Assembly (NCBI GenBank): GCA_016283575.1 | Contig: JAEEND010000002.1 | Location: 1 to 39,629 of the forward strand | From: Lachnospiraceae bacterium | Lineage (GTDB): Bacteria > Bacillota > Clostridia > Lachnospirales > Lachnospiraceae | DNA length: 39,629 nt | Reading direction: 5' to 3' | Part shown: piece by piece, positions 1-39,629 of the stretch | Layout: each line of letters begins with the position of its first letter | Numbering within the stretch: the stretch's first letter is position 1 | Made by a program: the position numbers and the translations under genes | The notes under the pieces: generated by a model | Databases searched by the model: none | What the model was told of the DNA's origin: nothing | What the model saw: only the letters and a program-made list of their open reading frames with translations

Positions 1-1010
1 TCTGCGGTTTTGTCCCAAGGGTATCTTGCTACGTACGCCGCCATTTTTTCTTTTGCTGTAGTAAAATCCAGCAGGTATTCGTAGCATACGGCTTCATTAA
101 AAAGAAGGACTTTTTCGAACTCCGCATCCTTTAAATTGAGGCCTGAATTAAAAGCAAGAAGGGCGCCTTCGTAGTCGCCGGACTTCATCTTGGCTATGCC
201 GAGGCGATTATATAAAGATGCGTTGTTACCTTTTTCAGTCAAATATGCATTGTACAGGCTTGCCGCATAACTGTAATCACCGATGGCTTCATAGGTTTCC
301 CCAAGCATTAAGATTGTATCGGGATTACTCATGGTTTTTGCGGATTCAAGCAGGGTTCTTGCATTGGAGTAGTCCTTTAAGTAGTAGAGGATAACTCCCT
401 TTTCATAGTCGGACAGGTTCTTTTCATTGGCCTGATAATATGCTTTTAAATAAGATTCGGCGTCGGTTTCATAGCCTGCTTCAAAGTAAGCTTTATATAC
501 AAGAACATGCTTTTCAAAGTCATTTTTATATGCTCCGGTAAACTTGGCAAAATCCGCTTCGGCTCCGGTTTTGTCGGAAAGATTCAGGAAACACACACCA
601 CGGCGATAGTAGGAATCGTAATCCTTTTTCTTTAAATCAAGTATGGCAGTATAAACATCTGCGGCACTTTTGTAATCGGAAAGCTTTTCATAAGCAAGCC
701 CGAGATACCTGTTAGTATCGTAGTCAAGTTCCGTAAGGCCTCCGCGATGCGCATTTAAAGCTTTTATAAATGTGTCCCGGGCATCGGCGTATTGTTCTTT
801 TACCAGATATGCGATTCCGAGGGCTCTTAAGTTTTCTTCCGTGTCACCTTCTTTTTCCACGGCAAGTTCAAAGGTCTTTACGGCATTCTCGAAATCACCT
901 TTGTCATAATAATTCCAGGCTTCGTTATAGAGTATGCCGGGTTTTTCTTTGCCACAACCTGCAAGTGTCATGACGGAAATCATAAATATAGTAAGTATTC
1001 TTTTTTTCAT
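1..1010 (-). CDS. TPR-repeat lipoprotein, C-terminus cut by window edge
   Basis: The frame is open from an ATG at 1010 to base 1, so about 336 N-terminal codons are visible and the end is missing. The product starts with a lysine-rich lipoprotein signal peptide whose lipobox LAGC puts the lipidated cysteine at residue 19, so it should be anchored on the outer face of the membrane. The rest is helical with repeated TPR-like units, recognisable by patterns such as NEAWNYYDKGDFENAVKTF, RYLGLAYEKLSDYKSAADVY and NRLGIAKMKSGDYEGALLAF. TPR arrays are protein-interaction scaffolds; no enzymatic domain is seen in the visible part. A ribosome binding site, AAGGTGAG on the minus strand, supports the start. 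It is transcribed divergently from nrdD. Family assignment is confident; the partner and role are unknown. Confidence 0.85.
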   Translation of the reverse strand, partial: MKKRILTIFMISVMTLAGCGKEKPGILYNEAWNYYDKGDFENAVKTFELAVEKEGDTEENLRALGIAYLVKEQYADARDTFIKALNAHRGGLTELDYDTNRYLGLAYEKLSDYKSAADVYTAILDLKKKDYDSYYRRGVCFLNLSDKTGAEADFAKFTGAYKNDFEKHVLVYKAYFEAGYETDAESYLKAYYQANEKNLSDYEKGVILYYLKDYSNARTLLESAKTMSNPDTILMLGETYEAIGDYSYAASLYNAYLTEKGNNASLYNRLGIAKMKSGDYEGALLAFNSGLNLKDAEFEKVLLFNEAVCYEYLLDFTTAKEKMAAYVARYPWDKTA

Positions 1011-1030
1011 GTGTCTCACCTTTTGAAAAT

Positions 1031-1041
1031 ATTCTAGCACA
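1031..1041 (-). promoter_or_regulatory. Extended -10 promoter of the TPR lipoprotein gene
   Basis: On the minus strand the sequence TGTGCTAGAAT contains a TG-N-TAGAAT extended -10 element about 20 bases before the lipoprotein start codon. No convincing -35 box lies 17 bases upstream, as expected for extended -10 promoters. Inferred from consensus only. Confidence 0.45.
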
Positions 1042-1117
1042 TGCGTAAAAAGAATGGAATAATACCTTGATTTTACGGGAAAAACAGATTGTTGTAGTTA
1101 ATATTCAGAAAAATAAA

Positions 1118-1165
1118 ACACAACATATAGAGTATTTATTACAAAAATCAGACGAGATATTGTGT
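1118..1165 (+). promoter_or_regulatory. Tandem NrdR boxes
   Basis: Two 16-bp sites resemble the NrdR box (acaCwAtATaTwGtgt): ACACAACATATAGAGT at 1118-1133 (14 of 16 positions) and AGACGAGATATTGTGT at 1150-1165 (13 of 16). Their starts are 32 bp apart, about three helical turns, the spacing known for cooperative NrdR binding. They end just upstream of the -35 box of nrdD. NrdR is the ATP/dATP-sensing repressor of ribonucleotide reductase genes, so nrdD is probably under nucleotide-pool control. The nrdR gene itself is not in the window. Confidence 0.8.
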
Positions 1166-1173
1166 TTTTTTCA

Positions 1174-1202
1174 TTGACTTACACAAAAGCTTTTGCTAAA
1201 CT
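1174..1202 (+). promoter_or_regulatory. Sigma-A-type promoter of nrdD
   Basis: TTGACT (1174-1179) and TAAACT (1197-1202) are separated by 17 bp, placing the transcription start near 1209 and leaving a leader of about 35 bases with a ribosome binding site AGGGAG at 1231-1236. Confidence 0.75.
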
Positions 1203-1243
1203 GTGTTTAAAGGGTTTAAGTAAAAAAACAAGGGAGTTTAAAA

Positions 1244-3634
1244 ATGTATCAGGTAGTAAAAAGAAACGGAGAAATTTCAGATTTTACATTAACAAGAATC
1301 AGTGATGCCATTATGAAAGCGTTCGTTGCCACCAATATGGAATACAGCAATGACATTATCGATTTGCTTTCCCTTAGGGTAACCGCTGATTTTCAGCCCA
1401 AGGTGAAGGACGGTCAGGTTCATGTGGAAGATATCCAGGACAGTGTAGAACGTGTTCTTGAACAGGCAGGTTACACCGACGTTGCCAAGGCATACATTCT
1501 CTATCGTAAGCAGAGAGAGAAAATGCGTAACATGAAGTCCACGATCTTAGACTACAAGGACGTTGTTAACGGCTATGTTAAGGTTGAAGACTGGCGTGTT
1601 AAGGAGAACTCCACCGTTACATATTCCGTAGGCGGACTTATCCTTTCCAACTCCGGTGCTGTAACAGCCAACTACTGGCTCAGCGAAATATATGATGAAG
1701 AAATTGCCGAAGCTCACAGAAATGCTGACATTCACATCCATGATCTTTCAATGCTCACAGGCTACTGTGCAGGCTGGAGCTTAAAGCAGCTTATAACAGA
1801 AGGTCTCGGCGGTATCCCCGGTAAGATCACATCTGCTCCTGCAAGACATTTATCGGTTCTTTGCAACCAGATGGTTAACTTCTTAGGTATCATGCAGAAT
1901 GAATGGGCAGGCGCACAGGCTTTCTCATCCTTTGACACATATCTCGCTCCCTTTGTTAAGATAGACAATCTTTCCTATGGCGAAGTTAAGAAGTGTATCG
2001 AAGCCTTTATTTATGGCGTAAATACTCCTTCCCGTTGGGGTACACAGGCTCCTTTCTCAAATATCACTTTGGACTGGACCGTTCCCAATGACTTGGCTGA
2101 GCTTCCCGCTATCGTAGGCGGAAAGCCCCAGGATTTCAAATATAAAGATTGTAAAAAAGAAATGGATATGATCAACAAGGCATTCATCGAAACCATGATC
2201 GAAGGTGATGCCAACGGACGCGGATTCCAGTATCCCATCCCTACATACTCCATTACAAAAGACTTTGACTGGTCAGAAACAGAAAACAACAAGCTTCTTT
2301 TCGAAATGACATCAAAGTACGGAACACCTTATTTCTCCAACTATATCAATTCCGATATGGAGCCTTCGGACGTTCGTTCCATGTGCTGCAGACTGCGTCT
2401 TGATTTAAGAGAATTAAGAAAGAAGACCGGCGGATACTTCGGTTCCGGCGAATCCACAGGTTCCGTAGGCGTTGTTACCATTAACATGCCTCGTATTGCA
2501 TACCTTTCAACATCAAAGGATGACTTCTACAAGAGACTTAACAGACTCATGGATATTTCGGCAAGATCTCTTAAGGTTAAGAGAGGAGTTATTTCAAAGC
2601 TTCTTGAAGAAGGCTTATATCCTTACACAAAGAGATATCTTGGTTCATTTGACAATCACTTCTCAACCATCGGCCTTGTGGGCATGAATGAAGTTGGTTT
2701 AAATGCTAACTGGCTTCGTGCAGACATGACTGATAAGAGGACTCAGGAATTCACCAAGGAAGTTTTGAATCACATGAGAAACCGCCTCCAGGATTACCAG
2801 GAGCAGTACGGTGACCTCTACAACCTTGAAGCAACTCCCGCAGAAAGTACTTCTTACAGACTTGCCAAGAATGATAAGAAACGTTATCCCGCAATTAAAA
2901 CAGCAGGTAAGCCCGGTGACACACCTTACTACACCAATTCATCCCATCTTCCTGTGGATTACACAAGTGATATCTTTGATGCTCTTGATATTCAGGATGA
3001 ATTGCAGACTCTTTACACTTCGGGAACCGTATTCCATGCATTCCTCGGTGAAAAGCTTCCTGACTGGAAAGCAGCAGCAAACCTTGTTAAGACAATAGCT
3101 GACAATTATAAATTGCCTTATTACACACTTTCTCCTACATATTCAATCTGTAAGAATCACGGATATCTTGCAGGAGAAAAGAAGACCTGTCCTTACTGTG
3201 GCGAAGTAACCGAAGTATACAGCCGTATCACAGGTTACTACAGACCGGTTCAGAACTGGAACGATGGTAAGACTCAGGAATATAAGAATCGTATCACCTA
3301 CGATATTGGAAAATCTTCTCTTAAGCGCCCCTTCACCAAGGTGGTTACAGTAACCAATACCGAAGATGAAGTTGATGTAAAAGTGGACAGTCCCGAAAGC
3401 GTGAGATATTTATTCACCACCAAGACCTGCCCCAACTGCAAACTTGCCAAGGAAATGCTTCAGGGCGTTGATTACCTCGTAATTGATGCGGAAGAAAATC
3501 CCGAACTTGTTGAAAAGTACCGCATCATGCAGGCACCCACTCTTGTGGAAGTGAACGGTGATACATTCACAAAATATGCCAATGCATCCAACATCAAAAA
3601 ATATGTTGAATCATTAAATACAGTTCTTGCATAA
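1244..3634 (+). CDS. nrdD: Anaerobic (class III) ribonucleoside-triphosphate reductase with C-terminal redoxin domain
   Basis: Reduces ribonucleoside triphosphates to deoxyribonucleotides under anaerobiosis using a glycyl radical. Residues 1-95 form an ATP-cone (allosteric nucleotide sensor). The catalytic barrel carries a cysteine in GYCAGW (C175) and the MCCRL pair (C381/C382) where the thiyl radical is expected. A metal-binding cluster is formed by C636, H639, C649 and C652, followed by the glycyl radical motif RITGYY with Gly664. Residues about 718-796 form an additional thioredoxin/glutaredoxin-like domain with a CPNC active site (C729, C732), probably an attached electron donor. At 796 residues it is longer than the roughly 700 of unfused enzymes. 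The radical-SAM activase gene nrdG is not next to it, since a terminator follows directly. ATG start with RBS AGGGAG. Confidence 0.96.
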   Translation: MYQVVKRNGEISDFTLTRISDAIMKAFVATNMEYSNDIIDLLSLRVTADFQPKVKDGQVHVEDIQDSVERVLEQAGYTDVAKAYILYRKQREKMRNMKSTILDYKDVVNGYVKVEDWRVKENSTVTYSVGGLILSNSGAVTANYWLSEIYDEEIAEAHRNADIHIHDLSMLTGYCAGWSLKQLITEGLGGIPGKITSAPARHLSVLCNQMVNFLGIMQNEWAGAQAFSSFDTYLAPFVKIDNLSYGEVKKCIEAFIYGVNTPSRWGTQAPFSNITLDWTVPNDLAELPAIVGGKPQDFKYKDCKKEMDMINKAFIETMIEGDANGRGFQYPIPTYSITKDFDWSETENNKLLFEMTSKYGTPYFSNYINSDMEPSDVRSMCCRLRLDLRELRKKTGGYFGSGESTGSVGVVTINMPRIAYLSTSKDDFYKRLNRLMDISARSLKVKRGVISKLLEEGLYPYTKRYLGSFDNHFSTIGLVGMNEVGLNANWLRADMTDKRTQEFTKEVLNHMRNRLQDYQEQYGDLYNLEATPAESTSYRLAKNDKKRYPAIKTAGKPGDTPYYTNSSHLPVDYTSDIFDALDIQDELQTLYTSGTVFHAFLGEKLPDWKAAANLVKTIADNYKLPYYTLSPTYSICKNHGYLAGEKKTCPYCGEVTEVYSRITGYYRPVQNWNDGKTQEYKNRITYDIGKSSLKRPFTKVVTVTNTEDEVDVKVDSPESVRYLFTTKTCPNCKLAKEMLQGVDYLVIDAEENPELVEKYRIMQAPTLVEVNGDTFTKYANASNIKKYVESLNTVLA

Positions 3635-3661
3635 CTCGTAGGGGAGTTATAGATAGAAGAG

Positions 3662-3690
3662 GCCCGGGCACCTGCCCGGGCTTATTTTTG
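3662..3690 (+). terminator. Rho-independent terminator of nrdD
   Basis: Perfect 8-bp GC stem GCCCGGGC/GCCCGGGC with loop ACCT, followed by TTATTTTTG, 27 bases after the nrdD stop codon. Confidence 0.92.
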
Positions 3691-3700
3691 TGTAAATCAT

Positions 3701-3727
3701 CCCCTTGCATACAAGGGGGTTTTATTG
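3701..3727 (+). terminator. Second hairpin with T-rich tail before pyrF
   Basis: A 7-bp stem CCCCTTG/CAAGGGG with loop CATA is followed by GTTTTATT. It may be a back-up terminator for nrdD or an attenuator for pyrF; no PyrR-binding consensus could be recognised here. No clear promoter is visible between this hairpin and pyrF. Confidence 0.55.
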
Positions 3728-3757
3728 TATCGTAAATTAAAAATGCGAGGTGGCGAC

Positions 3758-4675
3758 ATGATTAATAAGCTGGTTAATGACATTAAGAAGAAAGAAGCGC
3801 CTATTGTGGTAGGCTTGGATCCTACTCTCAAGCTGGTTCCGGAGTGGGTTCTTGAAAAGAATTACAAAGAATACGGCGAGAACTTAAAGGCGGTAGGAGA
3901 AGCAATTTTTGAATATAATAAGGCAATTGTGGATGCTGTGGCAGATTTGGTTCCTGCAGTTAAGCCTCAGATTGCAATGTATGAGCAGTTCGGTATCGAA
4001 GGCATGATCGCTTTCAAAAAGACTGTTGACTACTGTAAAGAAAAGGATTTAACCGTAATCGCCGATATTAAGCGCGGTGATATCGGATCTACCAGTGAAG
4101 CCTATGCTTTGGGACACCTCGGACATGTTAATATAAACGGAAAATCTTTTGCGGGATTTGATGAAGACTTCGCAACTGTAAATCCTTATCTCGGAGTGGA
4201 CGGCATCAAGCCTTTTATAGATGTATGTGCCAAGGAAAAGAAGGGTATCTTCGTACTTGTTAAAACATCAAACCCCAGTTCCGGAGAATTCCAGGATCGA
4301 TTAATAGACGGAAAGCCCCTTTATGAAGAAGTAGCCATGAAGGTAAAAGAATGGGGCGAATCCCTTATGGGTGATGAATACAGCTATGTGGGCGCTGTTG
4401 TAGGTGCTACATATCCTGAAATGGGCGCTTATTTAAGAAAAGTAATGCCTAAAAACTATATTCTTGTACCGGGTTACGGTGCTCAGGGTGGAACGGGAAA
4501 AGACTTAAAGGCATTCTTTAATGAGGATGGTCTCGGTGCCATCATAAATTCTTCAAGAGGCATTATCGGAGCATACAAGCAGGAAAAGTATGCACGCTTC
4601 GGTGAAAAGAATTATTATGATGCTGCAAGACAGGCTGTCATAGATATGAAAGAAGACATTAAAAACGCCCTGTAA
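3758..4675 (+). CDS. pyrF: Orotidine 5'-phosphate decarboxylase (group 2)
   Basis: Decarboxylates OMP to UMP, the last step of de novo pyrimidine synthesis. The 305-residue length fits the longer group-2 (PyrF type 2) family rather than the roughly 230-residue type. The catalytic D-x-K-x-x-D motif is seen as ADIKRGDIG with D103, K105 and D108, and the C-terminal phosphate-binding region reads VPGYGAQGG followed by INSSRGI. The ATG at 3758 is chosen because GAGGTGG sits 4 bases upstream; upstream in-frame TTG and ATG codons (3725, 3743) would add residues not expected in the family and lack an RBS. It is followed after 84 bases by pyrE, which catalyses the preceding step. Confidence 0.94.
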   Translation: MINKLVNDIKKKEAPIVVGLDPTLKLVPEWVLEKNYKEYGENLKAVGEAIFEYNKAIVDAVADLVPAVKPQIAMYEQFGIEGMIAFKKTVDYCKEKDLTVIADIKRGDIGSTSEAYALGHLGHVNINGKSFAGFDEDFATVNPYLGVDGIKPFIDVCAKEKKGIFVLVKTSNPSSGEFQDRLIDGKPLYEEVAMKVKEWGESLMGDEYSYVGAVVGATYPEMGAYLRKVMPKNYILVPGYGAQGGTGKDLKAFFNEDGLGAIINSSRGIIGAYKQEKYARFGEKNYYDAARQAVIDMKEDIKNAL

Positions 4676-4714
4676 TTCTACACTTTGAACATTGAGTTTA
4701 TTGTTTGATTATGG

Positions 4715-4730
4715 CAACATACATATGTTG
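4715..4730. repeat. Inverted repeat upstream of pyrE
   Basis: CAACATA/TATGTTG with a 2-base centre, 29 bases before the pyrE start codon in the pyrF-pyrE gap. It could be an operator half-site pair or a weak RNA hairpin. No T-run follows, so it is not a standard terminator. Confidence 0.4.
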
Positions 4731-4759
4731 AGTAAATTTAGATACACAGGGAGGTCCAT

Positions 4760-5434
4760 ATGGAAAGATATAAAGAGGAATTCATTGAATTCATGGTAGA
4801 ATCCGATGTGCTTAAATTCGGTGACTTTACCTTAAAGAGCGGAAGAAAATCCCCCTTCTTTATGAATGCGGGAGCCTATGTTACAGGTTCACAGCTCATG
4901 AGACTTGGCGAATATTATGCAAAAGCTATTTTTGACCGATTCGGTACTGATTTTGATGTACTTTTCGGACCTGCCTATAAGGGTATTCCTTTATCTGTAG
5001 CAACAGTAATTGCCTTTTCCAAGCTCTACGGAAAAGAGATTCGCTATTGCTCCAACAGAAAGGAAGAAAAGGACCACGGTGACGCAGGAATACTCCTTGG
5101 GTCAAAGCTTAAGGACGGCGACAGAGTGGTAATTATCGAAGATGTTACAACCTCCGGTAAGTCAATTGAAGAGACCTTCCCCATTATCACAGGCTGCGCG
5201 GATATTAAGATTCTCGGCCTTATGGTTTCTTTGAACAGAATGGAACGTGGTAAGGGCGATAAATGCGCTCTTGATGAGATTAAGGATCTTTACGGATTCA
5301 ACACGGCAGCCATTGTATCCATGGCTGAAGTAAGAGAGTACCTCTACAACCGTGAAGTTAACGGTCGAGTTGTAATCGACGATGAAATAAATAACAGAAT
5401 AGATGCGTATTATAAAGAATATGGCGCGGTTTAA
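4760..5434 (+). CDS. pyrE: Orotate phosphoribosyltransferase
   Basis: Transfers phosphoribose from PRPP to orotate to make OMP, the substrate of the upstream PyrF. The 224-residue protein has the type I PRTase fold. The orotate-side region reads FGDFTLKSGRKSPFFMNAG, the flexible catalytic region contains NRKEEKDHGDAG, and the PRPP-binding loop is VVIIEDVTTSGKS at about residues 127-139. The start is fixed by GGGAGG 5 bases upstream of the ATG. The stop codon lies in the loop of a terminator hairpin, so pyrF-pyrE appears to be a two-gene unit. Confidence 0.95.
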   Translation: MERYKEEFIEFMVESDVLKFGDFTLKSGRKSPFFMNAGAYVTGSQLMRLGEYYAKAIFDRFGTDFDVLFGPAYKGIPLSVATVIAFSKLYGKEIRYCSNRKEEKDHGDAGILLGSKLKDGDRVVIIEDVTTSGKSIEETFPIITGCADIKILGLMVSLNRMERGKGDKCALDEIKDLYGFNTAAIVSMAEVREYLYNREVNGRVVIDDEINNRIDAYYKEYGAV

Positions 5435-5454
5435 TTACCGTGCCTTTTTCTTTC
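5423..5454 (+). terminator. Terminator overlapping the pyrE stop codon
   Basis: Stem GGCGCGGT (5423-5430) pairs with ACCGTGCC (5437-5444), including one G.U pair. The 6-base loop contains the pyrE TAA, and TTTTTCTTTC follows. Confidence 0.85.
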
Positions 5455-5491
5455 TTAAATTTTTAAATTTTCATGAACTTATCGATATATC

Positions 5492-5520
5492 TTGCAGATT
5501 CTCCGAGATAACGATACAAT
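5492..5520 (+). promoter_or_regulatory. Promoter for the membrane-protein/purEMND unit
   Basis: TTGCAG (5492-5497) and TACAAT (5515-5520) are exactly 17 bp apart. Transcription should begin near 5526-5528, only a few bases before the ATG at 5530. The unit is separated from pyrE by a terminator, so this promoter probably drives the small membrane protein and purE-purM-purN-purD. Confidence 0.7.
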
Positions 5521-5529
5521 ATATTGTGT

Positions 5530-5847
5530 ATGAGTAAAAATAGGCGAAATATTCAGTATACCAATAAAAAACACTCCGAAAAGGGCATTTTTGCCACTAT
5601 TTTAGGGGTTATTTCCTTTGTGACCATTATAATTGCCATTGTGCTTTCATATTTTAAGCGCGGTGAGATTAAAGGGTCCGTGGGGGCCGCCATGTTCCTT
5701 GTAATGTTATTTTCCGGAGCGGGTACCATCCTCGGTGTTGTTGCAAGAAAAGAAGAAGATATATTCATGGTATTTCCCAATACGGGAATAGTGATCAATG
5801 TGATAAATTTGTTGATGATAAGCGCCATTCTATATGCAGGCGTTTAA
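5530..5847 (+). CDS. Small integral membrane protein, unknown function
   Basis: A 105-residue protein with a basic N-terminus (SKNRRNIQYTNKKHSEK) and three hydrophobic segments at about residues 20-41, 48-71 and 80-104. I do not recognise its function. It lies 18 bases upstream of purE and appears co-transcribed with the purine genes, which may or may not be meaningful. The start is uncertain: the ATG at 5530 has no Shine-Dalgarno sequence and lies almost on the predicted transcription start, suggesting leaderless translation. An in-frame TTG at 5524 would fall outside or at the edge of the transcript. No homologous catalytic motif is visible. Confidence 0.75.
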   Translation: MSKNRRNIQYTNKKHSEKGIFATILGVISFVTIIIAIVLSYFKRGEIKGSVGAAMFLVMLFSGAGTILGVVARKEEDIFMVFPNTGIVINVINLLMISAILYAGV

Positions 5848-5865
5848 AATAGAAAGGGTTTTATT

Positions 5866-6372
5866 ATGGCTTTGGTTTCAATTGTAATGGGAAGCGATTC
5901 GGACATGCCGGTTATGAGCAAGGCAGCCGATGTATTGGAGGAATTGGGAGTTTCTTTTGAAATGACCATCATTTCGGCTCACAGAGAGCCCGACACTTTC
6001 TTTGAATATGCCAAAACCGCTGAAGAAAGAGGCGTTAAGGTTATTATTGCGGGAGCAGGAATGGCAGCACACTTACCCGGTATGTGCGCAGCGATCTTCC
6101 CCATGCCGGTAATCGGTATCCCCATGCATACCACAAGTCTCGGCGGTAAGGATTCACTTTATTCCATCGTGCAGATGCCGTCAGGTATTCCTGTTGCAAC
6201 AGTGGCAATTAACGGAGGAACCAATGCAGGCATACTTGCAGCGAAGATTCTTTCCGTGTCTGACAGTGAGCTTCTTAAAAAGCTTAAGGCTTACACAGAG
6301 AACATGAAGGAAGCTGTCGAAAAGAAAGATGCAAAATTAAAAGAAGTCGGTTACAAGAATTATTCAAAATAA
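5866..6372 (+). CDS. purE: N5-carboxyaminoimidazole ribonucleotide mutase (class I PurE)
   Basis: Converts N5-CAIR to CAIR in de novo purine synthesis. The 168-residue protein has the signature GSDSDMPVM near the N-terminus, the SAHREP loop with the catalytic histidine, and the AGAGMAAHLPGM segment typical of bacterial class I PurE. It starts a tight purE-purM-purN-purD run (gaps of 10 bases or overlap). The start codon is preceded by GAAAGG with a rather long 9-base spacer. The partner purK, which makes N5-CAIR, is not in the window. Confidence 0.96.
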   Translation: MALVSIVMGSDSDMPVMSKAADVLEELGVSFEMTIISAHREPDTFFEYAKTAEERGVKVIIAGAGMAAHLPGMCAAIFPMPVIGIPMHTTSLGGKDSLYSIVQMPSGIPVATVAINGGTNAGILAAKILSVSDSELLKKLKAYTENMKEAVEKKDAKLKEVGYKNYSK

Positions 6373-6382
6373 AGGAGTAAAT

Positions 6383-7408
6383 ATGGATTACAAGTCATCC
6401 GGTGTTGATATCGAAGCAGGATATCAGTCAGTAGAATTAATGAAAAAATATGTTAAGGAGACCATGAGACCCGAAGTATTGGGTGGCCTCGGCGGCTTTT
6501 CCGGAGCCTTTTCTTTATCAAAGATAAAAGAAATGGAAGACCCCGTTCTTTTGTCAGGTACGGATGGATGCGGCACCAAGGTTAAGCTTGCTTTCTTGCT
6601 TGACAAGCATGACACCATCGGAATCGATGCGGTTGCAATGTGTGTTAATGACGTAGCATGTGCAGGTGGCGAACCCTTATTTTTCCTAGATTATATTGCA
6701 TGCGGCAAGAACTATCCCGAAAAGATCGCGACCATTGTAAAGGGTGTTGCGGAAGGCTGTAAGCAGTCAGAATGCGCATTGATCGGCGGCGAAACTGCAG
6801 AACATCCCGGACTTATGCCCGAAGACGAATACGACCTCGCAGGTTTCTCTGTAGGTGTGGTTGACAGAAAAGATCTGATCACAGGTGAAAATATCAAAGA
6901 AGGCGACGTGCTTATCGGCATCGCTTCTTCAGGTGTTCATTCAAACGGGTTCTCTTTGGTAAGAAAAGTATTTGAAATGACCAAGGAAAGCTTAAATACA
7001 TATTATGAAGAACTCGGAAAGACTCTCGGCGAAGCTTTGATCGAGCCCACAAGAATCTATGTTAAGGCTCTTAAAAAGGTAAAAGAAGCAGGCGTCAAGA
7101 TCAAGGGCTGCAGCCATATTACCGGCGGCGGTTTCTATGAAAACATTCCCAGAATGCTTCCTGATAATATCGTAGCAGTAGTTAAAAAGGACAGCTACGA
7201 AGTGCCTGCAATCTTTAAGATGCTTAAGAAGACAGGTAACATCGCGGAAGAAATGATGTACAACACATTCAATATGGGTGTCGGCATGGTAGTATGCGTT
7301 GACAAAGCCGATGTGGAAGCAACCATGGAAGCTATAAGAAGCGCAGGGGATACCTGCTTTGTACTCGGCGAAACAAAGAACGGCACAAAGGGTGTTGAAT
7401 TATGTTAA
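6383..7408 (+). CDS. purM: Phosphoribosylformylglycinamidine cyclo-ligase (AIR synthetase)
   Basis: Closes the imidazole ring of FGAM with ATP to give AIR. The 341-residue length is typical. Diagnostic segments include LSGTDGCGTKVKLAF, the ATP-site stretch AMCVNDVACAGGEPLFFLDY, LIGGETAEHPG and GCSHITGGGFYENIPR. A strong RBS (AAAGGAG) lies just before the ATG, 10 bases after purE. The last codons overlap the purN start by 7 bases, indicating translational coupling. It uses the product of PurL, whose gene lies about 11.5 kb downstream in another unit. Confidence 0.97.
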   Translation: MDYKSSGVDIEAGYQSVELMKKYVKETMRPEVLGGLGGFSGAFSLSKIKEMEDPVLLSGTDGCGTKVKLAFLLDKHDTIGIDAVAMCVNDVACAGGEPLFFLDYIACGKNYPEKIATIVKGVAEGCKQSECALIGGETAEHPGLMPEDEYDLAGFSVGVVDRKDLITGENIKEGDVLIGIASSGVHSNGFSLVRKVFEMTKESLNTYYEELGKTLGEALIEPTRIYVKALKKVKEAGVKIKGCSHITGGGFYENIPRMLPDNIVAVVKKDSYEVPAIFKMLKKTGNIAEEMMYNTFNMGVGMVVCVDKADVEATMEAIRSAGDTCFVLGETKNGTKGVELC

Positions 7409-8010
7409 GAATGGTAGTGTGTGTTTCCGGCGGAGGCACCAATTTAGGCGCGATCTTTGAAGCCATGGATAAGGGAATTATAAGAGACGCGGAGATCTGC
7501 GAAGTAATAAGCAATAATAAGAATGCTTATGCTTTAACGAGAGCAGCGGAGAGAAATGTGTCCGCTAAATGCGTATCCCCCAAGGATTTTGAAAACCGCG
7601 AAGCCTTCAACGAAGCCTTGTTAAAAGAAATCGATTCTGTAAATCCGGATCTTGTGGTTTTGGCAGGCTTCCTTGTTAACGTACCGGAAATCATAATAAG
7701 AAAATATAAAAACAGGATCATAAATATCCATCCTTCATTAATACCTTCTTTTTGCGGAAAGGGATATTACGGTCTCAAGGTTCACGAAGGCGTCCTTGCA
7801 AGAGGCGTAAAGGTTACCGGCGCCACGGTACACTTTGTGGATGAAGGCATTGACACAGGAAAGATTCTTTGTCAGAAGGCTGTATATGTAGAGGATGGCG
7901 ACACTCCCGAGGTGCTTCAGAGAAGAGTCATGGAGCAGGCGGAATGGCAGATCCTTCCCGAGATAATCGGTAAGATTGCACGAAAAGAAATTAAAATAGG
8001 GGACCAGTAA
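7402..8010 (+). CDS. purN: Phosphoribosylglycinamide formyltransferase (10-formyl-THF dependent)
   Basis: Formylates GAR to FGAR using 10-formyl-tetrahydrofolate. The 202-residue protein opens with the substrate-binding VCVSGGGTNLGAIF loop and contains the catalytic Asn/His motif INIHPSLIPSF and the essential Asp in HFVDEGIDTGKIL. The ATG at 7402 overlaps the end of purM; an ATG three codons further on (7411) is an alternative start. The stop codon directly precedes the purD ATG. Confidence 0.96.
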   Translation: MLRMVVCVSGGGTNLGAIFEAMDKGIIRDAEICEVISNNKNAYALTRAAERNVSAKCVSPKDFENREAFNEALLKEIDSVNPDLVVLAGFLVNVPEIIIRKYKNRIINIHPSLIPSFCGKGYYGLKVHEGVLARGVKVTGATVHFVDEGIDTGKILCQKAVYVEDGDTPEVLQRRVMEQAEWQILPEIIGKIARKEIKIGDQ

Positions 8011-9285
8011 ATGAAAGTACTTATCATCGGCAGCGGCGGCAGAGAGCATGCCATTGCATTAAGCGTTAAAAAATCCAAAAGAGTTTCCAAAATCTATGCG
8101 GCTCCCGGAAATGCCGGAATCGCAAGCGTTGCGGAAATAGTGAATATCGGTGTTATGGAGTTTGAAGCCCTTGCCGATTTCGCTGAAAAAGAAAAGATCG
8201 ATTTAACAATCGTCGGTCCCGACGATCCCCTGGTGGGCGGAATCGTGGATGTATTCGAAGCCCGCGGGTTAAGAGTATTCGGGCCCAGAAAGAATGCGGC
8301 AATCTTAGAGGGCTCCAAAGCATTCTCCAAGGATCTGATGAAGAAATATGGCATTCCCACAGCCGCATATGAGAATTTTGACGATCCTAAGAAGGCCGAA
8401 GAATATCTGATGCATGCCGATATGCCCATTGTATTAAAGGCTGACGGACTTGCTCTCGGAAAGGGCGTGCTTATCTGTAATACCAGAGAAGAAGCTCTTG
8501 CCGGCGTAAAAGAGATTATGGAAGACAAGAAATTCGGCTCTGCGGGTAATAAGATGGTCGTTGAAGAATTCATGACCGGTCGTGAAGTTTCCGTTCTTTC
8601 TTTTGTGGACGGCAATACCATTAAGACCATGGCTTCAGCGCAGGACCATAAGAGAGCCAAGGACAATGATGAAGGCTTAAATACAGGCGGTATGGGTAAC
8701 TTTTCTCCCAGCCCCTTCTATACAAAAGAAATTGAAGAGTTCTGCCAAAAGAACATCTTCCAGAAAACAGTAGATGCCATGAAGGCGGAAGGAAGAGAAT
8801 TCAAGGGAGTTATTTTCTTCGGACTTATGTTAACCGAAAAAGGACCCAAGGTTCTTGAGTTTAACGCCCGTTTCGGCGATCCCGAAGCCCAGGTGGTACT
8901 CACCAGAATGAAGACTGACATTATCGATGTAATGGAAGCCTGCATTGACGGTACTTTGGACAAGCTTCAGCTTGACTTTATGGATCAGGCTGCAGTCTGC
9001 GTAATCCTTGCCAGTGACGGATATCCTTTAAGCTATGAAAAGGGATTTGAGATCACGGGCCTTGATAGATTTGATGGTCGAGATGATTATTTCTGCTTCC
9101 ATGCAGGAACTAAATTTAATGATGCCGGAAAGATCGTAACTAACGGCGGCAGAGTTCTTGGCGTAACCGCTCTCGGCAATACACTTAAAGAAGCCCGTGC
9201 AAAAGCTTATGAAGCTACGGAATGGGTTGACTTTAAGAATAAGTACATGAGAACAGATATTGCCAAGTCAATCGAGATGCTGTGA
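8011..9285 (+). CDS. purD: Phosphoribosylamine-glycine ligase (GAR synthetase)
   Basis: Joins phosphoribosylamine and glycine with ATP to form GAR, which PurN then uses. The 424-residue length is standard. The N-terminal signature is VLIIGSGGREHAIA, the ATP-grasp region includes VLKADGLALGKGVLI and VVEEFMTGREVSVLSF, and the C-terminal part has LEFNARFGDPEAQVVL. There is no gap to purN, and AGGGGA lies upstream of the ATG. It is the last purine gene of this run; purF, purH, purB and purC are absent from the window. Confidence 0.97.
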   Translation: MKVLIIGSGGREHAIALSVKKSKRVSKIYAAPGNAGIASVAEIVNIGVMEFEALADFAEKEKIDLTIVGPDDPLVGGIVDVFEARGLRVFGPRKNAAILEGSKAFSKDLMKKYGIPTAAYENFDDPKKAEEYLMHADMPIVLKADGLALGKGVLICNTREEALAGVKEIMEDKKFGSAGNKMVVEEFMTGREVSVLSFVDGNTIKTMASAQDHKRAKDNDEGLNTGGMGNFSPSPFYTKEIEEFCQKNIFQKTVDAMKAEGREFKGVIFFGLMLTEKGPKVLEFNARFGDPEAQVVLTRMKTDIIDVMEACIDGTLDKLQLDFMDQAAVCVILASDGYPLSYEKGFEITGLDRFDGRDDYFCFHAGTKFNDAGKIVTNGGRVLGVTALGNTLKEARAKAYEATEWVDFKNKYMRTDIAKSIEML

Positions 9286-9309
9286 ACCGAGGGATCGCAG
9301 CATCGACCG

Positions 9310-9336
9310 ATAATAAAACGCTGTGCGGTTTATTAT
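9310..9336 (+). terminator. AT-rich hairpin after purD (weak terminator candidate)
   Basis: ATAATAAA pairs with TTTATTAT around an 11-base loop. The tail (AGAGGTTTTG) is a poor T-run, so it could be an mRNA 3'-end stabiliser or processing site rather than a terminator. The rest of 9286-9391 shows no clear promoter. Confidence 0.35.
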
Positions 9337-9391
9337 AGAGGTTTTGTAAAACAAGTAACCTGTCGGATGTTTCAATAGAGGGTCAAGAGTT

Positions 9392-9691
9392 ATGAATTTA
9401 GAGGGACTTATTAGAGAACGAGAATATGATAAACCCGTTAATTGCTCTAAGTGCGGAGGAAAGCTCAAGTATCTCGGTGTGGGAGAATATGAGTGCACCG
9501 AGTGCGGAAATAAAGAGCTTGATGATTACGGCAAGGTGCGTAACTTTTTAGAGGAGCATCCGGGAGCCAATGTGCTTCAGACGGAAAAGGGCACGGGAGT
9601 GTCCAAAGCCGTTATAAATGACCTGATTGTGGATGGTAAACTTGAGATCAGCTCAAAAGCAAGATTCTTGAGAGGAGATGGAGAAGAATGA
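9392..9691 (+). CDS. Zinc-ribbon plus helix-turn-helix protein (YvyF-like)
   Basis: A 99-residue protein with a CxxC...CxxC zinc ribbon (C18, C21, C35, C38) followed at residues 46-85 by a helical segment reading KVRNFLEEHPGANVLQTEKG then VSKAVINDLIVDGKLEI, which looks like a winged or MerR-like HTH. This layout resembles YvyF-type flagellar-operon regulators, but no flagellar genes are here. It heads the SH3b protein-clpC-radA run, in the place where McsA (also a zinc-binding protein) stands in Bacillus, although it is not recognisably McsA. The stop overlaps the next start (ATGA), indicating coupling. Function is inferred to be regulatory or adaptor-like; target unknown. Confidence 0.8.
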   Translation: MNLEGLIREREYDKPVNCSKCGGKLKYLGVGEYECTECGNKELDDYGKVRNFLEEHPGANVLQTEKGTGVSKAVINDLIVDGKLEISSKARFLRGDGEE

Positions 9692-11175
9692 AAAAGAAAC
9701 TTATGTTTCCTAAATTAATGGGATTTTTATGGGTATTGATGTTCGCATTCTTTATGTTCCCTGCAATTTCTTTTGCGGGAACCGAAGGAAATGTAACAGC
9801 GGACAGCGCATATTTAAGAAGCGAGGCGTCTTCCGGAAGTAAGGCTCTCGGAAGCGTTGTAAAGGGTGACAAGCTGGATGTTATTTCAAAAGAAACAGAT
9901 TCGGCAGGAAACACCTGGTATAAGGTTTATGTGGATGCCAATACCACAGGCTATATTCGTTCAGACCTTGTTTCCGTATCCGGTGATGTGGCAACAAGTC
10001 AGAGCTCCGGCACAAGCACCAATACCAACACTAACACAGATACCAATACATCAACCGGAAACACATCTTCGGTTGATACTTCAGTGACCATAGATGAAAC
10101 CGGCATGACGGAAACAGAACCCATGACTGCTTCAGTTAAGGGAACTGTTAATGTACGAAGCAATGCTTCAACAAGCGGAAAGAAAGTAACCAGCGCCAAG
10201 CAGGGAACAGCCGTAACTGTAACAGGTTATGCAACTGATTCTGAAAATAAGGTATGGTACCGTATCAGCTATCAGGATGGAAATACACCCGTAAACGGAT
10301 TCATCAGAAATGACTTTATTTCTCTTGACGGCGAACTTGTCGATAAGGTGATCGCGCCTCCCGAAACGGAAACTGAGGAGAAACCTGTAGAGGAAGAAAC
10401 TCCCGAACCTGTATACAAAGATTACGAGGCAGTATTCGAAGAATCAGATCAGACCTGGTATTTATACAATTATATTGAGGGTAAGAAGACTAAGATCGAA
10501 GATCTTAATAACGCTGTAAGCAAGATCGCGGAAGAAGAAGCTGAAAAAACTTCTCTTAAGGGTAAGATCACTTTCAGAAATGTAATAATTATTTTACTGT
10601 CAGCTCTTATTGTAATTCTTATAGGTGTCGGCGTTTACGCATATATTAATTTCAGACAGTGGTATTACGGATACGGCGAAACCGAAGAGCCTGTTAAGAC
10701 AAGAGAAACAGAAAAGTCTTACAGACAGGAAAGAAAGCCTTCAGCTTATTCTGCAAGAGAGACTCAGACCGTGCGTCCCACAGCTTCCAATGTGAAGGCT
10801 CAGACCATCGGCGCTCCCGAAAGAAAAACAGGACTTCCCGAAGGCGCAGTTAAGCTTCCCGACGGCCGCGTACAGATGCCCGACGGCAGCATAAGAAAAG
10901 TAGTTACAGGTGTCCGCATGGCTGACGGATCTGTTAAATTATCAGATGGAAGAGTACAGATGCCTGACGGCACCATGAAATATCCTGACGGCAGCATGAA
11001 GACACCCGACGGACGCATTATAAGACCCGAAAACGCATCAGATTATCAGAGAGCAGGCGCTTCCATGCAGGAAGTAAGAGAGATTCCCGTGCGTAAGACA
11101 GCGAAGCTCACTCAGGATGATGATGATATGGAATTCGGATTCCTTAATCTTGATGATATGAGGGATGAAGACTAA
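9688..11175 (+). CDS. SH3b-domain membrane protein with cytoplasmic PDG repeats
   Basis: A 495-residue protein with a signal peptide (residues 1-30, ending ISFA), two extracytoplasmic bacterial SH3 domains (about 34-97 and 148-214, each with LRSEAS/VRSNAS and GYIRSD/GFIRND signatures), a Thr/Asn-rich linker between them, a single membrane segment at about 298-320 and a cytoplasmic tail. SH3b domains typically bind cell-wall peptides. The tail has seven or eight heptad-like units of the form xPDGxxx at residues 383-446 (for example LPDGRVQ, MPDGTMK, YPDGSMK) and ends in an acidic stretch with DDDDMEFGFLNLDDM. It is coupled to the upstream zinc-ribbon gene and lies 12 bases before clpC, suggesting envelope sensing linked to proteolysis; that link is inference. 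Confidence 0.85.
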   Translation: MKKKLMFPKLMGFLWVLMFAFFMFPAISFAGTEGNVTADSAYLRSEASSGSKALGSVVKGDKLDVISKETDSAGNTWYKVYVDANTTGYIRSDLVSVSGDVATSQSSGTSTNTNTNTDTNTSTGNTSSVDTSVTIDETGMTETEPMTASVKGTVNVRSNASTSGKKVTSAKQGTAVTVTGYATDSENKVWYRISYQDGNTPVNGFIRNDFISLDGELVDKVIAPPETETEEKPVEEETPEPVYKDYEAVFEESDQTWYLYNYIEGKKTKIEDLNNAVSKIAEEEAEKTSLKGKITFRNVIIILLSALIVILIGVGVYAYINFRQWYYGYGETEEPVKTRETEKSYRQERKPSAYSARETQTVRPTASNVKAQTIGAPERKTGLPEGAVKLPDGRVQMPDGSIRKVVTGVRMADGSVKLSDGRVQMPDGTMKYPDGSMKTPDGRIIRPENASDYQRAGASMQEVREIPVRKTAKLTQDDDDMEFGFLNLDDMRDED

Positions 11176-11187
11176 CGAGGTATAGGA

Positions 11188-13629
11188 ATGTTACCATATA
11201 CGGAAAATGCTGAAATCGCTTTAAAAGAAGCGGAAAAAATTTCCAGAGAATTACGGCATTATTACATAGGCTGCGAGCACCTTCTTGTAGGTTTGATACG
11301 AGAGGGCAAAGGTGTTGCGGCCTCTGTTCTTTTACAGAACGGTATTACGGAATCCGTTGTGATCTCGCTTATCAAGGATTTCAGTGTAAGAGGTCAGGGT
11401 ACCTTACTTAAAGACAAGGCGGGTTTAACACCCAGGACCGAGCGTGTTCTTGAAGAAAGTGAACGCATTGCGGAAGAATACCATTCCAATGTGGTGGGAA
11501 CGGAGCATATTCTTCTTGCCATATTAAAGGACAGAGACAATACTGCCATTCAGATAATCATGTCACTTAAGAAAAGTCCTGTTGAACTTTATGCAGTGAC
11601 ACTCCTTGCCATGGGTGAAAATCCCAAGGCTGTTAAGGACGACTTAAAGAAAAAAGAAAAAGAAAAGGGCAAAGACTTTTTACAGTCCTATTCAAGAGAT
11701 TTGACGGCTCTTGCTCATCAGGGAAAGCTTGATCCCGTTGTAGGAAGAAATGATGAAATCACCAGAGTGGTTCAGATCCTTTCAAGAAGAGGTAAGAACA
11801 ATCCCTGTCTTGTGGGTGAACCCGGTGTAGGTAAGACTGCCATTGTTGAGGGTCTTGCCGCCAGAATCGTAGCAGGAGAAGTACCGGATACGGTCAAAAA
11901 TAAGAGAATTCTTACTTTGGACCTTGCAGGAATGGTGGCAGGAACCAAGTACAGAGGTGAATTCGAAGAAAAGATGAAGAAGCTTCTTAATGAAGTTTCG
12001 GAAGACAGATCCATCATTCTTTTCCTTGATGAAATACATACACTTATCGGAGCAGGCGGTTCGGAAGGTGCGATCGATGCTGCCAATATCTTAAAGCCCG
12101 CTCTTTCCCGTGGCGAGATCCAGCTGATCGGCGCCACAACATTGACGGAATACAGAAAATATGTGGAAAAGGATGCAGCCTTAGAGCGTAGATTTCAGCC
12201 TGTAACGGTTTCCGAACCTACGGAAGAAGAAGCTATAAGGATCATAGAGGGTATTGCTCCCGCCTATGAAAAGCATCACCATGTCAAGTATACGCCGGAG
12301 GCCATTGAAGCGGCAGTAAGGCTTTCTTCAAGATACATCAATGACAGATTCCTGCCTGATAAGGCCATTGACCTGATCGATGAGGCAGGCGCATCGGTAC
12401 GTATTAAGAATCTTAAGGTATCGGAAAAGGCGGAAGAACTTAAGAATGAAATCTTAAAGATAGACCTTCAGATTGCCCGATCCATTAAGATCGAGGCATA
12501 TGCTCAGGCAATCGAATTAAAGCATAATCAGGATGCGCTTTATAAGAAACTTGAACGACTCTTGAAGCGTGAAAAGACCATGAAGGAACATAGCCAGTAC
12601 GTGGTTGATGAAAATCACATCGCCGATGTTGTGGCTATCTGGACCAAGGTTCCCGTTAAGAAGCTTACGGAAAAAGAAAGCGAAAGGCTCCTTAAGCTTG
12701 AATCCATTCTTCATAAACGAGTTATCGGTCAGGAAGATGCGGTTACGAAGATCGCCAAAGCAATGAGGCGTCAGAGAGTGGGTCTTCAGGATCCCAACAG
12801 ACCTCTCGGATCCTTCCTGTTCTTAGGCCCTACAGGTGTAGGTAAGACCGAACTTTCAAAAGCCCTTGCGGAAGCAATGTTCGGTACGGAAGATGCCATG
12901 ATCCGTGTGGATATGAGTGAATATATGGAAGCACATTCCGTTTCCAAGCTTATTGGCTCGCCTCCCGGATATGTGGGTTTTGACGACGGCGGTCAGTTAA
13001 GTGAGAAGGTACGTAAGAATCCCTATTCAGTGGTTCTTTTCGATGAAATAGAAAAGGCTCATCCCGATGTGTTCAATATACTCCTTCAGGTTCTTGATGA
13101 CGGTCATATCACGGATTCCAAGGGCCGAAAGGTTAATTTCAAGAACACCATCATTATCATGACCAGTAATGCGGGCGCTCAGCGTATCATTGAGCCCAAG
13201 ACTCTCGGTTTCGAGACGGAAACCTCGGAAAAGAAAGACTATAACCGCATGAAAGATAATGTCATGGATGAAGTAAAGCGTATGTTTAAGCCTGAATTCA
13301 TCAACAGAATTGACGATATCATAGTATTCAGAGCCTTGAATAAGAAGGATATGTCTGAAATCTGCACCATGCTTTCAAAGCAGCTTGTTAAGAGATGCAA
13401 GGAGCAGATGGATATCACTCTTACCATATCCAAGGAGCTTAAGGATGCGATAGTCAATAAATACACAGACCTTAAGATGGGTGCACGTCCCTTAAAGCGT
13501 GCCATCCAGTCTGAAATCGAAGATAAGCTTGCGGAAGAGATCCTTAAAAAGGAGATCGTTCCGGGTGATGTGGTAACCGCAAGATTCAAAAATAACGAGA
13601 CAGTATTTACTAAAAAGGAATCTGTATGA
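11188..13629 (+). CDS. clpC: ATP-dependent Clp protease ATP-binding subunit ClpC
   Basis: Hsp100 unfoldase that feeds substrates to ClpP. Two Clp-N repeats occupy residues 1-145, AAA+ module 1 has Walker A GEPGVGKT (210-217) and Walker B ILFLDEIHT, a middle UVR-like/coiled segment lies around 415-465, and AAA+ module 2 has Walker A GPTGVGKT (547-554) and VLFDEIEKAH. The LGF tripeptide at 673-675 is the expected ClpP-docking loop, so this is a protease partner rather than a ClpB-type disaggregase. At 813 residues it has normal length. The usual ctsR-mcsA-mcsB genes are missing upstream. RBS GAGG precedes the ATG; the stop overlaps the radA start. Confidence 0.96.
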   Translation: MLPYTENAEIALKEAEKISRELRHYYIGCEHLLVGLIREGKGVAASVLLQNGITESVVISLIKDFSVRGQGTLLKDKAGLTPRTERVLEESERIAEEYHSNVVGTEHILLAILKDRDNTAIQIIMSLKKSPVELYAVTLLAMGENPKAVKDDLKKKEKEKGKDFLQSYSRDLTALAHQGKLDPVVGRNDEITRVVQILSRRGKNNPCLVGEPGVGKTAIVEGLAARIVAGEVPDTVKNKRILTLDLAGMVAGTKYRGEFEEKMKKLLNEVSEDRSIILFLDEIHTLIGAGGSEGAIDAANILKPALSRGEIQLIGATTLTEYRKYVEKDAALERRFQPVTVSEPTEEEAIRIIEGIAPAYEKHHHVKYTPEAIEAAVRLSSRYINDRFLPDKAIDLIDEAGASVRIKNLKVSEKAEELKNEILKIDLQIARSIKIEAYAQAIELKHNQDALYKKLERLLKREKTMKEHSQYVVDENHIADVVAIWTKVPVKKLTEKESERLLKLESILHKRVIGQEDAVTKIAKAMRRQRVGLQDPNRPLGSFLFLGPTGVGKTELSKALAEAMFGTEDAMIRVDMSEYMEAHSVSKLIGSPPGYVGFDDGGQLSEKVRKNPYSVVLFDEIEKAHPDVFNILLQVLDDGHITDSKGRKVNFKNTIIIMTSNAGAQRIIEPKTLGFETETSEKKDYNRMKDNVMDEVKRMFKPEFINRIDDIIVFRALNKKDMSEICTMLSKQLVKRCKEQMDITLTISKELKDAIVNKYTDLKMGARPLKRAIQSEIEDKLAEEILKKEIVPGDVVTARFKNNETVFTKKESV

Positions 13630-14999
13630 GTAAAAAAATCTCCGCTTTCTTTTGCACAAACTGTGGGTATGAGTCATCAAAATGGATGGGACAGTGCCCG
13701 GGGTGCAGGGAATGGAACACCTTTACGGAAGAATTGGTAGAAAAAAAGAGTGCCGGTAGCAAACGCATCGGCACTTCTTTAAATGCAAATGCGCCGGTCT
13801 TACTTAAAGATATCGAGGGAAATGACGGTGAACGCATTACATCCGGCATAGGTGAACTTGACAGAGTATTGGGCGGAGGGATCGTAAAAGGGTCATTGGT
13901 ATTAATAGGCGGTGATCCCGGAATCGGAAAATCAACGCTTCTTTTGCAGGTTACCAAGAATCTTTCAGCTAACGGAAGTAAGGTTCTTTATGTATCCGGT
14001 GAAGAGTCTTTAAAGCAGATAAAAATGCGGGCGGAGCGTGTAGGCTCTGATTTTCAGGATATGTATGTATTTTGCGAGACCAGCTTAAATCAGATAGAAG
14101 ATGTCATAAACCGCGAAAAACCTGCAGTTGTGGTAATTGATTCGATCCAGACCATGTATACGGAAGAAGTTTCATCGGCTCCCGGCTCTGTTTCCCAGGT
14201 CCGTGAGGCTACCGCGATGCTCCTTCAGATTGCAAAGCGAATGGACATTACGATATTTATAGTGGGTCACGTGACAAAAGAAGGCGCTGTTGCAGGCCCC
14301 AGAGTGCTTGAACACATGGTTGATACCGTCCTCTATTTTGAAGGCGACCGTCACGCTTCCTACAGAATCTTACGTGGAGTAAAAAACCGATTCGGATCGA
14401 CCAATGAGATCGGTGTTTTTGAAATGAGAAAAGAAGGGCTTACGGAAGTACTGAATCCTTCTGAATTTATGCTTAGCGGAAGAGCCGAAAAGGCCAGCGG
14501 TTCAGTTATAACCTGTGCCATCGAAGGTACCCGTCCTGTAATGCTTGAAATACAGGCTCTTGTATCTAAATCCAATTTCGGTATTCCGAGACGTCAGACC
14601 ACCGGCATGGATATCAACAGAGTCAATCTTTTAATGGCAGTTCTTGAAAAACGCGGAGGTATTCAGATAGGAGACTGTGACGCCTATGTAAATATCGCCG
14701 GCGGATTAAGGATGAATGAACCTGCTTTGGATCTGGCTTTATCCATGGCAGTTACTTCAAGCTTCAGAAATAAATATATAGATGAAAAGACCGTTATAAT
14801 CGGAGAAGTGGGATTATCGGGCGAAGTAAGAGCCGTGTCAATGTGTGAGCAGAGAGTATCGGAAGCTTCCAAGCTCGGATTTGAGACCGTGATAATTCCC
14901 GCATCCAATATAAATGCGGAAATCAAGAAAATTAAGGGAATCCGGGTTTTCGGAGTGAAGGATATCGGGGAAGCCATGAACCTTCCGATTTTTAATTAA
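13626..14999 (+). CDS. radA: DNA repair protein RadA
   Basis: RecA-like branch-migration helicase of recombinational repair. The 457-residue protein has an N-terminal zinc finger (C10, C13, C24, C27 in FFCTNCGYESSKWMGQCPGC), Walker A GGDPGIGKST (95-104), the RadA-specific KNRFG motif (253-257) and a C-terminal Lon-protease-like domain from about residue 270. It overlaps the clpC stop by 4 bases (ATGA), the conserved clpC-radA pairing of Firmicutes. The disA gene that often follows radA is absent; a tRNA gene with its own promoter follows instead. Confidence 0.97.
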   Translation: MSKKISAFFCTNCGYESSKWMGQCPGCREWNTFTEELVEKKSAGSKRIGTSLNANAPVLLKDIEGNDGERITSGIGELDRVLGGGIVKGSLVLIGGDPGIGKSTLLLQVTKNLSANGSKVLYVSGEESLKQIKMRAERVGSDFQDMYVFCETSLNQIEDVINREKPAVVVIDSIQTMYTEEVSSAPGSVSQVREATAMLLQIAKRMDITIFIVGHVTKEGAVAGPRVLEHMVDTVLYFEGDRHASYRILRGVKNRFGSTNEIGVFEMRKEGLTEVLNPSEFMLSGRAEKASGSVITCAIEGTRPVMLEIQALVSKSNFGIPRRQTTGMDINRVNLLMAVLEKRGGIQIGDCDAYVNIAGGLRMNEPALDLALSMAVTSSFRNKYIDEKTVIIGEVGLSGEVRAVSMCEQRVSEASKLGFETVIIPASNINAEIKKIKGIRVFGVKDIGEAMNLPIFN

Positions 15000-15006
15000 A
15001 AAGCAC

Positions 15007-15035
15007 TTGCCACCGTTCATACCTTATGCTATAAT
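15007..15035 (+). promoter_or_regulatory. Promoter of tRNA-Trp
   Basis: TTGCCA (15007-15012) and a perfect TATAAT (15030-15035) lie 17 bp apart, with an extended TG before the -10. Transcription would start near 15042, followed by the leader element GTCGGTTTGAGA (15043-15054) that is also found before the tRNA-Val cluster. Confidence 0.85.
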
Positions 15036-15063
15036 CTCACTTGTCGGTTTGAGAAAAATACAT

Positions 15064-15134
15064 AGGGGCATAGTTCAAAGGTAGAACAGTGGTCTCCAAA
15101 ACCATCGATGTGGGTTCGATTCCTACTGCCCCTG
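15064..15134 (+). tRNA. tRNA-Trp (CCA)
   Basis: Full cloverleaf of 71 bases with a 7-bp acceptor stem AGGGGCA/TGCCCCT and discriminator G15134. The anticodon loop CTCCAAA (15094-15100) gives anticodon CCA, and the T-loop is GTTCGATTC. The 3' CCA is not encoded. It has its own promoter and terminator. Confidence 0.97.
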
Positions 15135-15141
15135 CTCTTTC

Positions 15142-15170
15142 AAAGAAGGTAAGCATTACCTTCTTTTTTT
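15142..15170 (+). terminator. Terminator of tRNA-Trp
   Basis: An 11-bp stem, AAAGAAGGTAA/TTACCTTCTTT with loop GCA, runs directly into a T-tract. Confidence 0.9.
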
Positions 15171-15247
15171 GTGCCCTAAAATAAAAAATTTACCCAAAAT
15201 TTTCAGATAATTATTTGATTATTATATGGAAGTTAGTAATCCTTTTG

Positions 15248-15256
15248 TGATAGAAT
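15248..15256 (+). promoter_or_regulatory. Extended -10 promoter of the CRP-like-sensor gene
   Basis: TGATAGAAT (TG-N-TAGAAT) sits about 50 bases before the GTG start, without a good -35 box. The same kind of element precedes the divergent TPR gene at 1041 and the gene at 17832. Confidence 0.5.
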
Positions 15257-15305
15257 GATGTATAGAGTTTTTTCAGGGGAAAAATACCTTTGAGGGAGGT
15301 TTACA

Positions 15306-17579
15306 GTGCAAACACAACAGGTTTCCAAGGACAAGTATATCTGCACGGAAGGCCAGAGTCTTGATGCTATTCATATCATAGCTTCCGGGCAGGTTAAGGC
15401 TACTTTTCCCGGCGGTGAAATGATCTTAAAAAAGGGCGATATCGTAGGACTTTGTGACATCGCCTATGATTCCCATTTCTTTACATATACAACTCTTGAG
15501 GATTGCTCCTTCGTTTCTTTCGCCATTAAAAAAGAAAGCTCCATAGCTGAGATCGTAAAGGCAAATCCCGAAATCGCAAAAATGCTTTATCAGTCCATGC
15601 TGAATCAGATTTACGGCGTCTACGGCAAATATGCGAGACAGAAGGAAAACTGCAAGACTCTCTATAAAAATATCTTCGATTATTATGAGAAATATGTAGA
15701 TTTCTGCTCTCATTACAATGTGATCTCGCGTTCTCTGCCACAGTTTGACTCCATTCAGGAACTGTCTCTTGAAGAAGAGGTCGAGCCCTGGATTGTATCA
15801 TACTATGCTTCCATGAAGGATCTTCCTCAGGAAGTAAAGATGGCGCTTTATGCCCGCCCCAGCTATATGGTGGGATTTGTAAAGCGTGCCAGCGAGGATG
15901 TTCACGCAGCCTTCTCAGCTCTCGAGACAATGAACGACTACGTTGAAGAAAATAAATCCGTCTTCATGCAGGAATCAAGGATCGATATGTTCGATCTCTA
16001 TGTATCCCTTCTTTTCAGATTAAAAGCCGGAAGTCCCGAAGCCGACAAGGTGGTTGAGACCATCGAGTCCCTTATTAAATATCTTGACGAACAGAAGCTG
16101 GTTTCTCAGGATCTTTTGCATGAGAGATGTGAAGAATACAGAAACAAGTACAATAACATGAATTACAAGTCGGAAGAAGGTGCCGGAGGAGTATCGGAAG
16201 CTTCCGCAAAAGAACTTACCAACTCAATTGATGTTATTTTGCAATATGCGGCAGTGGATGATGAACTTGCCAATAATTTCAAGAAGCTCATAACCCAGTA
16301 TAAAAAACTTTCCGACAAGGCTTCGACGGAAGACAGTGCAAGAAAGTTACGAACTGAGCTTACCCAGGCATTTTATAAGATCTATGTCGAGGCATTTAAA
16401 GTAAGCGTCAATGATTCAAGAGTACCCACCGTATTGAAAATGTTCTTTAATTTCGGATATGTGGATGAAGAACTGGCGGGGCTTGAAAATGCGGCTTACC
16501 TGTACAGCATCGCCGACGAATTCAGAGGCGACTCATATCAGGGCGTGTACACGGCATACGAATGGCTCCTTGCCATATACAATAAACAAAAAGAACCGAG
16601 CCGCAACGAATTCGATACGGATTATGTTGCATTCCTTCACGAACAGAAGGTGCAGGGTAAGATCACGCCGGAGCTTGAGACCAGATTGCTTGGTGACCCC
16701 GGAGAAAGAGTCATGTTCGAACTTGAGAACATGTTCCCCATGGTCAATAAAGTTACTTTTGGACGAATCAGTATTTTTTGCCCGGTATTCTGCGAAAGCA
16801 ATGTTATAAAGCCTCTGGAGAACTGCCTTGTTAATGTGGAAACTATCAAAGACACCTTCAAGCTTATTGAATCCGTGGATTACGGCGCATTCTTCAGGGA
16901 AACCGTATATGTAAATGAAAAGATCGGTATTCAGAAGGAATATGTGGCTGTAAAAGTAACTCCCGATGTTATTCTTTTTCCCAATGTGGGAACAAGAGGC
17001 GTTATGTGGCAGGAGATTGAAGGAAAGAAGCGTACCACTCCCGGCCGTATGATGATCTCCGTATTCCATTTGGAAGATATACGCCAGACATTTACCCGTC
17101 TTACCGGAGAATTCCGCTGGGAAATGTGCAAGAGAGAGCAGGGTGCTCGCTGGAACGATATTACCGACAAGTCCCTTACCAGCGAATACTGCGACTACGT
17201 ACAGTTCTATAAAAAGAACAACGATCTTTCACAGGATGCAAAAGAAAAGGTTAAGCAGAGCCTTGTTAAAGCCAAGAACTCCTTTAAGGAAATGTTCGTG
17301 CGTGACTATATTACCTGGATCATGTTTGAGGGAGCCGGTTCACCGAGACTTAACAAAGTTGCGAGAGCGATCCTTCTTACATATTGTCCCTTCCCCAAGG
17401 AGCTTCGTGAAAAGATCGCGGCAAATCCTTTATTTAAGGAACTTATTGAGCGTTATGACGTGAAGCTTGCCCAGACGCTACACAGACTGGATGGTGTGGC
17501 ACAGAAGATAAAGAATCAAAATCAACCCATACCACCCGAACTCGAGATTCATAGAAAGTACGTGGAAGGTACAGTATAA
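15306..17579 (+). CDS. Large protein with N-terminal cyclic-nucleotide-binding-like domain, otherwise unknown
   Basis: A 757-residue soluble protein. Residues about 5-110 resemble the CRP/cNMP beta-barrel (DAIHIIASGQVKATFPGGE, then LKKGDIVGL), but the phosphate-binding cassette that contacts cAMP (FGE...R) is not preserved: the corresponding stretch reads VGLCDIAYDSHFF. It may therefore sense another ligand or none. The remaining 640 residues are mostly helical with no domain I recognise; the section from about 480 to 600 has a more mixed beta-like character. No HTH, transmembrane or catalytic motif was seen. The GTG start is preceded by GGGAGG at a good distance. It forms a single-gene unit between the tRNA-Trp terminator and its own terminators. 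Confidence 0.85.
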   Translation: MQTQQVSKDKYICTEGQSLDAIHIIASGQVKATFPGGEMILKKGDIVGLCDIAYDSHFFTYTTLEDCSFVSFAIKKESSIAEIVKANPEIAKMLYQSMLNQIYGVYGKYARQKENCKTLYKNIFDYYEKYVDFCSHYNVISRSLPQFDSIQELSLEEEVEPWIVSYYASMKDLPQEVKMALYARPSYMVGFVKRASEDVHAAFSALETMNDYVEENKSVFMQESRIDMFDLYVSLLFRLKAGSPEADKVVETIESLIKYLDEQKLVSQDLLHERCEEYRNKYNNMNYKSEEGAGGVSEASAKELTNSIDVILQYAAVDDELANNFKKLITQYKKLSDKASTEDSARKLRTELTQAFYKIYVEAFKVSVNDSRVPTVLKMFFNFGYVDEELAGLENAAYLYSIADEFRGDSYQGVYTAYEWLLAIYNKQKEPSRNEFDTDYVAFLHEQKVQGKITPELETRLLGDPGERVMFELENMFPMVNKVTFGRISIFCPVFCESNVIKPLENCLVNVETIKDTFKLIESVDYGAFFRETVYVNEKIGIQKEYVAVKVTPDVILFPNVGTRGVMWQEIEGKKRTTPGRMMISVFHLEDIRQTFTRLTGEFRWEMCKREQGARWNDITDKSLTSEYCDYVQFYKKNNDLSQDAKEKVKQSLVKAKNSFKEMFVRDYITWIMFEGAGSPRLNKVARAILLTYCPFPKELREKIAANPLFKELIERYDVKLAQTLHRLDGVAQKIKNQNQPIPPELEIHRKYVEGTV

Positions 17580-17649
17580 TCAATATTGTTATATTATACA
17601 TCAAAATAATTGCATAAATACGGGGCATGTTCCCATATAATCATTTTAG

Positions 17650-17671
17650 AACTTGAGAAAATCAAGTTTTT
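17650..17671 (+). terminator. Terminator after the CRP-like-sensor gene
   Basis: Stem AACTTGA/TCAAGTT with loop GAAAA and a T-tail, about 70 bases past the stop codon. Confidence 0.7.
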
Positions 17672-17703
17672 CCGAGAAAATTCCCCTTTTACACAAGTAA
17701 GAG

Positions 17704-17730
17704 CGCTAAGGTAACCCCTTAGCGTTTTTA
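17704..17730 (+). terminator. Second terminator in tandem
   Basis: CGCTAAGG (17704-17711) pairs with CCTTAGCG (17717-17724), followed by TTTTTACTTTTT. This is the stronger of the two hairpins. Confidence 0.88.
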
Positions 17731-17751
17731 CTTTTTATTCTGTTCAAATCC

Positions 17752-17779
17752 TTGTGTTTTCCCAAAAGTATGATAAAAT
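17752..17779 (+). promoter_or_regulatory. Promoter of the unknown-tetR pair
   Basis: TTGTGT (17752-17757) and TAAAAT (17774-17779) have a 16-bp spacer, and TGA directly before the -10 makes it an extended -10 promoter. Confidence 0.65.
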
Positions 17780-17800
17780 ATGTAAAGTATTGTGGGCTTT

Positions 17801-17814
17801 TGCGTTTAAGCGCA
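17801..17814. promoter_or_regulatory. Candidate operator (near-palindrome)
   Basis: TGCGTTTAAGCGCA is a 14-bp palindrome with one mismatched pair, placed about 15 bases after the predicted transcription start. TetR-family proteins usually autoregulate through such sites, and a TetR gene is in this unit, so it is a plausible operator. No experimental support. Confidence 0.35.
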
Positions 17815-17831
17815 TTAGAGAAGGAGGCTAT

Positions 17832-18275
17832 ATGAAAGAATTTTCATTGGCAGAGCATCGCGATGAGGTATTACAATTATTGACTTATGTGCCGTGGCTT
17901 ACCAAAAAAGCGGGAGAAAAAGCTTCAAAGGTTTATAATGACAACAATCTTTCAAAGTCCACCATTCCTTTCCCCGTTTATGACACAATGCTTCTTAATT
18001 TTGTAAATGAAGCCGGAAAGACCGGGCTCATTGACAAGAATTATGTATATGCCTATTCCGAACACAGAATCAGAACTGTTCAGGATGAAAAGCGCATTAT
18101 CGAAGAAGTCGGTGTTAAAGAAGCCGGCATTTTGGTAGCTATACTCAGCAAGTATGTGCTTGGCGGAATGACCAAAGGCGTTCTTTGGAGCCAGGCTGTT
18201 GAAGAAGGGGTCTTCCTTGCTGTATTACTGAGAATGAAAAAATTATTGGAAATATGGGATTCGCCTTTAGCATAG
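17832..18275 (+). CDS. Conserved-looking small soluble protein, unknown function
   Basis: A 147-residue protein without signal peptide or convincing membrane segment; it begins MKEFSLAEHRDEVLQLL. A mildly hydrophobic stretch lies at residues 96-112 (VKEAGILVAILSKYVLG). I do not recognise a family. The ATG at 17832 is chosen over upstream in-frame starts because AAGGAGG lies 4 bases before it and because the promoter's transcription start is at about 17786, downstream of the earlier candidates. It is followed after 21 bases by a tetR gene and is probably co-transcribed with it. Confidence 0.8.
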   Translation: MKEFSLAEHRDEVLQLLTYVPWLTKKAGEKASKVYNDNNLSKSTIPFPVYDTMLLNFVNEAGKTGLIDKNYVYAYSEHRIRTVQDEKRIIEEVGVKEAGILVAILSKYVLGGMTKGVLWSQAVEEGVFLAVLLRMKKLLEIWDSPLA

Positions 18276-18296
18276 GCGTAGAAGGAGTTATCGTAA

Positions 18297-18881
18297 ATGA
18301 GCGATAAAGCGGCTAAAAAGAAGCAATATATTCTGGACACCGCAAGGGGCGTTTTTGCGAAGAAAGGTTTTAAAAACGTTACCATGAAAGATATAGTGGA
18401 TGCCTGTGATATAAGTCGCGGCGGTCTTTATATCTATTTTGAAAGTACCGAAGATATATTTGCAGAATTGATGAAGAATGAAGCGGAAGAAATGGATGAT
18501 GTTTTTTCCGGTTCTATTAATGAAGAAAGCAGCGCGGGAGATATCCTCGCTCTGTTTTTAAAGGAGCAGAAGAAGGAGCTTCTTTCCGAAAAAGAAAGCT
18601 TACTTGTTGCCACCTATGAATATGCATTTTCTAATATGAATAATAGTGACCGTACGGAGCTTTTTAAAGAGCGATTGAACGCATTTGTGAAGGTAGTGCG
18701 AAAGCTCATAGAAAAAGGTTCCGAATCCGGCGAACTCTATTGTGAGGACCCGGAGGGTGCTGCCCGTAATATTTTAAATGTTATCGAAGGACTTAAGATC
18801 CGCTCGGTAACAACGGGAATAACAGAAAGCGATATCGATCGCGAACTGTTATATATTATGAGTGGCCTGATTGCGGATTAA
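18297..18881 (+). CDS. TetR/AcrR-family transcriptional regulator
   Basis: The 194-residue protein has the N-terminal TetR DNA-binding domain at about residues 8-55: ILDTARGVFAKKGF, then NVTMKDIVDACDISRGGLY and IYFESTEDIF, the classical helix-turn-helix signature. The C-terminal ligand-binding half is divergent, as usual, so the inducer cannot be predicted. A good RBS (GAAGGAG) precedes the ATG. No efflux pump or enzyme operon typical of TetR targets is adjacent, so self-regulation of this two-gene unit is the simplest guess. A terminator follows immediately. Confidence 0.93.
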   Translation: MSDKAAKKKQYILDTARGVFAKKGFKNVTMKDIVDACDISRGGLYIYFESTEDIFAELMKNEAEEMDDVFSGSINEESSAGDILALFLKEQKKELLSEKESLLVATYEYAFSNMNNSDRTELFKERLNAFVKVVRKLIEKGSESGELYCEDPEGAARNILNVIEGLKIRSVTTGITESDIDRELLYIMSGLIAD

Positions 18882-18884
18882 TAC

Positions 18885-18920
18885 ATGGGGGTCCAATATT
18901 GAACCCCCATTTCTTATATT
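18885..18920 (+). terminator. Terminator after tetR
   Basis: Stem ATGGGGGT (18885-18892) and ACCCCCAT (18903-18910) with an AT-rich loop, then TTTCTTATATTTT. Confidence 0.88.
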
Positions 18921-18950
18921 TTAATTAATGAAAGGAGCACCATTACTGTT

Positions 18951-21900
18951 ATGGGCAATGTAAGACGTATCTATGTCGAGAAAAAGAAACCCTTCGCCGT
19001 TAAGGCTGAAGAGCTTAGAGAGGAAATTTCGGGATTCCTGGGAATAAAGAATGTAACCGATGTCAGAGTGCTTATTCGCTATGATGTTGAGAACATTTCC
19101 GACGAAGTATTCGACAAGGCAACCACCACCATTTTCTCGGAGCCTCCCGTAGATGACATCAGATTCGACGAGCCGGGACTTAAAGCAGGAGACAGAGTAT
19201 TCAGCGTTGAATATCTTCCCGGACAGTTCGACCAGAGAGCGGATTCCGCCGTTCAGTGTATCCAGTTCTTAAAGGAGGACGAAAACCCTGTAATCAAGAC
19301 AGCAGTTACATATATAATCTCAGGTTCCATCTCCGATGATGAATTTGCCAAGATCAAATCCGACATCATCAACCCTGTTGATTCAAGAGAGACAGGACTT
19401 GAAAAACCTGAGACGCTTGTTACCGAATATGATGAACCCGCAGATGTAGTGGTATTTGACGGCTTCAAGGACATGGACTCCGATAAGCTTAAGGAATTAT
19501 ACAGATCCCTCAATCTTGCCATGACCTTTAAGGACTTTTTACATATTCAAAATTATTTTAAAAACGAAGAAAACCGTGATCCTTCCATGACAGAGATCAG
19601 AGTTCTTGATACCTATTGGTCAGATCACTGCAGACATACCACCTTCTCAACAGAGCTTAAGAATGTAAACTTTGAAGAAGGCTATTTCAGAACCCCCATC
19701 GAGACTACCTACCAGAGCTATCTGGATACCAGAGAAGAAATCTTCAAGGGAAGATCCGACAAATTTGTGTGTCTCATGGATTTAGCTTTAATGGCTATGA
19801 GAAAGCTTAAAAAAGACGGAAAGCTTGATGACATGGAAGAATCCGATGAGATCAATGCATGCTCCATCGTGGTTCCCGTTGAAATTGACGGTGTTACCGA
19901 AGAGTGGCTTGTAAGCTTTAAAAATGAAACTCATAACCACCCCACTGAGATCGAACCCTTCGGTGGTGCTGCCACATGTCTCGGTGGAGCCATCAGAGAT
20001 CCCCTTTCAGGAAGATCATATGTATATCAGGCAATGCGTATCACAGGTGCCGCAGATCCTACAGTACCCGTAACAGATACATTAAAGGGTAAGCTCCCTC
20101 AGAAGAAAATCGTTAAGGGCGCTGCATCAGGTTATTCTTCCTACGGTAACCAGATCGGTCTTGCAACAGGCTATGTCAAGGAAGTGTACCATCCCGATTA
20201 TGTTGCAAAAAGAATGGAGATCGGTGCCGTTATGGGTGCCGCTAAGAGAGAAAATGTTATAAGAGAGAACTCCGATCCCGATGATATCATCATCTTGCTT
20301 GGCGGACGTACAGGACGTGACGGCTGTGGCGGTGCAACCGGTTCTTCCAAGGTTCACACGGAGGCTTCCATTGAAACCTGCGGTGCTGAAGTACAGAAGG
20401 GTAATGCACCTACAGAAAGAAAGATTCAGAGACTTTTCAGACGTCCCGAAGTTACAAAGCTCATTAAAAAATGTAATGACTTCGGTGCCGGCGGTGTATC
20501 CGTTGCTATCGGTGAACTTGCAGACGGCCTCATGGTTAACTTAGATCTTGTGCCTAAAAAGTATGCAGGTCTTGACGGAACAGAACTTGCCATTTCCGAA
20601 TCCCAGGAAAGAATGGCAGTTGTGGTTGCTCCGGAGGATGCCGATGAATTCTTAAAGTATGCCGACGAAGAAAACCTTGAAGCAGTTAAGATTGCCACCG
20701 TTACCAGAGAAAAAAGACTTGTCCTTACATGGAGAGGCAAGAAGATCGTAGATTTAAGCCGTGCATTCCTCGATACCAACGGTGCTCATCAGGAGACCGA
20801 TGTAACAGTTGAAATGCCCGATGAGAACAATAATTATTTTGATAAGATCGCAATTAATAAAGTAAATGATGCTATAGAAAAGGATTCTTTCAAAGAAGCC
20901 ATCAGCGCTTCACTTTCCGACTTGAATGAATGCTCACAGAAGGGTCTCGTTGAAATGTTCGACTCATCCATCGGAGCAGGATCCGTTCTTATGCCTTACG
21001 GCGGTAAGAAGCAGCTGACAGAAGCACAGGCAATGGTTGCAAAGCTTCCCGTTCTTCACGGAAAATGCGATACAGTAACCATGATGAGCTATGGCTTCGA
21101 TCCCTATCTTTCATCCTGGTCACCTTACCACGGTGCAGTTTATGCAGTACTTTCCAGTATGTCTAAGATTGTTGCTGCAGGTGGTGATGCCAAGAAGATC
21201 CGCTTCACCTTCCAGGAATATTTCAGACGTATGACGGAAGATCCCAAGCGCTGGAGCGAGCCTTTTGCAGCACTTCTCGGTGCCTACGATGCTCAGATCG
21301 GTTTCGGTCTTCCTTCCATCGGAGGTAAGGACTCTATGTCCGGTACCTTCAATGATATTGACGTGCCTCCCACACTTGTTTCTTTTGCAGTTGATGTGGC
21401 AAAAGAAAAGGATGTGATCACACCTGAACTCAAGAAAGCAGGCGACATACTTTGTTTCCTTGAGATCGAAAAAGACAGGTATGATATGCCGAACTACGAA
21501 AGTACTCTTGATATGTTCGAAGAGGTTCATAAGCTTTCAAAAGAAGGCGTAGTGAAGGCGGCATATGTTGCAGATTCCAACGGTTTTGCCGTAGCTGCAG
21601 CCAAGATGGCTCTCGGTAATGATTTGGGACTTAAGTTTAATGCCGAGATAGCATTAAGGGATTACTTCGAAAATGCTATGGGCGGAATTATCGTTGAAAT
21701 CAGTCCCGAAGACGAAGGAAAGATCACTTCCGAACACAGGATCATTGCAAAGGTTATGGATGAAGCGGTTATTTCTTATAAGGATGAAACACTTTCACTT
21801 TCAGAAGCCGTTGACACATGGAGAAAGCCTTTATCCAAGGTATTCCCTGAAAAGGCAGTACTTAATAAGGATTCTCTTGAAGATAAGCTCTTTGAAACCA

Positions 21901-22730
21901 ATGATATTTATGTATGTAAAAATAAAGTGGCTCGTCCCACGGTATTTATTCCCGTATTCCCCGGAACCAACTGTGAGTACGATTCCATGAGAGCATTTGA
22001 ACGAGCAGGTGCAGATACCATTATCAAGGTATTTAAGAACCGCTCCGCAGAAGATATCAGAGATTCCGTAGATGAATTCAAGAAGGCAATCTCTCAGGCT
22101 CAGATCATCATGTTCCCCGGCGGTTTCTCCGCAGGTGACGAACCCGACGGATCTGCTAAATTCTTCGCTACAGCTTTCAGAAACGATAAGCTTAAAGAAG
22201 AAGTAATGAAGCTCTTAAATGAGAGAGACGGACTTGCACTCGGTATCTGTAACGGATTCCAGGCACTTATCAAGCTTGGCCTTGTACCTTACGGAGAAAT
22301 CGTTGGCCAGACCGCCGATTCACCTACACTTACATACAACACCATTAACCGTCATATATCCAAGATGGTATATACCAAGGTTGTATCCAATAAGTCTCCC
22401 TGGCTGAGACTTGCGGAAGTAGGAAAGACATATGTAACTCCCGCATCTCACGGTGAAGGAAGATTTGTAGCCAATAAAGAATGGATCGAAAAACTCTTTA
22501 AGAACGGCCAGGTTGCCACAAGATATGCCGATCCCGACGGAAATATCTCCATGGATGAAGAATTCAATGTAAATGGTTCTTATGCCGCAATCGAAGGTAT
22601 TACATCCGCTGACGGAAGATGCTTAGGTAAGATGGCACATGTAGAAAGAATCGGAAGATCCGTAGCAGTAAATATTTACGGAGAGCAGGATCTTAAGATC
22701 TTCGAATCCGGTGTTGAATATTTTAAATAA
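18951..22730 (+). CDS. purL: Phosphoribosylformylglycinamidine synthase, single-chain form
   Basis: Makes FGAM from FGAR, ATP and glutamine. At 1259 residues this is the large fused type with synthetase and glutaminase in one chain, so no separate purQ or purS is needed. Synthetase markers include DTYWSDHCRHTTF, the NETHNHPTEIEPFGGAATC segment and SIGGKDSMSG. The C-terminal class I glutamine amidotransferase has the nucleophile in GICNGFQ (C1100) and the His/Glu pair in SHGEGRF (H1167, E1169). AAGGAG lies 13 bases before the ATG, an unusually long spacer. It follows the tetR terminator, and no clear promoter could be assigned in the 30 bases between. Confidence 0.97.
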   Translation: MGNVRRIYVEKKKPFAVKAEELREEISGFLGIKNVTDVRVLIRYDVENISDEVFDKATTTIFSEPPVDDIRFDEPGLKAGDRVFSVEYLPGQFDQRADSAVQCIQFLKEDENPVIKTAVTYIISGSISDDEFAKIKSDIINPVDSRETGLEKPETLVTEYDEPADVVVFDGFKDMDSDKLKELYRSLNLAMTFKDFLHIQNYFKNEENRDPSMTEIRVLDTYWSDHCRHTTFSTELKNVNFEEGYFRTPIETTYQSYLDTREEIFKGRSDKFVCLMDLALMAMRKLKKDGKLDDMEESDEINACSIVVPVEIDGVTEEWLVSFKNETHNHPTEIEPFGGAATCLGGAIRDPLSGRSYVYQAMRITGAADPTVPVTDTLKGKLPQKKIVKGAASGYSSYGNQIGLATGYVKEVYHPDYVAKRMEIGAVMGAAKRENVIRENSDPDDIIILLGGRTGRDGCGGATGSSKVHTEASIETCGAEVQKGNAPTERKIQRLFRRPEVTKLIKKCNDFGAGGVSVAIGELADGLMVNLDLVPKKYAGLDGTELAISESQERMAVVVAPEDADEFLKYADEENLEAVKIATVTREKRLVLTWRGKKIVDLSRAFLDTNGAHQETDVTVEMPDENNNYFDKIAINKVNDAIEKDSFKEAISASLSDLNECSQKGLVEMFDSSIGAGSVLMPYGGKKQLTEAQAMVAKLPVLHGKCDTVTMMSYGFDPYLSSWSPYHGAVYAVLSSMSKIVAAGGDAKKIRFTFQEYFRRMTEDPKRWSEPFAALLGAYDAQIGFGLPSIGGKDSMSGTFNDIDVPPTLVSFAVDVAKEKDVITPELKKAGDILCFLEIEKDRYDMPNYESTLDMFEEVHKLSKEGVVKAAYVADSNGFAVAAAKMALGNDLGLKFNAEIALRDYFENAMGGIIVEISPEDEGKITSEHRIIAKVMDEAVISYKDETLSLSEAVDTWRKPLSKVFPEKAVLNKDSLEDKLFETNDIYVCKNKVARPTVFIPVFPGTNCEYDSMRAFERAGADTIIKVFKNRSAEDIRDSVDEFKKAISQAQIIMFPGGFSAGDEPDGSAKFFATAFRNDKLKEEVMKLLNERDGLALGICNGFQALIKLGLVPYGEIVGQTADSPTLTYNTINRHISKMVYTKVVSNKSPWLRLAEVGKTYVTPASHGEGRFVANKEWIEKLFKNGQVATRYADPDGNISMDEEFNVNGSYAAIEGITSADGRCLGKMAHVERIGRSVAVNIYGEQDLKIFESGVEYFK

Positions 22731-22739
22731 GTAAGTTTA

Positions 22740-23384
22740 ATGAATAAAGTAAATTACAAAAAGTTAATGGACCGGGAGCTTGAGGAATCAGGAAGTGACA
22801 AAACACTGTTACTTCATGCATGCTGTGCTCCCTGCTCCAGTGCATGCCTTACGACTTTAAAGGGTCGGGTCAGGATAAAAGTTCTTTATTATAATCCCAA
22901 CATAGTTGAGGATGAAGAATATGAACTCAGAGATGCCGAATTAAAGCGTCTTATTACGGAACTTAAAAAAGAATATCCCGAAGCTGAGATAGAATTTGTG
23001 GAAGGTAAAAAGGAACCTGAAAAGTTTTTAGAAATCGCCAAGGGTCTTGAAAAAGAACCTGAAGGCGGCAAAAGATGCGAGAAGTGCTTTGAATTAAGAC
23101 TCAGGGAAGCTGCCAGAGTAGCGAAGGAAGAACATGCAGACTTCTTTACCACCACACTCACCATAAGCCCCTTAAAGAATGCGGAGCTTTTAAATGAAAT
23201 AGGTGAAAGGATCGCAAAGGAAGAAGGTATCAGATTCCTAAATTCCGACTTCAAAAAAGACGAAGGCTATAAACGAAGCGTAGAATTGTCAAAGAAATAT
23301 GGATTGTACCGTCAGGACTATTGCGGCTGCCCTTATTCCAAGGCAGAATCCATAAAAAGAAAGCAAGAAAATATCAGAGGATAA
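22740..23384 (+). CDS. queH: Epoxyqueuosine reductase QueH
   Basis: Catalyses the last step of queuosine tRNA-modification synthesis, epoxyqueuosine to queuosine, in organisms lacking cobalamin-dependent QueG. The 214-residue protein (formerly DUF208) shows the N-terminal HACCAPCSS cluster (C28, C29, C32), a CEKC pair (C113, C116) and the C-terminal YCGCPYS motif (C195, C197), the cysteines known to hold the iron-sulfur and associated metal site in QueH. It begins 9 bases after purL and ends 1 base before argS. Its association with these genes is positional only. Confidence 0.93.
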   Translation: MNKVNYKKLMDRELEESGSDKTLLLHACCAPCSSACLTTLKGRVRIKVLYYNPNIVEDEEYELRDAELKRLITELKKEYPEAEIEFVEGKKEPEKFLEIAKGLEKEPEGGKRCEKCFELRLREAARVAKEEHADFFTTTLTISPLKNAELLNEIGERIAKEEGIRFLNSDFKKDEGYKRSVELSKKYGLYRQDYCGCPYSKAESIKRKQENIRG

Positions 23385-23385
23385 A

Positions 23386-25158
23386 ATGGAAAAAATACTT
23401 GATTTAATAACAAAAGAAGTAAGCGAAGCTTTTGTGGCTGCGGGATATCCCGGAGAGGCAGGGCGTGTAAGCATTTCCAACCGTCCGGATCTCTGCGAAT
23501 ATCAGTGTAACGGCAGTATGGCACTTGCGAAGCAGCTACATACCGCACCAATAAATGTTGCCAATGCGGTAGTTGAAAAGCTTGTTGGTAATCCTGCTTT
23601 TTCTAAGGCAGAAGCCGTAATGCCCGGCTTTATTAATTTAAATGTAAATCCCGAATTCATCACGGAATATGTTCGTTCCATGGCAAAAGAAGATAAATTC
23701 GGATTAAAGGCGCCCGAAAAGGCTCTTAAGATCGTGATCGACTACGGCGGACCCAATGTAGCGAAGGCTCTTCACGTAGGACATTTACGTTCGGCAGTAA
23801 TCGGTGAAGCTGTTAAAAGAATCTGTCGCTATGTAGGTCATGATGCCATCGGCGACATTCACATGGGAGACTGGGGTCTTCCCATGGGTCTTGTTATGAC
23901 AGAGCTTCAGGAGAGAAAGCCTGATTTATGCTATTTTGATGAAAATTATCAGGGAGAATATCCCGAAGAAGCACCCTTTACGGTTGCGGATCTTGAAGAA
24001 ATCTATCCCACGGCATCAGGTAAGAGTAAAGAAGATGAAGCTTACAAAGCCCGTGCCATGGAAGCAACCTTCAAGCTTCAGTCAGGCGTAAGAGGTTACC
24101 GTGCTTTATGGAACAAGATCATCGATGTTTCAGTTTCCGATTTAAAGAGAAACTATGATAATCTCGATGTACATTTTGATCTGTGGAACGGCGAAAGCTC
24201 CGTGCACGAGCTGATCCCCGGAATGGTTCAGAAGATGAAGGATGACGGCTTTGCTCACTACAGCGAAGGCGCTCTTGTAGTAGATGTAAAAGAAGAAACG
24301 GATACCAAGGAAGTTCCTCCCTGCATGCTTCTTAAGTCGGACGGTGCCGCAAAGTATGATACAACTGATCTTGCTACCATCTTAGACCGTATGGAAAAAT
24401 ACAATCCCGATAAGATCATCTATTTAACTGATAAGCGTCAGGAACTTTATTTTACCCAGGTATTCAGATGTGCCAAGAAGACAGGCCTTGTTCATGATGA
24501 TACAGAGCTTATCCATATCGGTTTCGGTACCATGAACGGTAAGGACGGAAAGCCCTTTAAGACCCGTGACGGCGGTGTAATGCGTCTTGAATATCTTATT
24601 AAGGATATCAATGAAGAGATGCTTAAAAAGCTTATTGAGAATGAAAACAGGGGCATATCCGAAGAAGAAGCGGAAAAGACTTCAAAGATCATCGGTCTTG
24701 CCGCAATAAAGTACGGAGACCTTTCCAATCAGCCCTCAAAAGATTATGTATTTGACTTAGACAGATTCACTTCTTTTGAAGGAAATACGGGCCCCTATAT
24801 TCTTTATACCATAGTAAGGATCAAGTCGATTTTAGATAAGTTCGTATCTCAGGGCGGAAAGATCAATGCGGAAGCCATCAAGAGCCCTGTCAACGAAAGC
24901 GAAAAGGAATTGATGAAAGTCTTAACAGGTTTCCAGGCAGCGGTGACGGGAGCTTATGAAGAGCTTTCTCCCAACAGAGTATGTGCTTTTATTTACGACC
25001 TTGCCAATGCTCTCAATTCTTTCTATCATGAGACAAAGATTCTTACTGAAGAAGATGCTGATAAAAAAGAAGGCTTTATTGCCCTTATCAATTTAACCAA
25101 GAATGTGCTTGAAACCTGTATTGATATGCTTGGCTTCAGCGCACCGGAGAGAATGTAA
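23386..25158 (+). CDS. argS: Arginyl-tRNA synthetase
   Basis: Charges tRNA-Arg with arginine. The 590-residue protein has the N-terminal additional domain (residues 1-110), the class I HIGH motif as HVGH within [13 protein letters not shown] at about residue 126, and the ArgRS-type degenerate KMSK region [13 protein letters not shown]. The C-terminal DALR anticodon-binding domain ends in [10 protein letters not shown]. There is no T-box leader upstream, as the gene is one base from queH. The stop overlaps the ispF start (TAATG). Confidence 0.96.
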
Positions 25159-25703
25159 TGAGAATAGGACACGGATATGATGTTCATAAACTGGTTGAAG
25201 ATCGCCCTCTTATAATCGGTGGGGTAAATATACCCCATGAAAAAGGGCTTCTCGGCCATTCGGATGCGGACGTGTTAACCCATGCCATTATGGATGCTCT
25301 TTTAGGAGCTGCGGCACTTGGAGATATAGGTTTACACTTTCCCGATACCGATCCCCGATATAAAGGCGCCGACAGTATAGAACTCCTTAAGCATGTGGGA
25401 GATCTGCTTGAAGAGAACCTTTATTATGTGGAGAATATTGACGCAACCATTCTTTGTCAGGCACCAAAAATGCGTCCTCATATCGATGCTATGCGAAAGA
25501 ATATTGCCGATGCTCTTAAGATCGATGTTAATGCCGTGAATATCAAGGCAACAACGGAAGAAGGCCTTGGTTTTACCGGAGCAAAAGAAGGTATTGCGGC
25601 TCACTCCGTATGCCTTATAGAAACCATGATGAACATGGGCGGCAGCCGCGATTTTTCATGTAACGGATGCGCCGGATGTAAGGCAAAACAGGGAGAAATC
25701 TGA
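25158..25703 (+). CDS. ispF: 2-C-methyl-D-erythritol 2,4-cyclodiphosphate synthase with Cys-rich tail
   Basis: Forms MEcPP in the MEP isoprenoid pathway. The metal-binding residues D8, H10 (GHGYDVH) and H42 ([14 protein letters not shown]) are in place, and the C-terminal signature is [20 protein letters not shown]. The normal domain ends near residue 158; this protein continues to 181 with a tail containing CNGCAGC (C168, C171, C174). Such a CxxCxxC tail is not part of the catalytic trimer and could bind metal. It is translationally coupled to argS. Confidence 0.95.
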
Positions 25704-25727
25704 AAATAAGAAATTTGAAAAAAACCC

Positions 25728-25756
25728 TTGACAATAGTCACCATATTTTGTATATT
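25728..25756 (+). promoter_or_regulatory. Consensus promoter of the tRNA-Val/Met/Pro cluster
   Basis: A perfect -35 TTGACA (25728-25733), a 17-bp spacer and TATATT (25751-25756). The leader after the start contains GTCGGTTGAGA (25763-25773), nearly the same as the tRNA-Trp leader. Confidence 0.92.
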
Positions 25757-25776
25757 AAGACGGTCGGTTGAGACAC

Positions 25777-25849
25777 GGGGTCTTAGCTCAGCTGGGAGAG
25801 CATCTGCCTTACAAGCAGAGGGTCACAGGTTCGAGCCCTGTAGGCCCCA
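25777..25849 (+). tRNA. tRNA-Val (TAC)
   Basis: 73 bases; acceptor stem GGGGTCT/AGGCCCC, discriminator A25849, anticodon loop CTTACAA with anticodon TAC (25810-25812), T-loop GTTCGAGCC. The 3' CCA is not encoded. Confidence 0.96.
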
Positions 25850-25869
25850 TCAACTACTTAACGAAATAT

Positions 25870-25943
25870 GGCGAGATAGCTCAGTTGGCTAGAGCATGCG
25901 GTTCATACCCGCAGTGTCGAGGGTTCGAATCCCCCTCTCGCTA
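25870..25943 (+). tRNA. tRNA-Met (CAT), elongator type
   Basis: 74 bases; acceptor GGCGAGA/TCTCGCT with a terminal G.U pair, anticodon loop TTCATAC. The acceptor and anticodon stems match elongator tRNA-Met rather than the initiator (which has three G:C pairs next to the anticodon loop and a mismatched first pair). A lysidine-modified Ile-CAT is less likely from the acceptor sequence but cannot be fully excluded. Confidence 0.9.
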
Positions 25944-25968
25944 TTCGCAATTAAATATTGCACCATAC

Positions 25969-26041
25969 CGGGGTGTGGCTCAGGTGGTAGAGCGCTTCGT
26001 TAGGGACGAAGAGGCCGCAAGTTCAAGTCTTGTCACTCCGA
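25969..26041 (+). tRNA. tRNA-Pro (AGG)
   Basis: 73 bases; acceptor CGGGGTG/CACTCCG with one G.U pair, discriminator A26041, anticodon stem CTTCG/CGAAG and loop TTAGGGA, giving anticodon AGG (26002-26004), which reads Pro codon CCU. An A34 tRNA-Pro is uncommon in bacteria and would normally be deaminated to inosine. The 3' CCA is not encoded. The last bases of the gene are also part of the downstream terminator stem. Confidence 0.92.
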
Positions 26042-26085
26042 TTAAAAAAAGGATTATCCGAAAGGATAATCCTTTTTTTAATCGG
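26038..26085 (+). terminator. Very long terminator hairpin of the tRNA cluster
   Basis: A perfect 22-bp stem (26038-26059 with 26064-26085) and a GAAA tetraloop. The core is GGATTATCC/GGATAATCC flanked by A7/T7, so the T-run terminates transcription within the stem. The outermost 4 bp use the CCGA 3' end of tRNA-Pro itself. Confidence 0.93.
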
Positions 26086-26113
26086 AATTTACAGGTTTAA
26101 TTATCCGGCCCCA

Positions 26114-26141
26114 TTCGTCCCTAACGAAACGTTAGGGCGAA
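26114..26141. repeat. Hairpin H1 (tRNA-Pro anticodon-arm palindrome)
   Basis: TTCG-T-CCCTAACG, loop AAA, CGTTAGGG-CGAA, with a single bulged T at 26118. Its 5' half is the reverse complement of the tRNA-Pro anticodon arm and its 3' half is the same arm in direct orientation. Confidence 0.8.
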
Positions 26142-26144
26142 GAG

Positions 26145-26177
26145 GGTGTTGCGTGCCGGTGGCACGCGTTTAACACC
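26145..26177. repeat. Hairpin H2 (two-stem module)
   Basis: Outer stem GGTGTT/AACACC, inner stem GCGTGCC/GGCACGC contiguous on the 5' side, tri-loop GGT, and a 4-base GTTT bulge (26168-26171) on the 3' side. Confidence 0.8.
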
Positions 26178-26180
26178 GAC

Positions 26181-26217
26181 CGTTGCTGAACGTCCAGTGG
26201 ACGTTCGTTTAGCAACG
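26181..26217. repeat. Hairpin H3 (same architecture as H2, different stems)
   Basis: Outer stem CGTTGCT/AGCAACG, inner stem GAACGTCC/GGACGTTC contiguous on the 5' side, tri-loop AGT, and again a GTTT bulge (26207-26210) on the 3' side. Both H2 and H3 are followed by GACCG or its equivalent. Confidence 0.8.
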
Positions 26218-26272
26218 ACCGAAACGGAGTGTAGACGCGAAGCGGAGACCGCAAGTTCAAGTCCGGCTCTCA

Positions 26273-26300
26273 TTCGCCCCTAACGTTTTGTTAGGGCGAA
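26273..26300. repeat. Hairpin H4 (second copy of H1)
   Basis: TTCG-C-CCCTAAC, loop GTTTT, GTTAGGG-CGAA. It matches H1 except for the bulged base (C instead of T) and the loop, and lies 159 bp downstream of it. Confidence 0.8.
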
Positions 26301-26303
26301 GTC

Positions 26304-26319
26304 TTGTGATATTTTTACC
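26304..26319 (-). promoter_or_regulatory. Response-regulator site candidate upstream of pgmB
   Basis: On the minus strand the sequence is GGTAAAAATATCACAA, one mismatch from the GGTAAA-N3-ATTACAA motif found four times before the epimerase gene. It lies 89 bases before the pgmB start. The rest of 26320-26407 is AT-rich, and no promoter could be assigned with confidence. Confidence 0.5.
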
Positions 26320-26407
26320 CATCCCCCTTGCGAGAGTAAATATTTTTCATTGTAAAAGTCTCTTTTTTTCGATAATTTTTATACATTAAGAAAGCGAGGA
26401 CTTACAA

Positions 26408-27043
26408 ATGATAGATTCTTTTATTTTTGATTTGGACGGTGTAATCGTATTTACTGATAAGTATCATTATCAGGCCTGGAAACAGATGGCCGATGAATTA
26501 GGCGTATATTTTGATGAAAAGATAAATAACAGACTTCGTGGCGTGAGCCGTATGGACAGTCTTGAAATAATACTTGAAAGATATGAAGGCCCTGCCCTTT
26601 CTTACGAAAGAAAAGTAGAGCTTGCCACTCATAAAAATGAAATATACAGAGAATTACTTAATAAGATGACGCCGTCTGATGTAAGTAGCGAAGTAAGGGA
26701 GACTCTTAAGAAACTCAGAGAAAAGGGTATAAAGATCTCTCTCGGCTCATCCAGTAAGAATGCAAGGCTGATCTTAGAAAAGGTGGATCTTCTTGATGCA
26801 TTCGATGAAATTTCAGACGGAAATAATATTACAAGATCAAAGCCCGATCCTGAAGTATTTTTGAAGGCTGCCGAATTTTTGCATTCAAAGCCTGAAACCT
26901 GCGCGGTTTTGGAAGATGCAATCTCCGGCATCGAAGCTGCCAAGGCAGCCGGCATGACGGCAGTTGCCATAGGAGATGCCAAAGCTTCGGAAAAGGCTGA
27001 TTACAGGATCGACACCTTCAGTGATATTCTCAAGTTAATATAG
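26408..27043 (+). CDS. pgmB: Beta-phosphoglucomutase (HAD superfamily)
   Basis: Converts beta-D-glucose-1-phosphate to glucose-6-phosphate. The 211-residue protein begins with the HAD motif FDLDGVIVFTDKYHYQAWK, with nucleophile D8 and acid/base D10; the YHYQAWK part is characteristic of beta-PGM. The cap domain follows at about 15-90, then motif II SLGSSSKNA, and the motif III-IV region SKPDPEVFLKAAE with VLEDAISGIEAAKAAGM. It supplies the step after a GH65 phosphorylase, encoded 7.8 kb downstream, and shares an operator-like motif with that locus. RBS GCGAGGA lies upstream of the ATG. Confidence 0.93.
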   Translation: MIDSFIFDLDGVIVFTDKYHYQAWKQMADELGVYFDEKINNRLRGVSRMDSLEIILERYEGPALSYERKVELATHKNEIYRELLNKMTPSDVSSEVRETLKKLREKGIKISLGSSSKNARLILEKVDLLDAFDEISDGNNITRSKPDPEVFLKAAEFLHSKPETCAVLEDAISGIEAAKAAGMTAVAIGDAKASEKADYRIDTFSDILKLI

Positions 27044-27047
27044 AACA

Positions 27048-27135
27048 GGTAAAATTATTACAAGCAAAGGTAAAGAAATTACAAATTAATTCTAATTTTT
27101 TTACCTTTTTCACGTATATGGTAAAAAAATTACAA
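27048..27135 (+). promoter_or_regulatory. Four-copy operator array GGTAAA-N3-ATTACAA
   Basis: Copies at 27048-27063 (+, GGTAAAATTATTACAA), 27069-27084 (+, GGTAAAGAAATTACAA), 27090-27105 (minus strand, GGTAAAAAAATTAGAA) and 27120-27135 (+, GGTAAAAAAATTACAA). The first three start 21 bp apart, exactly two helical turns, as for AraC-type activators binding as tandem monomers. The array lies between pgmB and the epimerase-kinase-regulator genes, so the AraC-family response regulator at 29929 is the natural candidate protein. Sequence repetition is direct observation; the protein assignment is inference. Confidence 0.75.
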
Positions 27136-27149
27136 CCAATAGAAAAATA

Positions 27150-27177
27150 GTGCCATAGAAGTGGCTCTTCTCATAAT
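27150..27177 (+). promoter_or_regulatory. Weak promoter of the epimerase-kinase-regulator genes
   Basis: GTGCCA (27150-27155) and CATAAT (27172-27177) with a 16-bp spacer, 14 bp downstream of the last operator copy. The poor -35 suits an activator-dependent promoter. Confidence 0.45.
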
Positions 27178-27199
27178 ATAAAATAAGGTATGGTGGGTT

Positions 27200-28339
27200 A
27201 TGGAAAGAATAGAATTTAAAAATATAAAGGATGAAACATTAAGATTCAACGATGATTTCACAGTCGAAAAAGAAAGCCTGAAGGATCCGAATGGCTATGA
27301 AATAAATCTTTTAAAGGTAAGTAACGGAATACTCGATTTCAGCATCATAGTAGAGAGGGCCATGGATATAGGCGAGATCTTTTATAAAGGTCATAAGATG
27401 AGCTGGGATAGAGATATTAAGCGATTACTCAATCCCGACGGTGTTGACCTTAAAGAGGATGGAGCATGGGAAAAGGGATTTTATCAGGCGGTGGCATCCC
27501 TGGGACCGGAAGTATTCGGAACTCCCGATGAGATCAGGACACCCCATGGAACCGGTGCTTTTTCAAAAGCAGACCCCGAGAGAGTTTACATAACTTATGA
27601 AAACAACGAGCTTACCATTGCAGGATTTGTGCCGATCAAAGGGTATGGAGCAACACCACAGTATGAAAAATGGGTTTACATAATACTCAAGAAGGATTCC
27701 TGTTTCTTTGAAAGAAAAGAAGCTTATAAGAATCTTTCCGATGAAATTCTTCCTCTTGATACCGGCTACCATGTTCAGCTTAACGGTTCCTTTATGAATG
27801 AAGGAGGAAGATATGTGCTTCCCGTATCAAGTGACAGGATGTTACTTAGAGACTCTGCGCCCACGGAAATAAGTCCCAAGGCTATTTATCCCGAAAAGCT
27901 TGAGTTTATGCCCATTCGCTGCTATCAATACGTACCTGAAAAGGTATATGGAATAGAGGAAATACCTTCTTTTTCCGATTGCGAATTCTTATATAAGGAG
28001 CCTGATAATATTACTGCCGAAATGGTAGTTAACAGGCAGAATACAAAAATGGCCCTGGTACTCCGTCCCCTTAGCTCATTCGGGAGGACGCTTCTTGCGA
28101 AGAGAAATGACGGAGAGGCGATGTATGCGATAGAGCCTTGTCGTACGAGACCCAACTCCATCAGGCAGAAGGCGATAGACGGCGAGCTTAAATACATAGA
28201 GCCGGGTGAAATTGTTGAATCCGAGATCGTTTTCGGATTTTCAGATGATAAAGAAACTGTTGACAGACTGGTATCAAAAATTGAAAGTGCAGCTTCCTAT
28301 GAAAAAGAAATTGCTGAAGCAAGGAGAAAAGAAAAATAG
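27200..28339 (+). CDS. DUF4432-type aldose 1-epimerase family protein
   Basis: A 379-residue cytoplasmic protein resembling the DUF4432 branch of galactose-mutarotase-like beta-sandwich proteins. The indicative segment is IVERAMDIGEIFYKGHKMSWDRD, with further sandwich features GAWEKGFYQAVASLGPE, a TPHGTGAF motif and EPCRTRPNSIRQKA near the C-terminus. Such enzymes interconvert anomers of sugars. Next to a phosphorylase locus it could process the sugar released by phosphorolysis, but the substrate is unknown. GGTGGG precedes the ATG. Its last 41 bases overlap the predicted start of the histidine kinase gene in another frame. Confidence 0.78.
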   Translation: MERIEFKNIKDETLRFNDDFTVEKESLKDPNGYEINLLKVSNGILDFSIIVERAMDIGEIFYKGHKMSWDRDIKRLLNPDGVDLKEDGAWEKGFYQAVASLGPEVFGTPDEIRTPHGTGAFSKADPERVYITYENNELTIAGFVPIKGYGATPQYEKWVYIILKKDSCFFERKEAYKNLSDEILPLDTGYHVQLNGSFMNEGGRYVLPVSSDRMLLRDSAPTEISPKAIYPEKLEFMPIRCYQYVPEKVYGIEEIPSFSDCEFLYKEPDNITAEMVVNRQNTKMALVLRPLSSFGRTLLAKRNDGEAMYAIEPCRTRPNSIRQKAIDGELKYIEPGEIVESEIVFGFSDDKETVDRLVSKIESAASYEKEIAEARRKEK

Positions 28340-29936
28340 GTCCGTACTTAAGACAGTGGGAGTGCTGCTTATAGCATTCTCTGTTTACGGCGCGATCACA
28401 GCCTATGGAGCTTATCAGACTAATTTGCGACGTAATTATGAAAATATCGATAATTCCGTAGAAAGAACGATGGAAAGCATCGGTCGCAGTCTTTCCATGA
28501 TAAGAGGTACCACAATAGCCATTTCAGGCAGTGATTCGTTAAGTAACTGGACCAAGGATAATGATTACTTCAACGTGGATGAAAAGGATAGAAGGATCCG
28601 CACCAAGGCCCTTGAAAATGAGATGCAGCGCACTCTTATTTATAACAACGGCTGGAATCTCGATCTTATCGACTATGTGGCTGTGTACGAAGACCGTACC
28701 CTTCTTGCATATACCTTCACAAAACCATATAACGTTCATACCATAGAGGAGAAGTCCTCCGCCATTAATGATGTGATTCGTAAATCAGACGAATTTTCTT
28801 TGGTTATTCCACCCACCGATGAAGACCCAACCATGTATACAACTCTGAAGATTCGTTCCGATTATTCGGAAGATGTGGGTCATAAGAAATCAATCTATAT
28901 CATATGCGCAACCGACGCAAGCTTCCTGAAGGACAGCCTTAACAGCACCTATGGCTATGAAGGCGCCCTTATGTATTTAACCAACAGAGCCGGCATGATC
29001 TATGCTTCCAACGAAGAAGGCATCGCGGGAAAGACCATCAGGGAAGAGATCCTTACGGTTTCTTCCGGCGTGAGGCGGGATATCCTGGTAAGCGGCAAGA
29101 AATATGCCATTACAAAAAGAAGCGTAAATTCCGACTTTTATTTTATCTATATGCTTCCGAAGAGTGAGATCGTAAGACTTACCATACAGAGTATGGAATC
29201 GTTACTGCTTCTTTCCATCATCACCACCCTCATAATGGTAGTTCTTGTCACCATGATAGAGACCCAGTATGAACAGAAGATTTTGATGGAAGAATCAGAG
29301 ATCCAGTTTTTGCAGCAACAGATGAATCCTCATTTTCTTTTTAATATATTGCTGACGATCCAGATAAAGGCAAAGATGTCAGGGGATGAAACCGTAAGCA
29401 AGATGATCACGTCCCTTTCGAATCTTTTAAGGGCAGGGATCTACAGGGACAAGCGCTCCACCATTCCCATAAAGGAAGAGCTTAAATATGTGGAATATTA
29501 TTTATCCCTGCAAAAAGAACGCTATGAGGATCGGCTTTCATATACTATCGACATAGAAGATGATGAACTTATCGAATGCGAGGTACCGAGGCTTTCGATC
29601 GAACCGCTGGTTGAAAATGCGGTGGTGCACGGCCTGGAGGTTTCCGATAAAGAAGGCAAGGTCGAAGTAAGCATTAAGGGAAAGAACAAAGATATTATTA
29701 TCCATGTTAAAGATAATGGCGTGGGCTTTGACCCGGAGGTGCTTAAGCTTTCGGATACAAGACTCAATCCGGATGGAAGCCTTACCCGCGAAAAGGTGGG
29801 TGTTAAGAATACCAATCGGCGTATTAAGATGATGTACGGCGATAAGTACGGACTGAGCATTAAGAGCGCATTAAATGAGGGAACGGACATAGAAATAAAG
29901 ATACCAAAGAAAAAATGGATGGTAGAAAATGGTTAA
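28299..29936 (+). CDS. YesM-type sensor histidine kinase
   Basis: A 545-residue membrane kinase that should sense a sugar or its binding protein and phosphorylate the next gene's product. TM1 is at residues 16-37, an extracellular sensor domain of about 260 residues follows, and TM2 is at 301-320. Unlike most YesM proteins no HAMP domain fits between TM2 and the phosphoacceptor; only about 20 residues separate TM2 from the conserved QQQMNPHFLFN, with H345. The HATPase part has EPLVENAVVHGLE (N-box) and DNGVGFDP (G1). The ATG at 28299 is preferred because the protein then begins with a basic stretch before TM1; its RBS is weak, and an upstream GTG (28206) is possible. It overlaps the regulator gene by 8 bases. 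Confidence 0.92.
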   Translation: MKKKLLKQGEKKNRSVLKTVGVLLIAFSVYGAITAYGAYQTNLRRNYENIDNSVERTMESIGRSLSMIRGTTIAISGSDSLSNWTKDNDYFNVDEKDRRIRTKALENEMQRTLIYNNGWNLDLIDYVAVYEDRTLLAYTFTKPYNVHTIEEKSSAINDVIRKSDEFSLVIPPTDEDPTMYTTLKIRSDYSEDVGHKKSIYIICATDASFLKDSLNSTYGYEGALMYLTNRAGMIYASNEEGIAGKTIREEILTVSSGVRRDILVSGKKYAITKRSVNSDFYFIYMLPKSEIVRLTIQSMESLLLLSIITTLIMVVLVTMIETQYEQKILMEESEIQFLQQQMNPHFLFNILLTIQIKAKMSGDETVSKMITSLSNLLRAGIYRDKRSTIPIKEELKYVEYYLSLQKERYEDRLSYTIDIEDDELIECEVPRLSIEPLVENAVVHGLEVSDKEGKVEVSIKGKNKDIIIHVKDNGVGFDPEVLKLSDTRLNPDGSLTREKVGVKNTNRRIKMMYGDKYGLSIKSALNEGTDIEIKIPKKKWMVENG

Positions 29937-31485
29937 AGTATTGATTGTTGATGATGAAAGAAACATACGTGAGGGGATCAAAAAACTGATAGACTGGGAA
30001 AGTCTTAATTGCGAAGTGGTCGGTGCCTGCGTAAACGGCGTGTCCGCCCTTGAATTTATAGAAAAGAACCCGGTGGACATGGTAGTTACGGATATTAAGA
30101 TGCCAGTTATGGACGGTCTCGAATTAAGCCGTCACATAAGGGATGAATATCCGGAAATAAAGGTTATAATCCTCACTGCGTATTCGGAATTCGACATGGC
30201 GAAAAAGGCTATTACCTTCAACGTAACGGATTTCATCATCAAAAATGATTTCATGGATGAGCTCCCCAAGGCTGTTGAAAAGAATGTGGCAGCCATAAAT
30301 GCTAAAAGGGATGAAAAGAAAGAAAACTCAGGGGACGAGATACATTCCGACGACAGATATTTCATGAGCATACTGAAGAGTCTCGTAACGGATACAGAAT
30401 TATCAAAAGAAGATATTACGGGCTTCGAAAACTCGAATCTTGTAATATGTGCCTGTGAAATAAATCGATATGAAGGGGACAGCAACACAGAACGTAATCT
30501 CTATGAAATGTTCAATAATATCCTAAAGATCGGTCTTAAGAACTGCCGCTTTACCACAATAAGCGTAAATCAGTCACTGCTTATCATCGGTTTAAGCTAT
30601 GAAAAGAATTCCGGCATGAACATAAACCGCGTGGTGGAATGCTTCAGTAACATTCTTATCATGGTGGAAGAATTTATGCGAATAGAGATAAAGATCGGTA
30701 TAAGCAGCGAGCTTCCGGAAATAGCGACGATAAAAGAAGGCTATATGGAAGCTAAAGATGCTCTTTCCAAGATAGACGGCAAGGGATGCGCCCTTAAGAT
30801 CTACGAAGGCTCTATTGGCAGAAACAGCGGAGAGTTCCTTGATGTTGACGGTTTTTCAGAGAAAATCTGTGAATTTACCTTTGACGAAAGAAGTGACAAT
30901 GCAGTTAATGTCCTCCACGATTTTGTAGGTAAGTTAAAAGCATCGGGATGTTCTTTTGAACAATGCAAGTTATACATGCTTGTAATATATTCCACCATCA
31001 TCCACAAGGCTGTGCGCTATCAGCTTAATGTGGACCTTGATTTCAATGATTATGAAAAAGAGATCTATAAGAAGGTACAGTCATCAAATACCATCACATC
31101 TTTAGAAAAGATCGGAGAGATCTTGATTTCCGAGATCCGAAGCATATGCATCGGCAAAAAGAATTTTAAAAATGAGCTCGTTAAAAAGGTTGACGACTGT
31201 ATAAAGAGCAATTATAAGAAAGAGCTTACCCTTCAGAAGATAAGCAAAGAAATTTATCTTAATTCAAGCTATGTGAGCCGCGCCTATAAAAAGATGACGG
31301 GAAATACCGTCACGGAGGCAATCACATTGTATCGCGTGAATAAAGCGAAGGAATTATTGAAAAATACCAACATGAAGATTTACGAAGTGGCTGAAGACGT
31401 GGGATTTAAGGATGCGGCTTATTTTACCAACGTATTTGTTAAATATACAAGTCTGAACCCCAGTGACTTCAGACAGGGCCATTAA
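29929..31485 (+). CDS. YesN-type response regulator with AraC HTH domain
   Basis: A 518-residue two-component regulator. The receiver domain spans residues 1-120 with the acidic pair in VDDERN, phosphoacceptor D55 in VVTDIKMPVMDG and K108-region FIIKND. A long central region without a recognised domain follows (about 140-405). The C-terminal double HTH of the AraC family (about 410-518) reads KELTLQKISKEIYLNSSYVS and AEDVGFKDAAYFTNVFVKYT. It is translationally coupled to the kinase. In this protein family the regulator activates the neighbouring sugar ABC transporter; the GGTAAA-N3-ATTACAA copies before three local genes are proposed binding sites. Confidence 0.94.
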   Translation: MVKVLIVDDERNIREGIKKLIDWESLNCEVVGACVNGVSALEFIEKNPVDMVVTDIKMPVMDGLELSRHIRDEYPEIKVIILTAYSEFDMAKKAITFNVTDFIIKNDFMDELPKAVEKNVAAINAKRDEKKENSGDEIHSDDRYFMSILKSLVTDTELSKEDITGFENSNLVICACEINRYEGDSNTERNLYEMFNNILKIGLKNCRFTTISVNQSLLIIGLSYEKNSGMNINRVVECFSNILIMVEEFMRIEIKIGISSELPEIATIKEGYMEAKDALSKIDGKGCALKIYEGSIGRNSGEFLDVDGFSEKICEFTFDERSDNAVNVLHDFVGKLKASGCSFEQCKLYMLVIYSTIIHKAVRYQLNVDLDFNDYEKEIYKKVQSSNTITSLEKIGEILISEIRSICIGKKNFKNELVKKVDDCIKSNYKKELTLQKISKEIYLNSSYVSRAYKKMTGNTVTEAITLYRVNKAKELLKNTNMKIYEVAEDVGFKDAAYFTNVFVKYTSLNPSDFRQGH

Positions 31486-31504
31486 GCAAAAAAATCCAAT
31501 TACA

Positions 31505-31571
31505 GGTAAAAATATAACAAAAGAATGGCTTAAAAGTTTCTTTTTAAAGATTCATGGTCAAATTTTCAAAA
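31505..31571 (+). promoter_or_regulatory. Operator copy (and degenerate partner) upstream of the solute-binding gene
   Basis: GGTAAAAATATAACAA (31505-31520) matches the array motif with one mismatch. A weaker relative, GGTCAAATTTTCAAAA (31556-31571), starts 51 bp downstream, the same distance that separates the second and fourth copies in the epimerase array (27069 and 27120). The second copy alone would not be convincing. Confidence 0.55.
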
Positions 31572-31591
31572 GAAAAGGAAAACTGAGCCCA

Positions 31592-31620
31592 TTCAAGGTT
31601 CGGGCCCCATATCTTATATT
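31592..31620 (+). promoter_or_regulatory. Promoter of the ABC transporter-phosphorylase genes
   Basis: TTCAAG (31592-31597) and TATATT (31615-31620) are 17 bp apart. The weak -35 fits activator dependence. A short inverted repeat ATTGG...CCAAT (31618-31634) overlaps the start region. Confidence 0.5.
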
Positions 31621-31658
31621 GGTCTTGTTCCAATAAACGACCTAATAGGAGGGTAATT

Positions 31659-33017
31659 ATGAAAAACAGATTAGCAAAAAGCTTAGCTTGCATTATGGCA
31701 GCTACAATGCTTATGTCTCTTGCCGCTTGCGGACAGAAGACAGAATCAGTTGCTGAATCTACAGAGATCGCTGAAGAATCAGTAGGCAAGGAAGAAACCG
31801 TTTCTGATTCCGAACCTGTAGAAATCTCATATGCAACATTTATGGTAGGTACACATGCATCAGCTCAGGCTGAAGCAGAAGTTATCGCAGAATTCAACAG
31901 AATTTATGACGGTAAGATCAAAGTAGTAGTTGAAGAACTTCCCAGTGACGATGCATTCGTTGACAAAATGAAGACTCTTGCATCATCCAATTCTCTTCCC
32001 GATGTATTGATCGGTAAGAACGGTATCAGAGAACTTGCTATCAAGAATGGTCAGGCAGTTAACTTAAAGCCTTTCCTTGATGAAGATGCAGGATGGATGA
32101 ACTACGTTGGTGAAGGCGCTATGAACTATAACATGGAAGAAGATGGTTCCGTTTACTCCATCTCCAACCAGAGACAGATTTACGGTTACTTCTACAACAA
32201 GGAAATGTTTGACGCAGTTGGCATCACACCCGCTAAGACATGGGATGAGTGGATGGACAACAATGCAAAGCTTAAAGCAGCAGGTTACACACCTCTTGCA
32301 CTTATGACAGGTGAAAATGCATGGACAACAAACCTTTGGCTTGCAGCTTACATCGGAACAGATGGCGATGAAGGCAACAAGTTCATGAACACACCTTATC
32401 CTGAATCTTACAACACAGAAACAGTTGTAAAGGGTCTTGAAATGATGCAGAAGTGCTTACAGGATTACACAACAGCAGATGCTGTAGGTGCAATCTATGC
32501 TAACGCAGCTAATGCATTCGAACAGGGCCAGACAGCAATGATCGCTAACGGTCTTTGGATGACACCTGATTTTGCAGATACAACAAAGTCTATCGAAGGC
32601 TTCAAGGATAAAGTCGGTGTTGCTTTATATCCCGGTGACGGCGTATTCTCTCAGTACGAAGTTGGTTACATCCTTTGCACCAACGGTAAATCTGAAGAAG
32701 AACAGGCAGCAGCTCTTGAATTCTTAAAGTTCAAGACCGGTAAGTACGCACAGAGCGTATTCCTTGAGAAGGCAGGCGTTCTTCCTCTTACAGACAACGT
32801 AGATATCACAGACGAATACAAGGCAGAGAACCCCAACTTAGTTGAAACACTTTCTCTTGCAGCTCAGGCTAAGTATGAATTCGGTACAATCGATAACAAC
32901 GCATACGAAACCGTAGTTGATGAATTCGCAGTAAGATATCCTGAACTCGTATACAACGAGATCACAGCAGAAGACTTTGCTACATACCTTACAGAAGCAG
33001 GTAAGGCAAGCAAATAA
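31659..33017 (+). CDS. Sugar ABC transporter solute-binding lipoprotein (family 1)
   Basis: A 452-residue extracytoplasmic receptor that captures the sugar and delivers it to the two permeases encoded next. The signal peptide ends in lipobox LAAC with lipidated C24, followed by an acidic Ser/Glu linker. The mature part shows the family 1 carbohydrate-binding fold: ISYATFMVGTHASAQAEAE, GYFYNKEMFDAVGITPAKTWDEW and the MIANGLWMTPDF segment. AGGAGGG lies before the ATG. Codon use is strongly biased toward a few codons, as in highly expressed genes. The ligand is unknown, probably the disaccharide cleaved by the GH65 enzyme. Confidence 0.95.
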   Translation: MKNRLAKSLACIMAATMLMSLAACGQKTESVAESTEIAEESVGKEETVSDSEPVEISYATFMVGTHASAQAEAEVIAEFNRIYDGKIKVVVEELPSDDAFVDKMKTLASSNSLPDVLIGKNGIRELAIKNGQAVNLKPFLDEDAGWMNYVGEGAMNYNMEEDGSVYSISNQRQIYGYFYNKEMFDAVGITPAKTWDEWMDNNAKLKAAGYTPLALMTGENAWTTNLWLAAYIGTDGDEGNKFMNTPYPESYNTETVVKGLEMMQKCLQDYTTADAVGAIYANAANAFEQGQTAMIANGLWMTPDFADTTKSIEGFKDKVGVALYPGDGVFSQYEVGYILCTNGKSEEEQAAALEFLKFKTGKYAQSVFLEKAGVLPLTDNVDITDEYKAENPNLVETLSLAAQAKYEFGTIDNNAYETVVDEFAVRYPELVYNEITAEDFATYLTEAGKASK

Positions 33018-33054
33018 ATAAAATCTGATTTTCGGAACGAATCATGATTTTCAT

Positions 33055-33107
33055 ATAGCGCAAGCAGAAATGCCGGTTAATTGCCTTGGCAATGACGCTT
33101 GCGCTAT
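33055..33107 (+). other. Large stem-loop between solute-binding and permease genes
   Basis: An 11-bp perfect outer stem ATAGCGCAAGC/GCTTGCGCTAT encloses 31 bases that contain a second hairpin (ATTGCC/GGCAAT). Only CTTTATG follows, so it is at best a partial terminator. Such elements commonly stabilise the upstream binding-protein mRNA and lower permease expression. Confidence 0.65.
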
Positions 33108-33154
33108 CTTTATGCCAAAAATCCTCGCAAAATAGGTCATTTTAGGAGGGAAAA

Positions 33155-34030
33155 ATGAAAAAGAATAACACTAAATGGGTAATTCTCTTTTTGGCTCCCG
33201 GAGTACTTTTATTTTCCTTTGTAATGTTGAGCTCCTTACTGGTACTCATCGGCACATCTTTCACGGATTGGTTTATAGGAAGCAAAATTACTTTTGTAGG
33301 CCTTAAGAATTATATATATCTCTTTACAGAAGACAAAGCATTTCTTCAAAGTATAAAGAACACATTCGTGTGGATATTACTTCAGTCCACGATCCACGTA
33401 ACGATAGGTGTTACGGTCGCATTATTGCTTTCCAAAAAGAAATGGTATTCAAGTCCCGTAAGAACCATCTTCTTTATCCCCAACATCATTTCCAGTGCAG
33501 CGCTGGGTATGTTGTTTTTATGCGTAATGAATCCCCAGTTCGGCCTTATTAACGGGCTTGTGTCAAGAATAACAGGGGAAAAGTTCATACAGAACTGGTA
33601 CAACGATCCAAAGACCGCATTCCTGTCGGTAACACTTACCTGGCTCCCTTATGCGGGTCTTGTAACAATTTTAGTCATGGCTGAGATGTCATCTATCTCC
33701 GAAGACCTTTTTGAAGCTGCAAGAATTGACGGAGCAACTTCTTTTCAGATAGATATGCACATTGTATTGCCTCTTATGAAGAACATTATCGGTACATGCG
33801 TGATACTTGCGGCAACCAGTATGCTTCAGAAGCTGGATGTCATCATGATGACCACCAGCGGCGGCCCGGGTGCCCGTACCATGAACATGCCGATGTACAT
33901 ATATAAAACCGTATTTTCCAACAACAACTACTCCCTTGCAAATACTCAGGGCGTGATCCTTATTATTCTCGGTGTTGTTGTTCTTAAGGTAATACGTACT
34001 CTGTTCCGAATGGACAAGGAAGAAGAATAG
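33155..34030 (+). CDS. Sugar ABC transporter permease 1 (MalF/UgpA-like)
   Basis: A 291-residue membrane protein with about six transmembrane helices, beginning KWVILFLAPGVLLFSFVML. The EAA motif that contacts the ATPase reads EAARIDGATSFQ followed by HIVLPLM. The family is the CUT1 oligosaccharide class. AGGAGG precedes the ATG, and permease 2 begins 13 bases after the stop. No ATPase gene is in this locus, so a shared MsmK/UgpC-type ATPase encoded elsewhere is expected, as is common in Firmicutes. Confidence 0.95.
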   Translation: MKKNNTKWVILFLAPGVLLFSFVMLSSLLVLIGTSFTDWFIGSKITFVGLKNYIYLFTEDKAFLQSIKNTFVWILLQSTIHVTIGVTVALLLSKKKWYSSPVRTIFFIPNIISSAALGMLFLCVMNPQFGLINGLVSRITGEKFIQNWYNDPKTAFLSVTLTWLPYAGLVTILVMAEMSSISEDLFEAARIDGATSFQIDMHIVLPLMKNIIGTCVILAATSMLQKLDVIMMTTSGGPGARTMNMPMYIYKTVFSNNNYSLANTQGVILIILGVVVLKVIRTLFRMDKEEE

Positions 34031-34043
34031 GAAGGAGAGAGAC

Positions 34044-34865
34044 ATGAAGATCATAAAGAAAACACTTACGTTTTTATACCTTTCTATCATATGTGTAATT
34101 TCACTTGTGCCTTTTATCTGGGTTTTATTTTCATCCTTTAAGACAAACAGTGAGATACTATCGGGAACCGTGGGACTTCCTACAGGATTGCATATAGCAA
34201 ACTACGTTACCGCATTCAAACTCGCTCCTATCGTAACTTTCTACGGTAACAGCATTATAGTAGGTATTTTTGCAACACTCTTAAATCTTATCATCTGCTC
34301 CATGGCAGCATATGTAGTGGTAAGATGTCAGTTCAAAATAAAAGGACTTATCACATTAATGTTCTCCTTGGGACTTATCATTCCGGGAGCTGCGCTGATC
34401 CAACCCCTTTATACAACATTCAGCGGAGTACATCTGTATAACACCCTTACAGGACTTGTACTTGTATATACGGCTCTCGGAATGCCCACTACTTTCTATG
34501 TAATGGTCAGCTATATCAAGACGATTCCTTATTCCCTTGAAGAAGCAGCCTACATTGACGGAAGCGGATTCTTCAGAACCTTTATGCAGGTTGTATTACC
34601 AATCACAAGACCTGCTTTTGCTACAGCCGGAGTAATCCAGTTCCTGCTTGCATGGAACGAATTCCAGTTTGCTTTGACACTTACGGGGGACACTAAGAAG
34701 CGTACCCTTCCCATAGCTCTTTACTACTTTAAGAGCGCTTTCGCCAGCGACTACGGCGCAATGTTTGCAGCAACGGTTGTAGTGGCGATTCCAAGTATTA
34801 TCACATTTATAATTCTTCAGAAACAGGTTGTTGCGGGACTTGCCGCAGGATCTGTTAAAGGATAG
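34044..34865 (+). CDS. Sugar ABC transporter permease 2 (MalG/UgpE-like)
   Basis: A 273-residue membrane protein with six predicted helices, forming the heterodimeric channel with the upstream permease. Its EAA loop reads EEAAYIDGSGFFRTFMQVVLP. The N-terminus LSIICVISLVPFIWVLFSSFKT is the usual CUT1 inner-membrane permease start. AGGAAGGAGAG lies upstream of the ATG. The phosphorylase gene follows after 8 bases, which ties transport to phosphorolysis. Confidence 0.95.
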   Translation: MKIIKKTLTFLYLSIICVISLVPFIWVLFSSFKTNSEILSGTVGLPTGLHIANYVTAFKLAPIVTFYGNSIIVGIFATLLNLIICSMAAYVVVRCQFKIKGLITLMFSLGLIIPGAALIQPLYTTFSGVHLYNTLTGLVLVYTALGMPTTFYVMVSYIKTIPYSLEEAAYIDGSGFFRTFMQVVLPITRPAFATAGVIQFLLAWNEFQFALTLTGDTKKRTLPIALYYFKSAFASDYGAMFAATVVVAIPSIITFIILQKQVVAGLAAGSVKG

Positions 34866-34873
34866 GAGAGCTG

Positions 34874-37102
34874 ATGTTTACATTTGATATTAACGAAAAA
34901 GATGATTTATGGTGCATTGAGGATCCGGGGTTTAATGAAGACAGTTCCAAGTACTACGAAGGTCTTCTAACGCAGGGTAACGGATATATGCATGTACGCG
35001 GAAGCTTTGAAGAAGGCGTAAGAAGCGTAAAACAGGATGAAGAATACGATCGTAAGCCTGCCAATGTAACTCTTGAAAAGCATAAAAAACAGAGCTCCAA
35101 ATGGGGTACATATATTCCCGGAGTGGTGGGAAAGCATCCCTATCTTTTTACCGAAATCGTTAACCTTCCATTTTTCATGGCAGCTTCTTTTGCCGTTAAG
35201 GATGAAGATCTGGACATGGAAGAGAGTGATATTAGCGAATACGAAAGGTACCTCGACATGAGGGACGGTACCCTTGTAAGACGCTTTGTATGGAATACAA
35301 AAGAAGGACTCAAGCTTAAAATGGAATATTTCAGATTCTTATCATTCGCTGATAAGCATCTTGCTTTTTCCGAAATTAAGATAACTGCTCTTTCCGGTGA
35401 GGGAGATTTGTCCTTCAGGTCAGGTATAGATGCCGGCGTCAGAACCAACGGCTTTAATCATTTCGAGAATGTTCTTTTTACCGAAGACAGTGATTCCATA
35501 AGTGTTTCTCTTAAAACAAACGGTGGCAACAGCGTACTTATGTCAACCAAATTGTTCTTAAGCGACGCTGTTGAAACTGCCGTAATGCAGGATTTATCAA
35601 GGATCAATTATATCGGAAGAAAGCACTTAAAGACCGGAGAGTGCTTTGTGATTCACAAGGTTGTTGCAGCAAATGCTGACTGTGACGTTGAAGGCGGCAA
35701 TATGGAAGCAAGAAATGTTTCCGGTTTGTACGCGGTGAAAAAAGAGAATCTTGCGGATTATTATGAAGCTCATAAGAAGGTCTGGAAGAATAAATGGGAC
35801 GATGCGGAAATCAAGATCGTGGGAGATGAAAAGACTGAGAAGGCTCTCAAGTTCTCAACCTATCATCTCTTAAGAGCCGATAACGACGAAAACCCCAATG
35901 TCGCGATCTGTGCCAAGGGTTACGCGGGCGAAGCTTACTGCGGAAGATATTTCTGGGATACGGAAATCAATATGCTTCCATTCTTTATCCATACCAATCC
36001 ACAAGGCGCCAAGAACCTTCTTATGTTCAGATACAATACCCTCGCCGGCGCCAAAAGAAACGCCAGAGCTTATGGCTATAAGGGCGCAAGATTCCCCTGG
36101 GAATCCTCGGTATCCGGCGAAGAAGAGTGTGCCTGCTGGCAGTATGCGGATCATGAGATCCATGTAACTGCGGATATCGTATATGCCATTATGCATTATG
36201 TTAAAGCTACAGGCGACCGTGATTTTATAAAGAACTATGGAATCGATATAATGGTTGAAACTGCGCGTTACTGGGTAGACCGCGTGGATAAAGATATGAA
36301 GGGACGATATGTTCTTTTGTCTGTAATGGGTCCTGATGAATACCTTCCCATGACCAATAACAATGCTTACACCAATCACATGGTTAAGTTTGCGCTTGAT
36401 ACAACGGTTTCCTGCATCGAAGAGCTTAAGGAAAAAGGCGAGTTTGATGAAATAAAGAGTCGCTTAAATATTACCGACGAAGATATGGAGGCCTTTAAAG
36501 ATGTGGCAGCCAATATCAAGATAAGCTTCAATAAAGATACCGAGATAATATTGCAGTGTGACGGATTCTATGATTTCGCAGACCTTGATTTTTCGAGGAT
36601 CTGGAAGGACAGATCCCGTTGCTTCGGAGAATTTATTTCTCAGGAAAAGAATTACCGTTCCAAGGCTCTGAAACAGGCAGATGTTCTTGAAATGATGATG
36701 CTTTTCCCCGATGAATTTACCCGTCAGCAGTTCATAAGTAACTATGATTATTATGAACCCATCACCACGCATGATTCATCTCTTTCAGCTGCCGTTCACG
36801 GAATTATCGCTGCAAGGATAGGCAGAGACGATGTGGCAATGGATTTCTTGAAGCGTGTCATAGATATCGACTTGAGCGCTGACAAGAAGGGCGCAGAAGA
36901 AGGTATTCATATTGCTAACTGCGGCGGACTTTGGCAGATGGTCGTATACGGATTCGCCGGCATGAAGAGCGGTATGTGGAGTGACGAAGTAACATTCGCT
37001 CCCAATCTGCCCGAAAAGTGGCAGCAGGTTATCATTCCCATCAACTGGCATGGTGAAAAGAAGCGCTACGTCATTGACAAAAACGGCTTTGAGTTGCGTT
37101 AA
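34874..37102 (+). CDS. Glycoside hydrolase family 65 disaccharide phosphorylase
   Basis: A 742-residue cytoplasmic enzyme expected to split an alpha-linked glucose disaccharide with inorganic phosphate, inverting to beta-glucose-1-phosphate. Family landmarks are GRYFWDTEINMLPFF (359-371, WDTE substrate loop), RFPWES (406-411), VMGPDEY with the general acid E489, NNNAYTNH (495-502), the phosphate-site segment HDSSLS (633-638) and GIHIANCGGLWQ (677-688). The first 270 residues form the beta-sandwich domain. Specificity (maltose, kojibiose, nigerose, trehalose, glucosyl-rhamnose or glucosylglycerol) cannot be read from sequence alone. Product removal by pgmB at 26408 completes the route. It is the last gene before a terminator. 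Confidence 0.93.
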   Translation: MFTFDINEKDDLWCIEDPGFNEDSSKYYEGLLTQGNGYMHVRGSFEEGVRSVKQDEEYDRKPANVTLEKHKKQSSKWGTYIPGVVGKHPYLFTEIVNLPFFMAASFAVKDEDLDMEESDISEYERYLDMRDGTLVRRFVWNTKEGLKLKMEYFRFLSFADKHLAFSEIKITALSGEGDLSFRSGIDAGVRTNGFNHFENVLFTEDSDSISVSLKTNGGNSVLMSTKLFLSDAVETAVMQDLSRINYIGRKHLKTGECFVIHKVVAANADCDVEGGNMEARNVSGLYAVKKENLADYYEAHKKVWKNKWDDAEIKIVGDEKTEKALKFSTYHLLRADNDENPNVAICAKGYAGEAYCGRYFWDTEINMLPFFIHTNPQGAKNLLMFRYNTLAGAKRNARAYGYKGARFPWESSVSGEEECACWQYADHEIHVTADIVYAIMHYVKATGDRDFIKNYGIDIMVETARYWVDRVDKDMKGRYVLLSVMGPDEYLPMTNNNAYTNHMVKFALDTTVSCIEELKEKGEFDEIKSRLNITDEDMEAFKDVAANIKISFNKDTEIILQCDGFYDFADLDFSRIWKDRSRCFGEFISQEKNYRSKALKQADVLEMMMLFPDEFTRQQFISNYDYYEPITTHDSSLSAAVHGIIAARIGRDDVAMDFLKRVIDIDLSADKKGAEEGIHIANCGGLWQMVVYGFAGMKSGMWSDEVTFAPNLPEKWQQVIIPINWHGEKKRYVIDKNGFELR

Positions 37103-37123
37103 CCAATAAGGTTTAGTAAAATT

Positions 37124-37155
37124 AGCTCGGATGATTATTCATCCGAGCTTTTTGT
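37124..37155 (+). terminator. Terminator after the GH65 gene
   Basis: An 11-bp stem AGCTCGGATGA/TCATCCGAGCT with loop TTAT, running into TTTTTG. Confidence 0.92.
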
Positions 37156-37208
37156 GTAGAGCACTAAGCGAGGTATTATCGAGCATAGTGTTTATTAAGG
37201 AGGTTTTT

Positions 37209-37391
37209 ATGGCCGGATACGGTGATTGTGATAACTGCTCCAATTATGTGTATGACGAAGAATACGATGGTTATGTCTGCATGGTGAATATGGACGAAGA
37301 TGATTACGGCAGGATCATGTCGGATTCAAGATTCCAGTGCCCTTATTTCAGTGAAGATAATGAATATAAGATTGTGAGACATCAGAATTAA
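37209..37391 (+). CDS. Four-cysteine mini-protein (DUF6472-like)
   Basis: A 60-residue acidic protein with cysteines at 7, 10, 24 and 44 (CDNC, GYVCMV, FQCPYF), a likely zinc or metal ribbon. It resembles the small DUF6472-type proteins of Lachnospiraceae (CDNC-NYVYDEEY pattern and a C-terminal DNEYKIVRHQ); this family name is from memory and tentative. The ATG at 37209 is chosen because AAGGAGG sits 5 bases upstream; earlier in-frame codons lie inside the terminator. Its stop overlaps the next gene's start (TAATG), so the two are coupled. Confidence 0.8.
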   Translation: MAGYGDCDNCSNYVYDEEYDGYVCMVNMDEDDYGRIMSDSRFQCPYFSEDNEYKIVRHQN

Positions 37392-38815
37392 TGGACAAGA
37401 AGAAAATGACCTGTCCCGTCGAAAAAAAGTGTGGCGGATGCAGGTATTTAAACTTAGATTACAGCGAAGAATTAAAGAATAAAGAAGACTATGTGAGAAG
37501 GCTTATAAAGCCTTATTGCAGGTTATCGGGCATTACGGGCATGGAGGATCCCTTCTTTTACCGAAACAAAGTCACAAGGGTGTTCGGTATGGAAAAAGGT
37601 AAGCCCGTTTACGGGATTTTCGAAGAAAAGAGCCACAGAATTGTAAAGACCGAAAAGTGCCTTATAGAAGATGAAAGAGCCGATGCCATTATTAATTCCG
37701 TCTGGAGTCTTCTTCGTTCTTTTAAGATAAGAGTTTATGACGAAGATACCAGAGTGGGTCTTTTACGATATGTAATGGTACGTACGGGCAGATTGACCGG
37801 AGAAGTCATGGTTACCCTGGTAACTGCGTCGCCGGTATTTCCTTCAAAACAGAATTTCTGCAAGGCATTAAAGAAGCTCCATCCCGAAATCACAACAATA
37901 GTCCAGAATGTAAATTCCAGAACAGATTCCCTTGTGCTTTCGGATAAAGAGAATGTCCTTTACGGTAAGGGATTTATTGAAGATGAGCTTTGCGGAAAGC
38001 GATTTAAAATCTCCTCAAAATCCTTTTACCAGGTCAATCCAATTCAAACGGAGATATTGTACAGAAAGGCTGTTGACTATGCCGGTCTTACAGGAAAAGA
38101 ACGTGTCCTTGATGCCTATTCCGGTATCGGGACCATCGGAATCATTGCTTCCGATAAAGCAAAAGAAGTAATAAGCGTTGAACTTAACGGTGATGCCGTA
38201 AAAGACGCTAAGATCAATGCTTCCGCGAATAAGATCAAGAATATTTCTTTTTATAAAAACGACGCAGGAAAATTCATGGTAGATATGGCTAAAAAAGGCG
38301 AGAAAGTGGACGTGGTATTTATGGATCCTCCTAGGCAGGGTTCAAGCGAAGACTTTATCAAGGCCCTTCTTATCATGAAACCAAAGCGAATAGTCTACGT
38401 ATCCTGCGGCCCCGAGACCCTTGCCCGTGATTTAAAGCTCTTAACCTCCGGCGGTTACAAAGTGGAATCCGCCGAATGCGTCGACATGTTCCCGAAAACA
38501 GAACATGTGGAGACTGTTGTTCTTCTGTCCCAACAAAAGCCGGATGACCATATCGAGATTGAGATTAATCTGGATGAGATTGATGCTACAGGTGCTGAAA
38601 CAAAGGCTACGTACAAGAAGATTCAGAACTGGGTGCAGGAAAAGTACGGATTTCATGTAACAAATCTGAACATTGCTCAGGTAAAGCAGAGACATGGGAT
38701 CATAGAGCGTGAAAACTATAATAAGCCAAAATCTGAGGATAGCAGACAGCCTAGATGCCCGGAGGAAAAAGTTAAGGCGATAGAGGATGCTTTGAGGCAT
38801 TTTCAGATGATATAG
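37391..38815 (+). CDS. TrmA/RlmD-family RNA (uracil-5-)-methyltransferase
   Basis: A 474-residue SAM-dependent enzyme that should methylate uridine C5 in 23S rRNA (RlmD/RlmCD role) or possibly tRNA. An iron-sulfur site is suggested by C8, C14, C17 and C90 (C-x5-C-x2-C...C). The SAM motif is VLDAYSGIGTIGI, a conserved substrate region is FYQVNPIQTEILY, the DPPR motif is MDPPRQGS, and the nucleophile is C339 in YVSCGPETLARDL. Residues about 385-474 are a C-terminal extension (HIEIEINLDEIDATGAETKA...RQPRCPEEKVKAIEDALRHF) also seen in other Firmicute RumA-like proteins, of unknown purpose. The exact RNA target is not determined. Confidence 0.92.
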   Translation: MDKKKMTCPVEKKCGGCRYLNLDYSEELKNKEDYVRRLIKPYCRLSGITGMEDPFFYRNKVTRVFGMEKGKPVYGIFEEKSHRIVKTEKCLIEDERADAIINSVWSLLRSFKIRVYDEDTRVGLLRYVMVRTGRLTGEVMVTLVTASPVFPSKQNFCKALKKLHPEITTIVQNVNSRTDSLVLSDKENVLYGKGFIEDELCGKRFKISSKSFYQVNPIQTEILYRKAVDYAGLTGKERVLDAYSGIGTIGIIASDKAKEVISVELNGDAVKDAKINASANKIKNISFYKNDAGKFMVDMAKKGEKVDVVFMDPPRQGSSEDFIKALLIMKPKRIVYVSCGPETLARDLKLLTSGGYKVESAECVDMFPKTEHVETVVLLSQQKPDDHIEIEINLDEIDATGAETKATYKKIQNWVQEKYGFHVTNLNIAQVKQRHGIIERENYNKPKSEDSRQPRCPEEKVKAIEDALRHFQMI

Positions 38816-38920
38816 TAGCAAATTTTTTACGACTTAACGTATCGTGGTTACTATGGATAGGACATGGGTGAATAGCTTCTGTTATAGTAAAGATTTATGC
38901 TGTCATTTGAGATTTTTTTG

Positions 38921-38949
38921 TTGACATGAAAAAATAACATGATTATACT
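38921..38949 (+). promoter_or_regulatory. Consensus promoter of the leader ORF/GNAT unit
   Basis: A perfect TTGACA (38921-38926), a 17-bp spacer and TATACT (38944-38949). Transcription should start near 38956. The preceding 38816-38920 is AT-rich and holds nothing I can assign. Confidence 0.88.
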
Positions 38950-38982
38950 CATAAGTAAAAATTTTAAGAGAGCAGAAAAAAT

Positions 38983-39090
38983 ATGAACTATACGTTCCTC
39001 AATAATTCTAATACACCAGATACTAATCCCGTGAACTCTAATCAGGGGATTTTTGGTGATATGAATGGTGAGGAACGACAATATATGTAA
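38983..39090 (+). CDS. 35-codon leader ORF upstream of the acetyltransferase
   Basis: ATG to TAA, 35 residues, starting MNYTFLNNSNTPDTNP, with a modest purine-rich RBS (AGAGAG) about ten bases upstream and about 27 bases from the predicted transcription start. It is rich in Asn, Thr and Pro and has no recognisable domain. Its place between a strong promoter and a terminator that precedes an acetyltransferase suggests a regulatory leader peptide rather than a functional protein. Expression is not proven. Confidence 0.5.
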   Translation: MNYTFLNNSNTPDTNPVNSNQGIFGDMNGEERQYM

Positions 39091-39120
39091 TAGTAGTAAT
39101 AGTACATATAAGGTAGAGTG

Positions 39121-39160
39121 AAGCCTCATCAGACTACATTAGTTTGATGGGGCTTTCTTT
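39121..39160 (+). terminator. Terminator/attenuator before the GNAT gene
   Basis: An 11-bp stem (39121-39131 with 39145-39155, one G.U pair) built on AGCCTCATCA/TGATGGGGCT, followed by TTTCTTTAT. It stands between the leader ORF and the acetyltransferase, with no second promoter evident. Confidence 0.82.
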
Positions 39161-39187
39161 ATATAAAAAATACACGGAGGATTTGTT

Positions 39188-39629
39188 ATGGAACTAGTAA
39201 GAGTACAGGATTCTGATTATCAAAAAGCATATGAGCTTTATATGTCATTTCCGGAAAATGAGAACGGCTATATGAATAATGTATATGGTTATAGCTATGA
39301 ACAGTTTCTTGAGTGGATAGAAAAAAAGAGAAACTGGTCATTGGGAAAAGAATTACCGGAGGGATTTGTTCCTGATACTACATATGTGCTCGTTGATGAA
39401 GGCGTTTATGTTGGAGTTTTCAATTTAAGGCATTGTCTGAATGATTTTTTGAGAGAAGGGGCTGGTCATATTGGCTATTGTATTTCGAAAAAATATCGTG
39501 GGAAAGGATATGCAACGAAAGGACTTGAACTTACTTTAATAAAGGCTAGACAGATGTGCATTCATGAAGTATATATGTCTGTAAATAAGGATAATCCGGC
39601 AAGTCTTCGTGTGCAGATTAAAAATGGAG
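39188..39629 (+). CDS. GNAT-family N-acetyltransferase, cut by window edge
   Basis: 147 codons are visible and the C-terminus is missing. The acetyl-CoA-binding motif A is clear: HIGYCISKKYRGKGYATKGL, and the following helix and strand (IHEVYMSVNKDNPASLR) fit motif B. GNAT enzymes acetylate amines on small molecules, antibiotics or proteins; the substrate cannot be inferred here. CGGAGGA precedes the ATG. Codon use is more AT-rich (many TAT, AAA and ATA codons) than in the rest of the window, which suggests accessory origin. Confidence 0.9.
   Translation, partial: MELVRVQDSDYQKAYELYMSFPENENGYMNNVYGYSYEQFLEWIEKKRNWSLGKELPEGFVPDTTYVLVDEGVYVGVFNLRHCLNDFLREGAGHIGYCISKKYRGKGYATKGLELTLIKARQMCIHEVYMSVNKDNPASLRVQIKNG

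Follow-up and report, generated by a model that had tools for sequence, protein, structure and literature searches.

Very small mobile repeats of cyanobacteria are tiny and insert into genes as well as into other repeats, and GC-rich palindromes are said, in the title of a cited paper, to flank mitochondrial tRNA genes in Neurospora. REPs are palindromes tagged by GTAG or CGTC, which form tiny hairpins, occur in many copies and sometimes lie within genes, according to the available part of the source (PMC3733652). Rickettsia palindromic elements (RPEs), as portrayed in the accessible part of a second paper, are small palindromic repeats of about 150 bp that are inserted in genes and tend to keep the frame open (PMC10969869). 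The yeast GC42 is a 42-nt palindromic mobile mitochondrial repeat with a constrained stem and a short AG target; the sections at hand of that source describe merging and shuffling of yeast GC clusters, discuss GC42 together with duplicated AG target nucleotides and name no identified transposase (PMC4478555). A literature search, made mostly among papers outside subscription, returned no description of such an element in Lachnospiraceae.

Here we describe a hairpin array found in a 39,629-nucleotide stretch of DNA from a Lachnospiraceae bacterium (contig JAEEND010000002.1), which was analysed as a whole and is referred to as the window. A tRNA-Val/Met/Pro cluster is followed in the window by a 23-bp terminator-like palindrome and then by the array. 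We think it fairly probable that the array derives from the 3' half of tRNA-Pro, copied in part and rearranged, and that a mobile DNA hairpin of about 53 nt has inserted into this copy, with a second hairpin inside the first; this estimate is for the whole explanation, including non-autonomous movement as single-stranded DNA. The features of the region are as follows.

25969..26041, + strand: intact tRNA-Pro (AGG), source of the adjoining pieces (ARAGORN; Rfam RF00005, 61 bits)
26037..26086, + strand: perfect 23-bp palindrome with A- and T-tracts, terminator-like, overlapping the tRNA-Pro 3' end (inverted repeat I1)
26112..26145, + strand: hairpin formed by two copies of the tRNA-Pro anticodon arm, inverted at 26114-26128 and direct at 26130-26145 (repeat and match analysis)
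26146..26182, + strand: first part of the outer unit of about 53 nt, split by the second unit; edges accurate to 1-2 nt (reading against the unit consensus)
26183..26235, + strand: second unit, 53 nt, nested within the outer unit (covariance model R1 match at 26181-26237, 70.2 bits)
26236..26248, + strand: tail of the outer unit, with the mini-hairpin GCGAAGC and the right end (reading against the unit consensus)
26249..26263, + strand: T-arm side of tRNA-Pro, exact 15-base copy immediately 3' of the insert (sequence match)
26264..26301, + strand: second anticodon-arm hairpin, with 26271-26301 84% like 26112-26142 (repeat family D1, inverted repeats I2 and I5)

The palindrome is missing from the output of a simple terminator scan, and its role as a terminator is for this reason putative. 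The tRNA-Pro that precedes it has A at position 34, an anticodon which is unusual for tRNA-Pro in bacteria and occurs in genus-mates as well. A preliminary description of the locus, made from its letters alone, had reported an exact T-arm copy, repeats of the anticodon arm in both orientations and an insertion of about 100 bases with two hairpins, all of which we could confirm. The T-arm copy matches tRNA-Pro 26015-26029 in 15/15 bases, and the inverted anticodon-arm copy at 26114-26128 is likewise an exact reverse complement over 15 bases; 300 dinucleotide-preserving shuffles of 26087-26320 gave matches of at most 10. Inverted and direct anticodon-arm copies are paired twice, in hairpins whose common 31 bases are 84% alike. 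The insertion measures 103 bases (26146-26248) and splits the partial tRNA-Pro copy between adjacent tRNA positions, the copy stopping at 26014 (GG) on its 5' side and restarting at 26015 (CC) on its 3' side. An 8-base tRNA-Val 3' end had also been claimed; inside the gene no match exceeds 7 bases (one flanking base extends it to 8), a length of 8 is attained by 19% of shuffles, and we regard this fragment as chance-level. As a whole the array folds better than 200 out of 200 shuffles (z = -7.6). The 103-base insert consists of two nested copies of one unit of about 53 nt, the second lying in the tail of the first. Only this second copy is picked out by the covariance model, since the outer one is split.

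Alignment of 18 copies defines a unit whose outer stem has 5 pairs and whose inner stem has 8 and an RGT loop; a T-rich linker and GACC lead to a mini-hairpin of 2-3 bp with a GNA loop, and the right end is GNAGA. Two-pair mini-hairpins with GNA loops are unusually stable in DNA. Covariation among these copies is strong, with 89% of cells paired, against 32-40% in slid controls, and 10 of the 15 pairs altered on both sides. Model matches of 54-58 nt were collected with 30-nt flanks (233 placements, or 172 distinct contexts once duplicates were removed); ends and tags were counted in the 167 contexts of 55 or 57 nt, and G.T pairs, inverted ends and target duplications in the 146 of 57 nt. In 95% of cases a purine precedes the unit, followed by G(G), and the right end is AGA in 99-100%, with GGAG in 86 contexts, GTAG in 53 and GAAG in 22. 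No terminal inverted repeats were detected among the 146 copies (3.21 of 12 terminal positions complementary, compared with 3.24 when shuffled), nor any target site duplication (at least 4 nt in 2/146, compared with 1-2 in shuffled pairs).

Judged by sequence comparison, filled and empty sites demonstrate that this unit moves. The complete genome G232 carries a longer repeat with and without the unit, 11 of the 13 copies aligned to locus L098 being empty; the filled form has 54 nt at the site, compared with 1 nt in the empty form. For an HNH endonuclease gene of viral contigs, sorting of all 80 loci by the pattern at the gene end gave 2 filled and 25 empty sites along with 53 other or diverged ends, and the site spans 55 nt in a filled locus versus 4 nt in an empty relative, the last base being common. 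One of those 53 (L163) holds a different hairpin-rich insert at the place occupied by the 53-nt unit in two other contigs. In L081 the unit interrupts an acetyltransferase gene and breaks its reading frame, while the homologues L134 and L135 are without it. The net gain per insertion is 51-53 nt, with 0-3 target bases lost. Nested and tandem copies occur in L058, L071 and L080. An insertion in a tyrosine-recombinase gene (L087) had one partial match beyond its own genome among 79 genomes searched, and as an empty-site case it is suggestive only.

The preliminary description had proposed a search of related genomes and a covariance-model search. The latter recovered the unit in 140 of 299 Lachnospiraceae genomes, where at most 18 candidates were scored per genome and copy numbers are therefore lower bounds, and a class-level sample contained it in 22/391 genomes, 9 of these 22 in Lachnospiraceae. 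Several genomes hold many near-identical copies within longer repeats that differ by genome; many others have a single model match, contrary to what one would expect of an active transposon. Named genomes were also scanned for the exact pattern, which matched at least 120 contigs, and among the 80 matches listed, 55 are Lachnospiraceae by title, the remainder being titled Eubacterium, Roseburia, Coprococcus, Butyrivibrio and others, or just Clostridiales, Clostridia or bacterium. Relatives of the insert occur next to tRNA or tmRNA genes both in the window genome and in others; within the window genome they follow the tmRNA gene (91% identity over about 96 nt), tRNA-Pro(CGG) and tRNA-Gly, and each adjoins fragments of its own neighbouring tRNA or tmRNA. 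The exact pattern was also found in three viral contigs. Among 50,697 phage records the full window array had no match, and a single unit compared with phage and plasmid records matched one unannotated phage scaffold and, weakly, one haloarchaeal plasmid (CP002989, L149, positions 1501-1536: 36 bases, 89% like the second part of the unit, E = 6e-4, perhaps by chance).

Larger repeats carry the unit in several genomes. Some have outer arms resembling GGATTG..CAATCC (L108-L115 of G311, L268, L293, L338, L344 and L316), the ends of the larger repeat in G311 looking like ATGATAC/GTATCAT. In L042, L047, L052, L055 and L062, longer unit-bearing elements lie between inverted repeats of about 20 bp whose sequence is locus-specific, as though flanking host DNA had been copied in inverse orientation. 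G057, a genome from another family of the order, has many copies of a distantly similar hairpin repeat with an inner stem and loop of the same kind (L048, L053, L056 and L064).

Proximity to tRNA genes is a property of a part of the copies. Among 128 pattern matches, which include several contigs per genome, 33 lie within 300 bp of a tRNA, compared with 3.8% of random positions in the same loci, and most copies are elsewhere. This is the better measure of the tRNA share, because some of the 172 contexts come from loci retrieved for their similarity to the window; 60 of the 172 have a tRNA or tmRNA within 400 bp. In these 60 contexts the flanks match the adjacent tRNA at a mean of 18.1/24 positions versus 15.1 for random tRNAs; the match reaches at least 18 in 36, exceeds the best of 30 controls in 24 and is poor in 24. 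Near a tRNA the unit is often lodged, in either orientation, in the T-loop of an incomplete copy of that tRNA lying downstream; where the flanks match, units beside tRNA-Met (forward) and beside tRNA-Gly, -Leu and -Arg (reverse) join the tRNA sequence at the T-loop, and those beside tRNA-Pro join it behind the variable loop. The idea of a tRNA-targeting palindromic mobile element, raised in the preliminary description, comes close as regards the relatives beside tRNA and tmRNA genes in several genomes and the empty sites, but the mobile part is the unit of about 53 nt and not the tRNA-derived hairpins, and most copies have no tRNA nearby. Targeting of hairpin loops, which looks strong by eye, was rejected as a general rule, given a mean stem of 2.99 compared with 2.74 for shuffled pairs, only slightly above, and stems of at least 6 bp in 7 of 167 contexts.

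Within the genus, tRNA-Pro was sought in 15 of 30 loci (excluded were L380 and L392, at a contig end, L400, which is short, and L403, with a CGG tRNA). At the tRNA-Pro(AGG) locus the element is present in the window, G012 and G015 and has left remnants in G013 and G004, while a plain terminator occupies this place in G003, G014, G009, G008, G002, G001 and G006. In agreement with this, the covariance model matched beside the tRNA in L377 and L384, recovered a fragment in L390 and had no match in any of the seven plain-terminator genus-mates. The unit interrupts a tRNA-Leu that has a second, intact copy beside it (L334), a tRNA-Pro (L342) and a tRNA-His-like gene (L266, L305 and L322), the name His being a tentative reading. 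In L282 (7280-7440) it also splits, near the T-arm, a tRNA-like gene that has a long extra arm.

The array could also be read as a small integrative element with the 53-nt unit as its core. Like phages and islands, it would recombine into the 3' end of a tRNA gene and restore that gene with a tRNA 3' end and terminator of its own, the displaced 3' end coming to lie on the far side. Of 43 arrays downstream of a tRNA, 31 do carry an exact copy of the 3' part of that tRNA after the unit, longer than for any of 40 control tRNAs; this far-side duplicate, a feature of tRNA-targeting integrative elements, concerns only part of all copies. An inverted tRNA copy before the unit beats the controls in 14/43. 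A terminator-like hairpin is repeated too in L384 and L080, and whole arrays stand in tandem in L071 and L080. However, insertions of the unit by itself are seen in genes and other repeats far away from tRNAs, with the net gain given above, and some interrupted tRNA genes (L342 and L334) are not restored on the spot. We consider an integrative element unlikely. The duplicated tRNA 3' end and terminator of several arrays are not accounted for by simple insertion.

Just as unlikely, in our estimate, is a REP-like repeat moved by a Y1/RAYT or IS200/IS605-type transposase. The hairpin with its GNAG right end recalls the GTAG tag of REPs, target duplication is absent, and Y1 genes are found in 83 of the 140 unit-bearing genomes. 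Yet the two are not associated: across the 299 genomes, 83 have both, 57 the unit only, 92 Y1 only and 67 neither (odds ratio 1.06, p = 0.82), and we rejected the Y1 transposase as mobiliser. Only 1 of 10 scanned Y1 loci (L127) bears a unit, about 1.4 kb from the gene, and the unit-rich genomes G019, G265 (84% complete) and G272 have no Y1 gene. The enzyme search covered Y1 transposases and found no mobilising enzyme. RAYT-like genes, one of them in the window genome (L119, C25:104300-104635; also L121 and L124), stand amid other palindromic repeats, which are genome-specific and differ from the 53-nt unit.

The hairpin might also spread passively, being copied at GG..C microhomologies by template switching, repair or gene conversion with no dedicated enzyme. 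The loss of 0-3 target bases with no duplication would suit this, and the inverted and direct arm copies resemble products of template switching. Precise common ends in 167 contexts, together with the presence of the unit in unrelated genes, phage contigs and genera, speak against it and suggest a directed process, which leaves passive spread quite improbable.

The preliminary description had also put forward a structured RNA, which would be functional and made with the tRNA transcript, be it as a tRNA decoy, a regulator or a processing signal. The covariation would fit it, as would the position of arrays next to tRNA and tmRNA genes and that of the unit in L045, between a tRNA and a terminator-like hairpin. 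In 146 copies, however, 2122 of 2190 stem pairs are Watson-Crick (97%), and 21 are G.T (1.0%), about as rare as A.C (15), whereas tRNA stems from the same loci contain 99 G.T and 13 A.C in 1057 pairs; the copies compared are those that the covariance model had selected. Since the wobble tolerance that marks an RNA is missing, selection on the unit seems to act at the DNA level. Moreover, the unit occurs in both orientations relative to the tRNA (30 reverse and 13 forward), inserts within ORFs and is absent from the tRNA-Pro locus of seven genus-mates. Rfam left it unmatched at gathering and at permissive thresholds, only the tRNA reaching the gathering score and a few weak miRNA-type matches below that score looking like chance. 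The avoidance of G.T pairs in particular makes an RNA function very improbable. Plain decay of a duplicated tRNA with chance hairpins, which the preliminary description would have accepted for a stretch unique to one genome, as this one is not, is hardly credible. Pieces of tRNA-Pro are truly present, and decay may still describe the flanking arm copies, but for the 103-base insert it is refuted by related units in 140/299 genomes, covarying stems and empty sites.

Returning to the mobile hairpin, the unit is probably a very small non-autonomous element, moved in trans as single-stranded DNA by a putative enzyme. The folded single strand would be cut and joined by that trans-supplied enzyme, and the GG of the target would pair with CC inside the unit and extend the outer stem; such pairing with the foot of the unit would explain the purine-GG target. 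Transfer RNA genes would gather copies because their T-loops offer GG..C. An insertion is expected to ruin the tRNA copy that it enters, and for this reason the surviving insertions would be those in duplicated or partial tRNA copies that have an intact gene next to them. Inverted arm copies may arise by template switching at such hairpins. More tentatively, and with some doubt, we propose that the unit could be a family-wide selfish replicator of only about 53 nt, for which single-stranded movement by a trans-acting putative enzyme, target choice by pairing of GG with the foot, the tRNA T-loop as a refuge and nested arrays beside tRNA genes would form one way of life.

The unit would be a very small piece of mobile DNA, carried by close to half of the genomes sampled from a dominant gut family; it would have defined ends and empty sites, and tRNA copies would be a place where it lands repeatedly. 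Its filled and empty sites are easy to find, and the long-open question of how palindromic repeats without a known transposase move thereby becomes testable. The unit also accounts for hairpin clusters beside tRNA genes that would otherwise be taken for decayed tRNAs or unknown RNAs.

Set beside the known systems, the unit shares with the very small mobile repeats of cyanobacteria, likened here by description, its tiny size and its insertion habit, in another phylum. Like REPs, as far as the consulted part of their description goes, it is a tiny multicopy hairpin, at times within genes (PMC3733652). Near one end it has GNAG, mostly in the form GGAG; unlike REP/RAYT systems it has a second hairpin, the mini-hairpin, and no link to Y1/RAYT. 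It resembles RPEs, within what the available part of that source relates, as a small palindrome inserted in genes of one bacterial group, and differs from these in-frame elements of about 150 bp by its 53 nt and by the broken frame of L081 (PMC10969869). With GC42, in the portion of that work at hand, it has in common that it is a small mobile palindrome under stem constraint with a short target, and merging and shuffling of clusters and the lack of an identified transposase are further points of likeness; GC42 is mitochondrial with an AG target, whereas the unit is bacterial-chromosomal, 53 nt long and flanked on the left by purine-GG, without target duplication (PMC4478555). From MITEs it is separated by having neither terminal inverted repeats nor a target site duplication. 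Altogether, the unit appears to be a tiny palindromic mobile element, distinguished by a length of about 53 nt, by having neither inverted ends nor target duplication, and by its frequent sites in tRNA T-loops.
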